Origin: Rhizobium sp. BK602 | GTDB lineage: Bacteria > Pseudomonadota > Alphaproteobacteria > Rhizobiales > Rhizobiaceae | DNA length: 64,000 bases | Direction: 5' to 3' | Assembly (NCBI RefSeq): GCF_014195095.1 | Contig: NZ_JACIBC010000006.1 | Coordinates: forward strand, 62,001-126,000 | Part shown: positions 1 through 64,000 of the stretch, one piece after another | Numbering within the stretch: position 1 is the stretch's first letter | Layout: the number at the start of each line of letters is the position of its first letter | Program-made: the position numbers and the translations under genes | The notes under the pieces: model-generated | Database searches by the model: none | Seen by the model: only the letters and a program-made list of their open reading frames with translations | Told to the model about the DNA's origin: nothing

Positions 1-447
1 GATTACGGCCAGAATCTCTTCGACCGTTACGTCGACTACGCCGATGCCTGGATCGAGGACGTCGATTTCAAGGACCCGGACACCGGCCAGCTTCTGGATC
101 GCGAGCTTCTCAACCAGGAACTGACCAAGATCGAGAAGCCGGCGGGCATCGCCAATCCGAAGGATTTCCGCAACGAGATCGTCAAGTTCTGCTTGCGGGC
201 GCGGGCGAGCCATGGCGGCAAGAACCCGTCCTGGACCAGTTACGAGAAAATCCGCGAGGTCATCGAAAAACGGATGTTCTCCCAGGTCGAGGATCTCCTG
301 CCGGTTATCTCGTTCGGGTCCAAGAAGGACGGCGAGACAGAGAAGAAACATGGCGAATTCGTCGAGCGCATGATGGCGCGGGGCTATACCGAGCGTCAGG
401 TTCGGCGGCTTGTGGAATGGTACATGCGTGTGAAACAGGCGGGATGA
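1..447 (+). CDS. prkA: PrkA family serine protein kinase, C-terminal part (5' end outside window)
   Basis: The reading frame is open from base 1 and ends at a TGA at 445-447, giving 148 residues of a protein that starts upstream of the window. The visible part resembles the C-terminal region of PrkA/YeaG kinases, which are about 640-650 residues long; the ATPase/kinase core is not visible. PrkA proteins are cytoplasmic kinases tied to starvation and stress responses. The next two genes are yeaH and spoVR, the partners that normally follow prkA, and this context carries much of the assignment. Confidence is high for the family; nothing can be said about the start or the catalytic residues. Confidence 0.88.
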   Translation, partial: DYGQNLFDRYVDYADAWIEDVDFKDPDTGQLLDRELLNQELTKIEKPAGIANPKDFRNEIVKFCLRARASHGGKNPSWTSYEKIREVIEKRMFSQVEDLLPVISFGSKKDGETEKKHGEFVERMMARGYTERQVRRLVEWYMRVKQAG

Positions 448-465
448 GCCACCAAGGAAGAAGGA

Positions 466-1737
466 ATGCACATTGTTGACCGACGCCTGAACCCAGGCGG
501 CAAAAGTCTGGAAAATCGTCAACGGTTTTTGCGAAGAGCAAAAGCGCTGGTGCAGAGAGCGGTTTACGAATCCTCTCAAAATCGCGACATTCAGGACATT
601 CTGAAGGGTGGCGAGATCAGTATCCCTCTCGATGGAACCGAGGAGCCTCGGTTCCATCGCGGTCCGGAAGGGCTGCGTGAGCATATCCTTCCCGGCAACA
701 AGGACTTCCTCGAAGGCGATATTCTTCCACGGCCGGAGAGCGGCGGCGGCAAGCCGAAGGCCGGTGGCGAAGGCAGCGGCGAGGACGCCTTCCGCTTCAT
801 CCTGACACGCGAGGAATTCCTCGATCTTTTCCTCGACGATCTCGAACTCCCCGATCTCGCCAAGAAGCGGCTGGTCTCGGCCGATCAGATCAATCCGGTG
901 CGGTCGGGCTATTCGGTGACGGGATCGCCTGCCAATCTCGCCATCAACCGCACCATGCGGCTGGCCATGATGCGGCGCGTCGCGCTGCATCGTCCGAAGC
1001 CGGAAACGGTCGCCAAGCTTGCCGCCGAGGCGGCCGAGTGCAAGGACGAAGAGCGGCGGGCCGCGTTGGAAGCGGAAATCAAGGTGCTGGAATCGAAGGT
1101 CCGGCGCATTCCCTATATCGATCCGATCGACATCCGCTACCGCCGTTTCGAGAACGAGCCGAAGCCGGTGGCGCAGGCCGTCATGTTCTGCCTCATGGAT
1201 GTGTCGGGCTCGATGTCGGAACACATGAAGGATCTCGCCAAGCGCTTCTACATGCTGCTCTACATTTTCCTCACCCGGCAGTACCGCCGTGTCGAGATCG
1301 TCTTCATCCGCCATACGGATGTGGCCGAGGAGGTGGACGAGGAGACCTTCTTCCGCAGCCCGGCGACGGGCGGCACGCAGGTATCGAGCGCGCTCGAAGC
1401 CATGCGGCGCATCGTGCACGATCGCTTTCCCGCCTCGGACTGGAACATTTATGCCGCACAGGCGTCGGATGGCGACAACGCCTATTCGGACAATGCCGCG
1501 ACGGCAGCGCTGCTGACCGATCAGATCCTGCCCGTCTGCCAGTATTTCGCCTATCTGGAAGTGGGTGAGGCGCGCAGCGTCGCGATCTCGTCCGGCTCGG
1601 CCATATGGTCGCTTTACGAGCGGATACAATTGGGCTGGCCGGTGCTGTCCATGCGCCGCGTCAGCGATCGCAGCCAGATTTACCCGGTCTTCCATGATCT
1701 CTTTCAACGCCGGTCGGCGGAAACAAGGAGCGGATAA
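466..1737 (+). CDS. yeaH: YeaH/YhbH family protein (UPF0229, DUF444) with VWA-like domain
   Basis: This 423-residue cytoplasmic protein has the length and layout of the YeaH/YhbH family. A charged N-terminal half contains a glycine-rich linker near residues 85-105. The C-terminal half is a von Willebrand A-like fold with the metal-site motif DVSGSMS near residue 245. The family acts with PrkA and SpoVR in stress or starvation physiology, but its biochemical role is not firmly known. It starts 18 bases after prkA. Its stop TAA overlaps the spoVR start codon by one base, so the three genes are almost certainly one operon with translational coupling. Confidence 0.92.
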   Translation: MHIVDRRLNPGGKSLENRQRFLRRAKALVQRAVYESSQNRDIQDILKGGEISIPLDGTEEPRFHRGPEGLREHILPGNKDFLEGDILPRPESGGGKPKAGGEGSGEDAFRFILTREEFLDLFLDDLELPDLAKKRLVSADQINPVRSGYSVTGSPANLAINRTMRLAMMRRVALHRPKPETVAKLAAEAAECKDEERRAALEAEIKVLESKVRRIPYIDPIDIRYRRFENEPKPVAQAVMFCLMDVSGSMSEHMKDLAKRFYMLLYIFLTRQYRRVEIVFIRHTDVAEEVDEETFFRSPATGGTQVSSALEAMRRIVHDRFPASDWNIYAAQASDGDNAYSDNAATAALLTDQILPVCQYFAYLEVGEARSVAISSGSAIWSLYERIQLGWPVLSMRRVSDRSQIYPVFHDLFQRRSAETRSG

Positions 1738-3284
1738 TGGCGAAGGCATCGATGGAGCGGCTCTTCGAGGGTGCGGACTGGGATTTCGCCACCATCCAGC
1801 GAATCCACGATGCCTGCGAGAAGATCGCCATCAAGGAACTCGGTCTCGACGTCTATCCCAACCAGATCGAGATCATCACCGCCGAGCAGATGCTCGACGT
1901 CTATTCCTCGATCGGCATGCCGCTCTTCTACAAGCACTGGTCCTTCGGCAAGCATTTCGCCCATCACGAGGCCTTCTATCGCAAGGGCCTGCGCGGGCTC
2001 GCTTACGAGATCGTCATCAACAGCTCGCCCTGCATCTCCTACCTCATGGAGGAGAATACCGCGACGATGCAGGCGCTGGTGATCGCGCATGCCGCCTTCG
2101 GCCACAATCACTTCTTCAAGAACAACTACCTGTTCAAGCTCTGGACCGATGCCGAAGGCATTCTCGACTATCTGAACTTCGCCAAGGGCTATATCGCCCG
2201 CTGCGAGGAGCGTTATGGTCACACCGCCGTCGAGCGGACGCTGGATGCGGCGCATGCGCTGATGTCGCATGGCGTGCATCGCTATGCCGGCAAGAAGACG
2301 CCGGACCTGCGCGACGAGGAGAAGCGCGAACGCGAACGGCGCGAATATGACGAGCGCATCTTCAACGACCTCTGGCGCACGGTTCCGGTCGGCAAGGGCA
2401 GGAGCGAGCCCGATCTCGATTTCGAGCGCCGGCGCTCGCTTGCCGGTCTGCCGCAGGAAAACATCCTCTATTTCCTGGAGAAGATGGCGCCGCGGTTGAA
2501 GCCGTGGCAGCGGGAAATCCTGCGCATCGTCCGCCATGTCGCGCAATATTTCTATCCGCAAAGCCAGACCAAGGTGATGAACGAAGGCACGGCGACCTAT
2601 GTGCATTACCGCATCATGACGCGGCTGCACGAGCTGGGTGGCATCGGTGATGGCGATTTCCTCGAATTCCTGAAATCGCATACCAATGTCGTCTTTCAGC
2701 CGTCCTTCAACGATCCACGCTTTTCCGGCTTCAACCCCTATGCGCTCGGCTTCGCGATGATGCAGGATATCGAGCGGATCGTGACCAAGCCGAAGGACGA
2801 GGACCGGCATTGGTTCCCCGACATCGCCGGCACCGGCGATGCCATGGCCGTCCTGCGCGATCTCTGGGCCAACTACCGCGACGAGAGCTTCATATCGCAA
2901 TTCCTCAGCCCGCACCTGATGCGTCAGATGCGCATGTTCCATCTTACCGACGATCCGGAAGAGGAGGAGGGCTTGCGGGTGGCGGCGATCCATGACGAGC
3001 GCGGCTATCGCCGAATCCGCCGCGAACTGGCGCGGCAATATGATGTCGGCTGGATCGATCCGCATATCGAGATCGTCGATGTCGATCTCGCCGGTGATCG
3101 CCGGCTGCTGGTGAAGCATTCCGTGCTGAACGGCGGTTTCCTCGAGGATATCGACGCCAAGCGCGTGCTGCAGCATCTCGCCGATCTCTGGAGCTACGAC
3201 GTGCTGCTGCAGGAAGTCGACGGCACCGGTGCGGTGCTGCGGGAACATCTCGCGCATCCGCGCCTGTCATCGCTTGCGGCATAG
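1737..3284 (+). CDS. spoVR: SpoVR family protein
   Basis: A 515-residue protein of the SpoVR/YcgB family, close to the usual length of about 500-520. An AAGGAG ribosome binding site lies at 1725-1730, inside the end of yeaH, and the ATG overlaps the yeaH stop as TAATG. SpoVR is named for a role in Bacillus spore cortex formation. In non-sporulating proteobacteria it sits with prkA and yeaH and its function is not settled. No signal peptide or membrane segment is visible, so it should be cytoplasmic. It is the last gene of the trio; the next gene is on the opposite strand. Confidence 0.93.
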   Translation: MAKASMERLFEGADWDFATIQRIHDACEKIAIKELGLDVYPNQIEIITAEQMLDVYSSIGMPLFYKHWSFGKHFAHHEAFYRKGLRGLAYEIVINSSPCISYLMEENTATMQALVIAHAAFGHNHFFKNNYLFKLWTDAEGILDYLNFAKGYIARCEERYGHTAVERTLDAAHALMSHGVHRYAGKKTPDLRDEEKRERERREYDERIFNDLWRTVPVGKGRSEPDLDFERRRSLAGLPQENILYFLEKMAPRLKPWQREILRIVRHVAQYFYPQSQTKVMNEGTATYVHYRIMTRLHELGGIGDGDFLEFLKSHTNVVFQPSFNDPRFSGFNPYALGFAMMQDIERIVTKPKDEDRHWFPDIAGTGDAMAVLRDLWANYRDESFISQFLSPHLMRQMRMFHLTDDPEEEEGLRVAAIHDERGYRRIRRELARQYDVGWIDPHIEIVDVDLAGDRRLLVKHSVLNGGFLEDIDAKRVLQHLADLWSYDVLLQEVDGTGAVLREHLAHPRLSSLAA

Positions 3285-3344
3285 GAGCGCGGCCCGGTTC
3301 GCGTTCGGATCGGAACGGCATCGCCGCCGCACACAGGTCAGCGG

Positions 3345-4235
3345 TTAATTGGCGGGCAGGGGCGAGCGAAGCGTCCAGCGTGCCTTGTCGAACACCACGG
3401 CCGTGCGGATCTGTTCCGGCGTCTTTCTGCGCAGTTCCAGCTGTAGATTGAAATTCCGGTCGTTCTGGAATTCACGGAAGAAGCTGAGCTTTGCGCCGAA
3501 ATCCTCCTGGGTGACGTCCTGCAGCCTGCCGATCGGATCGAGCGCGGTCTGGAAGTCGAGCCAGTGCGTTTGCGTCAGCAGCAGGACGACGGTATCGATG
3601 AGCATCTCGCCGACGGCGCGGCCATCGGGATTGTCGGGCATGATCACCTTCATCCGGATGCCGTCGAGCTCTCCCGTCGGCGCCCCACGGACGATGATGA
3701 AGAAGGATGCCGATTTCGGATTGCCGAAATCGCCTTTCTGGATCTGATGGCTGCATTCGAACGTGCCGGTGGCCATGATGCCCTGTTTCCACTCCCCGAC
3801 CGGCAGGCCAGCCTTCACCAGCGCGGCGCAGAGCGACTGTCCGGATAGGCGCCAGCTTCTGAGGAAAGCTCCGCGCAGGGCATCGACCGGCGGATCGAAG
3901 ATATGGGAGGAGGCGTGGGCATGGGCCGGCTTCGCTGCTTTCGCCGTCTTCGCAGGCGCGGAGGTGGATTTTACCGGGGCGGCGGGCGCGGGTGGCGATG
4001 TCGTTTCTTGGGGTGGCACGGGAGCAGCGGGTTGGGGCGTGGCTGGCGCTACGACGGGAGCCGGAGGCGGAGGCGCCGGCTGGCTGAACAGATTAAGATG
4101 GTAACGGGCATCGAGCGCCCTGAGATTGCGCATGTCGTTGGCAAGCAGCGCTGTCGCCAAAATGATCGAGCCGATGACGATCGCCGCAATCCAGAAGACA
4201 GCCCTGCTTTTCTTGCGAGGTGGCGCGACCGACAT
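3345..4235 (-). CDS. membrane-anchored hypothetical protein with Pro/Ala-rich linker (DUF6030-like?)
   Basis: The protein has 296 residues. A short basic N-terminus (RKKSR) is followed by one hydrophobic segment at about residues 13-32, which should anchor it in the inner membrane with the rest in the periplasm. Residues about 52-105 form a low-complexity linker rich in Pro, Ala and Lys. From about residue 112 a globular domain follows, with two cysteines. I do not recognise the domain with certainty; it recalls rhizobial proteins labelled DUF6030, but that is a guess. It stands alone, convergent with spoVR and separated from cutC by a dispersed repeat. No function is proposed. Confidence 0.72.
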   Translation of the reverse strand: MSVAPPRKKSRAVFWIAAIVIGSIILATALLANDMRNLRALDARYHLNLFSQPAPPPPAPVVAPATPQPAAPVPPQETTSPPAPAAPVKSTSAPAKTAKAAKPAHAHASSHIFDPPVDALRGAFLRSWRLSGQSLCAALVKAGLPVGEWKQGIMATGTFECSHQIQKGDFGNPKSASFFIIVRGAPTGELDGIRMKVIMPDNPDGRAVGEMLIDTVVLLLTQTHWLDFQTALDPIGRLQDVTQEDFGAKLSFFREFQNDRNFNLQLELRRKTPEQIRTAVVFDKARWTLRSPLPAN

Positions 4236-4288
4236 GGTTCAGATCTACAGCTACTCCAGAGGAAACCCGCTTAACTGCAATGACCTAG

Positions 4289-4359
4289 AGCGCTCCAGGG
4301 TCCTGTTTCGACGCAATTCCGGACGGAAAACCGCTACGCACTTTTCCTGGAATTGCTCT
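4289..4359. repeat. dispersed intergenic repeat, copy A
   Basis: The core is flanked by GCAATTCC (4313-4320) and its reverse complement GGAATTGC (4349-4356) around GGACGGAAAACCGC and a CTTTTCC stretch. Almost the same sequence occurs at 48350-48450 and 60613-60715. It lies between genes transcribed away from each other, outside any coding region. Confidence 0.75.
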
Positions 4360-4447
4360 CGCATTTCGCAGTTATCCCATGGCTACAGACAATGCGTTTA
4401 TGAACGATTGATCATTCTACCATTTTTTGTCAATTCGCAGTTGCCGG

Positions 4448-5158
4448 TCAGGCAAAATGCGCCTTGAGCGCCTTGACGGTCGCGGTGTCGGTGCGTCTGG
4501 CGGATGCGGCGGAAAAGCCGAAGGCGAGGAGCCGCGCGTCGGTTTCGGCTTGGGCGGCGGAACAGGAGGCATGTACCTCGCTGATTGCCAGGCGCGGCCA
4601 GAACGTGCCGATCGTTGCGGGGTTGACGCCCGAGCCGGGCATGATCGAGATGCGGCCGGCGGCGATGGCGATTGCTTGCTCCAGCATGGCAACGCCCTCC
4701 TGGGCGGTCTTTGCACAGCCCGAGGTCAGGATGCGCTCGAAGCCGAGGGAGATAGCGAGTTCCACCGCTGCCGCGATATCCGGAACCAGATCGAAGGCGC
4801 GATGCAAGGTCTTGCCAAGACCGTCGGCATGAGCGGCGAGGGCCTGGAGCGCATCGCGGTCCAGGCGGCCATCCGGCAGTGACGCGCCGAGCACCACGCC
4901 CGCCAGACCCGCCTGCCGGGCGGCGGCGATGTCCTCCTTCATCACGGCAAGCTCATCGGCGGAATAGACGAAACTGCCGGCACGCGGGCGGATCATGGCA
5001 TAGGCGGCGATCGGCGCTTGTGCGGCCGCCGCCATCAACCCGGCGCTCGGCGTCAGGCCGCCGACGGCAAGCGCGCTGCACAGCTCGATGCGGTCGGCGC
5101 CGCCTTCAATGGCGGCGGCAAGGCCGGCAACGTCCTCGACGCAGACTTCAAGCAGCAT
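4448..5158 (-). CDS. cutC: copper homeostasis protein CutC
   Basis: The 236-residue sequence is a full-length CutC-type TIM barrel. It opens with LEVCVEDVAGLAAA followed by GGADRIELCSAL, the typical N-terminal signature, and carries MIRPRAGSF and SGCAKTA further along. CutC was linked to copper tolerance in E. coli, though its direct role is disputed; it is cytoplasmic. Its start overlaps the 3' end of the ROK kinase gene by 11 bases, so the two are co-transcribed with the kinase first. Pairing with a sugar kinase may mean that the real role is not in copper handling. That is inference only. Confidence 0.93.
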   Translation of the reverse strand: MLLEVCVEDVAGLAAAIEGGADRIELCSALAVGGLTPSAGLMAAAAQAPIAAYAMIRPRAGSFVYSADELAVMKEDIAAARQAGLAGVVLGASLPDGRLDRDALQALAAHADGLGKTLHRAFDLVPDIAAAVELAISLGFERILTSGCAKTAQEGVAMLEQAIAIAAGRISIMPGSGVNPATIGTFWPRLAISEVHASCSAAQAETDARLLAFGFSAASARRTDTATVKALKAHFA

Positions 5159-6074
5159 GGCCGCGTTCCCCGGCGAATTTCAACCCCAGCAATGCGGCGC
5201 CGATCAGGCCGGGCTCGATCTTGCACTCGCTTGGGACGACCAGCGGCCGGTCGAACTTGCGCAGGATGCGGCTGCGCACCGCCATATCGAGACGCGCGAG
5301 CAGCGGTTCGACATTGGAAAGGCCACCGCCGACCGGAACGATCGTCGCGCCGGTGATGTTGACGGTGAGCGCCAGCGGCGAGGCGACGAGATCGACCATC
5401 ACGTCGATCGTCCGCTCCGCCTCGGCATCGCCGGCGAGCCAATGGCCGATGATCTCCTCGCTGGAAAGTTCCCGGTCGTGCAGCGTCTTGTGCAGGCGCT
5501 CGAGTCCACGGGCGCCGCCGACGGTGTCGACGCAGCCCTTCTGGCCGCAGCCGCAAGGATAGGCCGGGATGGCGGCCGGAGGATTGCCGGCGAAGGAAGC
5601 GATGATCGGGCCGTGGCCCCACTCGCCGGCAAAGCCGCCGGCGGCGTTGACGAGGCGGCCATCCGCCACCAGGCCGCCGCCGACGCCGGTGCCGAGAATG
5701 GCGCCGAAGACGATGCGGTGGCCGCGTCCCGCACCCGACATCGCCTCGGCCATGGCGAAGCAATCGGCATCGTTGGCGATCAGCACGGGATAGCCGAGTT
5801 CCGCCTCCAGCTCGGCGGCCAGCCGCCGGCCGTGGATGCAGGGGATATTGGCGCAGATGAGCGCCTGGGTGTCCGGATCGACGACGCCGGCGATGGAAAA
5901 GGAGATGCAGTCCGGTGTCTCGCCCGCCTCGGCGACGACGGCGCGGAGCGTCGCGACGAAGTCGGCGAAATCCTGCTTCGGCGTCGGGCGCCGGGCGAGC
6001 GGAACGATATCCGTCTCGGAGCGGGCGATGCCGCCCTTGATGGCGGAGCCGCCGATGTCGAAGGAAACGATCAT
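5148..6074 (-). CDS. ROK family sugar kinase
   Basis: A 308-residue ROK protein. The N-terminal phosphate-binding motif DIGGSAIKGG starts at about residue 5. The GEWGHGP motif and the zinc-binding cluster CGCGQKGC are in the expected order near the middle, so it is likely an active hexose or N-acetylhexosamine kinase. It has no N-terminal helix-turn-helix, which argues against a ROK repressor. The ATG at 6074 places the fold directly at the N-terminus and fits the family; an in-frame start 39 bases upstream would add a tail unlike relatives. The substrate cannot be read from sequence. It overlaps cutC downstream. Confidence 0.9.
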   Translation of the reverse strand: MIVSFDIGGSAIKGGIARSETDIVPLARRPTPKQDFADFVATLRAVVAEAGETPDCISFSIAGVVDPDTQALICANIPCIHGRRLAAELEAELGYPVLIANDADCFAMAEAMSGAGRGHRIVFGAILGTGVGGGLVADGRLVNAAGGFAGEWGHGPIIASFAGNPPAAIPAYPCGCGQKGCVDTVGGARGLERLHKTLHDRELSSEEIIGHWLAGDAEAERTIDVMVDLVASPLALTVNITGATIVPVGGGLSNVEPLLARLDMAVRSRILRKFDRPLVVPSECKIEPGLIGAALLGLKFAGERGHAA

Positions 6075-6166
6075 GAATATTCGCCTGCGGGAAACATGCG
6101 GACTTGCTCGCACCCTTTGCCGCTCTTTGCAAGGCCAATCCGTGGCCGTCCGCCGCCCCGGCGCGG

Positions 6167-7507
6167 TCAGGCGCCGGGCAAGGTGATCCTGGCCTCGAAG
6201 CCATCCGCCTGGCCGGTGGCCGGCGACAGGAGATCGAGGCGGCCGCCGATCTGGCTGACGATGCGTTCGGCGATGGCAAGGCCGAGGCCGGAGCCGGAGG
6301 CTTTCGTCTTGCCGCGCCAGAAGCGTTTCTTGAGGCTCGTCAATTCTTCCGTGGAAAGCGCGCGGCCGCCATTGAGGATGCGGATGACGCCGGCCTCGAT
6401 CTTGACGGTCACCTCGTCGTCATCAGGTCCATGGATCAGGGCATTCTCGAGCAGATTGCGGATGACGATGGCGAAGGCATCGATATCGACGTTGCGGACC
6501 AGCTTTTCGTCCGCCTGTCTTTCCAGCAGGATGCGACCGGCCGTGCCGGTATCGCGGTCGTAATCGCCGATGACAGTTTCGATGACGGCCATGAGGTCGG
6601 CGGGCTTGTCGCCGGCGCCGATACCGGCCTGGGCGCGGGAAAGCTGCAGCAGCTTTTCCGCCAGCCGTCCGAGATTGGAGAGCGAGGTCTCGATCCGGCC
6701 GGCGCGCTCGGTGAGCGGTCCCGGCGGCAGCTCGGCGATGAGGCGCTGCGTCTGGACGAGCGCGCCGGCGATCGGCGTGCGCAGCTCGTGGGCGCTGTTG
6801 GCGGTGAATTCGCGCTCGGCCTCCAGCGCGGCGCGCAGGCGCTCCAGCAGCAGGTTGACGGAGCGGGCGATCGGCTGGAGTTCGCGCGGGAGCGTATCAC
6901 TCTGCAGCGGCGCCATGTTGCCGCCGTCCTTGGTGGCGATGTCCGACCGCAAGCGATCGATCGGCCGCAGCGAACGGCCGACGGCGAACGAGATGGCGAC
7001 GATGCTGGCCGGGATGAGGGCAAGCAGCGGCCAGAGCAGGGCGACGCCGCTCTCGCGCGAGGCTTCGCGCCGGTTCTTGAAGGCATCGGCGACATGCAGG
7101 AAGATCGTGCCGTTCATCGAGGATTCGGTATAGATCCGGTATCTCGGCGTGTTGTGGAAGCCGATCTTCAACGGCACGTCATAGGCGGTTGCCGGCGCAT
7201 CATGGGAGTGCAGGATGACCTTGCCGCTCGCGTCGAGCACCTGATAGGTGAGATATTCGCGGTTCAGCCCCTTGTTGAGCTCCTCCAGGCTTTGCGGATC
7301 GCTGGAGGCGTCGCGGTTGGCGAGATCGTCGACCACTAGCGGCATCAGCCGCTCGGCCGTTTCCTGCAGCGCGCCGTCGAAGGTCTCGGAAAGCTCGTGA
7401 TTGACGACATAGACGCCGATGCCGACGGCGATCAGCCAGAAGAGGACGACCGTTCCGGTGAGTGCCGCGATCAGGCGGCGTGTGATGCTGGCGGGGCGCA
7501 GGATCAT
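6167..7507 (-). CDS. two-component sensor histidine kinase
   Basis: A 446-residue inner-membrane histidine kinase. Residues about 10-32 and 170-190 are membrane segments enclosing a periplasmic sensor of about 135 residues. The H-box HELRTP near residue 240 carries the phosphorylated His. The N-box NLLENALIHG and the G-box GSGLGLAIAERI complete the catalytic domain. The architecture resembles the QseC/TctE type. Its start ATG overlaps the stop of the response regulator (ATGA at 7504-7507), so both proteins are made from one message. The stimulus is unknown; no obvious target operon touches the pair. Confidence 0.94.
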   Translation of the reverse strand: MILRPASITRRLIAALTGTVVLFWLIAVGIGVYVVNHELSETFDGALQETAERLMPLVVDDLANRDASSDPQSLEELNKGLNREYLTYQVLDASGKVILHSHDAPATAYDVPLKIGFHNTPRYRIYTESSMNGTIFLHVADAFKNRREASRESGVALLWPLLALIPASIVAISFAVGRSLRPIDRLRSDIATKDGGNMAPLQSDTLPRELQPIARSVNLLLERLRAALEAEREFTANSAHELRTPIAGALVQTQRLIAELPPGPLTERAGRIETSLSNLGRLAEKLLQLSRAQAGIGAGDKPADLMAVIETVIGDYDRDTGTAGRILLERQADEKLVRNVDIDAFAIVIRNLLENALIHGPDDDEVTVKIEAGVIRILNGGRALSTEELTSLKKRFWRGKTKASGSGLGLAIAERIVSQIGGRLDLLSPATGQADGFEARITLPGA

Positions 7508-8163
7508 CGGTCACCCAGGCAATAGCCGACGCCGCGGGCGGTGCGGATGCGGTCCTTGCCGATCTTCTTGCGCAGGCGGCTCACATAGACTTCCACGGTG
7601 TTGCTTTCGATTTCCGAGCCGAAGGCGTAGAGCGCCTCCTCGATCTGGTCCTTGGAAATGATCGCGCCCGGCCGCGTCACCAGAAGGTCGAGCACCGCCC
7701 ACTCGCGGCCGGTGAGCACGACATCCTTGCCGTCGAGCCGCACCCGCCGCTGCGGCTGGTCGATTTCCAGATCGGCGAAGCGGATGGTCGGCTGCGGGCT
7801 GCCGCTGTAGCGCCGGGCCACGGCCAGGATGCGGGCGGAGAGCTCGCCGAGATTGAACGGCTTGACGAGATAATCGTCGGCGCCGCTGTTCAATCCCTCG
7901 ATGCGGTCGGAGATCTGATCGCGAGCGGTGAGGATGATCACCGGCGTTTCGTCGGGCTTGCGGCGCAGCTTCTTGAGAAAATCGATGCCGATGCCGTCGG
8001 GAAGCTGGAGGTCGAGCAGGATCAGGCCGTAATTCACGGCACTGGTGACTTCCGTCGCATCCGCAAGATTCTTGACCCAGTCGATGGCGTGGGTGGTCGC
8101 GGCAATATGATCGCGGACCGCGCTGCCGATGGTTTCATCGTCTTCGACCAGAAGAATTCTCAC
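7504..8163 (-). CDS. OmpR/PhoB-type response regulator
   Basis: A 219-residue response regulator. The receiver domain (about 1-115) has the acidic pair VEDDE, the phospho-acceptor Asp in LILLDLQLPDG (Asp near 51) and the conserved Lys in LVKPF. The C-terminal winged helix (about 125-219) has the typical TGREWAVLDLL and VEVYVSRLRKKIG segments. It resembles the QseB/TctD group. It is the first gene of the pair with the kinase downstream. A 234-base gap separates it from the divergent fucU-like gene. Confidence 0.95.
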   Translation of the reverse strand: MRILLVEDDETIGSAVRDHIAATTHAIDWVKNLADATEVTSAVNYGLILLDLQLPDGIGIDFLKKLRRKPDETPVIILTARDQISDRIEGLNSGADDYLVKPFNLGELSARILAVARRYSGSPQPTIRFADLEIDQPQRRVRLDGKDVVLTGREWAVLDLLVTRPGAIISKDQIEEALYAFGSEIESNTVEVYVSRLRKKIGKDRIRTARGVGYCLGDR

Positions 8164-8397
8164 CTGTCCCTCGCAACCATTGCCTGCGCTTTCAGTTAAT
8201 GCCGCCGAACCTATCTGGTCAATAAAGGCCGAAATAAGCCGGCGTGGAAAGCCTGTTTCCGTCGCGAATTATCCGAGGCCTGGGCTCACGTCACGGCGGC
8301 TATGGACAGCGACCGTGACCGCGATTACTTGTTTGCACCCAAAGCGAACAGCGCGGCGAGAAGATCGCCGCCAATCAGGATCTGGAGGAGCTCGCTC

Positions 8398-8853
8398 ATG
8401 TTGAAGGGAATTTCGCCGCGGTTGAATGCGGACGTGCTGCACGCACTGGCATCGATGGGGCATGGCGACATGCTTGTCGTGGTCGACACGAATTTTCCGG
8501 CCGAGTCGATCGCGCAGCAGACGATGCTCGGCCATCTTCTGCGGATCGACAACGTATCGGCGGCCGAGGCCGTCGAGGCGCTGCTGTCGCTGATGCCGCT
8601 CGATACCTTCATCGACGATGCCGCGACGCGGATGGAAGTGGTGGGCGCGCCGGCGGAGGTGCCGAAGGTTCAGCATGAAGTGCAGGCGGCGATCGATCGC
8701 GCCGAGGGCAAGCACTGGCCGCTCGTGCCGGTCGAGCGTTACGCTTTCTATGAGCGGGCGAAAGAGGCCTATTGCGTGATCCAGACCGGCGAGCGCCGCT
8801 TCTATGGTTGTTTCACCTTGACCAAGGGCGTCATCCCGCCGGAAACTGAATGA
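8398..8853 (+). CDS. fucU: RbsD/FucU family sugar mutarotase, FucU-like
   Basis: The 151-residue protein closely follows E. coli FucU in its conserved blocks. It starts MLKGISP and has MGHGD near residue 20 with the catalytic-type His. A later segment reads RYAFYERAKEAY and ITGER-like QTGERRFYG, followed by KKGV-like TKGVIPP. FucU interconverts the anomers of L-fucose and related sugars in the cytoplasm. The ATG at 8398 is preceded by GGAGGAG (8384-8390), which decides the start. It is upstream of and co-directional with the SorC regulator. L-fucose-type genes also appear at 26290-29150, so a role there is possible, but a role beside the polyol operon cannot be excluded. Confidence 0.9.
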   Translation: MLKGISPRLNADVLHALASMGHGDMLVVVDTNFPAESIAQQTMLGHLLRIDNVSAAEAVEALLSLMPLDTFIDDAATRMEVVGAPAEVPKVQHEVQAAIDRAEGKHWPLVPVERYAFYERAKEAYCVIQTGERRFYGCFTLTKGVIPPETE

Positions 8854-8910
8854 TCTGCGGCGCCGGGTCTTCCCGCTCCGGCGAGAGGCTCTTTTCGGCA
8901 AAGGAACGTG

Positions 8911-9864
8911 ATGGCCAGGAAGTTGGATTCCCAAGGGCGGCTTGACGATGCGGCGCGGGCAGGCTGGCTCTATTACGTGGCCGGGCGGACCCAGGACGAA
9001 ATCGCCGCCGCCATGGGAATCTCACGGCAGTCGGCGCAGCGGCTCGTCTCGCTCGCCGTGGCCGAGCGGCTGATCAAGGTACGGCTGGATCACCCGATCG
9101 CCGTCTGCCTCGAATATGCGGCGGCGTTGCGGGAGAAGTTCAAGCTCAAGCATGTGGAAGTGGTGCCGAGCGATCCCGGCGGCACGTCGTCGACGGTCGG
9201 CATCGCCGAGGCGGGTGCTGCCGAAATCGAGCGCTGGCTGAAGCGCAGCGAACCGATCGTGCTGGCGATCGGCACCGGCCGCACGCTGAAGGCGGCGGTC
9301 GATCAGCTTCCGGCCATCGAATGTCCGCAGCACCGGGTGGTGTCGCTGACCGGCAATATCGGCCCGGACGGATCCGCCGCCTATTACAACGTCATCTTCA
9401 GCATGGCCGACGCGATCAAGGCGCGGCACTATCCCATGCCGCTGCCGGTGCTGGTCTCCTCGGCCGAAGAGCGCGAGCTGCTGCATGCGCAGGCGCTGGT
9501 GCGCTCGACGCTGGATGTCAGCGCTCAGGCCGACGTGACCTTCGTCGGCGTCGGCGAGATGGGCATCGAAGCGCCGCTCTGCCTCGACGGCTTCCTGGAG
9601 AAGGACGAGATGATGGCGCTGATGAAGCGCGGTGCCGCCGGCGAGATCTGCGGCTGGGTTTTCGATGGCGACGGCAAGCTCCTGCAGGATGCCGTCAACG
9701 ACCGCGTCGCCAGCGCGCCGATTCCGCCGCGCGATGCCTCCTCGGTCATCGGCATTGCCAAGGGCAAGCGCAAATACGAGGCCATCAAGGCCGCCGTTAC
9801 CGGCCATCAGATCAATGGCCTGATCACCGACGAAGCGACGGCTGAATTTTTGCTCAAAGACTGA
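8911..9864 (+). CDS. SorC/DeoR-family sugar-binding transcriptional regulator of the polyol operon
   Basis: This 317-residue regulator has an N-terminal helix-turn-helix (about 15-50, TQDEIAAAMGISRQSAQRLV) and a C-terminal sugar-phosphate-binding domain of the SorC type. AAGGA at 8901-8905 favours the ATG at 8911 over a GTG three bases earlier. It immediately precedes the smoEFGK-mtlK operon, and inverted repeats at 9847-9871 and 9961-9974 are candidate binding sites. In rhizobia a regulator of this family commonly precedes the sorbitol/mannitol genes. It probably responds to a polyol or a phosphorylated product. Confidence 0.92.
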   Translation: MARKLDSQGRLDDAARAGWLYYVAGRTQDEIAAAMGISRQSAQRLVSLAVAERLIKVRLDHPIAVCLEYAAALREKFKLKHVEVVPSDPGGTSSTVGIAEAGAAEIERWLKRSEPIVLAIGTGRTLKAAVDQLPAIECPQHRVVSLTGNIGPDGSAAYYNVIFSMADAIKARHYPMPLPVLVSSAEERELLHAQALVRSTLDVSAQADVTFVGVGEMGIEAPLCLDGFLEKDEMMALMKRGAAGEICGWVFDGDGKLLQDAVNDRVASAPIPPRDASSVIGIAKGKRKYEAIKAAVTGHQINGLITDEATAEFLLKD

Positions 9865-9871
9865 GCAAAAA
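9847..9871. promoter_or_regulatory. candidate SorC operator 1 (10-bp inverted repeat)
   Basis: The arms are TTTTTGCTCA (9847-9856) and its exact reverse complement TGAGCAAAAA (9862-9871), with a 5-base spacer. The repeat covers the last codons and stop of the regulator gene. The core TGCTCA recurs in the second repeat at 9961-9974 and again at 9981-9986. It lacks a downstream T-run, so an operator is more likely than a terminator on the plus strand. Confidence 0.5.
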
Positions 9872-9932
9872 AATTATTTCATGAAAACAACATGATAGGC
9901 TGCGCGTTCGGCGTCGCAGCAACGAATTTGCA

Positions 9933-9961
9933 TTGACATTTCATGACAAAGCGTGGGTAAT
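9933..9961 (+). promoter_or_regulatory. candidate sigma-70 type promoter of smoE
   Basis: TTGACA at 9933-9938 matches the -35 consensus exactly. After a 17-base spacer, GGTAAT at 9956-9961 is a partial -10 (4 of 6). Transcription would start near 9967-9970, inside the second inverted repeat and about 43 bases before the smoE start codon. Confidence 0.45.
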
Positions 9962-9974
9962 TGCTCACGAGCAA
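9961..9974. promoter_or_regulatory. candidate SorC operator 2 overlapping the transcription start
   Basis: TTGCTC (9961-9966) and GAGCAA (9969-9974) form a perfect inverted repeat with a 2-base centre. It shares its core with operator 1 about 110 bases upstream. A bound regulator here would cover the predicted start site. Confidence 0.48.
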
Positions 9975-10011
9975 AGCGAATGCTCATGTTTTGATCTTCT
10001 GGGAGGAAGAT

Positions 10012-11328
10012 ATGAAATTGAAAACTTTCCTGCTGGGCGCCTGCTCGGCCCTGATCTTTGCCGGCATGGCATCCGCCGAAACCCTCACGATTGCAACCGT
10101 CAACAACGGCGACATGATCCGTATGCAGAAGCTTACGGACGATTTCAAAGCCAAGAACCCCGACATCGACCTGCAGTGGGTCACGCTCGAGGAAAACGTA
10201 TTGCGCCAGAAGGTCACGACCGACATCGCCACCAAGGGCGGCCAATACGACGTACTGACCATCGGCACCTATGAAGTGCCGATCTGGAGCAAGCTTGGCT
10301 GGCTCGCGCCGCTCGACAAGCTGACCGCCGACAAGACCTACGACGTGGACGATCTTCTCCCGGCCATCCGCAGTGGCCTGACCACCGACGGCAAGCTCTA
10401 TGCCGCGCCGTTCTACGGCGAAAGCTCGATGGTGATGTACCGCAAGGACCTGTTCGAGAAGGCCGGCCTGAAGATGCCGGACGCGCCGACCTGGGATTTC
10501 ATCGCCGACGCGGCCCGCAAGATCACCGACAAGAGCCATGAAGTCTATGGCATCTGCCTGCGCGGCAAGGCCGGCTGGGGCGAGAACATGGCATTCCTGA
10601 CCGCCATGTCGAACTCCTTCGGCGCCCGCTGGTTCGACGAGAAGTGGAAGCCGCAGTTCGACCAGCCGGAATGGAAGCAGACGCTCGACTTCTACGTCAA
10701 GCTGATGAAGGACGCCGGCCCTCCGGGCGCTTCGTCCAACGGCTTCAACGAGAACCTCTCGCTGTTCCAGACCGGCAAATGCGGCATGTGGATCGATGCG
10801 ACCGTCGCCGCCTCGTTCGTCTCCGACCCGAAGGAATCGAAGGTCGCCGACAAGGTCGGTTTCGCTCTCGCCCCGGACAAGGGCCTCGGCAAGCGCGGCA
10901 ACTGGCTCTGGGCCTGGAACCTCGCCATTCCGGCCTCCTCGAAGAAGACCGAAGCGGCCGAGAAGTTCATCGCCTGGGCAACGAGCAAGGATTACACCAA
11001 CCTCGTCGCCCAGAAGGAAGGCTGGCTGAACGCACCTCCCGGCACCCGCTCGTCGCTCTACGCGAATGCGGACTATCAGAAGGCGGCTCCCTTCGCGAAG
11101 ATGACGCTCGACTCGATCAACTCGGCCGATCCGACGCATCCGACCGTCAAGCCGGTTCCTTATGTCGGCGTCCAGTTCGTGGCCATTCCTGAGTTCCAGG
11201 GCATCGGCACGGCCGTCGGCCAGCAGTTCTCGGCGGCCCTTGCCGGCCAGACCTCGGTCGACGCCGCCCTGAAGGCCGCACAGCAAGTGACCTCGCGGGA
11301 AATGACCAAGGCGGGTTATCCGAAGTAA
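10012..11328 (+). CDS. smoE: polyol ABC transporter, periplasmic substrate-binding protein (SmoE-like)
   Basis: A 438-residue extracellular solute-binding protein of family 1. The signal peptide covers about residues 1-22 (MKLKTFLLGACSALIFAGM then ASA|E). GGGAGGA at 10001-10007 fixes the ATG at 10012. The mature part is rich in Trp and Tyr, as in sugar-alcohol binders. It captures sorbitol/mannitol-type polyols in the periplasm for SmoFGK. The gene order smoE-F-G-K-mtlK is the rhizobial sorbitol/mannitol locus. A hairpin with a T-run follows the stop and may give this gene a higher transcript level than the membrane genes. Confidence 0.9.
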   Translation: MKLKTFLLGACSALIFAGMASAETLTIATVNNGDMIRMQKLTDDFKAKNPDIDLQWVTLEENVLRQKVTTDIATKGGQYDVLTIGTYEVPIWSKLGWLAPLDKLTADKTYDVDDLLPAIRSGLTTDGKLYAAPFYGESSMVMYRKDLFEKAGLKMPDAPTWDFIADAARKITDKSHEVYGICLRGKAGWGENMAFLTAMSNSFGARWFDEKWKPQFDQPEWKQTLDFYVKLMKDAGPPGASSNGFNENLSLFQTGKCGMWIDATVAASFVSDPKESKVADKVGFALAPDKGLGKRGNWLWAWNLAIPASSKKTEAAEKFIAWATSKDYTNLVAQKEGWLNAPPGTRSSLYANADYQKAAPFAKMTLDSINSADPTHPTVKPVPYVGVQFVAIPEFQGIGTAVGQQFSAALAGQTSVDAALKAAQQVTSREMTKAGYPK

Positions 11329-11377
11329 TCAACCTCCCAGAGTCTGGAGGACAGCGCCTCGCGCGCTTCCTCCCTTC

Positions 11378-11418
11378 GGCCGCCGAGTGCCCGAATTGCT
11401 CTTCGGCGGCCTCTTTTT
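11378..11418 (+). terminator. intercistronic hairpin with T-run between smoE and smoF
   Basis: GGCCGCCGA (11378-11386) pairs exactly with TCGGCGGCC (11403-11411), followed by TCTTTTT. It has the form of a rho-independent terminator but lies inside the operon, so it probably acts as a partial terminator or mRNA stabiliser for smoE. Confidence 0.7.
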
Positions 11419-11468
11419 AGCCGGTCCACGGCCACCTCTTCCTGCTTATAGATAGGTCGGTACTTGCC

Positions 11469-12341
11469 ATGGCAACGTTGCACACCCGTTCCACAGCCCG
11501 CGTCATGATGACGCCGTCGGTTCTGCTGCTTTTCGCGTGGATGATCGTCCCGCTGGTCATGACGATCTATTTCTCGACGCTGAACTACAATCTCATGTCG
11601 CCCGGCGCGCATGATTTCATCGGTTGGCTCAACTACGAATATTTCGTCACCGATCCTGCCTTCTGGAATTCGCTGGTGGTCACGCTTCTGCTGGTCGGCG
11701 GCGCGCTCCTCATCACCGTGATCGGCGGCATCGCTCTGGCGCTGCTTCTCGATCAGCCGATCTTCGGCCAGGGCATCGTGCGCATGCTGGTGCTCGCGCC
11801 CTTCTTCGTGATGCCGACGGTCGCAGCCCTCATCTGGAAGCATATGTTCATGAACCCGGTGAACGGGCTTCTGGCCTATCTTTTCAAGCTGTTCGGGCTC
11901 GATCCGCTGACCTGGCTGGAGACCGTGCCGCTCTTCTCGGTCATCATCATCGTCGCCTGGCAGTGGCTTCCCTTCGCCACGCTCATCCTGCTGACGGCCC
12001 TGCAGTCGCTCGACGAGGAGCAGAAGGAAGCCGCGGAGATGGACGGCGCCGGTCCGGTGTCGAAGTTCATCTATATCGTGCTGCCGCATCTGGCGCGCGC
12101 CATCACGGTCGTCATCCTGATCGAGACGATCTTCCTGCTGTCGGCCTTTGCCGAGATCCTCGTCACCACCAATGGCGGCCCCGGCACGTCGACCACCAAC
12201 CTGACCTATCTCGTCTATTCCCAGCTCGTGCTCTCGCAAGACATCGGCGGCGCGTCGGCGGGCGGCATCATCGCCGTCATCCTCGCCAACATTGTCGCGA
12301 TCTTCGTGATGCGCGCGGTCGGCAAGAATCTGGAGGCTTGA
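11469..12341 (+). CDS. smoF: polyol ABC transporter permease (SmoF-like, MalF type)
   Basis: A 290-residue inner-membrane permease of the binding-protein-dependent type with about six hydrophobic segments. The EAA loop that docks on the ATPase reads EAAEMDGAG near residue 193. It forms the translocation channel with SmoG. It follows smoE after a 140-base gap that contains the hairpin. Its stop is separated from the smoG start by a single base, so the two subunits should be made in equal amounts. Confidence 0.92.
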   Translation: MATLHTRSTARVMMTPSVLLLFAWMIVPLVMTIYFSTLNYNLMSPGAHDFIGWLNYEYFVTDPAFWNSLVVTLLLVGGALLITVIGGIALALLLDQPIFGQGIVRMLVLAPFFVMPTVAALIWKHMFMNPVNGLLAYLFKLFGLDPLTWLETVPLFSVIIIVAWQWLPFATLILLTALQSLDEEQKEAAEMDGAGPVSKFIYIVLPHLARAITVVILIETIFLLSAFAEILVTTNGGPGTSTTNLTYLVYSQLVLSQDIGGASAGGIIAVILANIVAIFVMRAVGKNLEA

Positions 12342-12342
12342 G

Positions 12343-13185
12343 ATGGCACGCAAAATCACCACGCAACGCAAGATCGTCGTATCGGTCGCCGCCTGGGCCG
12401 TGGCGCTCCTGATCTTCTTCCCGATCCTGTGGACGATCCTGACGAGCTTCAAGACGGAAGGCGACGCCATCGCCTCGCCGCCGCAGTTCCTGTTCTTCCA
12501 CTGGACGCTGGAGAATTATTTCGAGGTGCAGTCGCGCTCGAACTATTTCCTGCATTTCGGCAATTCGGTCATCATCGCCTTCGGCTCGACGATCCTCGGC
12601 CTGCTTGTCGCGGTCCCGGCCGCCTGGGCCATGGCGTTTTCGCCGACCCGGCGGACCAAGGACGTCCTGATGTGGATGCTGTCCACCAAGATGATGCCGC
12701 CGGTCGGCGCCTTCATCCCGATCTACCTGCTGTTCCAGAGTTTCGGACTGCTCAACAACCAGTTCGCCAGCCGCGTCGGCATGGTCGTCGTGCTGATGCT
12801 GATCAATCTGCCGATCATCGTCTGGATGCTCTACACCTATTTCAAGGAAATTCCCGGCGAGATCCTGGAGGCGGCTCGCATGGACGGCGCGTCGCTCGCC
12901 AAGGAGATCATCTACGTGCTGACGCCGATGGCGATCCCGGGCTTGGCCTCGACGATGCTGCTCAACATCATCCTCGCCTGGAACGAGGCCTTCTGGACGC
13001 TCAATCTCTCGGCCGTCGATGCTGCGCCGCTCAGCACCTTCATCGCCTCCTATTCCAGCCCGGAGGGTCTGTTCTATGCCAAGCTTTCGGCGGCCTCGAC
13101 CATGGCGATCGCCCCGATCCTGATCCTCGGCTGGTTCAGCCAGAAACAACTCGTTCGCGGCCTCACCTTCGGCGCGGTTAAGTAA
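12343..13185 (+). CDS. smoG: polyol ABC transporter permease (SmoG-like, MalG type)
   Basis: The second permease has 280 residues, with the usual six membrane segments of MalG-type subunits and an EAA loop EAARMDGAS near residue 178. The first segment follows a basic N-terminus (RKITTQRK). It lies one base after smoF and 11 bases before smoK, which is tight operon spacing. Together the two permeases move the polyol delivered by SmoE. Confidence 0.92.
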
Positions 13186-13196
13186 GGAAGAGAAAC

Positions 13197-14195
<999 letters not shown>

Positions 14196-14341
14196 GCTGC
14201 GTTGCCGTGCCCGCCGCGGGCGGACATGGCGTGAGCATTCAGCTCCGGTCCGCATGCATCGATGCTGACGGGCCGGGGTCATCCCGCCGGGGCGGTTCTC
14301 CCAGCCAACCGGACCGAAGACCTTTCAGAAGGACTTGAGAC

Positions 14342-15823
14342 ATGACGTGCAAATTATCGCTGGCAACGCTCCAGGAAGCGGCCGCCACGGCTGCGATCCC
14401 CGCCTACGACCCGAAGTCGCTTTCGGCGGGCATCGTTCATTTCGGCGTCGGCAATTTCCACCGCGCCCATCAGGCTGTTTATCTCGATGACCTGTTCAAT
14501 GCCGGAGAGGATCATGACTGGGCGATCATCGGCGCCGGCGTGCTGCCGTCCGACGCGACCATGCGCGAGAAGCTCGCGGCACAGGATTTCCTGACGACGG
14601 TGGTCGAGCAGGACAATAATCGTACCGCTGCCCGCGTCACCGCCCCGATGGTCGACATCCTGCCGGTCGGCGACGTGAAGGCGATCGTCGCCAAGCTCGC
14701 CGACCCTTCGATCCGTATCGTTTCGATGACGATCACCGAAGGCGGATATTTCATCGACGCCTCCGGCAAGTTCAATCCGGCGCATCCCGCCATCGTTGCC
14801 GATGGCCAGAACCCTGATGCGCCGAAGACCGTGTTCGGCCTGATCGTCGCCGGCCTCAAGGCGCGGCGTGCCGCCGGCATCCAGCCTTTCACCGTCATGT
14901 CCTGCGACAACATCCCCCACAACGGCAGCGTCACCAAGGCCGCCGTCGTCGGCACGGCGCGGCTCTCCGATCCGGCTTTTGCCGACTGGATCGCCGCCAA
15001 TGTCGCCTTTCCGAACGGCATGGTCGACCGCATTACGCCGGCAACCGGCGCCCGCGAGATCGACCTGCTGAAGGAAGTGTTCGGCATCGAGGACAATTGG
15101 CCGGTCTATTGCGAGGAATTCAAGCAGTGGGTGCTGGAGGACAATTTCCCGGCGGGCCGCCCGGCGCTGGAGAAGGTCGGCGTGACCTTCGTCGCGGATG
15201 TCACGCCCTATGAGCATATGAAGATCCGCATCCTCAACGGCGGCCATGCGGCAATTGCCTATCCGGCGGCGCTGATGGATGTGCATTTCGTGCATGAGGC
15301 GATGGAAGAGCCGCTGATCCGCGCCTTTCTCGCCAAGCTCGAAAACGACGAGATCATTCCGGTCATCCCGCCGGTGCCGAACACGGTGCTATCAGACTAT
15401 TTCAAGCTGATCGAACGGCGCTTCTCCAATCCGAAGATCGCCGACACCATTCCGCGCCTGGCGCAGGACGGCTCGAACCGCCAGCCGAAATTCATCCTGC
15501 CATCGACGGCCGACCGTCTGGCCCGCGGCGAGGATATCGTCGGTCTCGCGCTGGTGTCGGCGCTGTGGTGCCGCTATTTCGCCGGCAAGACCGATAGCGG
15601 CCAGGATATCGTCTTCAACGATGCCAGCGCCGACCGGCTGCATGCCGCCGCGCTGAAGGCCAAGGACGATCCCGACGCCTTCCTTGTCTTCGACGACATC
15701 TTCGGCGCGGTGGCAAAATCGGATCTCTTCCGCAAACGCTTCGCGCATGCGCTGAAAACGCTGTGGGAAAAGGGGACCCGCGCCACGCTGCAGCTATACC
15801 TCGACGACAAACTCGCGGAATAA
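14342..15823 (+). CDS. mtlK: mannitol 2-dehydrogenase (long-chain polyol dehydrogenase)
   Basis: A 493-residue member of the long-chain mannitol dehydrogenase family, matching the typical length. The N-terminal nucleotide-binding region has HFGVGNFHRAHQ near residue 35. The catalytic motif KIRILNGGHA carries the Lys-Asn-His set. It oxidises mannitol (often also sorbitol or arabitol) to the ketose with NAD. AAGGA at 14329-14333 sits 8 bases before the ATG. It lies 146 bases after smoK in the same direction and is the only obvious polyol dehydrogenase of the operon. Confidence 0.94.
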   Translation: MTCKLSLATLQEAAATAAIPAYDPKSLSAGIVHFGVGNFHRAHQAVYLDDLFNAGEDHDWAIIGAGVLPSDATMREKLAAQDFLTTVVEQDNNRTAARVTAPMVDILPVGDVKAIVAKLADPSIRIVSMTITEGGYFIDASGKFNPAHPAIVADGQNPDAPKTVFGLIVAGLKARRAAGIQPFTVMSCDNIPHNGSVTKAAVVGTARLSDPAFADWIAANVAFPNGMVDRITPATGAREIDLLKEVFGIEDNWPVYCEEFKQWVLEDNFPAGRPALEKVGVTFVADVTPYEHMKIRILNGGHAAIAYPAALMDVHFVHEAMEEPLIRAFLAKLENDEIIPVIPPVPNTVLSDYFKLIERRFSNPKIADTIPRLAQDGSNRQPKFILPSTADRLARGEDIVGLALVSALWCRYFAGKTDSGQDIVFNDASADRLHAAALKAKDDPDAFLVFDDIFGAVAKSDLFRKRFAHALKTLWEKGTRATLQLYLDDKLAE

Positions 15824-15921
15824 CTGTTCATCGGCCGGGCGTTCATCCTTCGGCCGAATTCTCAATGGCCACGCGGTGGTTGAATCGGCGCCGCGCAAAC
15901 AGGATTCGGGTTGGATCTGCG

Positions 15922-16596
15922 ATGACGAATGCGGAGAAGGGACTCGTAATCTTCGATTGCGATGGCGTGCTCGTCGACAGCGAGCCGCTATCCGTCGCCG
16001 TATTGATCGACGCCATGCGCGATGTCGGCGTGGAGATGAGCGAGGAGGATGTCTACAGCCGCTTCCTCGGCAAGAGCCTGGCCACGCTGGTCGATACGTT
16101 GGAGACGGAGTTCGACGTCTTCATCGACCAGGCCTTCCTCGATCGTATCCGCAACGATCTTTATGACCGCTTCCGCCGCGAATTGAAGCCGATCGACGGC
16201 ATTGCCGAAACGCTGGATGCGCTTGCGGTGCCGCGCTGCGTCGCCTCCTCCAGCCAGTTGGAGCGCATCCGGCTTTCGCTCGGCGTCACGGGGCTCCTGG
16301 AGCGGCTGGAGCCGAATATCTTCAGCGCCAGCATGGTCAAGCGCGGCAAGCCGGCACCCGATCTCTTCCTGTTTGCCGCCGAGAAAATGGGTGCCGAACC
16401 GCGCGATTGCATCGTCGTGGAGGACAGTCCGGCGGGGATCATGGCGGCGCGGGCGGCAGGCATGACGGTCTTCGCTTTTACCGGCGGTTCGCATGCCCAT
16501 TCGCCGAGTTATCGCGCGGAACTAGAGCGGTTATCTCCCGAAGTCGTGTTTGACGCGATGCCGGATTTGATACACCTTGTCCGGAACAAAAGATAA
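15922..16596 (+). CDS. HAD-superfamily hydrolase (beta-phosphoglucomutase-like / sugar phosphatase)
   Basis: A 224-residue HAD subfamily IA protein. Motif I is FDCDGVLVDSEP with both catalytic Asp residues. Motif II contributes Ser in ASSSQ, and motifs III-IV are KRGKPAPD and VVEDSPAG. The alpha-helical cap lies between motifs I and II. Such enzymes hydrolyse or isomerise small sugar phosphates. The ATG at 15922 places motif I about 10 residues from the N-terminus, as in relatives. It lies between mtlK and an FGGY kinase, the same order as in other rhizobial polyol loci, so it likely acts on a phosphorylated polyol product or in damage clean-up. Confidence 0.88.
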   Translation: MTNAEKGLVIFDCDGVLVDSEPLSVAVLIDAMRDVGVEMSEEDVYSRFLGKSLATLVDTLETEFDVFIDQAFLDRIRNDLYDRFRRELKPIDGIAETLDALAVPRCVASSSQLERIRLSLGVTGLLERLEPNIFSASMVKRGKPAPDLFLFAAEKMGAEPRDCIVVEDSPAGIMAARAAGMTVFAFTGGSHAHSPSYRAELERLSPEVVFDAMPDLIHLVRNKR

Positions 16597-16616
16597 GCGG
16601 ACGGGGCTCCTTCTGA

Positions 16617-18200
16617 ATGCGTGATCACGTGGTTGCGGTCGATATCGGCACTGGCAGCGCGCGCGCGGGCGTGTTCACGGCGCGCGGGGCGCTGCTGGCC
16701 AAGAGCGAGCATCCGATCCTCATGAACCGCCCGCAGGAGAACCATGCCGAGCATAGTTCCGAAGACATCTGGGCGGCGGTCTGCGCGGCCGTGCGCAATG
16801 CCGTCAAGGCTTCCGGCGTCGGTCCCGCCTCTATCGCCGCCATCGGTTTCGATGCCACGTGCTCGCTGGTCGCGCGCGACAGGGACGGCAGGCCGCTGAC
16901 GGTTTCGACCGGCGGGGAGGACCGGTTCGATACCATCGTCTGGCTCGATCACCGGGCGCTTGCCGAGGCGGATGTCTGCACGGCGACGCGGCATCCGGTC
17001 CTCGAATATTCCGGCCACTTCATGTCGCCGGAAATGGAAATGCCGAAGCTGATGTGGCTGAAGAAGAACCTGCCGCAGAGCTGGGCCAGGGCCGGCTATT
17101 TCTTCGATCTCGCCGATTTCGTGACCTGGAAGGCGACGGGTTCGCTGGCGCGCTCGCGCAGCACGCTGACGGCGAAGTGGAACTATCTCGCCCATGAGGA
17201 GCCCGGCTGGCAGGCCGATTTCCTTGCCGTGATCGGCCTGGAGGATCTGCGCGAACGCGGCGGCCTGCCGGAAGACAGCGTTCCGGTTGGGCAGAGCCTT
17301 GGGATGCTGACGGCGGAGGCGGCCGAGGCGCTGGGGCTCGATCGCCAATGCCATGTCGGCGCCGGCATGATCGACGCCTATGCCGGCGCGCTCGGCACGC
17401 TAGGCAGCCATGCCGGCAACCCCGAGGCGCTGGAGCGCCGGCTGGCGCTGATCGCCGGCACGTCGAGCTGCGTCGTCGCCTTCTCACGCGGCCGCAAATG
17501 CAGCGCCGGCATGTGGGGGCCTTATTACGAGGCGGTTTTTCCCGGCATCTGGCTCGTCGAGGCCGGGCAGTCGGCGACCGGCGCGCTGCTCGATCATATC
17601 GTGCGCATGCACGCGGCCGGTGGCGAGCCCACCGCGGCCCTGCATGACCGTATCATCCGGCGGATCGCCGAGCTGCGTGCCGCCGAGGGCGATGCTTTCG
17701 CCGGGCGCATCCAGGTACTGCCGGATTTTCATGGCAACCGCTCGCCGCTTGCCGATCCGCATGCGGTCGGCGTGATCAGCGGATTGACGCTCGATGCGTC
17801 CTTCGATGGCCTCTGCCGTCTCTATTGGCGCACCGGCATCGGCATCGCGCTCGGTCTTCGCCATATCCTCGAGCGCATGCGGGACTATGGCTATGTGCCC
17901 GACACGCTGCATGTCGCCGGCGGCCATGTGAAGAATGCCATGCTGATGGAGCTTTATTCGGATGTCACCGGCTGCAAGGTTGTCGTGCCTGATATGAACG
18001 AGGCGGTGCTTTTGGGAACGGCGATGGCGGCTTCCGTTTCCTGCGGCCTTCACAAGACCCTGGCGGCGGCGGGGGCTGCTATGTATCCCGGCGGTTACGA
18101 ACGCTTGCCGGACGAGAGCAGGAAAGCGCTTTACGACCGCGATTACCGCCGGTTTCTTGCCATGTACCGTCACCGGGCCGAACTGGACTCGATGGAATAA
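16617..18200 (+). CDS. FGGY-family carbohydrate kinase (pentulose kinase type)
   Basis: The protein has 527 residues, the size of ribulokinase-like FGGY enzymes. The N-terminal phosphate loop reads AVDIGTGSARAGV, and GFDATCSLV and WLDHRA follow in the actin-like N domain. The catalytic Asp lies in GAGMIDAYAG and the C domain has LIAGTSSC. It resembles the D-ribulokinase/human FGGY branch more than xylulokinase. It would phosphorylate the ketose formed by mtlK or a related pentulose. It ends the smo operon and faces the RpiR gene on the other strand. Confidence 0.88.
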   Translation: MRDHVVAVDIGTGSARAGVFTARGALLAKSEHPILMNRPQENHAEHSSEDIWAAVCAAVRNAVKASGVGPASIAAIGFDATCSLVARDRDGRPLTVSTGGEDRFDTIVWLDHRALAEADVCTATRHPVLEYSGHFMSPEMEMPKLMWLKKNLPQSWARAGYFFDLADFVTWKATGSLARSRSTLTAKWNYLAHEEPGWQADFLAVIGLEDLRERGGLPEDSVPVGQSLGMLTAEAAEALGLDRQCHVGAGMIDAYAGALGTLGSHAGNPEALERRLALIAGTSSCVVAFSRGRKCSAGMWGPYYEAVFPGIWLVEAGQSATGALLDHIVRMHAAGGEPTAALHDRIIRRIAELRAAEGDAFAGRIQVLPDFHGNRSPLADPHAVGVISGLTLDASFDGLCRLYWRTGIGIALGLRHILERMRDYGYVPDTLHVAGGHVKNAMLMELYSDVTGCKVVVPDMNEAVLLGTAMAASVSCGLHKTLAAAGAAMYPGGYERLPDESRKALYDRDYRRFLAMYRHRAELDSME

Positions 18201-18236
18201 GCCATCGCCGTCCGGTCTCGCCCGCTTCACGATTTG

Positions 18237-19088
18237 TTACCGGATCGACGTGTAACCGAACATGCCTTCCAGTTCCTCGATCTTGCGCATGCGGTCTTCC
18301 GCCTGTTCGCCTGCCGCCTGGATGACGGCGGCGGTCAGACATTCCAAAAGCGCCGTCATCGCCGAGAGATTGTCGCGACAACCGGTGCGCGAGGGCGGCA
18401 GCGAGAGCGTCAGATTGGCGAATTCATGCGCCCATTCGGTATATTGGCCGGTGATCAGCAGCACCTTGTAGCCGGCGCGGCGCGCGGAACGGGCCAGCAG
18501 CCGCGACGTGTTGAAACGCGGCGAGTCGATGATGACAGCCAGCGCGCTGTCCGTCTGGCGGCCCAGCATTTCGATATAGCTGCCATTGCTGCCGTCGAGG
18601 AAACGTACATGGTCGCGGGCGAATGCGAGGCGATCGCACAAATGCCGGCCGAGGCCCGAGAAGCTCGGATGGGTGGCGACGAAGACCTCGCTGGAGGTGA
18701 GGATCGCAGTCACGGCTTCCTGCCATTGCGGGTGGCCGCTGAGATTGTAGATGTGCTGCAGCATCTCGATCTGCTCGGCGATCTGCCCGGCAAGGGGGCG
18801 GCCGTCTCCGGCATCTTTCTGCAGTTGCTCGAGGACACTCGACAGTTGCAGCGCCACGGGCGGCACGCTTTCCTTCAGGTGAACCTTGATGCCGTCCAGC
18901 CCCTGATAGCCAAGCAAGCGCAGGAAACGTCCCACGGTCATCGGGCTCAACTCAAGCTTGTCGGCGACGGAGGATGCGGTTTCGAAAGGCAATTCGTTCA
19001 AGTGCTCTGAAAAATACTTGGCTATTCGGCGCTCGGCGGGAGTGCCTATTTTGATATATTGTCTAAGCTTCTGGCCAAGGTCTTCCAA
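18237..19088 (-). CDS. RpiR/MurR family transcriptional regulator
   Basis: This 283-residue protein has an N-terminal RpiR-type helix-turn-helix (about 1-75, with SSVADKLELSPMTVGRFLRLLGYQG in two stretches) and a C-terminal SIS domain that normally binds a phosphosugar. It is convergent with the FGGY kinase and divergent from the CysZ-like gene. The 258-base upstream gap is relatively AT-rich. The target is not evident; the neighbouring polyol operon is possible but already has its own SorC regulator. Confidence 0.9.
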   Translation of the reverse strand: MEDLGQKLRQYIKIGTPAERRIAKYFSEHLNELPFETASSVADKLELSPMTVGRFLRLLGYQGLDGIKVHLKESVPPVALQLSSVLEQLQKDAGDGRPLAGQIAEQIEMLQHIYNLSGHPQWQEAVTAILTSSEVFVATHPSFSGLGRHLCDRLAFARDHVRFLDGSNGSYIEMLGRQTDSALAVIIDSPRFNTSRLLARSARRAGYKVLLITGQYTEWAHEFANLTLSLPPSRTGCRDNLSAMTALLECLTAAVIQAAGEQAEDRMRKIEELEGMFGYTSIR

Positions 19089-19346
19089 ATGTTATGCCTC
19101 ACTTCGTAAGTTCGTCCAGGTCTGCGGGTGTGCCGAAAGTCAAGAGGATCAGGACAAGCGCAGATTTCGATGGTCGCCGATCATGTCTAGGTTGTTGTTT
19201 TTTATGTGACGCCCACAATATATTAGGGTACGCTTTATTACAACAGCTCAATTTCGTGGAAAGTTACGCTCGCATGGCGCGAAGTTATTGATATGGCCGC
19301 CGCCGTTACCTACCTCTCCGATCAATCCACAGGAGATAGTAGACGA

Positions 19347-20060
19347 ATGATCTTTGATGCCGCGCGTCTTTCCATCGCGAATCTCTTTGCGGCCGAGACG
19401 CGCAAGGTTTTCTGGAAGGTTCTCGGCCTGACGCTGCTGGCGCTTGTCGCCCTCTGGTTTGCGCTGCGCGGCACCTTCATCGCCTTTGCTCTTCCCTGGT
19501 TGCAGAGCTTCATGCCGGCGGCGCCGGATTGGACGAGCTGGATCACCTTGCTCCTGGGGATTCTGGCGGGGATCGGCTTGGCATTGGTCCTGGCGCTGCT
19601 GATTTCTCCGGTGACAGCGCTGATCGCGGGCCTGTTTCTCGATGATGTTGCCGATGTGGTGGAGAAGCGGGATTATCCGGCCGAGCCGCCGGGAAAAGCG
19701 CTGCCTTTCATGCCGGCGATGAAAGGGTCGCTGAAGTTCCTCGGCGTGGTGATCGTCGGCAACATCGTGGCGCTGTTTCTGCTGTTCATTCCCGGCGTCA
19801 ATCTCGTCGCCTTCTTCCTGGTCAACGGCTATCTGCTCGGCCGGGAATTCTTTGAATTCGCCGCCATGCGCTTTCGCTCCCCGCAAGAGGCGCGGCGGTT
19901 CCGCGCCAAGCATGCGCTTACCGTCTTCCTCGCCGGTCTGGTGATCGCCGCCTTCCTGGCCATTCCGATCGTCAATCTGCTGACGCCGCTGTTCGCGGCG
20001 GGAATGATGGTGCATCTGCACAAGCTGATCTCGCGGAAGGAAGCGGCGCCGCTTCCCTGA
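19347..20060 (+). CDS. CysZ-like / EI24 domain integral membrane protein
   Basis: The 237-residue protein has at least four long hydrophobic segments (about 32-55, 66-95, 130-160 and 190-225). It keeps the family feature of a hairpin around FLDDVADVVEKRDYP. It matches the EI24/CysZ family, often labelled sulfate transporter family in rhizobia. AGGAGA at 19331-19336 supports the ATG at 19347 rather than an in-frame start 54 bases upstream. No sulfate-assimilation gene is nearby, so the sulfate role is only a family label. It is convergent with nth. Confidence 0.82.
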   Translation: MIFDAARLSIANLFAAETRKVFWKVLGLTLLALVALWFALRGTFIAFALPWLQSFMPAAPDWTSWITLLLGILAGIGLALVLALLISPVTALIAGLFLDDVADVVEKRDYPAEPPGKALPFMPAMKGSLKFLGVVIVGNIVALFLLFIPGVNLVAFFLVNGYLLGREFFEFAAMRFRSPQEARRFRAKHALTVFLAGLVIAAFLAIPIVNLLTPLFAAGMMVHLHKLISRKEAAPLP

Positions 20061-20080
20061 ATGCTGCAGCGATTGCAGCT

Positions 20081-20860
20081 CTAGTCGGCGGCCTGGGTGC
20101 CGATCACCTGCTGCGGCAGCTCGACCAGGGGAGCGGGGATGTCCCAGGTCTTTTCCGGCGAGCGACAGAGGTCGGCGATGACGCAGCGCTCGCATTCCGG
20201 CTTGCGCGCCTTGCAGACATAGCGTCCGTGCAGGATCAGCCAGTGATGCGCATGGTAGAGATACTGATCGGGGATCACCTTCATCAGCCGCTGCTCGACC
20301 TCGTCCGGCGTCTTGCCGGGCGCCAGCAGCAGGCGGTTGGCGATGCGGAAGATGTGGGTGTCGACGGCGAGTGTCGCCTGGCCGAAGGCCATGGAGAGGA
20401 CGACATTGGCGGTCTTGCGGCCGACGCCGGGCAGCGTCATCAGCGCCTCGCGCGTCCGCGGCACCTCGCCGCCGAAATCGCGGATCAGCTTTTCCGACAG
20501 CGCCACGACATTTTTCGCCTTGTTGCGGTAAAGGCCGATGGTCTTGATGTAGTCGCGGATGCGCTCCTCGCCGAGATCGAGCATCTTTTGCGGCGTATCG
20601 GCGGCGGCGAAGAGAGCGCGGGTCGCCTTGTTGACGCCGACGTCGGTCGCCTGCGCCGAGAGCGCCACGGCGACCACGAGCGTGAAGGGATTGACGTGTT
20701 CCAGCTCCCCCTTCGGTTCCGGCCGCTGGACGGAGAAACGGCGGAAGATCTCCTCGAGATCCGCCTTGGAATAGGGGCTCTTGAAGGCCGGCTTGCGGCC
20801 CGCGGTCGCATTTGACTTTTTCACGTTTTGGGCGCTGGATCTGATCTTGGGATTTGCCAT
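20081..20860 (-). CDS. nth: endonuclease III (DNA glycosylase/AP lyase)
   Basis: A 259-residue base-excision repair enzyme. The helix-hairpin-helix motif LPGVGRKTANVVL contains the catalytic Lys, and the catalytic Asp is in AVDTHIFR. The 4Fe-4S cluster ligands are in CKARKPECERCVIADLC (spacing 6-2-5). It removes oxidised pyrimidines from DNA. The ATG at 20860 gives an N-terminal tail of about 30 basic residues before the fold, common in alphaproteobacteria. The start codon is two bases from an in-frame ATG of the divergent DUF2244 gene, so the promoters overlap. Confidence 0.95.
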   Translation of the reverse strand: MANPKIRSSAQNVKKSNATAGRKPAFKSPYSKADLEEIFRRFSVQRPEPKGELEHVNPFTLVVAVALSAQATDVGVNKATRALFAAADTPQKMLDLGEERIRDYIKTIGLYRNKAKNVVALSEKLIRDFGGEVPRTREALMTLPGVGRKTANVVLSMAFGQATLAVDTHIFRIANRLLLAPGKTPDEVEQRLMKVIPDQYLYHAHHWLILHGRYVCKARKPECERCVIADLCRSPEKTWDIPAPLVELPQQVIGTQAAD

Positions 20861-20882
20861 GAACGACCTATACTCAAGTCCT

Positions 20883-21386
20883 ATGACCGAACGCAACGCC
20901 GATACCGAGATCGACAGCAACAGACCGGTCTTCGCTGCGGAACTCTTCCCCCATCGCTCGCTGGGGCGAAAGGGCTTCAAGGTGATGCTGGCGCTGATGG
21001 GCGTTTTCTGCCTGATCTATGGCATCGTCTTCGTCGTTCGCGGCGCATGGCCGATCGGCATCTTCTTCGGGGCTGATTTCCTGCTGCTCTACGGCGCCTT
21101 CTGGCTGAACTACCGGTCGGGCCGGGTGCGCGAGGAGGTGACGGTGTCGCGCACCGATGTCTCGATCCGCAAGTTCTCGCCGTCCGGCCGCATGGTCGAG
21201 CATCGCTTCAATCCGTTCTGGACCCGCTTTCTCGTTCAGCGCCACAGCGAGATCGGCGTCGTGTCGATGCATGTCCGTGACCGCAGCCATGACACGGATG
21301 TCGGCTCCTTCCTCAATCCGGAAGACCGCGAGAGCTTCGCCAAGGCTTTCAAGCGCGCTTTGGCGACCGTGACTCAAAGGATATAG
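20883..21386 (+). CDS. DUF2244 domain membrane protein
   Basis: A 167-residue protein with two adjacent membrane segments (about residues 30-50 and 54-72) followed by a cytoplasmic tail containing WTRFLVQRH and VGSFLNPEDRESFAKAFKRAL, the usual end of DUF2244 proteins. Function is unknown. It is divergent from nth, an arrangement seen across Rhizobiaceae. The ATG at 20883 was preferred over one at 20859, which would overlap the nth start codon. Confidence 0.88.
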   Translation: MTERNADTEIDSNRPVFAAELFPHRSLGRKGFKVMLALMGVFCLIYGIVFVVRGAWPIGIFFGADFLLLYGAFWLNYRSGRVREEVTVSRTDVSIRKFSPSGRMVEHRFNPFWTRFLVQRHSEIGVVSMHVRDRSHDTDVGSFLNPEDRESFAKAFKRALATVTQRI

Positions 21387-21468
21387 TTCGTTTGGCAACG
21401 CCCTTGTGCAAGAAACGGGTGGTTTTGCCCGTCTCTTCGTGGTGTTCTCCTTTTTAAGGAGAAAGATT

Positions 21469-22341
21469 ATGAATGCCATCGCACAGCTGAAGAAAGACAT
21501 CACGCCGGAAGGCCCCGATTACGACATCGTCCGCCGGGTGATCGAGCTCATCACCGAGGATTATCGCGACCAGCCGTCGCTGGAGACGATCGCGGCGGAG
21601 CTCGGCCAGTCGCCGACGCAGTTGCAGAAGACCTTCACCCGCTGGGCCGGCCTGTCGCCCAAGGCCTTCCTGCAGGCCGTCACGCTGGATCACGCCAAGC
21701 GGCTGCTGCGCCAGGAAGATTTGCCGCTGCTCGAAACCTCGTTCGAGGTGGGTCTTTCCGGTCCAAGCCGGCTGCACGATCTCTTCGTCACGCATGAGGC
21801 GATGTCGCCCGGCGAATGGAAGGCGAAGGGCGGCGGGCTGACCATCCGCTACGGCTTCCATATCTCGCCCTTCGGGCACGCCCTGATCATGGCCACCGAC
21901 CGTGGTCTTGCCGGCCTTGCCTTCAGCGACACCGGTGACGAGAAGGCCTGCCTGGAGGACATGACCTGCCGCTGGCCGAATGCGCAATATGTCGAGGACC
22001 TGCAGGCGACCATGCCCTATGCGGCGCGGATTTTCGAGCCGTCGAAATGGTCGAGCGACCAGCCGCTGCGCGTGGTGCTGATCGGCACGGATTTTCAGGT
22101 GCGTGTCTGGGAAAGCCTGCTGAAGATCCCGATGGGCCGGGCCGTCACCTATTCCGATATCGCCCGGGATATCGGTCAGCCCACAGCCATGCGCGCCGTC
22201 GGCGCCGCCGTCGGACGCAACCCGATCTCCTTCGTCGTCCCTTGCCACCGGGCGCTCGGCAAGAATGGCGATCTCACCGGCTATCACTGGGGCCTGACGC
22301 GCAAGCGGGCGATGCTGGGCTGGGAGGCGGGGAAGGCTTGA
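21469..22341 (+). CDS. Ada-like protein: AraC-type HTH fused to O6-alkylguanine-DNA alkyltransferase
   Basis: A 290-residue fusion. Residues about 20-110 form an AraC-type DNA-binding domain (DQPSLETIAAELGQSPTQLQ). Residues about 120-285 form the methyltransferase, with the acceptor Cys in VVPCHRALG. The N-terminal four-Cys zinc domain of E. coli Ada, which senses methylphosphotriesters, is missing. It should therefore repair O6-methylguanine and may regulate genes by another cue. AAGGAG at 21456-21461 supports the ATG at 21469. Confidence 0.92.
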   Translation: MNAIAQLKKDITPEGPDYDIVRRVIELITEDYRDQPSLETIAAELGQSPTQLQKTFTRWAGLSPKAFLQAVTLDHAKRLLRQEDLPLLETSFEVGLSGPSRLHDLFVTHEAMSPGEWKAKGGGLTIRYGFHISPFGHALIMATDRGLAGLAFSDTGDEKACLEDMTCRWPNAQYVEDLQATMPYAARIFEPSKWSSDQPLRVVLIGTDFQVRVWESLLKIPMGRAVTYSDIARDIGQPTAMRAVGAAVGRNPISFVVPCHRALGKNGDLTGYHWGLTRKRAMLGWEAGKA

Positions 22342-22436
22342 GGGGGGCGCACTTCAGAGATGCTGGTTTGCCGAGCTTCTGAATTCTGATTTTACTCTCG
22401 GGTCTTATACTCTGGAGTTTTGTGAAATCGAGCCAT

Positions 22437-23084
22437 CTATTCGGCTTGAACTGTGGCGCTGCCGCCAGCGTCATCCAGGTACAGGCTGACCAGCCGGATA
22501 AGTTCGCTCTGCACTATGGGGCTCGCCAACATGTTACGGCGCGCGGCATTGTGTATCACCCCGTCAATCGCATCGGAAATGATCAGCGCAGCGGTTTGAT
22601 CGGTCCTGCGAGGCTGGTGGTTTCGATAGATAGCGACAGCCTCTGCATAGTAGCCGAGATATTCGATTTCGAATGCACTGTTGGGATTGCGATAGTCGTC
22701 CGAGCTCGGAGCTTCATCGAGCAATACCCTGTGAAGTCCGGGGTAGATGCTATGGGCGGCGATCATGGCGTGAACGAGGCTCGTTGCGAATTGCACGGGC
22801 GACAACCCTTTGGCTTTGAATTTCCGCATGACGGCGAGGCAGTCGTCGAGATGCCGCTGGCGGATGGCATCGACCAGAGAAAGCTTGTCCGGAAAATACT
22901 GGTATAGCGAGCCGATGCTCACGCCGGCCAAATCTGCGACCCTGTTGGTCGTGAACCCCGCCCATCCTTCATCGCTCAAAATGCGAGCGCCAGCCTGAAG
23001 GATCGTTTCGACCGTCGCGCGGGAACGGGCCTGTCGCGGCCGCTTGCGCATTACCGGCGGCTGCTTTGCAATGCGAGTAGACAA
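22437..23084 (-). CDS. TetR family transcriptional regulator
   Basis: A 215-residue TetR protein with its helix-turn-helix at about residues 20-65 (RATVETILQAGARIL, then AGVSIGSLYQYFPDK). The longest frame starts with a TTG at 23084 preceded by GAGGGGAG four bases away; an ATG at 23051 is the alternative but has a poor ribosome site. It is divergent from the DinB-like gene, and a perfect 25-bp palindrome at 23102-23126 sits 18 bases upstream of the TTG. It is likely to repress itself and dinB. The inducer is unknown. Confidence 0.9.
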   Translation of the reverse strand: MSTRIAKQPPVMRKRPRQARSRATVETILQAGARILSDEGWAGFTTNRVADLAGVSIGSLYQYFPDKLSLVDAIRQRHLDDCLAVMRKFKAKGLSPVQFATSLVHAMIAAHSIYPGLHRVLLDEAPSSDDYRNPNSAFEIEYLGYYAEAVAIYRNHQPRRTDQTAALIISDAIDGVIHNAARRNMLASPIVQSELIRLVSLYLDDAGGSATVQAE

Positions 23085-23101
23085 AGGACTCCCCTCGTAC
23101 A

Positions 23102-23126
23102 GAATGTGAGTAATTTACTCACATTC
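23102..23126. promoter_or_regulatory. perfect 25-bp palindrome, operator of the TetR/DinB pair
   Basis: GAATGTGAGTAA (23102-23113), one central T, and TTACTCACATTC (23115-23126) are exact reverse complements. It lies alone in the 66-base space between the divergent genes. Length and symmetry fit a TetR dimer operator controlling both directions. Confidence 0.8.
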
Positions 23127-23150
23127 CGAAAACTTGGAAGGGCCGTCCTC

Positions 23151-23657
23151 ATGAGTACATTCCTGCAAAAACTTTACGCCTATCATGCTTGGGCCAATCA
23201 TGACCTGTTCGACAAATTGGGGGCTTTGGATCAGGAGCAGCACAAGACCGAGCTGCACACCGCCTTGCGACTGATCAACCATTATTATGTCGTGGCTCGA
23301 ATCTTTGCCGCACATCTAACCGGTTCGCAGCACGGTTATACTTCCGACAACACCGACGAGACGCCAACTCTGGGCGATCTGCGTGCGGCCGTAGCCTCTT
23401 CCGATCAGTGGTATCTCGATTATCTTCGCGGCAGCTCGTCCGAGACGCTGGCCGAGGCGGTCCCGTTCACCTTCACGGATGGCGACAAGGGCTATATGAC
23501 CAGAGAAGAAATGCTGACCCATGTTGCCCTGCATGGCGGCTACCACCGGGGCGAGGTCGGACGGATGCTCTGGCAACTTTCCGTCACGCCGCCTTGGGAC
23601 ACCTTTGCCGTCTATCTTCACCAGAGCGAGCCGGCGCGGCGGCGGCAAGGTGGCTAG
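23151..23657 (+). CDS. DinB family protein
   Basis: The 168-residue four-helix-bundle protein carries the DinB/YfiT pattern of three metal-binding His: one in YAYHAWANHDLF near residue 10-15 or in RLINHYYV, and the pair in HVALHGGYHRGEVG near 125-135. These proteins are metal-dependent thiol transferases or unknown stress proteins. A GTG at 23106 is in frame but would lie inside the operator palindrome, so the ATG at 23151 is preferred. It is controlled in all likelihood by the divergent TetR protein. Confidence 0.88.
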   Translation: MSTFLQKLYAYHAWANHDLFDKLGALDQEQHKTELHTALRLINHYYVVARIFAAHLTGSQHGYTSDNTDETPTLGDLRAAVASSDQWYLDYLRGSSSETLAEAVPFTFTDGDKGYMTREEMLTHVALHGGYHRGEVGRMLWQLSVTPPWDTFAVYLHQSEPARRRQGG

Positions 23658-23723
23658 CAATCCATTTCGGCTTTAGAAACAGATCCGTGGGCTACGCATT
23701 CTGAGCGAATTCGGAGCCGGACC

Positions 23724-24713
23724 TCAAGCCGCCTTCGCCATCGCCATTTGCAGCAGCGCCTTGGCGGCACTTTCATCGGTGATCAGCGTATTGCAGCCGA
23801 TGCGCTTGATGGTGGCGCTGATGGCGAGCGCGCGGTGGGCGCCGCCGGAGGCGATGACGATGTGCTTGGCTTTCTTCAGCGTGTCGAGGTCGACGGACAT
23901 GACGCGCTTGTTGATCGGATGGTCGACGGAATTGCCCTCGGCATCGAGGAAATTGAACATGGTGTCGCAGACGCAGCCGGCTTCGATCAGCTGGTCCAGC
24001 TCGCGTTTCGAGATGAAGCCTTCCGACAGCGACGTGGAGTGCGGGCCGATGTCGCCGCAACTGACGATGGCGAGATCGAGGCTTTCGGCCAGCCGGTAGA
24101 TCGCCTCCAGCCCGCATTTTTCGATAAGATTGCGCTTGGTCTCGATGGAATCGACCAGAAGCGGCGCCAGGAACATGTAGCATTCGGCGCCGAGCTGGCT
24201 CGCCAGCCGCCAGGTGTAGTCGATCGGGTTGGTCTGGTGGACGGCGACGATGCCGCCGAGCAGCGAGACCACCTTGCAATTGTCGCGATGAGGGGGACGG
24301 AAGCTGGCGAGCGAGGCCGTCATCGTCCGGCCCCAGCCGACGCCGATCGTATAGCTGTCCGGGATCGCTTCCGTCAGGAACTGGCCGAGCGCCAGGCCGA
24401 CGCTTTTTGCCTGCGCGTTGACGTCGCCGCCGGCCGGTGCCGGAACGACGATCGCCTCGTCGAGCCCATAGGTGCGCTCCAGCTTGATCGCCAGCTCGAC
24501 GCAATCGTCGATGCCCTCGTTGATCCAGATCTGCACCTCGCTGCGGCGCATCGCCTCGTCCAGCAGGCGGATGACGGTGGTGCGGCTGATGCCGAGCTGC
24601 TCGGCGACGTCCTTCTGCGTCAGGCCCTGATTGTAATAGAGCCAGGCGGCGCGCAGCCGCAAGGAAGCCGTCTCGGAATAGGCAGTGTGTGTCCCGCGTC
24701 TGAGTTTGGCCAC
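23724..24713 (-). CDS. SorC/DeoR-family sugar-binding transcriptional regulator
   Basis: A 329-residue SorC-type regulator with the helix-turn-helix YYNQGLTQKDVAEQLGISRT near residues 25-50 and a C-terminal sugar-phosphate-binding domain. GGAGGA directly upstream sets a GTG start at 24713; longer in-frame starts add a Pro-rich tail unlike the family. It is a paralogue of the regulator at 8911-9864. It is divergent from transaldolase with a 486-base gap containing a palindrome at 24804-24820, so it may control tal or an unlinked sugar operon. Confidence 0.9.
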   Translation of the reverse strand: MAKLRRGTHTAYSETASLRLRAAWLYYNQGLTQKDVAEQLGISRTTVIRLLDEAMRRSEVQIWINEGIDDCVELAIKLERTYGLDEAIVVPAPAGGDVNAQAKSVGLALGQFLTEAIPDSYTIGVGWGRTMTASLASFRPPHRDNCKVVSLLGGIVAVHQTNPIDYTWRLASQLGAECYMFLAPLLVDSIETKRNLIEKCGLEAIYRLAESLDLAIVSCGDIGPHSTSLSEGFISKRELDQLIEAGCVCDTMFNFLDAEGNSVDHPINKRVMSVDLDTLKKAKHIVIASGGAHRALAISATIKRIGCNTLITDESAAKALLQMAMAKAA

Positions 24714-25199
24714 AGGTCCTCCGGCAAGATGTACGCCCGCCCTTACATGAATGATCGCGAGCGGCAAAGGTTGCGGCGATCGGGCGGCGGCGGGCTGCAA
24801 GATCATAGAGATATTCTATGGCTTGAAACTTATGTCAATTGAAATGCACAAATGTCCTTGACTTTTCGCGGCGAGATTGATGATAGTCGCCTCAAGGAAT
24901 TCGGTCTTTGTCCAAGCGAGGAGGACAATGTGCGAGCGCTGCGCCGTGGACGTGTCTGGCTGGACAGGGAGCCATATAGGGCGCTCTCGCCCGGAGAACA
25001 GCCTCTCCCCGGACAGTCGTCCCGTCATGGCGTCGACCGTAGGCCGGAAATGGAACTTTCGCGGTTTTTCTCCCGTTATCCAGTCAAAGGAGACGGTAGG
25101 GCGTAATGCGTCTGCGGTCTTCGTGTCGTCCATCAACCGGGCGGTATCGCCGGTCAACATCTCCCATCCAATGGGCTTCATTCAACAAGGATATGTATT
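24714..25199. other. 486-base gap between the SorC regulator and transaldolase
   Basis: It holds the inverted repeat at 24804-24820, a possible minus-strand -35 (TTGACA as its complement at 24834-24839), and a small open frame 24928-25203 with a strong ribosome site. No RNA gene or repeat was recognised. Confidence 0.6.
24804..24820. promoter_or_regulatory. candidate operator of the divergent SorC regulator
   Basis: CATAGA (24804-24809) and TCTATG (24815-24820) flank GATAT. The repeat lies about 90 bases upstream of the regulator's GTG start, next to a TTGACA on the minus strand, a position that fits autoregulation. Confidence 0.4.
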
Positions 25200-25203
25200 A
25201 TGA
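24928..25203 (+). CDS. possible small protein or leader peptide overlapping the tal start
   Basis: A 91-codon frame starts with ATG preceded by GAGGAGG (4-base spacing) and ends with TGA sharing the ATGA overlap with the transaldolase start. The peptide begins [14 protein letters not shown] and is rich in Ser, Arg and Val, with no domain, signal peptide or membrane segment I recognise. The ribosome site is stronger than that of tal itself, and the overlap could couple the two. It may also be chance: the opposite strand is also open over most of this stretch. Low confidence. Confidence 0.25.
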
Positions 25204-26165
25204 CATCCAAGCTTGACCAACTCCGCGCCATCACCACGGTCGTGGCCGATACCGGCGACATCGAGGCGGTTGCCCGCCTGAAGCCGGTGGATTGCACCAC
25301 CAACCCGACCATCGTGCTGAAGGCGCTCGGCACGCCGATGTTCGCCGACGCGATCAAGGAAGCCGTCGCCTGGGGCAAGAAGCAGGGTGGCACGCCGGAT
25401 GCCGTTGCCGCCGCCGTCGCCGACCGTTTGGCGATCTCCGTCGGCGCCGCGCTGTCCGGCCTCGTTCCCGGCCGTGTCTCGACCGAAGTCGACGCCGACC
25501 TGTCCTTCGATACCGAAGCATCGCTCGCCAAGGCCCGCGCCATCATCGCCGCCTACAAGGAGCGTGGCATCGAGCGTGACCGTATCCTGATCAAGCTCGC
25601 TTCCACCTGGGAAGGCATCCGCGCCGCCGAAGTGCTGCAGAAGGAAGGCATCGACTGCAATCTGACGCTGCTCTTCAGCAAGGCCCAGGCGATTGCTTGC
25701 GCCGACGCCAAGGCATTCCTGATCTCGCCCTTCGTCGGCCGCATCCTCGACTGGTACAAGAAGTCGACGGGCAAGGACTACACGGCCGAGGAAGATCCGG
25801 GCGTCGTCTCGGTTCGCGACATCTATAACTACTACAAGGCCAACGACATCAAGACGATCGTCATGGGCGCCTCCTTCCGCAACACCGGCGAAATCGAAGC
25901 GCTGGCCGGCTGCGATCGCCTGACGATCAGCCCGAACCTGCTCGACGAACTCGCCAAGGACGAAGGCAAGCTGGAGCGCAAGCTTTCGCCGGATAACAAG
26001 ACCGCCGTCGAGAAGATCGCCGTCGACGAGAAGACTTTCCGCTGGATGATGAACGAGGACGCGATGGCGACCGAGAAGCTCTCGGAAGGCATCCGCGCCT
26101 TCGCCAAGGACCTTGGCACGCTTCGCGCCATGGTCGGCAAGGAACTGCAGCTCGCTGCTGCCTGA
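25200..26165 (+). CDS. tal: transaldolase
   Basis: The 321-residue protein is a full-length TalB-type transaldolase. The N-terminal motif is VDCTTNPTI near residue 30, and the Schiff-base Lys lies in [13 protein letters not shown] near residue 130. It moves a dihydroxyacetone unit between sugar phosphates in the non-oxidative pentose phosphate pathway, in the cytoplasm. AAGGA at 25187-25191 is 8 bases before the ATG. A hairpin with a T-run follows. Pentose and polyol genes elsewhere in the window feed the same pathway. Confidence 0.96.
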
Positions 26166-26193
26166 GGCGAATTGGCGTCTCGATTTTGAAGAG

Positions 26194-26223
26194 GGGTGTC
26201 GCAGGGATGCGGCGCCCTTTTTT
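26194..26223 (+). terminator. rho-independent terminator after tal
   Basis: GGGTGTCGC (26194-26202) pairs with GCGGCGCCC (26209-26217), using two G-T pairs, followed by six T. Confidence 0.75.
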
Positions 26224-26289
26224 GATGATTGGGGCCAGGTCCGGCAAGTAGGCTTTTGCCTGCAGCCCGTCTCGTGCGTTGCCGGCCGT

Positions 26290-27126
26290 TCAGAGGGACC
26301 AAAGGCGCTTGGCGTTGAGCCGGTAGAGCCGGTCGCGCTCGTCGGTGCTCACCCCATGCATCAGCGCATGGGTGGCGGCGACCCAGGTGGAGAGATTGCC
26401 GCCTAGCGTGCAGACCGGCCAGTCACTGCCCCAGATGACGCGATCCCAGCCGAAGCGGGTGATGCAATGTTCGACGAAGGGGCGCAGCGTTTCGGGCGTC
26501 CAGCTGTCGGGATCGGCATAGGCGACGACGCCGGAAATCTTGACGATGACGTTCGGCCGCTTGGCGATCTCCGTTATGCCCGCGGACCAGACTTCGCTGA
26601 GCTGTTTCTGGATGGCGGGCACACCGCAATGGTCGAGAATGAACCGGACGTCGGGATTGAGGTCGGCGAGCGCGATTGCCTTGGATATCTGGTGCGGCAG
26701 CACGCAAAGATCGAAGGTAAGGTGCGTATTGCCGAGCCGCTTGATGTTCTCGCGAAACAGCGCACTCTCGGAGACATCATCCGGCACGACATGCAGGACG
26801 CGTCGGAACCCCTTGACGAAGGGGTTGGCGAGCACGCGCTCGAGATAGGCGGGGAAGCCGGCATCCTCCGGCCGACAGGCGGCGATGGCGCCGCGCAGCA
26901 GGCTGCCGGGCTGCCGGCTCAAGCCTTTGACATAGGCCGTCTCCCGCTCGATCTCGTTTTCGGCGACATCCACCTCCATGTGCAGCACATCGGTAATGCC
27001 GAGGCGGCGCGCTTCACGGGCATAGTCCTCGTAGAGACTGTCGCGATTGAGGGCGCCAGCCCCTTCCAGCCAGGGATAGGTCAGCTCTTTGCGGTCGACA
27101 ATGTGCAGATGGCTGTCGAAAAGCAT
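26290..27126 (-). CDS. amidohydrolase family protein, L-fuconolactonase-like
   Basis: The 278-residue protein is an amidohydrolase of the lactonase branch (fuconolactonase / pyrone-dicarboxylate lactonase). It starts MLFDSHLHI with the first two metal His, keeps RFILDHCG near the middle, and ends with WGSDWPV containing the catalytic Asp. It would open a sugar-acid lactone in the cytoplasm. Upstream lie an IclR regulator in the same direction and a divergent SDR that resembles 2-keto-3-deoxy-L-fuconate dehydrogenase; this context points to L-fucose or a related 6-deoxy sugar. The exact substrate is inferred. Confidence 0.85.
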   Translation of the reverse strand: MLFDSHLHIVDRKELTYPWLEGAGALNRDSLYEDYAREARRLGITDVLHMEVDVAENEIERETAYVKGLSRQPGSLLRGAIAACRPEDAGFPAYLERVLANPFVKGFRRVLHVVPDDVSESALFRENIKRLGNTHLTFDLCVLPHQISKAIALADLNPDVRFILDHCGVPAIQKQLSEVWSAGITEIAKRPNVIVKISGVVAYADPDSWTPETLRPFVEHCITRFGWDRVIWGSDWPVCTLGGNLSTWVAATHALMHGVSTDERDRLYRLNAKRLWSL

Positions 27127-27160
27127 GGTGATCCTCCCAGACCTGCTTGCTCAACATATA

Positions 27161-27173
27161 CTCACATAAGAAT
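27161..27173. promoter_or_regulatory. candidate IclR site upstream of the amidohydrolase
   Basis: CTCACATAAGAAT matches 11 of 13 positions of TTCACATATGAAT, the complement of the near-palindrome at 28020-28032 upstream of the IclR gene. It lies about 35 bases before the amidohydrolase start. Confidence 0.35.
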
Positions 27174-27191
27174 AGTTTATTCAAAAAGAAA

Positions 27192-27986
27192 TTATAGTTC
27201 GGCCCTGTCGACCGTGCCGACCACGGTTTCCGAAATCTGCCTTGCCGCGTCCCGCACATGGCCGATGACCTGATCATAGGTCGGTGCGTTGCGATTGACC
27301 GGCTGGATATAGGGGCAGGTGAGCGCGGCCAGCGCGTTGCCGTCCATCGCCAGGATCGGCGCGGAGATGTTGCGCACGCCGTTGGTCTGCAGGCTGTCCA
27401 TGGTCTCGAAGCCCTTGTCGCGGATCATTCGCAGCCGGTCATCGAGATCGGCCGGCGGTCTGTCGTCGTCCTGCTCCTGCTGCCGGCGCTGCTCGTTGAT
27501 CATCATCTGGCGCTGCTTCTCGTCGCGGAAGGCAAGCAGGATATGGCCCGACCCCGTGTTGAACAGGTGGATCTGAGCACCGACGCGGATCGAGATGCCC
27601 CAATAGGTCGGCGAATCCTGCTGGGCGATGACCACGACCGAACCGCGATCGAAGATCGCCAGATGGCAGGCCTGCTCCGCGCGGTTGGAAAATTCGCGCA
27701 TCAGCGGCGTGGCGAAGGACACCAGCCGACGCACCGGCGCGTGGTAATGCGCGAGGCCGAAGAGCTTCAGCGTCAGGTAGAAGCGGTCGCCGTCCTGCCG
27801 CTGCACGTAGCCGCGCCGGACGAGGCGGTCGAGCATGCGGTAGAATTCGTTCGGGCTCTTGCCGAGCGCCTTGGCGATTTCCGCCTGCGTCAACCCGCCA
27901 TCGATGCGTGCTAGTAGTTCCAGAATATCGAGACCCTTGTCCAGCGCCGGGGCGCGATATCGGTCGCTGTCGTCTTCTGCGGTCAT
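27192..27986 (-). CDS. IclR family transcriptional regulator
   Basis: A 264-residue IclR protein: an N-terminal winged helix (about 12-75, GLTQAEIAKALGKSPNEFYRM), then an effector-binding domain (about 85-255). It lies 65 bases upstream of the amidohydrolase and divergent from the SDR gene, so it can control both. IclR proteins usually sense a catabolic acid or its lactone. A similar 13-base sequence occurs before this gene and before the amidohydrolase. Confidence 0.92.
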   Translation of the reverse strand: MTAEDDSDRYRAPALDKGLDILELLARIDGGLTQAEIAKALGKSPNEFYRMLDRLVRRGYVQRQDGDRFYLTLKLFGLAHYHAPVRRLVSFATPLMREFSNRAEQACHLAIFDRGSVVVIAQQDSPTYWGISIRVGAQIHLFNTGSGHILLAFRDEKQRQMMINEQRRQQEQDDDRPPADLDDRLRMIRDKGFETMDSLQTNGVRNISAPILAMDGNALAALTCPYIQPVNRNAPTYDQVIGHVRDAARQISETVVGTVDRAEL

Positions 27987-28418
27987 GGTTGGCCTCGGAA
28001 CGGAAAATGCATTCCGTCATTCATATGTGAATAAAAGCGTTTTGCAAGCATCCCGGATCGCGGCTTGACGATTAATAAATAATCTATTTGTATATGAGCT
28101 ATCAATCCAGCCCGGTCCATTCGGACGCCATGGCGCTCGATTTGCCGCAACTCGCGTGCCACGCTGGAGGGTTCCTCCGTGTGGTCGCGGCATGGTGGCT
28201 ACATGACGTTCAAAGCGAGGTACCGGAGATGATTAGCGATGGACTGCGCACCGCAGAGCGGCATACAGTCCTCGTCGACAAACTCAACCGGCGCTTCGCG
28301 CAGTCGTTCGAAGGCTAGGGCGGAACGGCCCTAGCTGTCTGTTTTTGCTTGTTCTTATCCGTGGATCGGCTCGGGCCGCTCGGGATCGGAAACAAGCCAT
28401 GGAGGAAGGATCAGGATT
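27987..28418. other. 432-base gap between the IclR and SDR genes
   Basis: It contains the inverted repeat at 28019-28032, an AT-rich stretch with TTGACG at 28065-28070 as a possible plus-strand -35, and the SDR ribosome site GGAGGAAGGA at 28401-28410. A 76-codon frame at 28088-28318 has no recognisable features. No RNA gene was seen. Confidence 0.6.
28019..28032. promoter_or_regulatory. candidate IclR operator
   Basis: ATTCA (28019-28023) and TGAAT (28028-28032) flank TATG. The site is 33 bases upstream of the IclR start and about 35 bases before a possible SDR promoter, so it could serve both directions. Confidence 0.4.
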
Positions 28419-29150
28419 ATGGGTCACGGATTGGAAGGCAAGAAGGTCGTCATTACGGCGGCCGGTCAGGGCATCGGCCGGGCGACGGCCGAACGTTTCA
28501 TCTCGCTCGGCGCGCATGTCTATGCCACCGATATCAACGAGCAGACGCTATCGACGCTGGACGGCGCCAGCAAGCATGTTCTGGACGTGCTCGACAGTGC
28601 TGCGGTCAAGGCTTACGCCAGCGAGATCGGCCCGATCGACGTGCTCTTCAATTGCGCCGGCTTCGTGCATGCCGGCACCATCCTCGACTGCGAGGAGAAG
28701 GACTGGGATTTCTCCTTCAACCTCAATGCCAAGGCGATGTACACCACCTGCCGCACCTTCCTGCCGGGCATGCTGGAAAAGGGAAAGGGCTCGATCGTCA
28801 ACATGGCCTCTGTCGCCTCCAGCGTGAAGGGCGTGCCGAACCGTTTCGCCTATTGCGCCTCCAAGGCCGCCGTGATCGGGCTGACCAAGTCGATCGCCGC
28901 CGATTTCGTTGCCAAGGGCATCCGCGCCAACGCCATTTGCCCCGGCACCGTCGACAGCCCCTCGCTGCATGATCGCCTGCGCGCCACCGGCAATTATGAA
29001 AAGGCGATGGCCGATTTCATCGCGCGCCAGCCGATGGGCCGCATCGCCAATGCCGAAGAGATCGCCGCACTGGTGACCTATCTGGCCGGCGACGAGGCGG
29101 GTTTCACCACCGGCCAAATCCACGTCATCGACGGCGGCTGGACGGGCTGA
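28419..29150 (+). CDS. SDR oxidoreductase, 2-keto-3-deoxy-L-fuconate dehydrogenase-like
   Basis: A 243-residue classical short-chain dehydrogenase. It has the NAD motif TAAGQGIG near residue 12, ATDIN for the adenine pocket, NCAGFVH, the catalytic Ser in SVASS, and YCASK with the catalytic Tyr and Lys. Segments such as DCEEKDWDF and NLNAKAMY are close to the DHRS6/BDH2 group, whose bacterial members are annotated as 2-keto-3-deoxy-L-fuconate dehydrogenases. It oxidises a 3-hydroxy group with NAD. GGAGGAAGGA at 28401-28410 fixes the start. It is probably under the divergent IclR regulator. Confidence 0.87.
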   Translation: MGHGLEGKKVVITAAGQGIGRATAERFISLGAHVYATDINEQTLSTLDGASKHVLDVLDSAAVKAYASEIGPIDVLFNCAGFVHAGTILDCEEKDWDFSFNLNAKAMYTTCRTFLPGMLEKGKGSIVNMASVASSVKGVPNRFAYCASKAAVIGLTKSIAADFVAKGIRANAICPGTVDSPSLHDRLRATGNYEKAMADFIARQPMGRIANAEEIAALVTYLAGDEAGFTTGQIHVIDGGWTG

Positions 29151-29168
29151 AGCCGCATTTTTGCAGTC

Positions 29169-29200
29169 GGAGGCTTCGTGTTGCGAGGCCTCCTTTTATT
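29169..29200 (+). terminator. rho-independent terminator after the SDR gene
   Basis: GGAGGC (29169-29174) pairs with GCCTCC (29188-29193), followed by TTTTATT. Confidence 0.75.
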
Positions 29201-29257
29201 TGCCACTCTCGTTTGCGAATCGGTTTGCGACGGGCGATTTGCGATCGGGAGAGCGGC

Positions 29258-29932
29258 ATGGATGCGAACGGACTTTTGCATCGTTCCAGAGGCTTGGTGC
29301 TGCTGCGTAAGCATCAGGTGATCTTGATCGCCACCATTATCGGCGTGGCGGTTTTTCTGCTTGTGACATCGCGGGCCCTGAATGCGAGCAATTTGCTCAT
29401 CGCCTGGGATGCGACCGCCGTCACCTATATCGTGTTCAGCCTCTATCGCATGCTGACGGCCGATGCGCGCCTGATTCGCAAGCGTTCCGCCGACCTTGAT
29501 TTCTCCGATGTGCTGCTGCTGTTCCTGTCGAGCGCGGCGGCGGTCGCCAGCATCGGCGGCATCCTCCTGGATCTGCTTGGTATCAAAGATGCGCCGCCCG
29601 AGGTCGCATTTTTCCGCTTGGGGATGGCGATCGTGACGATCATGATCTCCTGGGTGTTTCTGCATACGATGTTCACCATCCACTATGCGCACCGCTTCTA
29701 TGGCGGTCCGGGCAAGGGGGAGGGATTGGTGTTTGCCGCGCCGGTGGAGGAGCCGATTTACTGGGATTTCCTCTATTTCTCCTTCACCATCGGCGTCGCC
29801 TCCCAGACCGCCGATATCGGCGTCTCCTCCATCAGCATGCGCAAGCTGGTGCTGTTGCATTCCATCCTGTCGTTCCTGTTCAACACGACGATCCTGGCTA
29901 TGGCCATTAATGTCGGGGCGAGCCTGATATAG
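29258..29932 (+). CDS. DUF1345 family membrane protein
   Basis: The 224-residue protein has four or five hydrophobic segments, the first at about residues 22-40 and the last at the extreme C-terminus. The block THYAHRFY-like TIHYAHRFYGGPG and the later YWDFLYFSFTIG are typical of DUF1345. Function is unknown; it is an inner-membrane protein. CGGGAGA just upstream supports the ATG at 29258 over an in-frame start 45 bases earlier. It stands as a single gene, convergent with the DUF1328 gene. Confidence 0.88.
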   Translation: MDANGLLHRSRGLVLLRKHQVILIATIIGVAVFLLVTSRALNASNLLIAWDATAVTYIVFSLYRMLTADARLIRKRSADLDFSDVLLLFLSSAAAVASIGGILLDLLGIKDAPPEVAFFRLGMAIVTIMISWVFLHTMFTIHYAHRFYGGPGKGEGLVFAAPVEEPIYWDFLYFSFTIGVASQTADIGVSSISMRKLVLLHSILSFLFNTTILAMAINVGASLI

Positions 29933-29960
29933 CTCGCCCTCCGGAAATATACTGGAGGTG

Positions 29961-30134
29961 CTACAGCACCGCGTTGCCGGCCATGACCGCCAGGATCAGG
30001 AATACGAGGAAGACGATGAGGAAGATGGCGAACAGCACGCGGGCAATCGTCGCCGTCGCGGCCGAGACGCCCGAGAAGCCGAAAAAGCCGGCGATCAGGG
30101 AAATCACGAAGAATATAATGGCCCACTTCAACAT
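29961..30134 (-). CDS. DUF1328 small membrane protein
   Basis: A 57-residue protein made of two hydrophobic helices with the family motif GFFGFSG between them and the second segment ending [12 protein letters not shown]1328 (YtjA) proteins are abundant small inner-membrane proteins, often stress-induced; their role is unknown. AGAGGAGA upstream supports the ATG at 30134. It is a single-gene unit. Confidence 0.9.
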
Positions 30135-30341
30135 TTGAAAATCTCCTCTGCGTTGCAATTGATAAGACGCATTAAATGGGAGATTGTTCCGTCGCCGTTT
30201 TGGTTAGCGCTGATTCCGCGGTACTAAGAGCGAGGTCAAGTGCTGCCTACGCCGCACCAGCCGGCCCTTCGTATGGCTCACGGCGTTCGGCGCTGCAATC
30301 GACCCGCTGGATCGATTGCTTCGGCTGCGCCAAACTGCGCC

Positions 30342-31769
30342 TCATCCATGATTGATCATCACATGCCGCACCGCGGTATAGTCTTCGATCGCGTAGACCG
30401 ACATGTCCTTGCCATAGCCGGATTGCTTCAGGCCGCCATGCGGCATCTCGTTGACCAGCATGAAGTGGGTGTTGATCCATGTGCAGCCATATTGCAGCCG
30501 GGCGGCGGTCTGCATGCCGCGGCTGATATCCTTCGTCCAGACGGAGGAGGCGAGGCCGTAGTCGCTATCATTGGCCCAGGCGACGGCATCGTCGGCATTG
30601 GTGAAGCGGGTGACGGAGACGACAGGGCCGAAGACCTCGCGGCGGACGATCTCATCGTCCTGTGTCGCGCCGGCAACGATGGTCGGGGCGTAGAAGAAGC
30701 CGCGTTCGCCCGAGATCTTGCCGCCGGTGGTGATTTCCATGTGCTTGTGTTCGGCGGCACGGGTGACGAAGCTTTCGACACGGTCGCGCTGGCGCTTGGA
30801 GATCAGCGGCCCGATTTCGTTTTCGGTGTCGTCGGCGAGATTGAACTTGATGCTGGAGACGGCGGAGGTGAGGTCGGCGACGAAATTGTCGTAGACCTTG
30901 GCGTCCGCATAGATGCGGCAGGCGGCGGTGCAGTCCTGGCCGGCATTGTAATAGCCGAAGGTACGGATGCCGGCGACGACGGCGTCGATATCGGCATCGT
31001 CGAAGACGATGACGGGGGCCTTGCCGCCGAGCTCGAGATGTGTGCGCTTCACCGTCTTGGCGGCGGCCTGCAATACTTTCTTGCCGGTGGCGACATCGCC
31101 GGTGATCGAGACCATGCCGATCTTGGGGTGGTTGATCAAAGCATTGCCGACGCTCTCGCCACGGCCGAGGATGACGTTGACCACGCCTTCGGGCAGCATG
31201 TCCGCCAGCAGTTTCGCCATCTTCAGCGCCGTCAGCGGTGTCTGTTCCGAGGGCTTGAAGACGACGGTGTTGCCGCCGGCAATGGCCGGCGCCAATTTCC
31301 ATGCCATCATCATCAGCGGATAGTTCCACGGCGCGATGGAGCCGACGATACCGATCGGGTCGCGGCGGATCATCGAGGTATGGCCGGGCAGATATTCGCC
31401 GGCGACGGGGCCATGCAGGTTGCGCACCGCACCGGCAAAGAAACGGTAGCAATCGACGATCGCCGGGATTTCATCATTGAGGACGGCGTTGATCGGTTTG
31501 CCGCAGTTCAAGGCTTCCAGCGCTGCGAAACCCTCGGCGTCTTTCTCGATCGCGTCGGCGATCTTGAGGAGATAGGCCGAGCGTTGGCTGGGTGTCGTCT
31601 GCGACCAACTGGTAAAGGCTTTTTCGGCGGCATCGACGGCGGCGTCGATCTGGCCGAGCGATGCCTCTGGCAGGTTGAGCACCGTCTCGCCGGTCTTCGG
31701 GTTGAGGATATGCTCCTCCGTCTCCGTGCCGGCCTCGAAGCGGGAACCGATCAGCATTTGGGTGTCCAT
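30342..31769 (-). CDS. patD: gamma-aminobutyraldehyde dehydrogenase
   Basis: The 475-residue protein is a full-length aldehyde dehydrogenase. The general base Glu is in LELGGKAP and the nucleophilic Cys in [11 protein letters not shown], the latter characteristic of the E. coli PatD/YdcW group. It oxidises 4-aminobutanal from putrescine to 4-aminobutyrate with NAD. It is the last gene of an operon whose first four genes encode a polyamine-type ABC transporter, the same order as E. coli ydcSTUV-patD. It begins 12 bases after the permease gene. Confidence 0.93.
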
Positions 31770-31781
31770 CTTTATCTCCCT

Positions 31782-32597
31782 TTATTTGCCACCGCCGGCG
31801 ATCTGGTCGCCGTCGCGGGTAAGATAATAGGCTGCCAGGATCGGCAGGAAGGTGACGAGTACCACGACCATGGCGACGACGTTGGTGACGGGGCGCTGAC
31901 GTGGGCGAATGAGCTCCTGCAGCATCCAGATCGGCAAGGTCATCTGCTGGCCGCCGGTGAAGGTGGTGACGATGACTTCGTCGAAGGAGAGCGCGAAGGC
32001 GAGCATGCCGCCGGCAAGCAGCGCCGTGCCGATATTCGGCAGGATGACATGGCGGAAGGTCTGGAAGCCGTCGGCGCCGAGATCCATCGAGGCCTCGATC
32101 AGCGAGCCGGAGGTACGGCGGAAGCGGGCAACGGCGTTGTTATAGACCACGACGACGCAGAAGGTGGCATGGCCGAGGATGATGGTCCAGACCGAGAAGG
32201 GAATGTCGAACAGGCTGAAGGCGGAGCGCAGCGCGATACCGGTGATGATGCCGGGCAGCGCGATCGGCAGGATCACCAGCAGCGAGATCGCCTCGCGGCC
32301 GAAGAATTTCGTCTGGCTGACGGCGGCGGCGCAGAGCGTGCCGAGCACCAGGGCGATGGCGGTGGCGATGGTTGCCACCTGCACCGACAGCGCCAGCGAC
32401 GACCAGACATCCGGCCGGTTCCAGGCAATGCCGAACCATTGCAGCGTGAGGCCCGGCGGCGGCCATTGATAGCTCTTTTCCTCCGTCGTGAAGGCGTAGA
32501 CGAAGATCAGCAGGATCGGCAGGTGCAGGAAGAGCAGACCGCCGGCGGCCGCAATCTTCAGAGGCAGGGAGGCGCGTTGGCCACGATCAGAGCGCAT
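31782..32597 (-). CDS. ydcV: polyamine-type ABC transporter permease (PotC/YdcV-like)
   Basis: A 271-residue permease with six membrane segments and the EAA loop [14 protein letters not shown] near residue 175. The start ATG at 32597 lies inside the end of the preceding permease gene (11-base overlap), with GGGAGC as ribosome site; a longer frame would add an unlikely Arg/Ser-rich tail. With the second permease it forms the channel for putrescine or a related polyamine. Confidence 0.91.
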
Positions 32598-33558
32598 CGA
32601 AAGCTCCCTGTTTCCTGGCGATCCAGAGATAGATGGCCATGATGACGATCGGTACGACCGAGAAGGCGGCGGCGAGCGGCACGTTGCCGGCCGTGCCCTG
32701 CTGCGCATAGACGGCCTGGCCGATGAAGAGGCGCGACGAGCCGATGATCTGCGGGATGATGTAGTCGCCGAGCGTCAGCGAGAAGGTAAAGATGGAGCCG
32801 GCGACGACACCTGGCAGCGCCAGCGGCAGCAGCACGGTGCGGAATGTCTGGTTCGGCGTGGCGCCGAGGTCGGAGGAGGCTTCGAGCAAGTTTGCCGGGA
32901 CGCGCTCAAGTGCTGCCTGCGTCGGCAGGATCATATAGGGCAGCCAGATATAGACGAAGACGAGGAAGGTGCCGATATAGCTCACCGACAGCGAATTGCC
33001 GCCGACAATGGGCAAAGCGAGCACGCCGTCGAGCAGCCAGCTCAGATGCAGCCTGTCGAAGATCCAGGTGAGGATGCCTTCCTTGGCGAGGATCAGCTTC
33101 CAGGCATAGACCTTGACCAGATAGCTCGACCAGAGCGGCAACATGACGCCGAGATAGAACAGCGCCTTCCATTTTCCCTTGGCATAGCGGGCCGCATAAT
33201 AGGCGATCGGGAAGGCGACGCAAGCAGAGGCGACGGTCACCAGCGCCGCCATGACGATGGTGCGGAGGATGATGTCGAAATTGGCGGAATTCAACAGCTG
33301 TGCGTAGGTCGCGCGCGTGAATTCGTAGTTCACCATCCCGGAGAAGTCGTCGATCGAGAAGAAGCTCTGCAGCAGCAGTGCGATCAGCGAGCCGATATAG
33401 ACGATGCCGAGCCAGAGCAGCGGCGGCGTCAGCATCAGGAACAGCAAGAGTTTCGGGTGGCGCCAGAAGAGATCCGAAAGCCGGCCGAAGAAACCGCCAC
33501 GGCTCGGAAGGATCGAGGCGGGCGCAGGCGCGGCCGTGGTGATGCTTGCCATCGTCAT
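32587..33558 (-). CDS. ydcU: polyamine-type ABC transporter permease (PotB/YdcU-like)
   Basis: The 323-residue permease has an N-terminal cytoplasmic extension of about 35 residues, six membrane segments, and an EAA loop [14 protein letters not shown] near residue 225. Its ATG overlaps the stop of the ATPase gene (33555-33558), which suggests coupled translation. An ATG two codons later is an alternative start. It pairs with the YdcV-like subunit. Confidence 0.91.
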
Positions 33559-34541
33559 GCCGCGTCGTCCATGTAATGTACGTCGCCGGGCGCCCAGGCG
33601 AGGCGGATCGACGCGCCGGCTTCCGGGATCGGCTGGCCGGCCGGCACGGTGACGTGCAGCCGCGTGCCATGGGCTTCGACGGAGAGGCGGGTGGCGGCGC
33701 CAAGGAAGCTGGTCGCCCGCACGATGGCGGCAAGGCCGGCGCTGTCGCCTAGACGGATGGCCTCGGGGCGCAGGCTCGCCCAGCGCCGCTCGCCGCCGAG
33801 CGCCGACATGGTCTCGGGGGCGATGACGTTCGAGGAGCCGACGAAATCGGCGACGAAACGGGTCTTCGGCCGCTGATAGATATCGTGCGGCGTGCCTTCC
33901 TGCACGATCCTGCCATTGTTGAAGACGGCGACGCGGTCGGCCATGGACAGCGCCTCGCCCTGGTCGTGAGTGACGAAGACGAAGGTGATGCCGAGCGCCC
34001 GCTGCAGGCTCTTCAGCTCCTCCTGCATCTGTTCGCGCAATTTCAGGTCCAGCGCGCCGAGCGGTTCGTCGAGCAGCAGCACCTTCGGCTTGTTGACGAG
34101 GGCACGGGCGAGCGCCACGCGCTGGCGCTGGCCGCCGGAGAGCTGGCCGGGGCGGCGGGCGCCATAGCCCGGCAGTTGCACCAGCTCCAATGCCTGTTCG
34201 GCAGCCTTCAACCTCTCGGTCTTGCCGATGCCCTTGACCATCAGCCCGTAGGCGACGTTGTCAAGGATGTTGAGATGCGGGAACAGGGCGTAGTCCTGAA
34301 AGACCGTGTTGACGTTGCGCCGATAGGGCGGCACGCCTTCGGCGGTCTCGCCGAAAATCTCGATATGGCCGCCTGTGGGCTGCTCGAAGCCGGCGATCAG
34401 GCGGAGGCAGGTGGTCTTGCCGGAACCGGAAGGCCCGAGCATCGCAAAGAATTCACCGGGCGCGATCTCCAGATCGACGCGGTCGACGGCGCGGACCTGG
34501 CCGAAATGGCGCGATACCTGCTGGAAACGGACGGCGGTCAT
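33555..34541 (-). CDS. ydcT: polyamine-type ABC transporter ATP-binding protein (PotA/YdcT-like)
   Basis: A 328-residue ATPase with Walker A GPSGSGKTT (about 36-44), signature LSGGQRQR (about 135), Walker B VLLLDEPLGALD and the switch His in VTHDQGEAL. A C-terminal TOBE domain follows. It drives uptake through the YdcUV-like permeases. A 200-base spacer holding a RIME-like repeat separates it from the upstream binding-protein gene. Confidence 0.93.
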   Translation of the reverse strand: MTAVRFQQVSRHFGQVRAVDRVDLEIAPGEFFAMLGPSGSGKTTCLRLIAGFEQPTGGHIEIFGETAEGVPPYRRNVNTVFQDYALFPHLNILDNVAYGLMVKGIGKTERLKAAEQALELVQLPGYGARRPGQLSGGQRQRVALARALVNKPKVLLLDEPLGALDLKLREQMQEELKSLQRALGITFVFVTHDQGEALSMADRVAVFNNGRIVQEGTPHDIYQRPKTRFVADFVGSSNVIAPETMSALGGERRWASLRPEAIRLGDSAGLAAIVRATSFLGAATRLSVEAHGTRLHVTVPAGQPIPEAGASIRLAWAPGDVHYMDDAA

Positions 34542-34566
34542 TGGGTTGCTCCGGATTTTGTTTACT

Positions 34567-34723
34567 CCTTCTCCCCAACGGGGAGAAGGTGCCCGTCAGG
34601 GCGGATGAGGGGGCGAGGAGCGCAGCGACGAGGGCTTTGAGCGGCAAGCGAAAGGCAACTCTTCCTATGCCGAGCCACCCCTCATCCGACCCTTCGGGCC
34701 ACCTTCTCCCCGAGGGGAGAAGG
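34567..34723. repeat. RIME-like palindromic intergenic repeat, copy 1
   Basis: It begins CCTTCTCCCC/GGGGAGAAGG (34567-34589) and ends with a matching hairpin CCTTCTCCCC/GGGGAGAAGG near 34702-34723. The inner part GAGCGGCAAGCGAAAGGC is almost identical in the copy at 59067-59219. This is the layout of the Rhizobium-specific intergenic mosaic element. Confidence 0.82.
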
Positions 34724-34740
34724 AATGACCTCCGTGTGCG

Positions 34741-35901
34741 TTACCGTCCCCCGATCACGCCGATATAGTCGGAGACCCAGCGGTGATAGGGCACGCATTC
34801 GCTCTGCGTCGTGCACTTGGCGACCGGCGTCTTCCAGAACTTGATCTTGTCGAAGTGATCGTAGCCGTTGGTGGCGCAACCGCTGTCGGTCAAGAGTTCA
34901 TTGCCTTTGCAGGCTGCCGGAACGGAGGGCACGGCACCGAACCAGGCGGCGGCATCGCCCTGAACCTTGGCCTGCAGCGAGTGTTCCATCCACATATAGG
35001 CGCAGTTGGGATGCTCGCTGTCGGCGTGCAGCATGGTGGTGTCGGCCCATCCGGTTGCGCCTTCCTCGGGGAAGGTCGAGGCGATCTTCTGCTTGTCGGC
35101 CTGCAGCAGGTTCACCTGGAAGGGCCAGGAGCCGGAAGCGACGACACCTTCGTTCTTGAAGTCGTCGGTCTGGATCATGGCATCGTGCCAGTAACGGCTG
35201 ACGAGCTTGCGCTGGCCGCGCAGCAGCTCGATCGCGGCCTTGTATTGGTCTTCGTTGAGTTCGTAGGGATCCTTGATGCCGAGTTCGGGCTTGTGGGCCA
35301 TGAGATAAAGGGCCGCGTCGGCAATATAGATCGGCCCGTCATAGGCCTGTACGCGGCCCTTGTTGGACTTGCCGTCCGGCAGCGCCATCTCCTCGAAGAC
35401 GACGTTCCAGCTCTTCGGCGCCTGATCCTTGAAGGCGTCGGTATTGTACATCAGCACGTTCGGCCCCCAGAGATAGGGCACGCCGTAATGGACGCCGTTG
35501 ACGGTATTCCAGGGCGCATTCTTCAGGCGCTCGTCGAGGGTCTTCCAGCTGGGGATCAGGTCGGTGTTGATCGGCTGGACGCGCTTGCCGGCGACGAGGC
35601 GCAGCGAGGCGTCGCCGGAGGCGGTGACGAGGTCGAAGCCGCCTTCATTCATCAGCGCCACCATCTCGTCGGAGGTGGCGGCGGTCTTGACGCTGACCTT
35701 GCAGCCGGTTTCCTTCTCGAAGCCGGTCACCCAGTCGTAATTCTTGTCGGTTTCGCCGCGCTCGATATAGCCGGCCCAGGCAACGATGCTGACGGCGCCT
35801 TCGCCCTTGCCGAGCGCCTTCAGCGGCTCGGCGGCGATGACCTGCGTGGCGAAGCTTAGGCATGCGAGTGCAGCAGTGCACGATTTCAGCAGATGCTTCA
35901 T
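34741..35901 (-). CDS. ydcS: polyamine-type ABC transporter substrate-binding protein (PotD/YdcS-like)
   Basis: The 386-residue protein has a signal peptide at about residues 1-23 (CTAALACLSFATQVIA then AEP). The mature part matches the PotD/PotF spermidine/putrescine fold, with VAWAGYIERG near the start and VPYLWGPNVLMYN in the middle. It binds a polyamine in the periplasm. It is the first gene of the minus-strand operon, upstream of the ATPase. A 15-bp palindrome at 36010-36024 lies about 110 bases upstream and could be a regulator site. Confidence 0.92.
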   Translation of the reverse strand: MKHLLKSCTAALACLSFATQVIAAEPLKALGKGEGAVSIVAWAGYIERGETDKNYDWVTGFEKETGCKVSVKTAATSDEMVALMNEGGFDLVTASGDASLRLVAGKRVQPINTDLIPSWKTLDERLKNAPWNTVNGVHYGVPYLWGPNVLMYNTDAFKDQAPKSWNVVFEEMALPDGKSNKGRVQAYDGPIYIADAALYLMAHKPELGIKDPYELNEDQYKAAIELLRGQRKLVSRYWHDAMIQTDDFKNEGVVASGSWPFQVNLLQADKQKIASTFPEEGATGWADTTMLHADSEHPNCAYMWMEHSLQAKVQGDAAAWFGAVPSVPAACKGNELLTDSGCATNGYDHFDKIKFWKTPVAKCTTQSECVPYHRWVSDYIGVIGGR

Positions 35902-36009
35902 CGGAGTCTCCCGGTTCTGAGCCAGTTGCCAGTATCTGGCGTTTTGTTCCCGGAGAAAAAGGTGACGCGATTTTGCCGTATTCGCAAATTCATTTATCAG
36001 AAAGTCGAT

Positions 36010-36024
36010 ATCGGAAATTCCGAT
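36010..36024. promoter_or_regulatory. candidate LysR-type box upstream of the polyamine operon
   Basis: ATCGGAA and TTCCGAT are exact reverse complements around a single A. The sequence satisfies the T-N11-A pattern of LysR regulators and lies 109 bases upstream of the ydcS-like start; a LysR gene is 700 bases away. Confidence 0.45.
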
Positions 36025-36026
36025 TC

Positions 36027-36653
36027 CTAGCTGTGTGTGCGTGAGAGATCGAGAGCCTCCGGCCCCAGGTTTCCGGTCCTCATGAGATGTTGCAGCGTGT
36101 AGGAGATGGAAAGGGCATCATCGAGTGCGTCATGACCTTTGAGCGGCGGATGCTGCACGCCATAGTAGTGGGAAAGCTTGTTGCTTGGCGTCTTTGCCAG
36201 ATCCTCGACCGGCATTCCTGCCGCGAGCAGCAGCTTGACGGCATTGTCGAAACGATGCGCTGGGATTGAGGGCTGGATACCGGCGACATAGCAGCTGATC
36301 GCCATCATGTTCAGCTCGTCCTTGCCCCAGGACCAGAGGCGGGCACCGTCCGAGAAACGATCCAGGCCGGCAATGGCGTCTTGCAGGGCTATTCCCTTCA
36401 CCTTGATGTTTTCTTCGGTGATTCCAGTCAATGCGGTGAAGAACGGATCGAGCGCATATTGCTCGCCGAACCGATCGATCGGGCGAATATAGGCTTTGTA
36501 GCTGTCCAGGATCGCGAAATCGCCTTCAAGGCTGAGCTTGACGGCCCCGACTTGTGCGATGACCGGATCGGGATCATGCGCGGCACACCAGAACCGGCGC
36601 TGTGACCCTTCGAGGCAAAGAAATTCGCAGTCGAATATGATTGCACTCTTCAT
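36027..36653 (-). CDS. DEDD-type 3'-5' exonuclease (DnaQ-like)
   Basis: A 208-residue protein with exonuclease motif I FDCEF (Asp and Glu ligands), a central SWGKDEL, and the C-terminal motif HDALDDAL with the catalytic His and Asp of the DEDDh class. It probably trims RNA or DNA ends in the cytoplasm. GGAGG at 36661-36665 fixes the ATG at 36653; the longer frame has no ribosome site. It stands between the LysR gene and the polyamine operon and is likely transcribed by itself. Confidence 0.85.
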   Translation of the reverse strand: MKSAIIFDCEFLCLEGSQRRFWCAAHDPDPVIAQVGAVKLSLEGDFAILDSYKAYIRPIDRFGEQYALDPFFTALTGITEENIKVKGIALQDAIAGLDRFSDGARLWSWGKDELNMMAISCYVAGIQPSIPAHRFDNAVKLLLAAGMPVEDLAKTPSNKLSHYYGVQHPPLKGHDALDDALSISYTLQHLMRTGNLGPEALDLSRTHS

Positions 36654-36719
36654 AACTAACCCTCCATTGCAGCAATCTTCGATTGCAGTCCGCCAGCCGG
36701 ATCGGAAGGGCACTGCCTG

Positions 36720-37628
36720 CTACCTCTGCCGCCCCGAGCGCATGCTTTCGGCCACGCCGACGAAATCGCGAGCGGCCTGCGGCAGGCTGGAGCCCTTGCG
36801 CCAGACCATGCCGACCTGCACCACCGGCAGCGAGCCGGAGACGTCGCGGCTTTCGATGCGGTCGCCTTCCAGCGACCAGGGGCGGTAGACGAGATCCGGC
36901 AGCAGCGCCACGCCGGCGCCGGTGGCGACCAGGCTGCGCACCGCCTCGACCGAGCGGGTGCGGAAGGCGACATGCGGGCGGGCGCCGAGCGCTGTCAGCA
37001 GCTTGCCGGTATTCTCCTCGATTTCGTCGATGGTCAGCATGATCAGCGGCTCGCGGCTGATGTCGGCGACACTGATGATATCGGCGGAGACCAGCGGATG
37101 GCCCATGGGTAGCCAGAGCCGGTAGGGGGAGGTTTCGAGGATCTCCGCCTGCAGGGCCATGCGGTCGCGCAGGTTGGAGATCACCATGACGGCGACGTCG
37201 AGCTCTCCGCCGACCAGAAGATGCTCCAGATAGCCGCCATTGTCCTCGATGGCGCTGACCTCGACGCCGGGGCAGGCGCGGCGATAGCGCGCCAGCAGGT
37301 CGGAGAGCACATAGCCGGCGACCAGCGAGGTGACACCGATGTTCAAGGTGCCGCCGGCGGCATTCTGCTGGCCGGAAAAGCTGGTGCGCGCGTCGGAAAC
37401 CGTCGCCAGGATCTTCGTCGCGTGACGCAGGAACTGATGGCCATTATGGGTGATGGTAAGCCCGCGCGGATGGCGATCGAACAGTTCGACGCCAAGGTCG
37501 CTTTCCAGCTCCTTCAGGGCTTCGGTGACCGAGGATTGCGAGATCGACAGGTTCTGTGCGGCGCGGGTGATGGAGCCCTGCTCGGCCACGGCGACGAAAT
37601 ATTGAAGCTGTCTCAAGGTGAAGGCCAT
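36720..37628 (-). CDS. LysR family transcriptional regulator
   Basis: A 302-residue LysR protein: winged helix at about residues 1-60 (LRQLQYFVAVAEQGSITRAA, then LSISQSSVTEALKELE) and an effector domain beyond residue 90. It begins at the ATG at 37628. The polyamine operon at 30342-35901 has no other local regulator and carries a LysR-type box in its upstream region, so control of that operon is a reasonable guess, not shown. Confidence 0.92.
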   Translation of the reverse strand: MAFTLRQLQYFVAVAEQGSITRAAQNLSISQSSVTEALKELESDLGVELFDRHPRGLTITHNGHQFLRHATKILATVSDARTSFSGQQNAAGGTLNIGVTSLVAGYVLSDLLARYRRACPGVEVSAIEDNGGYLEHLLVGGELDVAVMVISNLRDRMALQAEILETSPYRLWLPMGHPLVSADIISVADISREPLIMLTIDEIEENTGKLLTALGARPHVAFRTRSVEAVRSLVATGAGVALLPDLVYRPWSLEGDRIESRDVSGSLPVVQVGMVWRKGSSLPQAARDFVGVAESMRSGRQR

Positions 37629-37822
37629 GAGGTCGTTAGAGCATGGTCGCGCTGGGCATGGCAAGCATCGGTATCGGCCTGAAAGGCCTGGACCTTTTTT
37701 GGTAATAAATGCGCGGGCAAAAAAAGTTTCACCTCTCCTTTAAGCATTCCGAAACGCCACATCTCTAACGTGAGGACTGTTCACCTTGTCGCGTTGGAGT
37801 GCTCTATGCTGGAGCAGTTGGC

Positions 37823-38653
37823 GTGAGCGCCTTACTGCATATGCTCCGGTCACCCCGGAAGCTTGTCATCATCGTCGCCGGCGCGGCCTCTCTGATAGGC
37901 TCTTCCGGCGCGTTCGCGCTTTATATGGGCAAGGACAGGCTCCTCGGTTTCGTTGCGGCTTCGCCGAACGGACTGGCCTGCCGGGACGTCAGCCTGGTGA
38001 CCATCCGCAAGGAGAATCGATTCTGGGTGCGCAAATACATCCGCACCGAACCGACGGACGGCCTGACACGCGTTAAGACGGCGCTCAGGGTCGCGAAGGC
38101 CGTCTATGCGGAGCAGAAGCCGGATCTCGTTCAGGTGGTGGTTCTCGATGCGAACGGCCCGACCTTGCGCTCCGACATTCGCGGCCGGGCGCTTGGCGCC
38201 GATGTCGTCTATGTGCCCCACCCGGAAAAGATCGCCGGCGGCGTTGCCGAGGCGCCGGTGACGGCGCGCTATTACAATGGCGGCGCGAGCGCGCAGGGCC
38301 TGTTCTTCGGCGAACAGGTCAACATGCTGCCCGAGGATATCGATACGGCGCTGGCGGCCCTGAAGGATTATACCGACTGCGACAATGCGCTGACGGCCGG
38401 AAATGATGCGCGCGGCAGCGCCAAGGCGGAAAAACTGAAGGCAGCCGTCGCCGCCGAGGAAAAGGCGACCGCACAGGAGCCCAAGGAGCATAGGGTTCCC
38501 GAGCCGGCCTCGACCGGCAATGTGCCGGCCGGCTATGACAAGAATGGCGAATTCATCGGCGCGGACGCCAGCGACGGGAAGGAGCCGCCATCGCCAGGCC
38601 TGGATCCGACCATGACGGGAGCCAGCAACCGGCGATCACCGGTGACGAACTGA
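37823..38653 (+). CDS. hypothetical protein with N-terminal membrane anchor
   Basis: A 276-residue protein. After a short basic start one hydrophobic segment (about residues 14-34) should anchor it, with the rest in the periplasm. The middle region, up to about residue 200, seems globular with two Cys. The last 70 residues are a charged, Ala/Glu/Pro-rich tail. I do not recognise the domain. A GTG at 37823 has GGAG eight bases upstream; an earlier GTG at 37799 and a later ATG at 37841 are alternatives. It is a single gene between the LysR gene and a small protein on the opposite strand. Confidence 0.7.
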   Translation: MSALLHMLRSPRKLVIIVAGAASLIGSSGAFALYMGKDRLLGFVAASPNGLACRDVSLVTIRKENRFWVRKYIRTEPTDGLTRVKTALRVAKAVYAEQKPDLVQVVVLDANGPTLRSDIRGRALGADVVYVPHPEKIAGGVAEAPVTARYYNGGASAQGLFFGEQVNMLPEDIDTALAALKDYTDCDNALTAGNDARGSAKAEKLKAAVAAEEKATAQEPKEHRVPEPASTGNVPAGYDKNGEFIGADASDGKEPPSPGLDPTMTGASNRRSPVTN

Positions 38654-38694
38654 TCCCGGCACCATCTTTTTTTGACGGCGAGGAACAGCAATCC

Positions 38695-38961
38695 TCAATC
38701 GGCCAGATGCTTCTCGCCGATCGCCTGATAGAGCGCGAAGAGGGCCTCGTGCACCTCGCCGGCGAGGCGGTAGAACTCCGGATTGGCAAGGATCGCCGGG
38801 TGTTGCAGCAGCTGATCGTCGGTCATGTCGAGCATCAGCGATGCGGTGTGCATCGCCTCGTGGCAACCGAATGTTCCCGGCGCGTATTGCGACAGGTCGA
38901 TGTCGCCGATCTCTGCAAGATCGGCCAGTCTCTGTCGTTCGTTGTCGGCGTCCGTGGTCAT
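38695..38961 (-). CDS. small conserved-type hypothetical protein (88 aa)
   Basis: The 88-residue acidic, helical protein has no membrane segment. It contains the segment GTFGCHEAMHTASL with a Cys-His-x3-His arrangement that might bind a metal, then MTDDQLLQHPAI and a Tyr-rich end. It lies 54 bases downstream of lysS in the same direction, so it may be co-transcribed with the tRNA synthetases. Function unknown. Confidence 0.68.
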   Translation of the reverse strand: MTTDADNERQRLADLAEIGDIDLSQYAPGTFGCHEAMHTASLMLDMTDDQLLQHPAILANPEFYRLAGEVHEALFALYQAIGEKHLAD

Positions 38962-39015
38962 GGTCTCTTCCTCGCTTGTGTCTTGCGCCCCGGATGTCCG
39001 GACGGCGAAGCCGCC

Positions 39016-40512
39016 TCAATCGGCCTTGGCGCGCCGTGCCGGGAACAGGATGATATCGCGGATCGATGGCGAGTTGGTCAGAAGCATGATGAGGCGATCG
39101 ACACCGATGCCGAGACCACCTGCCGGCGGCATGCCCTGATCGATGGCGTCGAGGAATTCCTCGTCCAGTTCCTTCTGCTTCTCGCCGCGGGCATGCGCCT
39201 GCTCGAGCTGCTCGACCATGCGGGCGCGCTGCTCTTCCGGATCGTTGAGTTCCGAGAAGGCATTGCCGAGTTCCCAGGCGTTGCAATAGGTCTCGAAGCG
39301 CTCGACGAGGCGCGGCTCGCCCGGTACTTCCTTGGCGAAGGGCGAGATGTCCTTCGGGAAATGCGTGACGTGGGCGGGCTGGATCAGCGTGCCCTCGACC
39401 TTCTCTTCGAAGATGAAGGCCAGGCATTCGCCCCAGGTCGCGTCCTTCTCGACGGCGAAGCCGGCGGCCTTGGCGGCGGCGCGGGCTTCCTCGTCGGTCT
39501 TGATCGCCAGGAAGTCGATGCCGGTCGCTTCCTTGACGGCGTCGGGCATCGGTACGCGGCGGAACGGACCCTTGAAGGAGATCTGCTTGTCACCGAAGGC
39601 GAATTCCGTGCTGCCATGGATCGACATGGCGAGCGTCGAGAACAGCCGCTCGACGAGGTCCATCATGTCCTCGTAGTCGGCATAGGCCCAATAACACTCC
39701 ATCATCGTGAATTCGGGATTGTGCCGGGTGGAGACGCCTTCGTTGCGGAAGTTGCGGTTGATTTCGAAGACCTTGTCGGCAAGCGCCGACACCAGCGTCC
39801 GCTTCAGGAACAGTTCCGGCGCGATGCGCAGGTACATGTCGAGCTTCAGCGTATTGTGATGCGTCTTGAACGGTTCGGCGGTGGCGCCACCATAGACCGA
39901 ATGCAGCATCGGCGTCTCGACTTCCATGAAGCCGTCATTTTCCATGAAGCGGCGGATGCCGGAGACGATGCGGCTGCGCTGCTGGAAGCGGAGCTTGGAT
40001 TCCTCATTGGTCATGATGTCGAGATGGCGCTTGCGGTAGCGCAGCTCGATGTCGGACAGGCCATGCCACTTCTCAGGCATCGGCAGCAGCGACTTGGTCA
40101 GCATGGTGATCTGCTGGGCGTTGATCGTCAGCTCGCCGCGCTTGGTGCGGCGCACGACGCCGGTGACGCCGATGATGTCGCCGAGGTCGATCATCGGCAG
40201 GAGGGCACGGGCCTCTTCGCCGGTCACGTCCTTGTGGCTGAAGATCTGGATCTTGGCCGAAGCGTCATGGATATCCATGAACATGCCGGAATTGCGCGAG
40301 GAATAGACGCGGCCGGCAACGGTAACGACATCGCCGGTCTCGGTATCCGGCTCCAGGCCCTCATATTTCGCGGCCAGTTCGGCATTGGTCAGCGTCCGGT
40401 GGAAATGTGCCGGATAGACGTCGCCGATCTGCTCGCGCAGCAGCTTCAGCTTCTGGCGGCGGACTTCCGTTGCGTCGGAGGAGAGGGCGGATGCTTCGGT
40501 CTTGTCGTTCAT
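39016..40512 (-). CDS. lysS: lysine--tRNA ligase, class II
   Basis: The 498-residue protein is a class II synthetase. An OB-fold anticodon-binding domain (about 55-150) is followed by motif 2 NRNFRNEGVSTRHNPEFTM and motif 3 GLGIGVDRLIM. It charges tRNA-Lys. Many alphaproteobacteria use the unrelated class I enzyme instead, so the class II form is notable. The ATG at 40512 was chosen over one 45 bases earlier that would enter the gltX end region. It follows gltX by 16 bases. Confidence 0.95.
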   Translation of the reverse strand: MNDKTEASALSSDATEVRRQKLKLLREQIGDVYPAHFHRTLTNAELAAKYEGLEPDTETGDVVTVAGRVYSSRNSGMFMDIHDASAKIQIFSHKDVTGEEARALLPMIDLGDIIGVTGVVRRTKRGELTINAQQITMLTKSLLPMPEKWHGLSDIELRYRKRHLDIMTNEESKLRFQQRSRIVSGIRRFMENDGFMEVETPMLHSVYGGATAEPFKTHHNTLKLDMYLRIAPELFLKRTLVSALADKVFEINRNFRNEGVSTRHNPEFTMMECYWAYADYEDMMDLVERLFSTLAMSIHGSTEFAFGDKQISFKGPFRRVPMPDAVKEATGIDFLAIKTDEEARAAAKAAGFAVEKDATWGECLAFIFEEKVEGTLIQPAHVTHFPKDISPFAKEVPGEPRLVERFETYCNAWELGNAFSELNDPEEQRARMVEQLEQAHARGEKQKELDEEFLDAIDQGMPPAGGLGIGVDRLIMLLTNSPSIRDIILFPARRAKAD

Positions 40513-40528
40513 GGTTTTAAAGTCCGGT

Positions 40529-41986
40529 TCAATTCTTCGGGCCGACGAGGGTCGCAACGGTCTGGGCGGCCAGTTTCAGCCGCTGGCGGACGACGGAGCG
40601 GCCGAGGATCGCCATGCTATCGAAAAGCGGCAGCGAGCGCGAGGAGCCCGAAACCGCGACAAAGAGCGGGGCGACGATCACCTTCAGCTTCTTGCCCATG
40701 CGGTCGGCGATGGCGCGCAACTCGGCCTCGATCGTCTCGACATTCCATTCGAGGATCTTTTCGAGGTCCGGCTGCACGGTGTTCAGGATCTCCAGCAGCT
40801 CTTCCGGCGTCGACTTGATCTTGGCGAAAGCGGCGGGATCGAGGTTGAGGTCGGACTTGAACAGGAAGCCGGCGAGATCGGGCAGTTCGCCGAGCTTGGT
40901 GATGCGCGACTGCGACAGTTTCAGGCCGGCCTTCAGCCGATCGTTTTCCATCGCCCAGCTCAGAACTCGCTGCTGGAACTCCTCTTCCGACAGTTTCTCG
41001 CGGAGCCAACGGCCGTTCAGCCAGTCGAGCTTCTGGATGTCGAAGATCGCGCCGGCCTTGGAGAGGTTTTCCGGGTCGAACTTCGCAGCAAGCTCGTCCA
41101 TGGTCAGCAGCTCTTCACCTTCGGCGATCTGGATGAAGAACAGGCCGAGGAAGTTCATCAGCGCCTCGGGGAGATAGCCGAGCGCGGTATAATAGGAGAT
41201 CGAGGTCGGGTTCTTGCGCTTCGACAGCTTCGACTTGTCGGCATTGCGCATCAGCGACAGATGCATGAACTGCGGCGCGTCCCATCCGAGATATTGATAG
41301 ATCAGGATGTGCTTCGGCACCGATGCGAGCCATTCTTCGCCGCGCGCGACATGGGTGATCTTCATCAGGTGGTCGTCGACGACGTTGGCCATGTGATAGG
41401 TCGGCATGCCATCGGCCTTGAGCAGGACCTGCATGTCGACCGCATCCCACGGGATTTCGACATCGCCATAGACGCCGTCATGGAACTTGCAGGAGCCTTC
41501 GGTCGGGATCTTCATGCGCACGACATGCGGCTCGCCGGCGGCGACGCGCGTCGAGACTTCCTCGGCCGAAAGGTTCAAACAGTGGCCGTCATATTTCGGC
41601 GGCAGACCGGCGGCGCGCTGCGCCTCGCGCATCTTTTCCAGGCGCTCGGGCGTGCAGAAACAGCGGAAGCCGTGACCGGCCGTCACGATCTGTTCGACGT
41701 AAGGCTTGTAGATGTCCTTGCGGTCGCTCTGGCGATAGGGGCCGTAGGGGCCGCCGATGTCGGGACCTTCCGACCATTTCAGGCCGCACCATTTCAGCGC
41801 GTCGAGCACCTTGGTCTCGAATTCCGGGGTCGAGCGCGTCGCGTCGGTATCCTCGATGCGCAGGATGAACTCGCCGCCGTGCTTCTTGGCGAAGAGATAG
41901 TTGAACAGCGCGATATAGGCGGTGCCGACATGGGGCTCGCCGGTGGGAGAGGGTGCGATGCGGACGCGAACGCCGGAAGTGCTCAT
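40529..41986 (-). CDS. gltX: glutamate--tRNA ligase
   Basis: A 485-residue class I synthetase. The HIGH-type motif is in PSPTGEPHVGTAY near residue 12, and the KMSKS-type motif reads SKLSKRKN near residue 250. The zinc-type segment CFCTPERLEKMR lies at about 110. It charges tRNA-Glu, and in organisms lacking glutaminyl-tRNA synthetase also tRNA-Gln. It is the first gene of a pair with lysS. Its promoter should lie in the 317-base gap upstream. Confidence 0.95.
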   Translation of the reverse strand: MSTSGVRVRIAPSPTGEPHVGTAYIALFNYLFAKKHGGEFILRIEDTDATRSTPEFETKVLDALKWCGLKWSEGPDIGGPYGPYRQSDRKDIYKPYVEQIVTAGHGFRCFCTPERLEKMREAQRAAGLPPKYDGHCLNLSAEEVSTRVAAGEPHVVRMKIPTEGSCKFHDGVYGDVEIPWDAVDMQVLLKADGMPTYHMANVVDDHLMKITHVARGEEWLASVPKHILIYQYLGWDAPQFMHLSLMRNADKSKLSKRKNPTSISYYTALGYLPEALMNFLGLFFIQIAEGEELLTMDELAAKFDPENLSKAGAIFDIQKLDWLNGRWLREKLSEEEFQQRVLSWAMENDRLKAGLKLSQSRITKLGELPDLAGFLFKSDLNLDPAAFAKIKSTPEELLEILNTVQPDLEKILEWNVETIEAELRAIADRMGKKLKVIVAPLFVAVSGSSRSLPLFDSMAILGRSVVRQRLKLAAQTVATLVGPKN

Positions 41987-42303
41987 CTTGTTTGCCCGTC
42001 AGAAAAAGCCAGGCCGCTGCTTGGGATAAGCGCTGCCCGGCTGGAAATGTTTATCTGGATCAGGAAACTGGCCGGAAAAGGGCGTCTTGCGCTTCAATTC
42101 CGCGTTTTCCGTTTGGCTGGCCTTAGGCCATATTCAATGGATGACGTCAAGGGAAACTGCGTGATGACATGGAGCGGAGGCCGGCACGAGGCCGGTCACC
42201 GCTTTTGGAAATGTGCAAAATGGAGAGGCGCATGCGTCAATTTCCATTTGCAATTTTTACGATAGTGGCAGAATAGGACCTTAATTCACCAGTGGAGCAA
42301 GCG
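41987..42303. other. 317-base gap between gltX and the secreted hypothetical
   Basis: It is the shared upstream region of two divergent genes. It contains a GAGGCCGGCACGAGGCCGGT direct repeat near 42176-42197 and TTGCAA with a weak downstream -10 near 42250-42275 for the plus-strand gene. No RNA gene or named repeat was recognised. Confidence 0.55.
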
Positions 42304-42714
42304 ATGAAGAAATTCATTTTGAGCTTTTTGTTCGCGGGAGCGATGATCTGCCCGGCTGCCGCGCAGTCGACGATCACGCGCGATGGTTCGGCCCGTCTTC
42401 TTGAGAGTTACAAGGCCTATATCGGCTCCGACGACCTCTATAATTCCAAGGGAGAGCGGCTGACGGTGCCGTGGCAGATCATCCGGCAGGATCGCGCCAA
42501 CTACCATGCCTACAGACGCCGCGACCGGGGCGACCAGGGCGACAGCTTCTTTTCGGACCCCGCCAACCGCCAGCGTCTGGAAGCGATGCTCGCGGGCGGC
42601 ACCATCAGCGACGATGCCGCAAACTATATCGTTCGCGGCAATGTCTGGATCACGGTCGATATTTACGGTCGGGGCGACGTCGGCGAATGGGTCGACGTCC
42701 ACGTTCAGGAGTAA
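42304..42714 (+). CDS. secreted hypothetical protein
   Basis: The 136-residue protein has a clear signal peptide (MKKFILSFLFAGAMICPAAA then Q), cleaved after about residue 20, so it should be periplasmic. The mature part is polar, with RRDRGDQGDSFF in the middle and the final segment WITVDIYGRGDVGEWVDV. No known domain was recognised. GGAG seven bases before the ATG gives a good ribosome site. It is convergent with terC. Confidence 0.75.
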   Translation: MKKFILSFLFAGAMICPAAAQSTITRDGSARLLESYKAYIGSDDLYNSKGERLTVPWQIIRQDRANYHAYRRRDRGDQGDSFFSDPANRQRLEAMLAGGTISDDAANYIVRGNVWITVDIYGRGDVGEWVDVHVQE

Positions 42715-42751
42715 GGGGCGCCGCACCCTCAGGCGGGTGCGGGCCGGTTGC

Positions 42752-43495
42752 TCAATGGCCGCCGGCGGCCCTCTTTCGTCTGTTGCGCGCCAGCATGTTC
42801 AGCACCTCGACCAGGGCCGAGAAGGCCATGGCGGCGTAGACGTAGCCCTTGGGAACATGGAAGCCCATGCCTTCGGCGATCAGCGTCGTGCCGATCATCA
42901 GTAGGAAGGCCAGCGCCAGCATGACGATGGTCGGGTTCTTCTCGATGAAGTTGGCAAGCGGCGTGGCGGCCACCAGCATGACCGTGACGGCGGCGATGAC
43001 GGCGACGAACATGATCGGCAGGTGCGGTGTCATGCCGACGGCGGTGATGATGCTGTCGATCGAGAAAACCAGATCGAGCAGCAGGATCTGGCCGATGGCC
43101 GAGGCGAAAGTCGACGTGGTCGACTTGGCGATGAAGTCCTCGCCATGTTCGGCGGGATCGACATTGTGGTGAATTTCCTTGGTCGCCTTCCAGACGAGGA
43201 AGAGACCGCCGCCGATCAGGATCATGTCCTTCCAGGAGAAGCCCTGGCCGAAGAGTTCGAAGACCGGCTGCGTGAGCTGCACGATCCAGGCAACGGTGCC
43301 GAGCAAAGCGAGGCGCATGATGAGCGCGAGGCCGATGCCGATCTTGCGGGCCTTCTCACGGTGTTCGGGCGGCAGCTTGTTGGTCAGGATCGAGATGAAG
43401 ATGAGGTTGTCGATACCGAGGACCACCTCCATGACGACGAGCGTGACGAGCGCGACCCATGCGCTCGGGTCCTGCAGCAAGCCTACAATATCCAT
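42752..43495 (-). CDS. TerC family integral membrane protein
   Basis: A 247-residue membrane protein of the TerC/YjbE type, with about seven hydrophobic segments. The conserved acidic motifs are [11 protein letters not shown] near residue 24 and [12 protein letters not shown] near residue 140; these Asp residues in membrane helices are thought to bind a metal ion such as manganese. Members export or balance metals. It is a single gene. I looked for the yybP-ykoY manganese riboswitch that precedes some terC genes and saw no support for one. Confidence 0.92.
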
Positions 43496-43626
43496 AAACG
43501 ATTTCCCTCTGGCCAGCGTCGCCGACGCTGACCCCCAGCTCCGGCTCTCTCATGATGGTCGGTAATGTAAGGAGCGAAATCGCCGGTGCAAGCGGCGCCA
43601 CCATTTTCACGGCGGTGCCCGCAGCC

Positions 43627-44466
43627 TCATGCCTTCAGGGGTATCCAGATTTCCGTCACGCCCATGCCGGTACGCGGATCGAAGCGATCGTCGTAGCGTT
43701 CCATCATGTCGGGGGTGCCGCCGTGCTGGTGGCCGGATTGCGGCAGCCACTCGCCGAAGATCTGCTGCACGGTAGCGGAGATGCCGGAAATATGGCCGCG
43801 ATGGGTGAAGACGGCATAGCGCTGTGCCGGCAGTTGCAGGGTGGTGAAATCCTCCGGCAAGTTGTCGGCACTGCCGATCTCGGCGGCGGACATATAGCGG
43901 AAGCTTTCGGTCGAACCCGGTTCCTGGGTACAGACCCCGTAGGCAACGTTGCCGATCTGATCCGGGATGAAGCCGAAATGCTGGTTGAACCGCTGCCATA
44001 GGGAGGGAATTCCCTGTGTGGCTTCATGGGCATAGGTTTCCGCAAGGCCGGCAAGCAGCATTGCGGCGCGGGTCTCGAAACGCGGCGCGTCGAGTTTGGG
44101 AAGGCGGTTATCGTCCATTCTGATAGGCTCCAGCAAAACAAGGTTTCGGACGTGCCCCTGTTTGCGCAAGCTATCCGGCGTCATGCCGAACTGCTCGCGA
44201 AAGGCACGGGTGAATGCCTCGTGCGAGCCGTAGCCCGCGTCGAGGGCAACCTGGAGAATGGTCGATGAGCCGTCGATCAATGCGAGAGCGGCCCGGCTGA
44301 GGCGCCGGCCCCTGATATAGCCGCTGATCGAGTGGCCGGTGATCAGTCCGAAGACGCGCGAGAGATGGTAGCGCGACAGGCCGGCCGTGTCGGCGATCTC
44401 GTCCAGCGAGATATCCGATGCGAAATGGCTTTCGATGAACCATATCGCTCTTGCGATCGCACTCAT
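43627..44466 (-). CDS. AraC-type transcriptional regulator with GyrI-like effector domain
   Basis: A 279-residue protein. The N-terminal AraC DNA-binding domain spans about 8-105 (ISLDEIADTAGLSRYHLSRV). A GyrI/Rob-like small-molecule-binding domain follows from about residue 120 to the end. Such proteins respond to drugs or amphipathic compounds and often control efflux. It lies near the TetR-EmrAB cluster and is transcribed in the same direction as the TetR gene, but it has its own 111-base upstream gap. Confidence 0.91.
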   Translation of the reverse strand: MSAIARAIWFIESHFASDISLDEIADTAGLSRYHLSRVFGLITGHSISGYIRGRRLSRAALALIDGSSTILQVALDAGYGSHEAFTRAFREQFGMTPDSLRKQGHVRNLVLLEPIRMDDNRLPKLDAPRFETRAAMLLAGLAETYAHEATQGIPSLWQRFNQHFGFIPDQIGNVAYGVCTQEPGSTESFRYMSAAEIGSADNLPEDFTTLQLPAQRYAVFTHRGHISGISATVQQIFGEWLPQSGHQHGGTPDMMERYDDRFDPRTGMGVTEIWIPLKA

Positions 44467-44577
44467 GCTTTACTCCCTGGTTGCCGGCTCATTCCTAGAC
44501 GCCGGCCGGGCGGGAGATTTGATCGCAATTGCGGGATTGGAATTCAAGCGGCCGGCGGCGATCCGTCAGGCAGGGGC

Positions 44578-45246
44578 TTACGGCTGGGTGCCGTAGGCTT
44601 TCATGAAGACGCGCAGGGCGCCGCGCACGACATAATCGATCTCCTCCTTGGCGGGAGGCGCTTCCAGGTCGCCGAACAGCCTCAGCTTGAAATAGCCGCC
44701 GCCGGCCATTTCCAGGAACTGACGCGCGGCCATGTCGAAATCCTCGATCTCGACGCGGCCCAATGCGGCCTGGCGCTGGAGAAAGTCGCGCAGGACGGTG
44801 CGCAGGTTCTCCGGGCCCTTGAAGAAGCCCTGACAGAGGGACGGCATGCGTTCGCGCACGCCGATGACGGTGCGCATGGCGTTGATGGTCTTGTCGGAGG
44901 TAATATGGGTCACGAACACCATGCCGCATTCGTAGAGGCTGGCCGTCACATCGGCGTCATCCGCCAGCGCCGTGCGGATGTTCGCGACGAAATGCGCGCG
45001 CTCGTTGTCGATCATCGCGGAGAACAGGTCTTCCTTGTTCGCGAAATAGACGTAGAGCGTGCCTTTCGAGACACCGGCCTCGCGGGTGACGTCGTTCATG
45101 CTTGCGGCATCGAAGCCCATTTTCATGAAGACACGCTTGGCGCCGTCCATAATCTGCTGGCGCTTGGCCGGATCTTCGCCGGCGGCGAAGCGTCCGCCCG
45201 AAGCGGGTGCGTTCAGGACAGCGGCAGTTTGCGATTCGTCTTTCAT
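44578..45246 (-). CDS. TetR family regulator of the EmrAB-type pump
   Basis: The 222-residue protein has a TetR helix-turn-helix at about residues 30-75 (AGVSKGTLYVYFANKEDLF) and an AcrR-type ligand domain. AAGGAG directly before the ATG at 45246 decides the start. It is divergent from emrA, and the 165-base space contains two inverted repeats with the same GAACCG half-site. It is the likely local repressor of the pump, released by a pump substrate. Confidence 0.92.
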   Translation of the reverse strand: MKDESQTAAVLNAPASGGRFAAGEDPAKRQQIMDGAKRVFMKMGFDAASMNDVTREAGVSKGTLYVYFANKEDLFSAMIDNERAHFVANIRTALADDADVTASLYECGMVFVTHITSDKTINAMRTVIGVRERMPSLCQGFFKGPENLRTVLRDFLQRQAALGRVEIEDFDMAARQFLEMAGGGYFKLRLFGDLEAPPAKEEIDYVVRGALRVFMKAYGTQP

Positions 45247-45299
45247 CGGCTCCTTCACTCGATCACTTTTTGAGAATCTTAATCAGATTCCCGAATTAA

Positions 45300-45319
45300 A
45301 TCGAACCGGGCGGTTCGAT
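45300..45319. promoter_or_regulatory. candidate TetR operator 1
   Basis: ATCGAACCG (45300-45308) and CGGTTCGAT (45311-45319) form a perfect inverted repeat around GG. It lies 54 bases upstream of the TetR start. Confidence 0.65.
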
Positions 45320-45353
45320 ACCACTTGATATGGATAGAAAAAGGCTCTATGTC

Positions 45354-45375
45354 AACTGAACCGAACCGTTCAGTT
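45354..45375. promoter_or_regulatory. candidate TetR operator 2
   Basis: AACTGAAC (45354-45361) and GTTCAGTT (45368-45375) form a perfect repeat with a 6-base centre. The GAACCG core matches operator 1. It lies 37 bases before the emrA start, where binding would block pump transcription. Confidence 0.6.
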
Positions 45376-45411
45376 CGATTTATTCTACCCAGATTTTCCG
45401 GTGGTAAGGCA

Positions 45412-46632
45412 ATGTCGTCAAGTCATGGTAACAACGTAGCGCGCATCGTCAACGATTCCGCTGATGCCGAAGTGGATGTGCGGGGGGTCGGCGGAGCCGC
45501 CGAAGCGCCTTCCGCCGAGACGCGCGGCAATCCAGCCCCCGCCCAGGCTGCGCCTGCATCTCCGGCACAGGTGGCCCCACCGCCGGCCGAGAAGAAGCGG
45601 CGCAGCCTGGTCTTGCCGATCATCATCGTTGCGGCGCTCGTCGGCGGCGGCTGGTACGGCTATGACTGGTGGACGACCGGCCGCTTCATGGTCTCCACCG
45701 ACGATGCCTATATCGGCGGCGATATCGCCATCATCCAGCCGAAGGTCACCGGCTACGTCGCCAAGGTGAATGTCGTCGCCAACCAGCAGGTCAAGGCCGG
45801 CGACGTGCTCGCCGTGCTCGACGATGGCGACTACAAGCTGGCGCTGGAACAGGCGCAGGCCTCGCTCGACACCGAACAGCTTTCGCTGCACACGATCGAC
45901 GCGCAGATTGCCGCCGCGCAAGCGACGCTTGCGCAGTCGCAGGCCCAGAAGGTCGCCCTTGAGGCGACGGTGCGCGGCGCGCAGATCACCCAGACCCGCG
46001 CCGCCGAGCTGCAGGCCAAGTCGGTCGGCACCACGGCCTCGCTCGACAGCGCCAATATCGCGCTCGACCAGGCCAAGGCGAACCTCGTCGGCGGCGATGC
46101 CGCCATCGCCTCGGCACAGGCCAACATCAACCTGCTGCAGGCCCAGCGCCGCCAGGCCGAAAGCACGATCAAGGGCCTCGAGGCCGCTCGCGACAAGGCT
46201 GCGCGCGACCTTTCCTTCACCGTCCTGAAGGCGCCCTATGACGGCATCGTCGGCAACCGCTCGGTCCAGGAAGGCGATCTCGTGTCGCCCGGCCAGAAGC
46301 TGATGGCGCTGGTTCCGACCCGGCAGCTCTACATCGATGCCAATTTCAAGGAAACGCAGATCCAGCATCTGGTTCCCGGCTCGAAGGTGAAGGTCCATGT
46401 CGACGCCTTTAGCGACGATCCGATCGTCGGCACCGTCGAATCGATCTCGCCGGCCTCCGGCTCGGTCTTCTCGCTGCTGCCGCCGGAGAACGCGACGGGC
46501 AACTTCACCAAGATCATCCAGCGCGTGCCGGTTCGCATCGCTCTGCCGCAGGACGCACTCGATACCGGTCGTCTGCGCGCCGGCCTGAGCGTCGTTGTCG
46601 ACGTCGACACCCGCACGGCGCCGAACAAGTAA
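45412..46632 (+). CDS. emrA: HlyD/EmrA family membrane fusion protein
   Basis: A 406-residue periplasmic adaptor. After a Pro/Ala-rich cytoplasmic N-terminus, one membrane helix lies at about 63-83. The split lipoyl domain starts at IIQPKVTGYVAKV, followed by a long coiled-coil hairpin rich in Ala/Gln (about 150-270) and a beta-barrel with PYDGIVGN and GQKLMALVP. It links the EmrB-type inner-membrane pump to an outer-membrane channel. It begins the emrAB operon downstream of the TetR operators; an in-frame start further upstream would lie in the operator region. Confidence 0.92.
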   Translation: MSSSHGNNVARIVNDSADAEVDVRGVGGAAEAPSAETRGNPAPAQAAPASPAQVAPPPAEKKRRSLVLPIIIVAALVGGGWYGYDWWTTGRFMVSTDDAYIGGDIAIIQPKVTGYVAKVNVVANQQVKAGDVLAVLDDGDYKLALEQAQASLDTEQLSLHTIDAQIAAAQATLAQSQAQKVALEATVRGAQITQTRAAELQAKSVGTTASLDSANIALDQAKANLVGGDAAIASAQANINLLQAQRRQAESTIKGLEAARDKAARDLSFTVLKAPYDGIVGNRSVQEGDLVSPGQKLMALVPTRQLYIDANFKETQIQHLVPGSKVKVHVDAFSDDPIVGTVESISPASGSVFSLLPPENATGNFTKIIQRVPVRIALPQDALDTGRLRAGLSVVVDVDTRTAPNK

Positions 46633-46658
46633 GAGATCAAGCTCGGGAGAGACGCGCC

Positions 46659-48266
46659 ATGTCGTCCGCCAGCACTACAGCCGGGTCGCCCCCTCGTGCG
46701 GCCGGCCCCGCCGCGCCGCCCGCGGCAGACCACATCGATACGAAAAAGCTCATCGCCTTCCTGGCGATGGTGCTTGGCATGTTCATGTCGATCCTCGACA
46801 TCCAGATCGTGTCCGCCTCGCTCAGCGAAATTCAGGCCGGCCTGAGCGCCGGCTCGGATGAAATCGGCTGGGTGCAGACGGCCTATCTGATTGCCGAAGT
46901 CATCATGATCCCGCTGTCGGGAACGCTGGCGCGCATCATCTCGACGCGCTATCTCTTCGCGATCTCGGCCGCCGGCTTCACCGCGGCGAGCGCGCTGGCG
47001 GCGACCGCCACCAACATTGACCAGATGATCATCTACCGCGCGATCCAGGGTTTCATCGGCGGCGGCATGATCCCCTCGGTCTTCGCGGCCGCCTTCACCA
47101 TCTTCCCGCCGTCGAAGCGCAACGTCGTTTCGCCGATCATCGGCCTGATCGCCACGCTGGCGCCGACCATCGGCCCGACCGTCGGCGGCTATCTCTCCAA
47201 CGCCTTCTCCTGGCACTGGCTGTTCCTGGTCAATATCCCGCCGGGCATCGTCGTCGCCATCGTCACCTGGAACTTCATCGATTTCGACAAGCCCGAGCTG
47301 TCGCTGATGAAGAAGTTCGACTGGTGGGGCCTATTTTCGATGGGCGTCTTCCTCGGCGCGCTGGAATATGTGCTGGAAGAGGGCAACACCAACGACTGGT
47401 TCAATGACAATTACATCGTGGCGGGCGCCATCGCTTCCGCCGTCGGCGCGATCGTCTTCTTCTATCGCGCCTTCACCGTGGAGTTCCCGGTGGTGGACCT
47501 CAGGGCCTTCACCAACAAGAATTTCTCCTTCGGCTCGATGTTCTCCTTTGTCATGGGGATCGGTCTTTATGGCCTGACTTATATCTATCCGCTCTATCTC
47601 GCCCGTATTCGCGGCTATGATTCCCTGCAGATCGGCGAGACGATGTTCGTTTCGGGTCTGGCGATGTTCTTCACCGCGCCGCTTGCCGGCATGCTGTCGA
47701 ACAAGGTCGACCTGCGCATCCTGATGATCATCGGTTTCACCAGCTTTTCGGCCGGCACCTATATCATGATGCACCTGACGGCGGACTGGGATTTCTACGA
47801 GCTGATGATCCCGCAGATCCTGCGCGGTTTCGGGCTGATGCTGTGCATGGTGCCGATCAACAATATCGCGCTCGGAACCATGCCGCCCGCCCGCATGCGC
47901 GGCGCCTCCGGCCTGTTCAACCTGACGCGCAACCTCGGCGGCGCGGTTGGCCTTGCCATCATCAACACGCTGCTGACGAACCGGCAGGACCACCACTATT
48001 TCCACCTGCGCGACAATATCCAATGGGGCAACCAGGCGGCCGTCAGCCAGCTGAACAACATGGCGACCAGCTTCAGCGCCTCGGGGCTGGACGGCACGCA
48101 GGCCGCGTTGAAACAGATGGTCAACATGACGACGCAGCAGGCGGTGATCCTGTCCTTCAGCGATATCTTCCTGATGCTGACCATCCTGTTCCTGGCGATG
48201 ATCCTTGGCGTGCTGATGCTGAGCAAGCCGAATGCCACGGGCGGCGGCGGTGGCGGCGGCCACTGA
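46659..48266 (+). CDS. emrB: EmrB/QacA-type multidrug efflux MFS transporter (DHA2, 14 TM)
   Basis: A 535-residue inner-membrane proton antiporter with the 14-helix DHA2 pattern. Family motifs include LDIQIVSASL in helix 1 and GPTVGGYLSNAFSWHWLF, the antiporter motif C region, around residue 170. It ends with a Gly-rich tail. It exports hydrophobic drugs or uncouplers together with EmrA, whose gene ends 26 bases upstream. A perfect terminator follows. Confidence 0.94.
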   Translation: MSSASTTAGSPPRAAGPAAPPAADHIDTKKLIAFLAMVLGMFMSILDIQIVSASLSEIQAGLSAGSDEIGWVQTAYLIAEVIMIPLSGTLARIISTRYLFAISAAGFTAASALAATATNIDQMIIYRAIQGFIGGGMIPSVFAAAFTIFPPSKRNVVSPIIGLIATLAPTIGPTVGGYLSNAFSWHWLFLVNIPPGIVVAIVTWNFIDFDKPELSLMKKFDWWGLFSMGVFLGALEYVLEEGNTNDWFNDNYIVAGAIASAVGAIVFFYRAFTVEFPVVDLRAFTNKNFSFGSMFSFVMGIGLYGLTYIYPLYLARIRGYDSLQIGETMFVSGLAMFFTAPLAGMLSNKVDLRILMIIGFTSFSAGTYIMMHLTADWDFYELMIPQILRGFGLMLCMVPINNIALGTMPPARMRGASGLFNLTRNLGGAVGLAIINTLLTNRQDHHYFHLRDNIQWGNQAAVSQLNNMATSFSASGLDGTQAALKQMVNMTTQQAVILSFSDIFLMLTILFLAMILGVLMLSKPNATGGGGGGGH

Positions 48267-48293
48267 ACATTGACCTATCCTCTTGCGACAAAA

Positions 48294-48321
48294 GGGCTTC
48301 CCACGACGGGAAGCCCTTTTT
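48294..48321 (+). terminator. rho-independent terminator of emrAB
   Basis: GGGCTTCCC (48294-48302) and GGGAAGCCC (48308-48316) pair perfectly around ACGAC, followed by five T. Confidence 0.9.
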
Positions 48322-48349
48322 CGTTATGGCGGTGGACAGGAAAATTCTT

Positions 48350-48450
48350 AGAGCCTTTCCGCTTTTCTTCGAATCGCGAAAACGCTCCATCTTCTTGTTT
48401 TTTCGCATTCCGGACGGAAAACTGCCGCGCACTTTTCCTGGAATTGCTCC
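48350..48450. repeat. dispersed intergenic repeat, copy B
   Basis: It shares CATTCCGGACGGAAAACTGC and ACTTTTCCTGGAATTGCTCC (with small changes) with the copies at 4289-4359 and 60613-60715. It also has an upstream AGAGC...GAATCGCGAAAACGCTCC segment. It lies between emrB and the LacI gene. Confidence 0.75.
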
Positions 48451-48460
48451 GGGCAAAAAA

Positions 48461-48486
48461 ATTTCTGATTTACGTACATCAGAAAT
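48461..48486. promoter_or_regulatory. 26-bp near-perfect palindrome upstream of the xylose LacI gene
   Basis: Outer arms ATTTCTGAT (48461-48469) and ATCAGAAAT (48478-48486) are exact complements; the inner TACGTA (48471-48476) is itself palindromic, leaving only one mismatched pair. It is 30 bases before the regulator start, so autoregulation or control of the whole xyl operon is likely. Confidence 0.65.
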
Positions 48487-48515
48487 CGCAGTAAGGGTTG
48501 GGTCAGGAGGAGCGG

Positions 48516-49541
48516 ATGAGACCCACCGTATTCGATATCGCCGCCGCAGCGGGCGTCAGCCTCGCGACCGTGGACCGGGTGCTGAACCAGCGCCCGGGCG
48601 TGCGTCTGGTGACGCGCGAGAAGGTGGAAGCGGCCATCCGCGATATCGGCTACATTCGTGACGTGGCGGCCGCCAACCTCGCCAAGGGCCGCGTCTACCC
48701 GCTCGTCTTCGTCCTGCCGGCCGGCGACAATTCCTTCATGCACGGGCTCCATGCCGAGGTGCGCCAGGCGATGACGCGCTCGGCTCTCGAGCGCACCGAG
48801 ATCCGCATCGTCGAGGTGCCGGCCTTCGATCCGCCGGCGCTGGTGGCGGCGCTCGACGCGCTGCGGGACGAGGATATTGCCGGCGTTGCGCTGGTGGCGA
48901 CCGATGCGCCGGAGGTGCGTGCCGCCGTCGACCGGCTGGTGGATGCCCGCATTCCCGTCGTCACCCTCGTTTCGGACCTCACCGGCTCGGCGCGGCATCA
49001 TTATGCCGGCGTCGACAATATCGCCGCGGGCCGGACGGCGGCGCGGCTGCTCGGCCGTTTTCTCGGCGGACGCAAGGGCGACATCACCGTGCTTGCCGGC
49101 TCCATGCTGGTGCGTGACCATCGCGAGCGCCTGCAGGGTTTTGCCGCCCTCATGGCGTCGGAATTTCCGCAATTGCGGCTGCTGCCGGTGCTCGAAGGCC
49201 GCGACGATCCGGACATCGCCAACGGGCTCGTTTCCGATGCGCTGTCGAGGGACAAGGACATTATCGGCGTCTACAGCCTCGGCGCCGGCAATCGCGGCCT
49301 GATCCGGGCGCTCAAGGCGGCGGGGCAGGGGCATGACCTGACGGTGGTCGTCCACGAGCTCACCGAGCATACCCGCGCGGCGCTGCTGGACGGCACCATC
49401 GATGCCGTTCTCAATCAGGATGCCGGCCATGAAGTGCGCAGCGCCATCCGCGTGCTGAAGGCGACGGCCGACGGCCAGGGGGTCATTGCCGCCCAGGAGC
49501 GCATCCGTCTCGATATTTTCTTGCAGGACAATCTGCCCTGA
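48516..49541 (+). CDS. LacI family transcriptional regulator of the xylBA operon
   Basis: A 341-residue LacI protein with its helix-turn-helix at the very N-terminus (TVFDIAAAAGVSLATVDRVL) and a periplasmic-binding-protein-like sensor domain. AGGAGG at 48505-48510 fixes the ATG. It is 39 bases upstream of xylB in the same direction, so it is probably part of the operon it controls. Its ligand should be xylose or a related pentose. A near-perfect palindrome precedes the gene. Confidence 0.9.
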   Translation: MRPTVFDIAAAAGVSLATVDRVLNQRPGVRLVTREKVEAAIRDIGYIRDVAAANLAKGRVYPLVFVLPAGDNSFMHGLHAEVRQAMTRSALERTEIRIVEVPAFDPPALVAALDALRDEDIAGVALVATDAPEVRAAVDRLVDARIPVVTLVSDLTGSARHHYAGVDNIAAGRTAARLLGRFLGGRKGDITVLAGSMLVRDHRERLQGFAALMASEFPQLRLLPVLEGRDDPDIANGLVSDALSRDKDIIGVYSLGAGNRGLIRALKAAGQGHDLTVVVHELTEHTRAALLDGTIDAVLNQDAGHEVRSAIRVLKATADGQGVIAAQERIRLDIFLQDNLP

Positions 49542-49580
49542 CCATCGAAACAGGTGGCAGATCATAGGGAGTTACATCTG

Positions 49581-51038
49581 ATGTATTTGGGTCTCGACCT
49601 CGGAACCTCCGGCGTCAAAGCGATGCTGATCGACGGCGACCAGAAGATCATCGGCTCGGCCAATGGCGGGCTCGACGTGTCGCGTCCGCATCCCGGCTGG
49701 TCGGAACAGGAGCCGGCGCATTGGATCAGCGCCACCGAGGAGGCGATCGCCGGCCTCAAGGCGACGCATCCGAAGGAGCTGGCCGCCGTGCGCGGCATCG
49801 GGCTTTCCGGACAGATGCATGGCGCGACGCTGCTCGATGCCGACGACAAGGTGCTGCGCCCCTGCATTCTCTGGAACGACACGCGCAGCTATCATGAGGC
49901 GGCAGCCCTCGATGCCGATCCGCGTTTCCGGGCGCTGACCGGCAACATCGTCTTTCCCGGTTTCACCGCGCCGAAGCTTGCCTGGGTCGCCAAGTATGAA
50001 CCCGATATCTTTGCCAAAGTGCGTTGGGTGCTGCTGCCGAAGGACTATCTGCGCCTGTGGCTGACCGGCGAACATATCTCGGAAATGTCGGATTCGGCCG
50101 GCACCTCCTGGCTCGACACCGGCAAGCGCAAATGGTCGTCCGAGCTGTTGGCCGCCACCGGCCTCGATGAGAAGCAGATGCCAAGCCTGGTGGAAGGCAC
50201 GGATGCCGCCGGCAAGCTGCGTGGCGAACTGGCGTCGAAATGGGGTATCGCCGGCGATGTCGTCGTTGCCGGCGGGGCAGGGGACAATGCCGCTTCCGCC
50301 TGCGGTATGGGCACGGTCAGCCATGGCGCCGCCTTCGTCTCGCTCGGCACGTCCGGCGTGCTGTTTGCCGCCAACGGCGCCTATCTGCCGAAGCCGGAAA
50401 GCGCCGTGCATGCCTTCTGCCACGCGCTGCCCAATACTTGGCACCAGATGGGCGTCATCCTGTCGGCGACCGATGCGCTGAACTGGCATTCGACCGTCAC
50501 CGGCAAATCGGCCGCCGAATTGACGGGCGAACTCGGGGAGACGCTGAAGGCGCCGTCGAGCGTCACCTTCCTTCCCTATCTCTCCGGCGAGCGCACACCG
50601 CACAATGACGCGACGATCCGCGGCGCTTTCATCGGCCTCGGCCACGAGAGCGGCCGCGCCGTCCTCACCCAGGCGGTGCTCGAAGGCGTCAGTTTCGCCA
50701 TCCGTGACAATCTCGAGGCGCTGCGCTCGGCCGGCACCGATATCGCCCGCGTCACGGCGATCGGCGGCGGGTCGCGCTCGCGCTACTGGCTGGCCTCGAT
50801 CGCCACCGCGCTCGGCATTCCGGTGGACTTGCCGGCCGACGGCGATTTCGGCGCGGCCTTCGGTGCTGCCCGTCTTGGCCTGATCGCGGCGACCGGAGCC
50901 GATCCGATCGCGGTCTGCACGCCGCCACGGACGGCAGGCACGATCGAGCCGGTCACCGCACTCACCGGCGCCTATGAGGATGCCTACAAACGCTACCGCG
51001 CGCTCTATCCGGCCATCAAGCCGCTGAGCGCGGTCTAA
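49581..51038 (+). CDS. xylB: xylulokinase
   Basis: The 485-residue FGGY kinase starts YLGLDLGTSGVKAM and has GLSGQMHGATLLD and RPCILWNDTRS, which are typical of xylulokinase. The catalytic Asp is in GGAGDNAASA. It phosphorylates D-xylulose from XylA, feeding the pentose phosphate pathway and thus the transaldolase at 25200. AGGGAG at 49566-49571 precedes the ATG at 49581. A RIME-like repeat separates it from xylA. Confidence 0.95.
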   Translation: MYLGLDLGTSGVKAMLIDGDQKIIGSANGGLDVSRPHPGWSEQEPAHWISATEEAIAGLKATHPKELAAVRGIGLSGQMHGATLLDADDKVLRPCILWNDTRSYHEAAALDADPRFRALTGNIVFPGFTAPKLAWVAKYEPDIFAKVRWVLLPKDYLRLWLTGEHISEMSDSAGTSWLDTGKRKWSSELLAATGLDEKQMPSLVEGTDAAGKLRGELASKWGIAGDVVVAGGAGDNAASACGMGTVSHGAAFVSLGTSGVLFAANGAYLPKPESAVHAFCHALPNTWHQMGVILSATDALNWHSTVTGKSAAELTGELGETLKAPSSVTFLPYLSGERTPHNDATIRGAFIGLGHESGRAVLTQAVLEGVSFAIRDNLEALRSAGTDIARVTAIGGGSRSRYWLASIATALGIPVDLPADGDFGAAFGAARLGLIAATGADPIAVCTPPRTAGTIEPVTALTGAYEDAYKRYRALYPAIKPLSAV

Positions 51039-51044
51039 GGGGCC

Positions 51045-51169
51045 CCCCTCACCGTGCCCTCTCCCCGAGGGGAGAGGGATACCGAGCTTGTGGCAGCCGC
51101 CCATACCTCTCCCCTCGGGGAGAAGGTGGCCCGCCCTTCGACAAGCTCAGGAGGTCGGATGAGGGGGCG
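51045..51169. repeat. RIME-like palindromic intergenic repeat, copy 2
   Basis: It carries CCCTCTCCCC/GGGGAGAGGG (51058-51079), a second hairpin CTCTCCCC/GGGGAGAAGG (51116-51126) and the common CCTTCGACAAGCTCAGG segment, ending GGATGAGGGGG. It is shorter and more divergent than copies 1 and 3. It lies between xylB and xylA. Confidence 0.75.
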
Positions 51170-51222
51170 TTACCGGCAAAATGAAGAACACTCGAATACC
51201 CAAAACCCTGAGGAGACAGGAC

Positions 51223-52533
51223 ATGAACACCGGATTTTTCGGCGATATCGCCAAGATCAAGTATGAGGGGCCGGACAGCGCCAATCCGCTGGCCTTCCGC
51301 TACTACAACAAGGATGAAGTGGTGCTCGGCAAGCGCATGGAAGACCATCTGCGCTTCGCCGTTGCCTATTGGCACACCTTCACCTGGCCGGGCGGCGATC
51401 CCTTTGGCGGCCAGACCTTCCTGCGTCCGTGGTTCCAGGACACGATGGAAGCCGCCAAGCTGAAGGCCGATGTCGCCTTCGAATTCTTCTCCCTGCTGGA
51501 CGCGCCCTATTATTGCTTCCATGACGCCGACGTGCGCCCGGAAGGCAAGAATTTCGCCGAGAACACCAAGAACCTCAACGAGATCGTCGACTACTTCGCC
51601 CAGAAGCAGGCCGATACCGGCGTCAAGCTACTGTGGGGCACGGCGAACCTCTTCTCGAACCGCCGCTTCATGTCGGGTGCCGCCACCAATCCGGACCCGG
51701 ACGTCTTCGCCTTCTCGGCCGCGACCGTGAAGACCTGCATGGACGCCACCCACAAGCTCGGCGGCGAGAACTACGTGCTCTGGGGCGGCCGCGAGGGTTA
51801 TGAGACCCTGCTCAACACCGACCTGAAGCGCGAGCTGGATCAGATGGGTCGCTTCCTCAACCTCGTGGTCGAATACAAGCACAAGATCGGCTTCAAGGGC
51901 GCGATCCTGATCGAGCCGAAGCCGCAGGAGCCGACCAAGCACCAGTACGACTACGATGTCGCGACCGTTTATGGCTTCCTGAAGAAGAACGGCCTCGAAA
52001 ACGAGGTGAAGCTCAATATCGAGCAGGGTCACGCCATCCTCGCCGGTCATTCCTTCGAGCATGAGCTGGCGCTCGCCAACGCGCTCGGCATCTTCGGCTC
52101 GATCGACATGAACCGCAACGACTACCAGTCCGGCTGGGATACCGACCAGTTCCCGAACAATGTTCCGGAAATGACCTTGGCCTACTATCAGGTTCTGGCC
52201 GGCGGCGGCTTCCAGAGCGGCGGCACCAACTTCGACGCCAAGCTGCGCCGTCAGTCGCTCGATCCGGAAGATCTGCTCATTGGCCATATCGGCGGCATGG
52301 ATTGCTGCGCCCGCGGCCTGAAGGCTGCCGCGAAGATGATCGAGGAGAAGGCGCTCTCCCAGCCGCTCGCCGACCGTTATGCCGGCTGGGATTCGGCCGA
52401 GGGACAGAAGCTGCTGCGCGGCGAATATTCGCTCGACCAGATCGCCCAGTGGGTCGAGAGTAAGGATATCAACCCGCAGCCGAAGTCCGGCAAGCAGGAA
52501 CTGCTGGAAAACATCGTCAATCGTTACGTTTGA
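51223..52533 (+). CDS. xylA: xylose isomerase
   Basis: A 436-residue isomerase of the longer class II type. Metal and substrate residues are in [15 protein letters not shown] and [18 protein letters not shown], with the sugar-ring His in [10 protein letters not shown]. It converts D-xylose to D-xylulose in the cytoplasm. AGGAGACAGG upstream fixes the ATG at 51223. It follows xylB after a repeat and shares its regulator. A stem-loop follows the stop. Confidence 0.96.
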
Positions 52534-52544
52534 TCGACAAGATC

Positions 52545-52570
52545 CGGGAGGCGGTGCTCATCGCCTCCCG
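52545..52570. terminator. stem-loop between the convergent xylA and VOC genes
   Basis: CGGGAGGCG (52545-52553) pairs perfectly with CGCCTCCCG (52562-52570). There is no T-run on the plus strand, so it may act by stabilising mRNA ends or as a weak bidirectional terminator. Confidence 0.5.
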
Positions 52571-52572
52571 AG

Positions 52573-52929
52573 CTACCGCCGGAAGGCACGGCTCGAAATG
52601 GCTATGGAATTTCCTGAAGGGTCCCTGGCATTGGCGAAGACATAACCGTCTGCCTGATGCAAAGGTCCGAATTCAAGTCCCTCGGCAGCGCATTTGGCGC
52701 GGAAAGCTTCGACATCTTCCACGTCGAAGACCAGTTTCACGAGCACCTGGCCCATCTTTTGGGCCTTTCCTGCCTGATGGATCATCAGATTGGCGCCGCC
52801 ATCCTGCGCCACTAGTTCGACAATCCGGTCGCCTTCGAGCCTGAGTGGCTTGAAGCCAAAATGCTTCTCGTAAAAGCTGATCGTCGCTTCGACATCGCGG
52901 ACGTAGAGGGTGATTCTACCGAGCCGCAT
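52573..52929 (-). CDS. VOC family (glyoxalase/bleomycin resistance-like) protein
   Basis: The 118-residue protein has the paired beta-alpha-beta modules of the VOC fold: ITLYVRDVEATISFYEKHFG at the N-terminus and VKLVFDVEDVEAFRAKC then DPSGNSIAIS in the second half. One or more metal ligands may be present (Glu in IVELV), but the reaction is not predictable. It lies 11 bases downstream of the LacI gene in the same direction, so they are probably co-transcribed, although a functional tie to sugar use is not apparent. Confidence 0.87.
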   Translation of the reverse strand: MRLGRITLYVRDVEATISFYEKHFGFKPLRLEGDRIVELVAQDGGANLMIHQAGKAQKMGQVLVKLVFDVEDVEAFRAKCAAEGLEFGPLHQADGYVFANARDPSGNSIAISSRAFRR

Positions 52930-52940
52930 CGTTGACCCGC

Positions 52941-53966
52941 CTATCGCCGCATGCGCGATGGCGCCGATACCGAGTTGCGGACTACCAGATCCGGCCGCAG
53001 CAGGATTTCCGTTTCGGCTGGCTGCCCATTCGACAGGAGTTCGAGCAGGAGCGCCATCGCATGCTTGCCGATGGCGGTGCGTGGCTGCCGGATTGTTGTC
53101 AGCGAGGGTGACATGAACACGGCCTGGGGCACATCGTCGAAACCGGTCACCGAAAAATCCCCAGGGATATCGTAGCCGCGCGCCCTGAGCCCGATCATGA
53201 CGCCGATGGCGGTCTGGTCGTTGACGCACATGAAGGCGGTGGGCAGCGTGTCGCGCATGAACAGCTGCTCGACAGCCAGCCGCCCGCTTTCAATGGTGCC
53301 GTCGCCTTCGACGATGATCCGGAGATCGGCATTGACGCCGGCGGCATCCAGCCCGGCCTCGTAGCCCATCCGCCGCCGGCTATAGGCGAGGCGGGTGCGC
53401 GAATCGCCGATGAAGGCGATCTTGCGGTGGCCTTCCGCAATCAGCAGATCGACGGCCTTGCGGGCTCCGGCGATATCGTCGACGCCGACATAGGGAATGC
53501 CGCCGTTGAAGACCGGCTCGAAGACGCCGACGCTCGGCGGCAGGCGCGCCGTCATCGTCTGGTGCCCGAAGGGCAGGATGCCGGTGAACAGGATAAGCCC
53601 CGCCGCCTGGTTCGAATTCAGGAATTTCAGATATTCCAGCCCGCGCTGGGCATCGTTCTGCGTATGGCCGATCAGAATGCCGTAGCCGTGTGACCGCGCT
53701 TCGTTTTCCAGTCCAATGAGAATGCTGGAGAAATTCGGGTCGCCAATATCGGGGGCTACGACGAGGATCATGTTCGACCGGCCGAGCCGCAGGCTGCGGG
53801 CCATGGCGTTGGTCGTGTAACCGGTGATCGCAATCGCCTGATTGACCTTCAGCCGCGTCGAATTGGCGACCTTCTCCGGCATATGGATGGCCCGGGAGAC
53901 CGTGGCGATCGAAACATTGGCAATCCGGGCGACGTCTTCGATGGTTGCGGGCGTGGAATTCGACAC
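52941..53966 (-). CDS. LacI family transcriptional regulator of the CUT2 sugar operon
   Basis: A 341-residue LacI protein with the helix-turn-helix TIEDVARIANVSIATVSRAI at about residues 7-27 and a sugar-binding domain. The GTG start at 53966 gives the usual short N-terminus; much longer frames exist upstream but would run through the operator region and the ABC ATPase gene. It is divergent from the ATP-binding gene at 54132, and two palindromic TGTAAA-NN-TTTACA sites lie between them. It should repress the transporter until its sugar is present. Confidence 0.9.
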   Translation of the reverse strand: MSNSTPATIEDVARIANVSIATVSRAIHMPEKVANSTRLKVNQAIAITGYTTNAMARSLRLGRSNMILVVAPDIGDPNFSSILIGLENEARSHGYGILIGHTQNDAQRGLEYLKFLNSNQAAGLILFTGILPFGHQTMTARLPPSVGVFEPVFNGGIPYVGVDDIAGARKAVDLLIAEGHRKIAFIGDSRTRLAYSRRRMGYEAGLDAAGVNADLRIIVEGDGTIESGRLAVEQLFMRDTLPTAFMCVNDQTAIGVMIGLRARGYDIPGDFSVTGFDDVPQAVFMSPSLTTIRQPRTAIGKHAMALLLELLSNGQPAETEILLRPDLVVRNSVSAPSRMRR

Positions 53967-54060
53967 TGCGTTCTGCCTTGGGTCTCGTCTCGCACCGGAC
54001 ACTACACAGACTTCGGTTGAGGTCAAAGGCGACCCCGAAATTTTGTGCAATACACAATGA

Positions 54061-54096
54061 TGTAAACCTTTACACTCCATATGTAAAGGTTTACAT
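54061..54096. promoter_or_regulatory. paired LacI-type operators in the divergent promoter region
   Basis: TGTAAACCTTTACA (54061-54074) and TGTAAAGGTTTACA (54083-54096) are exact reverse complements 8 bases apart. Each arm is itself a TGTAAA/TTTACA palindrome, so two LacI dimers could bind side by side, 36-95 bases from the two start codons. Confidence 0.75.
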
Positions 54097-54131
54097 AGCG
54101 TGGGAACGGGTGGAGCCACAGGGAGGAAACG

Positions 54132-55655
54132 ATGGGTCCGGAGGCCGTCGACAGCGCGGTGGTGCTGTCCGCGAGACGAATTTGCAAGTCGTTCAGCGGC
54201 GTGCAGGTGCTGTTCAGCGTCAACTTCGATCTTCGCGCCGGCGAGATCCATGCGCTCATGGGCGAGAATGGCGCCGGCAAATCGACCCTCGTCAAGGTTC
54301 TCTCCGGTTTCGAGCAGCCGAGCTCGGGCGAAATCCTGCTCGACGGCAAGCCGGTAAAGCTGCCGCCGAACGGCGCGGCCGAAGCGCTCGGCATCGTCAT
54401 CATCCACCAGGAATTCAATCTCGCAGACCATCTGACCGTCACCGAGAGCCTGTTTCTCGGCCGCGAGGTCACGCGTTTCGGCGTGCTCGACCGCAAGCAT
54501 ATGCGGGCGGAAACGCGGCGCGTGCTCGATCTCCTCGGTTCGCATGTCGATGAGAATGCATTGATTGGTACGCTTTCCATCGCCGACAAGCAGATGGTCG
54601 AGATCGCCAAGGCGATCAGCCGCGATGCCCGCATCGTCTTCATGGATGAGCCGACCGCCGTGCTGTCGCGGGAGGAAACCAATTTCCTGTTCAAGCAGGT
54701 GCGCAAGCTGCGCGACCAGGGCACCAGCTTCGTCTTCGTGTCCCACAAGCTCGACGAGGTCATGGAACTGACGGACCGAGTTACGGTCCTGCGCGACGGC
54801 CAATGGGTGAAGACGTCGCCGACCTCATTGCTCGATGGTGAATCGATCGCCCAGCTGATGGTCGGGCGCGAACTCTCCAGCCTTTATCCCGCCAAGAACG
54901 AGCCTGATGTCGATGAAGAGATCGTGCTCAGCGTCAACGCCGTTTCGACCGGCTATGTCCGCGATGCCAGCTTCGAGGTGCGCAAGGGCGAAATCCTCGG
55001 CTTTTCCGGCATGATCGGCTCCGGGCGCACCGAATTGATGGAGGCAGTGGTCGGGCTGCGGTCGCGGGCTGCCGGCGAGGTTGTGGTCAACGGGCAATCC
55101 GTGCCGGCGCATGATGTGCATGCGGCGATCGGCGCCGGGCTCGCCTATATGACCAAGGACCGCAAGTCCAAGGGCCTGCTTCTGAATTCGGGTATGACGG
55201 CGAACCTGACGCTGCAATCCCTCGATCGACATGGCAAGTTCGGTTATCTCAGCGCGGCGCGCGAGGCCAGCGCGCTGGCGCGGGCACGCCGCCGTTTCGA
55301 TATCCGGGTCCGTGACGGCAATATCGTCGCCGGCCGCATGTCCGGCGGCAACCAGCAGAAATTGCTTCTGGCCAAGGTCATGGAGACCGAGCCGCAGATC
55401 ATCATCATCGACGAGCCGACCCGCGGCATCGACGTCGGCACGAAGCAGCAGATCTATCATTTCATTTCGGCGCTGGCGCGCGACGGGCATTCGATCATCG
55501 TGATCTCGTCGGAGATGCCCGAGGTCATCGGCTTGTGCACGCGGGTTGCCGTAATGCGCGAGGGACGGATCGTCGGCATGCTCGAGGGCGAGGAGATCTC
55601 CGAGCAGGAAATCATGCGTTATGCGGCGGGCCTGAAGAAAAAGACGGCTGCCTGA
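54132..55655 (+). CDS. CUT2 sugar ABC transporter ATP-binding protein (RbsA/XylG type)
   Basis: The 507-residue protein has two ATPase domains. The first has Walker A GENGAGKST (about 51-59) and MDEPTAVLS. The second has a degenerate Walker A GMIGSGRTE, the signature MSGGNQQK and Walker B IIIDEPTRGID. This duplicated form is typical of the ribose/xylose/galactose type CUT2 transporters. GGGAGGAAACG precedes the ATG. It is first in an operon with permease, binding protein, isomerase and dehydrogenase genes. Confidence 0.93.
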   Translation: MGPEAVDSAVVLSARRICKSFSGVQVLFSVNFDLRAGEIHALMGENGAGKSTLVKVLSGFEQPSSGEILLDGKPVKLPPNGAAEALGIVIIHQEFNLADHLTVTESLFLGREVTRFGVLDRKHMRAETRRVLDLLGSHVDENALIGTLSIADKQMVEIAKAISRDARIVFMDEPTAVLSREETNFLFKQVRKLRDQGTSFVFVSHKLDEVMELTDRVTVLRDGQWVKTSPTSLLDGESIAQLMVGRELSSLYPAKNEPDVDEEIVLSVNAVSTGYVRDASFEVRKGEILGFSGMIGSGRTELMEAVVGLRSRAAGEVVVNGQSVPAHDVHAAIGAGLAYMTKDRKSKGLLLNSGMTANLTLQSLDRHGKFGYLSAAREASALARARRRFDIRVRDGNIVAGRMSGGNQQKLLLAKVMETEPQIIIIDEPTRGIDVGTKQQIYHFISALARDGHSIIVISSEMPEVIGLCTRVAVMREGRIVGMLEGEEISEQEIMRYAAGLKKKTAA

Positions 55656-55712
55656 GCGGGCGAAGTCAAGGACGAATTCCCAGGCAATAATGGGGGGAGG
55701 TTGGTTTTGGAT

Positions 55713-56723
55713 ATGAGTGTGGGCGAGGACAGCGGCGGGAAGACCGGCCGTCGAGGCCGCTTCTGGCAGGATATCGATCTGCGGGCCGTGGCACCGTTTG
55801 CGGCGTTGTTGCTGCTTCTGATCGTCGGTGCATTGGTCAACCCGAATTTCATCGGCATGACCAATCTCACCAACGTCGCGACGAGATGCGCCTTTATCGC
55901 GATCATCGCGGTCGGAGCGACCTTCGTCATCTCGGCGGGCGATCTCGATCTGTCGGTCGGCGCGATGGTCGCCTTCGTCGCCAGCCTGATGATCCTTTTC
56001 ATGAACTCGGGCGTCATCGCAGATCCGAGCCTGATGCTGGCGGCGGCGGTGTTGTTTGCGATTGTCGCCGGTCTCCTGTGCGGCCTTGCCAACGGTCTGA
56101 TCACGACCATGGGCAAGATCGAGCCGTTCATCGCGACCTTGGGCACCATGGGCGTCTACCGTGGCTTGACGACCTGGCTGTCGCAGGGCGGCGCGATCAC
56201 CCTGCGCCCGGCGGAGGTGCAGGCGCTTTATAAGCCTGCCTATTATGGTTCCCTGTTCGGCGTGCCGGTTCCGATCGTGGTCATCCTTGCCGTCACCTGT
56301 GTCGCTGCTTTCATCCTTTACCGCACCCGCTACGGGCGGCATGTCATCGCCGTCGGCTCCAGCCGCGACGTCGCGCGCTATTCCGGCGTGGCGGTCAATC
56401 GCGTGCGCACCGTCGCCTTCATCATCCAGGGGCTTTGCGTCGCCATCGCGGTGCTTCTCTATGTGCCGCGGCTCGGCTCCACGTCGGCAACGACGGGTAT
56501 TCTCTGGGAGCTTCAGGCGATTACCGCCGTCGTCGTCGGCGGCACGGCGCTGAAGGGTGGCGCGGGCAGGGTATGGGGCACGATCTGCGGCGCCTTTATT
56601 CTCGAACTGGTCGGCAACATCATGCTGCTTTCCAATTTCATCAGCGAGTATCTGCTGAGTGCCATCCAGGGCGCGATCATCATCATCGCCATGCTGGTTC
56701 AGCGCTCGCTTGCGCGCAAATAA
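55713..56723 (+). CDS. CUT2 sugar ABC transporter permease (RbsC/XylH type)
   Basis: A 336-residue permease with about nine hydrophobic segments. It keeps the family blocks ISAGDLDLSVGAMVAF and TLGTMGVYRGL, and GGTALKGGAGRVWGT near the C-terminus. It forms a homodimeric channel driven by the upstream ATPase. The ribosome site GGGGGGAGG ends at 55700; a TTG at 55701 is in frame but too close, so the ATG at 55713 is preferred. Confidence 0.92.
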   Translation: MSVGEDSGGKTGRRGRFWQDIDLRAVAPFAALLLLLIVGALVNPNFIGMTNLTNVATRCAFIAIIAVGATFVISAGDLDLSVGAMVAFVASLMILFMNSGVIADPSLMLAAAVLFAIVAGLLCGLANGLITTMGKIEPFIATLGTMGVYRGLTTWLSQGGAITLRPAEVQALYKPAYYGSLFGVPVPIVVILAVTCVAAFILYRTRYGRHVIAVGSSRDVARYSGVAVNRVRTVAFIIQGLCVAIAVLLYVPRLGSTSATTGILWELQAITAVVVGGTALKGGAGRVWGTICGAFILELVGNIMLLSNFISEYLLSAIQGAIIIIAMLVQRSLARK

Positions 56724-56789
56724 CGAATAGCCGGGTTAGGGGGCGCCCGGTTCTTGTGACAAGGCCCTGTCTCTATCTGGGAGGATAAG

Positions 56790-57737
56790 ATGCGTAAAAG
56801 ACTATTGGGACTGGCGGTTGCCATGGTGGCTCTGGCCGGCACGGTGCATGCCGAAGACAAGAAAGTGACCATCGGCGTGTCCATTCCGGCGGCGGATCAT
56901 GGCTGGACCTCGGGCGTGGTCTTCCATGCCGAGCGCGTCGCCAAGCTGTTGATGGCGGAACATCCGGGGCTCACCGTCATCGTCAAGACGTCGCCGGATG
57001 CGGCAAGCCAGGCCAACGCCGTACAGGACTTGGAGACCCAGGGCATCGACGCCCTCGTGATCCTGCCGTCCGACCCCGATCCGCTCGTCAACGCCATCAA
57101 GGAGGTCAAGGACAAGGGCAAGTTCGTCGCTCTGGTCGACCGTGCACCGAGCAACAACGACAATTCCGTCCGCGATCTCTATGTCGCCGGCAACAATCCG
57201 GCGCTCGGCCAGACGGCGGGCGAATATATCAAGAAGAATACGCCGGACGCGCAGGTCGTCGTCATTCGCGGCCTGCCGATCCCGATCGACCAGCAGCGCC
57301 AGGACGGCTTCGACAAGGGCATCGCCGGCTCGAACGTCAAGGTTCTCGACCGCCAGTACGGCAACTGGAACCGTGACGACGCCTTCAAGGTCATGCAGGA
57401 TTACCTGACCAAGTTCCCGAAGATCGATGTCGTCTGGTGCCAGGACGACGATATGGCCGTCGGCGTGCTGCAGGCGATCGAGCAGGCCAAGCGCACCGAC
57501 ATTCAGTATGTCATTGCCGGCGCCGGTTCGAAGGACATGGTCAAGAAGGTCATGGACGGCGACAAGCTGATCCCGGTCGACGTTCTCTATCCGCCGGCGA
57601 TGGTCGGCACGGCGATGGAATTGACCGCCGCCAACTTCTACGACCAGGTTCCGGTTCGCGGCAATTACATCCTCGATGCGACGCTCGTCACCAAGGACAA
57701 TGCCAAGGATTTCTACTTCCCCGATTCGCCGTTCTGA
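56790..57737 (+). CDS. CUT2 sugar ABC transporter substrate-binding protein (RbsB type)
   Basis: The 315-residue periplasmic protein has a signal peptide of about 21 residues (RKRLLGLAVAMVALAGTVHA then ED). The mature protein starts with KKVTIGVSIPAADHGWTSG and has VALVDRAPSNND in the first lobe and WCQDDDMAVGVLQA in the second, the ribose-binding-protein fold. GGGAGGATAAG precedes the ATG. It delivers an aldose or similar sugar to the permease. A long hairpin follows its stop. Confidence 0.93.
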   Translation: MRKRLLGLAVAMVALAGTVHAEDKKVTIGVSIPAADHGWTSGVVFHAERVAKLLMAEHPGLTVIVKTSPDAASQANAVQDLETQGIDALVILPSDPDPLVNAIKEVKDKGKFVALVDRAPSNNDNSVRDLYVAGNNPALGQTAGEYIKKNTPDAQVVVIRGLPIPIDQQRQDGFDKGIAGSNVKVLDRQYGNWNRDDAFKVMQDYLTKFPKIDVVWCQDDDMAVGVLQAIEQAKRTDIQYVIAGAGSKDMVKKVMDGDKLIPVDVLYPPAMVGTAMELTAANFYDQVPVRGNYILDATLVTKDNAKDFYFPDSPF

Positions 57738-57765
57738 TCGGCCGATCCGAGGGATCTGAACAGCT

Positions 57766-57789
57766 ATGCCCGCCGGTTCCGGCGGGCAT
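57766..57789 (+). terminator. long GC-rich hairpin after the binding-protein gene
   Basis: ATGCCCGCCGG (57766-57776) and CCGGCGGGCAT (57779-57789) pair perfectly with a 2-base loop, followed by TTTCG only. It probably limits read-through or protects the binding-protein mRNA rather than acting as a full terminator. Confidence 0.55.
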
Positions 57790-57967
57790 TTCGATGTGTG
57801 CCGTTACAAAGTTTCATGAGGCACGGCGATTTTTGCGGCACGTACCTCTTGCCGTCCGCGACGGGCCATGATTAGGTCTCGATGCATTCGACTTTCGGCC
57901 GGACGGCCCTATTGTTTTTCGTGAAAATTGCGCCTTGTTCCTCCGGAACTGGGTGTTGAGATGGATC

Positions 57968-57980
57968 GGAAACGTTTACA
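57968..57980. promoter_or_regulatory. possible third LacI-type site upstream of the isomerase gene
   Basis: GGAAACGTTTACA has the central AAACGTTT palindrome of LacI operators, and its complement TGTAAACGTTTCC resembles the TGTAAACC arms at 54061. It lies 25 bases before the next start codon and would let the same regulator act on the distal genes. Confidence 0.35.
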
Positions 57981-58005
57981 GAACGCGATCAGGGAGGAAT
58001 TACAG

Positions 58006-59061
58006 ATGAAGACGATCAAAGGCCCCGGCCTGTTTCTCGGACAATTCGCAGGCGATGCCGCGCCGTTCAACTCGTGGGATTCGATCACGAAATGGGCTGC
58101 CGATGCCGGCTATGTCGGCGTGCAGGTGCCGACCTGGGCAGGCCAGCTCATCGACCTGAAGAAGGCGGCCTCCTCGAAGGATTATTGCGACGAATTCGCC
58201 GGTGTCGCCCGCGCCAACGGCGTCGAAGTCACCGAGCTTTCCACTCACCTCCAGGGCCAGCTCGTTGCTGTGCATCCGGCCTATGACGAAGCCTTCGACG
58301 GGTTCGCGGCGCCGGAAGTGCGAGGGAATCCGAAGGCGCGCCAGGAATGGGCCGTCGAGCAGGTGAAGATGGCGCTGACGGCATCGAAGCATCTTGGCAT
58401 CAAGGCGCATGCGACCTTCTCCGGCGCGCTCGCCTGGCCCTTCGTCTATCCCTGGCCGCAGCGCCCGGCCGGTCTCGTCGAGACCGCCTTCGAGGAGCTT
58501 GCCCGCCGCTGGACGCCGATCCTCAACCATGCCGACGAAAACGGCGTCGACGTCTGCTATGAAATCCATCCGGGCGAAGACCTGCATGACGGCATCACCT
58601 TCGAGATGTTCCTGGAGCGCGTGAAAAACCATCCGCGCGCCAACATGCTCTACGATCCCTCGCACTATGTCCTGCAGTGCCTCGACTATCTCGAGAATAT
58701 CGACATCTACAAGGACCGCATCAAGATGTTCCACGTCAAGGATGCGGAGTTCAATCCAACCGGTCGCCAGGGCGTCTATGGCGGTTATCAGGGCTGGGTC
58801 GAGCGTGCCGGCCGCTTCCGCTCGCTCGGCGACGGACAGGTCGACTTCGGTGCCGTCTTCTCGAAGATGACGGCCAATAATTTCGACGGCTGGGCCGTGG
58901 TCGAATGGGAATGTGCACTGAAGCATCCCGAAGATGGCGCACGCGAAGGTGCCGAGTTCGTCAAGGCGCATATCATCCGCGTGACCGAGAAGGCCTTCGA
59001 CGACTTCGCCGGCAGCGGCACGGATCAGGCGGCGAACAGAAGGATGCTGGGGCTGTCGTAA
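58006..59061 (+). CDS. sugar phosphate isomerase/epimerase family protein (TIM barrel)
   Basis: A 351-residue xylose-isomerase-like TIM barrel. Metal-site residues are found in CYEIHPGEDLHDG, YDPSHYVLQ and MFHVKDAEF. AGGGAGGA at 57991-57998 fixes the ATG. Enzymes of this group isomerise, epimerise or dehydrate unphosphorylated or keto sugars. It sits between the transporter and a Gfo/Idh/MocA dehydrogenase, a combination often used for oxidising and remodelling sugars or inositols. The substrate is not known. Confidence 0.88.
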   Translation: MKTIKGPGLFLGQFAGDAAPFNSWDSITKWAADAGYVGVQVPTWAGQLIDLKKAASSKDYCDEFAGVARANGVEVTELSTHLQGQLVAVHPAYDEAFDGFAAPEVRGNPKARQEWAVEQVKMALTASKHLGIKAHATFSGALAWPFVYPWPQRPAGLVETAFEELARRWTPILNHADENGVDVCYEIHPGEDLHDGITFEMFLERVKNHPRANMLYDPSHYVLQCLDYLENIDIYKDRIKMFHVKDAEFNPTGRQGVYGGYQGWVERAGRFRSLGDGQVDFGAVFSKMTANNFDGWAVVEWECALKHPEDGAREGAEFVKAHIIRVTEKAFDDFAGSGTDQAANRRMLGLS

Positions 59062-59066
59062 TTTCT

Positions 59067-59219
59067 CTTCTCCCCAGCGGGGAGAAGATGTCCGAAGGAC
59101 AGATGAGGGGGACGAGGAGCGTCGCGACGAGTGCCTTGAGCGACAAGCGAAAGGCTGTGTCCGCTGAAATCCCCCTCATCCGACCCTTCGGGCCACCTTC
59201 TCCCCGCTGGGGAGAAGGA
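59067..59219. repeat. RIME-like palindromic intergenic repeat, copy 3
   Basis: It starts with CTTCTCCCCAGCGGGGAGAAG (59067-59087, listed here as two arms of ten around one base) and ends with CCTTCTCCCC/GGGGAGAAGG (59197-59219). Its middle closely matches copy 1. It separates the isomerase and dehydrogenase genes. Confidence 0.82.
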
Positions 59220-59249
59220 GAGTTCAAATTAGTTTCCCAGGAGGACAAA

Positions 59250-60437
59250 ATGGCAATCGAAGGATCATCGGAACAGACGCGCGAGCCGCGTATTCGGCTT
59301 GGCATGGTGGGCGGAGGCGCGGGCGCTTTTATCGGCGCGGTGCATCGCATCGCCGCGCGCATTGACGACCAGTTCGATCTCGTCGCCGGCGCGCTCTCGT
59401 CTTCGCCGGAAAAAGCCCAGGCTTCCGGGCGCGATCTCGGCCTCGATCCGTCGCGCACCTATTCCAGCTATCGCGATATGGCGATCCGCGAAGCCAAGCT
59501 GAAGAACGGTATCGAGGCGGTTTCGATCGTCACGCCGAACCATGTGCATTACGACGCCGCCAAGGAGTTCCTGAAGCGCGGCATCCATGTCATCTGCGAC
59601 AAGCCCCTGACCTCCAATCTCGCCGATGCGAAGAAGCTGAAGAAGGTGGCGGACGAGAGCGGCGCGCTGTTCATCCTCACCCACAATTACACCGGCTATC
59701 CGATGATCCGCCAGGCGCGTGAGATGATCGCCAATGGCGAACTCGGCGATATCCGCATCGTGCAGGCGGAATATCCGCAAGACTGGCTGACGGAGAATAT
59801 CGAACAATCCGGCCAGAAGCAGGCCGCCTGGCGCACCGATCCCTCGCAGTCCGGTGCCGGCGGTTCCACCGGCGATATCGGCACGCATGCCTATAATCTC
59901 GCCTCTTTCGTCACAGGCCTCGAACTCGACAGCCTTGCCGCCGATCTCGACAGCTTCGTCGAAGGCCGCCGTCTCGATGATAACGCCCATGTGCTGCTGC
60001 GCTTCAAGGCGAAGGGTTCGGAAAAGCCGGCCAAGGGCATGCTCTGGTGCAGCCAGGTAGCACCCGGCCATGAGAATGGTCTGAAGCTCCGGGTTTATGG
60101 CACCAAGGGCGGCATCGAATGGACGCAGGCCGATCCGAACTATCTCTGGTACACGCCATTCGGTGAGCAGAAGCGGCTGATCACCCGCAACGGCGCCGGC
60201 TCCGGTGCCGCTGCGGCCCGCGTCTCGCGCATCCCGTCCGGTCATCCGGAAGGCTATCTGGAAGCCTTCGCCACGATCTATACCGAGGCCGCGCGTGCCA
60301 TCAACGCCCGCAAAAAGGGCGTGGCGGTCGATCCGGCCGTGGTCTATCCGACCGTCGATGACGGCGTGAAGGGCGTGGCTTTCGTCGAGGCCTGCGTGGC
60401 GTCTTCGAAGCGCAACGGCGCCTGGGTCAAAGTCTAG
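59250..60437 (+). CDS. Gfo/Idh/MocA family oxidoreductase
   Basis: The 395-residue dehydrogenase has an N-terminal Rossmann fold (RLGMVGGGAGAFIGAVHR), the Lys motif ICDKPLTSN near residue 112, and the catalytic Asp-His pair in GDIGTHAYNL near residue 210. It would oxidise or reduce a hydroxyl of a sugar or cyclitol with NAD(P). CAGGAGGAC just before the ATG fixes the start. It is the last gene of the CUT2 operon, downstream of a RIME-like repeat. No sugar kinase is found in this operon. Confidence 0.9.
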   Translation: MAIEGSSEQTREPRIRLGMVGGGAGAFIGAVHRIAARIDDQFDLVAGALSSSPEKAQASGRDLGLDPSRTYSSYRDMAIREAKLKNGIEAVSIVTPNHVHYDAAKEFLKRGIHVICDKPLTSNLADAKKLKKVADESGALFILTHNYTGYPMIRQAREMIANGELGDIRIVQAEYPQDWLTENIEQSGQKQAAWRTDPSQSGAGGSTGDIGTHAYNLASFVTGLELDSLAADLDSFVEGRRLDDNAHVLLRFKAKGSEKPAKGMLWCSQVAPGHENGLKLRVYGTKGGIEWTQADPNYLWYTPFGEQKRLITRNGAGSGAAAARVSRIPSGHPEGYLEAFATIYTEAARAINARKKGVAVDPAVVYPTVDDGVKGVAFVEACVASSKRNGAWVKV

Positions 60438-60547
60438 ACCGAGAGATGTCCAGGGCGGCGCGGGTCGCCGCCCTGTCGCCGGTTTTGCTCGGGCTGCCAT
60501 CGCTTGCTGCGGTTGCGGAAAGCTTGTAGCCGGCTCATTTTCGACGT

Positions 60548-60561
60548 CTGCAACGTTGCAG
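60548..60561. promoter_or_regulatory. candidate LacI-type operator upstream of the GH1 gene
   Basis: CTGCAACGTTGCAG is a perfect 14-bp palindrome with the central CG typical of LacI operators. It lies about 185 bases upstream of the beta-glucosidase start and 110 bases past the dehydrogenase stop. Confidence 0.5.
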
Positions 60562-60612
60562 TTTTTCTCTAACCGACGCTGTACTTTGCCATTCGGCTTG
60601 GCTAAACCGCCG

Positions 60613-60715
60613 CTAGAACGGTTCAGTTTCTTACGGAATCCCTGAACCGCTCTATCTTTGTTTCCACGCAATTCCGGACGGAAAACCGCTTCGCGCTTTT
60701 CCTGGAATTGCGCTA
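60613..60715. repeat. dispersed intergenic repeat, copy C
   Basis: It contains GCAATTCCGGACGGAAAACC and CTTTTCCTGGAATTGC like copies A and B. A preceding inverted pair GGTTCAG/CTGAACC (60620-60650) is attached. It ends 30 bases before the GH1 start. Confidence 0.75.
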
Positions 60716-60744
60716 GCGAAGCCACAACAGACGGGATTTTCATC

Positions 60745-62118
60745 ATGGTCGATCCGAAGCTTCTCGCAGCCCGATTCCCCGGCGATTTCACCTTTGGCGT
60801 TGCCACCGCCGCCTTCCAGATAGAGGGCGCCACCAAGGCGGATGGCCGCAAGCCGTCGATCTGGGACGCCTTTGCCAATATGCCCGGCCGCGTCTATCAG
60901 CGTCACAACGGCGACGTCGCTTGCGATCACTACAATCGGCTGGAGCAAGATCTCGATCTGATCAAGGAAATGGGTGTCGAAGCCTATCGTTTCTCGATCG
61001 CCTGGCCACGCATCATTCCGGACGGCACCGGCCCGGTGAACGAAGCCGGCCTCGATTTCTACGATCGTCTCGTCGACGGCTGCAAGGCGCGGGGGATCAA
61101 GACCTTCGCGACGCTCTACCACTGGGACCTGCCGCTGACGCTTGCCGGCGACGGCGGTTGGACGGCGCGCTCGACCGCCCATGCCTTCCAGCGCTACGCC
61201 AAGACCGTCATGTCCCGCCTCGGCGACCGCCTGGATTCGGTCGCTACCTTCAACGAGCCCTGGTGCATCGTCTGGCTGAGCCACCTCTACGGTATCCACG
61301 CGCCGGGCGAGCGCAACATGCAGGCGGCACTTTATGCCATGCACACTATGAACCTGGCGCACGGGCTTGCCGTCGAGGCGATCCGTGCCGAAGCGCCGAA
61401 GGTGCCGGTTGGTATCGTGCTGAATGCCGCCTCGATCCTGCCCGGCTCCGATAGCGCCGAGGACAAGGCCGCCGTCGAGCGCGCCCATCAGTTCCACAAT
61501 GGCGCTTTCTTCGACCCGATCTTCAAGGGAGAGTATCCGAAGGAATTCGTCGAGGCGCTCGGCGACCGCATGCCGCCGGTCGAAGAGGGTGATCTGAAGA
61601 TCACCAACCAGAAACTCGATTGGTGGGGCCTGAACTACTACACGCCGACCCGTGTTTCCGACGACGCCGGCAGGAGCGGCGATTTCCCCTGGACGAAGGA
61701 GGCGCCGCCGGTCAGCGACGTCAAGACCGATATCGGCTGGGAGATCTACGCGCCCGGCCTGAAGCATGTCGTGGAAGACCTCTACAGGCGCTATGAACTG
61801 CCGGAATGCTATATCACCGAGAATGGTGCCTGCTACAATATGGAGGTGGTCAACGGCGCGGTCGATGACCAGCCGCGCCTCGATTACTATATCGAGCATC
61901 TCGGCATCGTCGCCGATCTGATCAAGGCCGGTTATCCGATGCGCGGTTATTTCGCCTGGAGCCTGATGGACAATTTCGAATGGGCGGAAGGCTATCGCAT
62001 GCGCTTCGGCCTCGTGCATGTCGATTACGAGACGCAGGTGCGCACGGTGAAGAAGAGCGGCAAGTGGTATCGGGATCTCGCCGCGCAGTTCCCGAAGGGG
62101 AACCACAAGGCGGCTTGA
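60745..62118 (+). CDS. beta-glucosidase, glycoside hydrolase family 1
   Basis: A 457-residue GH1 enzyme. The N-terminal FTFGVATAAFQIEG signature is followed by the acid/base Glu in ATFNEPWC and the nucleophile Glu in CYITENGAC, with the last conserved block MDNFEWAEGY. It has no signal peptide and so cleaves imported beta-glucosides or cellobiose in the cytoplasm. The start ATG at 60745 places the signature at residue 18. It has its own upstream gap with a LacI-type palindrome but lies downstream of the CUT2 operon, so the transporter may deliver its substrate. Confidence 0.94.
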   Translation: MVDPKLLAARFPGDFTFGVATAAFQIEGATKADGRKPSIWDAFANMPGRVYQRHNGDVACDHYNRLEQDLDLIKEMGVEAYRFSIAWPRIIPDGTGPVNEAGLDFYDRLVDGCKARGIKTFATLYHWDLPLTLAGDGGWTARSTAHAFQRYAKTVMSRLGDRLDSVATFNEPWCIVWLSHLYGIHAPGERNMQAALYAMHTMNLAHGLAVEAIRAEAPKVPVGIVLNAASILPGSDSAEDKAAVERAHQFHNGAFFDPIFKGEYPKEFVEALGDRMPPVEEGDLKITNQKLDWWGLNYYTPTRVSDDAGRSGDFPWTKEAPPVSDVKTDIGWEIYAPGLKHVVEDLYRRYELPECYITENGACYNMEVVNGAVDDQPRLDYYIEHLGIVADLIKAGYPMRGYFAWSLMDNFEWAEGYRMRFGLVHVDYETQVRTVKKSGKWYRDLAAQFPKGNHKAA

Positions 62119-62127
62119 TGTAATTCT

Positions 62128-62246
62128 ACCTCCCCCTTGAGGGGGGAGGTCGCTGCAAAGCGGCGGGTGGGGGTGACCTCCAGTGTCCGCAATGATCACC
62201 CCACCCCGGACCTTCGGTCCGACCGTCCCCCTCAAGGGGAGGGTGG
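62128..62246. repeat. RIME-like palindromic intergenic repeat, copy 4 (divergent)
   Basis: ACCTCCCCCT/AGGGGGGAGGT (62128-62150) and a closing CCCCCTCAAGGGGAGGG (62227-62243) frame GGGTGGGGGTGA...CACCCCACCC. The hairpin ends resemble the other copies but the inner part differs, so it may be a separate subfamily. Confidence 0.65.
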
Positions 62247-62284
62247 CTATCGTCCGAATCGATGATGCCTGATAGGTCTTGCAC

Positions 62285-62833
62285 ATGATCCAGCGTCCGC
62301 TCTCCCTCTACGCGCTCTGCGGCAGTTTGCGGCAGGCTTCGACCAGCCGCAGGCTGCTGGAAGCTCTGCGCGCCGCATCGCCGGACGGTGTTTCGATAGA
62401 GATCTGCGATCTGATCGGCGATCTGCCGATCTTCAATCCTGATAGTGAAGGCGAGAAAACGCCTGCCATTGTGACGGCTTTCGCGGCAAAGATCCGCGAT
62501 GCCGACGGGCTGATCGTGTCCTGCCCGGAATATGCCCATGGCATTCCCGGCGGCTTCAAGAACGCGCTTGACTGGCTGGTGTCGCGTGACGAGGTGCCGT
62601 TCAAGCCGCTGATGGTCGCGCATGCCTCGCATCGCGGCGACCTCGTATTGGAACAGCTTGACGAGGTGCTAAGGACCATGTCGCTTCGCATCGTCCAGGA
62701 GGCATTCCTGCGTGTTCCGATTGCCGGCAAGAGCGAGGAGACGCAGGCGGCGATCCTGATGGAGGCGCGGGAAAACGGCGCGCTCAGGGCCTCTCTCTCC
62801 CGTTTTGTCCAGGCGATTGCAGCCGACCGATGA
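62285..62833 (+). CDS. NAD(P)H-dependent FMN reductase family protein
   Basis: The 182-residue flavodoxin-like protein has the FMN phosphate loop GSLRQASTSRRLLEAL near residue 13 and PEYAHGIPGGFKNALDW near residue 78, the hallmarks of the NADPH-dependent FMN/quinone reductase group. It would reduce FMN, quinones or azo compounds in the cytoplasm. It is a single gene between a repeat and the GGDEF gene. Two ATG/TTG codons compete; the ATG at 62285 gives the usual N-terminus. Confidence 0.9.
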   Translation: MIQRPLSLYALCGSLRQASTSRRLLEALRAASPDGVSIEICDLIGDLPIFNPDSEGEKTPAIVTAFAAKIRDADGLIVSCPEYAHGIPGGFKNALDWLVSRDEVPFKPLMVAHASHRGDLVLEQLDEVLRTMSLRIVQEAFLRVPIAGKSEETQAAILMEARENGALRASLSRFVQAIAADR

Positions 62834-62940
62834 TTGGCCACCATTGCGATAAAAATACAACTATTTATCGCATGAATTATCGGTTCGCTTTAACCGTTTC
62901 TTGAAGACCTGACGGCAGACTTCGCCACTCAAGGAGAAGC

Positions 62941-64000
62941 GTGTTGGGAGTAGCTCTCAGGTCATTTCGGCGAAATGCGCAGCTCGGTCGTCATTCCATC
63001 GTGACGGCCGTTTTGCTTTCGTTCGCCCTGATCGTCGTCGTCGTCACCCTGATGGTGCTAACGGCGATTGGCCGCGTTGCCGATTATTCCAACAAGCTGG
63101 ACGACGAACGCCTGTGGGAGACCACGGTCGGCGCGCTGAAAACCTTCGAAAGCCAGCTCGATGCGACGCTGCATGACTATGCCACGCGGGACGCCGCCGC
63201 CAGGAATGTCTACGGCGACAACGACCGGGAATGGATCGTCGGCAACTATGCCGAGATATCGTCGGGCGGCGCTCTGCTTGACATGGCGCTGGTGATCGAT
63301 GACAGCAACAGGCCGATCGTTGCCTATCAGGACGGCAAGCCGATGGCTGGCCGGCTCGAGGATTTTTTCGATGCCTCGATCTGGGCGCTGGTCGACGAGG
63401 TGCGCAAGACGCGGGTGACCGGCGTGCCGGAGGCGAGCGGCTTCGTCATGAGCGCGAAGGGCATCGCCGCCGTCGGCGTGGCGACGATCCGTGAAAAATC
63501 CGGCCGCATCCCCGTGCCGGACGGCAAGCGCCGTTACCTGATCCTCGTCCGGCACCTCGATGCCGCCAAGCTCAAGATGCTGTCCAACGTCTATATCATC
63601 AGCGGGCTGCGGCTGATGCCGCCCGACACGAAGGCGAATTATGCCGTCTCGATCGTCGATCCGCTCGGCAAGTCGCTCGGGCGGCTGGTGTGGAATTCGC
63701 GCGGACCCGGCGACGTGAGCTATCAGCAGGCGCGGCCGCTGGTGCTCGGCGCTCTTGGGCTGGTCGGCCTGTTCTTCGTCGTGTTGCTGATCCTCGGATC
63801 GCTGGCGGGGCGCCGGTTGCGGGCGGAGGAAGCGCTGGCGCGTCAAGGCTCGCTGCGCGACCGGCTGAGCGGCCTCCTCAATCGCGAAGGACTGGGCCTC
63901 GATGTCGACCGGCTGGTCGACAATGCGCGTGCCGATGGCAGCAACGTGCTGCTGCTTTATCTCGATCTCGATGGCTTCAAGGAAATCAACGATTCCTATG
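62941..64000 (+). CDS. membrane-bound CHASE4-GGDEF diguanylate cyclase-type protein (3' end outside window)
   Basis: This frame stays open to the window end, giving 353 residues. AAGGAG at 62931-62936 supports a GTG at 62941 or the TTG next to it. A first membrane helix (about 20-44), a periplasmic CHASE4-like sensor (about 50-255, with WETTVGALKTFESQLDAT) and a second helix (about 263-288) precede the start of a GGDEF domain: RDRLSGLLNREG and LLYLDLDGFKEIND. The catalytic GGDEF motif itself lies beyond the window, as would any EAL domain, so cyclase activity is inferred from architecture. Confidence 0.85.
   Translation, partial: MLGVALRSFRRNAQLGRHSIVTAVLLSFALIVVVVTLMVLTAIGRVADYSNKLDDERLWETTVGALKTFESQLDATLHDYATRDAAARNVYGDNDREWIVGNYAEISSGGALLDMALVIDDSNRPIVAYQDGKPMAGRLEDFFDASIWALVDEVRKTRVTGVPEASGFVMSAKGIAAVGVATIREKSGRIPVPDGKRRYLILVRHLDAAKLKMLSNVYIISGLRLMPPDTKANYAVSIVDPLGKSLGRLVWNSRGPGDVSYQQARPLVLGALGLVGLFFVVLLILGSLAGRRLRAEEALARQGSLRDRLSGLLNREGLGLDVDRLVDNARADGSNVLLLYLDLDGFKEINDSY

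Follow-up and report, generated by a model that had tools for sequence, protein, structure and literature searches.

The locus analysed here raises a simple question: what controls a divergent gene pair encoding a TetR-family regulator and a DinB-fold protein, and is the perfect palindrome lying between the two genes the whole of its operator? For TetR regulators, an operator lying between divergent genes is textbook knowledge, and the preliminary description of this DNA cast the palindrome as the sole control element of the pair. That part of the claim is not supported, as two additional copies of the operator half-site, C and D, both strongly conserved, are found inside the tetR coding sequence.

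The divergent pair and its intergenic palindrome

The regulator gene, tetR, occupies positions 22437-23084 on the minus strand and encodes 215 amino acids. Its product matches two Pfam models, TetR_N (PF00440; E 2.8e-12, 46.7 bits against a cutoff of 24) and TetR_C_15 (PF17918; E 3e-9, 38 bits against a cutoff of 26.8), and no named TetR equivalog (RutR, KstR, BetI, ScbR and others) was reached at the NCBIfam cutoff, the best being an ScbR-type model at 49.8 bits against 150. Translation is likely to begin at a TTG codon (23082-23084), as proposed earlier; the proposal is supported by the aligned start codons of relatives, which read ATG in 45, TTG in 29, GTG in 11 and CTG in one of 86 distinct loci. 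Directly before the TTG stands the purine-rich sequence GAGGGGAG (23089-23096, minus strand), which resembles a Shine-Dalgarno element. The partner gene, dinB, runs in the opposite direction (23151-23657, plus strand) and encodes a 168-residue protein of the DinB/YfiT fold. As the preliminary description had it, the two are separated by 66 bases (23085-23150), counted from the tetR start codon to the dinB ATG at 23151.

Also as described, this space holds a perfect 25-bp palindrome at 23102-23126 (no strand assigned), whose arms GAATGTGAGTAA and TTACTCACATTC are complementary at 12 of 12 positions around a single central T, with 17 bases between it and the tetR start codon. We refer to its two half-sites, read in the tetR sense on the minus strand, as L (23116-23125, AATGTGAGTA) and R (23103-23112, TACTCACATT). 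The Shine-Dalgarno-like sequence falls between R and C. Among 30 copies of the window (the whole 64-kb stretch of DNA that was analysed) generated by a first-order Markov model, inverted repeats with arms of at least 12 bases and gaps of at most 8 arose at a mean of 0.2 per copy, and the real window has repeats with such arms at four separate places, the palindrome among them. The palindrome is above chance, yet it is not the window's sole repeat of its length. The other three perfect inverted repeats with arms of at least 12 bases lie within 630-659, 48290-48320 and 54063-54093 and are possibly terminators. The 25-mer pattern of the palindrome occurs once in the window when up to 3 mismatches are allowed, and its 17-base core occurs once in the 6.3-Mb genome with up to 2. 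Exact matches to the half-site consensus AATGYGAGYR number six in the window, four of them inside 146 bases; relaxing the match to one mismatch reveals no enrichment across the window (18 found versus 32 expected). Promoter and terminator scans of the sequence gave matches at chance level only.

Conservation of the pair and of the palindrome

A search of genome contigs returned at least 80 TetR relatives, and the 80 listed, combined with 12 loci from a search of 297 genomes of the family and less 6 identical ones, make up the 86 distinct loci used throughout. Among the matches listed, 77 of the 80 TetR relatives have a divergent dinB relative upstream (in one of the 77, L091, dinB is seen only as a short matching stretch), and three (L036, L073 and L111) have none. 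A close TetR (E 4.1e-66 or better) is present in 12 of the 297 genomes, and these are the same 12 genomes that hold the closest DinBs, each beside the TetR. Seven further genomes encode DinBs of 40-45% identity, and this TetR is absent from the stretch fetched around them; two of the seven have a distant TetR-like match of 25-27% identity, and the best L-R match near the seven DinBs has at least 6 mismatches. A strict L-R-C pattern is found in 6 of the 297 genomes, each time adjoining a close TetR match by coordinates.

Alignment of the intergenic region in relatives placed a palindromic L-R element at the same position in 80 of the 86 distinct loci. Because L-R is kept in so many of these loci, the pair without its palindrome, which would have spoken against the operator proposed earlier, is not the pattern seen. 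Records naming Rhizobium, Agrobacterium, Mesorhizobium and further taxa, some of Pseudomonas, Acidovorax and Chromobacterium among them, hold the pair together with its element, so the earlier proposal of a TetR/DinB pair with a local operator-like palindrome is borne out across the genera listed. The arms are 3 bases apart in 76 of these 80 loci. In the 80 loci with the element, L is the better-kept arm, matching AATGYGAGYA in 79, and R is looser, its most frequent form being TGTTTATATT (31 loci). Perfect 12-base arms recur, among the matches listed, only in the two closest relatives, L032 and L033. As far as these alignments go, the perfection of the arms is a local feature, the arms being mostly imperfect elsewhere and the right one drifting. 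Conservation thus gives good support to L-R as the likely main operator of a local TetR.

One locus stands apart from the rest: in L036 the tetR gene is 76% identical, there is no dinB match and no L-R, and C is exact, as if the neighbour had recently been lost.

Two further half-sites within the tetR coding sequence

On the tetR side the half-site recurs twice, each time oriented as the right arm. Half-site C (23070-23079, minus strand; TACTCGCATT in the tetR sense) covers tetR codons 2-5 and lies 33 bp from R, and half-site D (22980-22989, minus strand; CGCTCGCATT in the tetR sense) covers codons 32-35 and lies 90 bp from C. In the tetR relatives, the bases after the variable start codon are nearly fixed as TCT ACT CGC ATT, and C is exact in 73 of the 86 distinct loci. 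The codons chosen there are unusual for the genes that contain them: serine is TCT in 80 of 83 cases at C versus 5% elsewhere in the same tetR genes, threonine is ACT in 85 of 85 versus 6%, and isoleucine is ATT in 77 of 82 versus 23%. The distance from R to C is 33 or 34 bp in 62 of 80 loci, 27-32 or 35 in others, and 48-49 in four similar Mesorhizobium loci (L087, L089, L090 and L091), the last because these carry about 15 added bases between R and the tetR start; the addition resembles a duplicated right arm. Where L-R is missing from a DinB-group locus, C tends to be degraded too, being imperfect in 4 of 6 such loci versus 9 of 80 with L-R (p 0.004, a value that ignores kinship).

With at most one mismatch allowed, 73 of 86 loci have a half-site where D stands. 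For codon 33, 83 of the 86 use GCT and 3 use ACT, codon 34 is CGC, CAC, CAT, CGT or CGG, and codon 35 closes with TT in all but one (85 of 86) though its residue is isoleucine or valine, so that the codons around D read [N]GCTCRYRTT, which is the half-site again. The third position is T in 86 of 86 loci at codon 33 and 85 of 86 at codon 35, while the amino acids vary between alanine and threonine and between isoleucine and valine, respectively. When all 206 codons of the 86 tetR genes were scored for third-position conservation, the top five were codons 3, 33, 35, 2 and 5, with scores of 2.1-2.6 against 1.7 for the next codon and a mean of 0.52. Between -300 and +620, no place other than L, R, C and D has the half-site, at the same limit of one mismatch, in as many as 5 of the 86 loci, and within the dinB gene the half-site, with at most 2 mismatches, is found at any one position in at most 10 of 79 loci. 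C and D carry the same half-site as the main operator and, by the measure of codon choice, are conserved beyond what the protein code demands; judging from this pattern, selection seems to maintain both within the coding sequence of the repressor itself.

The same layout in other TetR relatives

Family searches supplied a further 58 loci in which a TetR relative has other neighbours. L-R (at most 4 mismatches, gap of 2) is present in 32 of these and, when the 32 are aligned on L-R alone, C (at most 1 mismatch) follows R by 12-14 bp in 29, as against a mean of 0.05 and a maximum of 1 in shuffled downstream sequence. In these non-DinB TetRs, C is probably non-coding and mostly in front of the likely ATG, because an in-frame ATG comes closely after C in most of the loci. 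D again lies in rare codons, which by class read GCT CGC ATT, GTT CAG GTT or ATT CAG GTT. In a phylum-wide sample the layout was kept in some loci and absent in others. The same genome also encodes six weakly related TetRs; four of them (L159-L161 and L163) could be aligned and show neither element, and L162 and L164 gave no alignment.

C and D are found together. A class-blind rule applied to 79 loci finds D in 61 of the 65 that have C and in 5 of the 14 that lack it (p 5e-6). In 24 held-out loci from a later class-wide search, two of them DinB-type and some of them near-copies, D is present in 13 of 13 with C versus 4 of 11 without (p 1e-3); both statistics ignore kinship. The link was weaker (45/2 versus 21/11, p 6e-4) in an initial coding of C that took no account of the classes, and the four held-out loci with D but no recognised C count against a strict C-D pair.

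Several smaller features of the layout were noted. The gap between the arms is 3 bases in the DinB group (79 of 80) versus 2 in other TetRs (52 of 53), in a comparison of loci whose L-R has at most 3 mismatches and for which gaps of 2 and 3 were tried; this amounts to a one-base shift of half-site spacing within one subfamily. The spacings from R to C (13 versus 33/34) and from C to D (90, 101, 110, 115) have a hint of helical phasing, with some values that misfit. In the held-out locus L205, R and D share the same unusual half-site, TGCTCAGATT, and C reads AACTCGGATT, a match between operator and coding copy that is specific to that locus.

A helix-turn-helix residue that partly tracks the half-sites

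Residue 47 in helix 2 of the TetR helix-turn-helix (TTNRVA), which we take to align with the base-contacting Arg28 of TetR, tracks one base of the half-site. Outside the DinB group, TetRs with asparagine at this position (N47) have C as that base in 24 of 28 loci at L, 26 of 28 at R, 30 of 30 at C and 29 of 30 at D; those with threonine (T47) have T in 10 of 10, 9 of 10, 19 of 19 and 18 of 19, respectively; and those with alanine (A47) have C in only 1 of 15, 0 of 15, 0 of 14 and 2 of 15. The DinB group, N47 throughout, has base C in 79 of 80 loci at L, 85 of 86 at C and 85 of 85 at D, and at R has T in 61 of 80 and C in 19. The co-variation is partial. In held-out T47 loci L, R and C each fit in 4 of 4, but D fits in no more than 2 of 5, failing in L206-L208, which are near-copies, and on the tree the link amounts to about two independent switches, both in the expected direction and without significance, because two independent pairs are too few.

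Likeness within a residue class was assessed at three variable positions against shuffled partners, with kinship ignored. R is closer to the D (p 0.001) and the C (p 0.018) found beside it than to those of shuffled partners, and the likeness of C to D is not significant (p 0.056). Taken together, the tracking of residue 47, this within-class likeness and the joint decay of L-R and C point to TetR itself as the protein that reads the half-sites, D being the one of the four for which this is least certain.

We would tentatively generalise these observations, in a form to which we give slightly less than an even chance, to a proteobacterial TetR subfamily with an auto-operator of four half-sites, one of which (two in the DinB group) would lie in the regulator's own coding sequence under synonymous-codon selection. 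The DNA copies, in most cases also the one within the helix 1 codons, would have changed together with the helix-turn-helix contact residue, so that the protein and operator codes would co-evolve in the same bases.

A model for autoregulation and its alternatives

The reading that we favour, and consider reasonably probable from the comparative sequence data, is that TetR controls its own gene through four operator half-sites, two of them intragenic, of which C and D would serve to tighten repression of tetR. TetR dimers on the palindrome L-R would repress both tetR and the divergent dinB, and further TetR subunits would contact C, where tetR begins, and D, some 100 bp into the gene, recruited cooperatively with the L-R dimer, by looping, or acting as a road-block; these extra subunits would make the autorepression of tetR tighter. 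Some compound would then release TetR from its sites and induce DinB, a member of the DinB/YfiT, S-transferase-like superfamily, which probably acts on the inducing compound or its product. The weakest point of this mechanism is that C and D have no visible inverted mate. A TetR dimer normally wants one, and none was seen when mates of C and D were sought by eye. The placement of C and D in conserved parts of the TetR protein also counts against an operator reading.

Under a different reading L-R alone is the operator, with C and D kept for reasons of protein or translation (the N-terminal peptide MSTRI, AT-rich early codons, or inertia of codon choice) and resembling the half-site by chance. 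C does encode a conserved peptide in the DinB group, rare AT-rich codons are common near start codons, D is part of the stretch encoding helix 1, in the conserved DNA-binding domain, and it is D that departs from L, R and C in three held-out T47 loci. We nevertheless regard such an explanation as unlikely, since the sequence and spacing of C are kept in 29 of 32 TetRs where it probably stands before the start codon, D stays in rare codons while the amino acids at 33 and 35 change, and C and D are lost and kept jointly.

Alternatively, the half-sites may act as RNA or as elements of the dinB promoter. In a tetR transcript starting upstream of L, L could pair with either R or C, and an L:C hairpin would hide the start codon. 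The complementarity of L and C in the 80 DinB-group loci is high (a mean of 9.68 of 10 pairs, G-U allowed), and predicted minimum-energy folds form the L:C pairing in 42 of the 80 and the L:R pairing in 32, leaving L with neither partner in 6. Such complementarity is trivial, however, if one protein reads both sites, and outside the DinB group it fades: the class-switch position is paired between L and C in only 4 of 15 A47 loci, and T47 loci average 6.44 of 10 L:C pairs. A switch of this kind would also leave D unexplained, and of the explanations considered here it seems to us the least probable. Only a little more credible, and still improbable, is a role for C and D as upstream activating or promoter sites for dinB, bound by TetR as an activator or by another factor. 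In the dinB sense, R, C and D do form tandem AATGYGAGYR copies upstream in one orientation, and a weak -35/-10 match begins at 23078, overlapping C by two bases, but promoter matches of this quality are at chance level (1 found versus 0.7 expected). Moreover, in a handful of further TetR loci that carry C and D, the upstream open reading frame, read by eye, looked like a short-chain dehydrogenase, methyltransferase or hydrolase; the sites therefore do not belong to dinB as such.

Relation to known regulators

Auxiliary operators inside coding sequence are familiar from lac O2 and gal OI. The autoregulatory arrangement with four half-sites would resemble them in placing a repressor site within a gene of the regulon, at least about 100 bp from the main operator, and would differ in that the sites here are half-sites alone, lie in the repressor's own gene and are kept across many species. 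Like tetR/tetA and mexZ/mexXY, the locus pairs a divergent regulator and target with a palindromic operator between them, an organisation from which autorepression is expected; unlike these, it has two more conserved half-sites in the regulator's coding sequence. MexZ is described as a divergent TetR repressor module of this type in passages of a published account (PMC9736018), where the TetR-family proteins RutR and Vibrio alginolyticus LuxR are also said to bind inside open reading frames, and QacR and EthR to bind as pairs of dimers or as an octamer. For none of these four do those passages (PMC9736018) describe lone half-sites under codon-level selection in the regulator's own gene. PA3973, considered as a match to the present element, was rejected, as its motif in the same source (PMC9736018), SAAGRNMTGAACG, is unrelated. 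Among the matches listed, open-access literature on operator strings, TetR/DinB, directly repeated half-sites, TetR operators within genes and DinB chemistry contained no recognisable report of the element, and likewise no account of conserved half-sites in a TetR's own coding sequence.

If the proposal is true, a coding sequence doubles as the binding site of its own product, in a manner that can be traced through many genera. It would account for otherwise odd codon choices and provide a motif by which local TetR regulons could be predicted, and it would open the role of intragenic half-sites for TetR regulators to direct test. For the DinB pair in particular, a proposed regulator and operator offer a route to the inducer, and then to the substrate in an enzyme family about which little is understood.

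The DinB partner

The partner protein matches PF05163 (E 1.4e-19, 71.1 bits against a cutoff of 23), and its AlphaFold2 model, with a mean pLDDT of 94.6, finds DinB/YfiT proteins as its top PDB matches (2p1a, 2qe9, 6iz2 and 3di5; TM about 0.54-0.68), the E value being below 0.001 for the best match only. The nearest solved folds include YizA, DR0053 and a mycothiol S-transferase with zinc. In Pfam family and fold, the protein is like the DinB/YfiT (S-transferase-like, STL) superfamily that includes BstA, YizA and mycothiol S-transferase, from which it differs by its low identity (11-19%) to the ten solved structures that match best. His44, His128 and His132 are among the residues invariant in 32 aligned DinB relatives, and across 79 relatives His44 and His132 are kept in all and His128 in 78.

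The host presumably uses glutathione, so the thiol of this DinB, if it has any, would differ from those of known STL members. The histidines follow an H...HxxxH pattern like that of Bacillus subtilis BstA, whose three conserved residues H67, H160 and H164 are proposed to hold a metal (PMC5815605). The same source describes the bacillithiol transferases of the BstA family as metal-dependent (PMC5815605). Detoxification linked to a thiol would be a plausible role for this DinB, and the self-contained sensor-effector unit of the preliminary description is likewise a putative one.

Neighbouring genes and dispersed repeats

The tetR/dinB pair is flanked by an Ada-like fusion of AraC and O6-methylguanine-DNA methyltransferase (21406-22341) and by a DeoR/SorC-type regulator (23724-24806). 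Among 111 loci, some with short flanks, these flanking genes were matched only in the window's own copies and in L032 and L033. Since they are matched nowhere else, both probably lie outside the tetR/dinB unit.

Elsewhere in the window, five similar short palindromes of the form CCTTCTCCCC...GGGGAGAAGG, at 34567-34589, 34702-34723, 51057-51078, 59066-59088 and 59196-59218, probably represent one dispersed repeat family.
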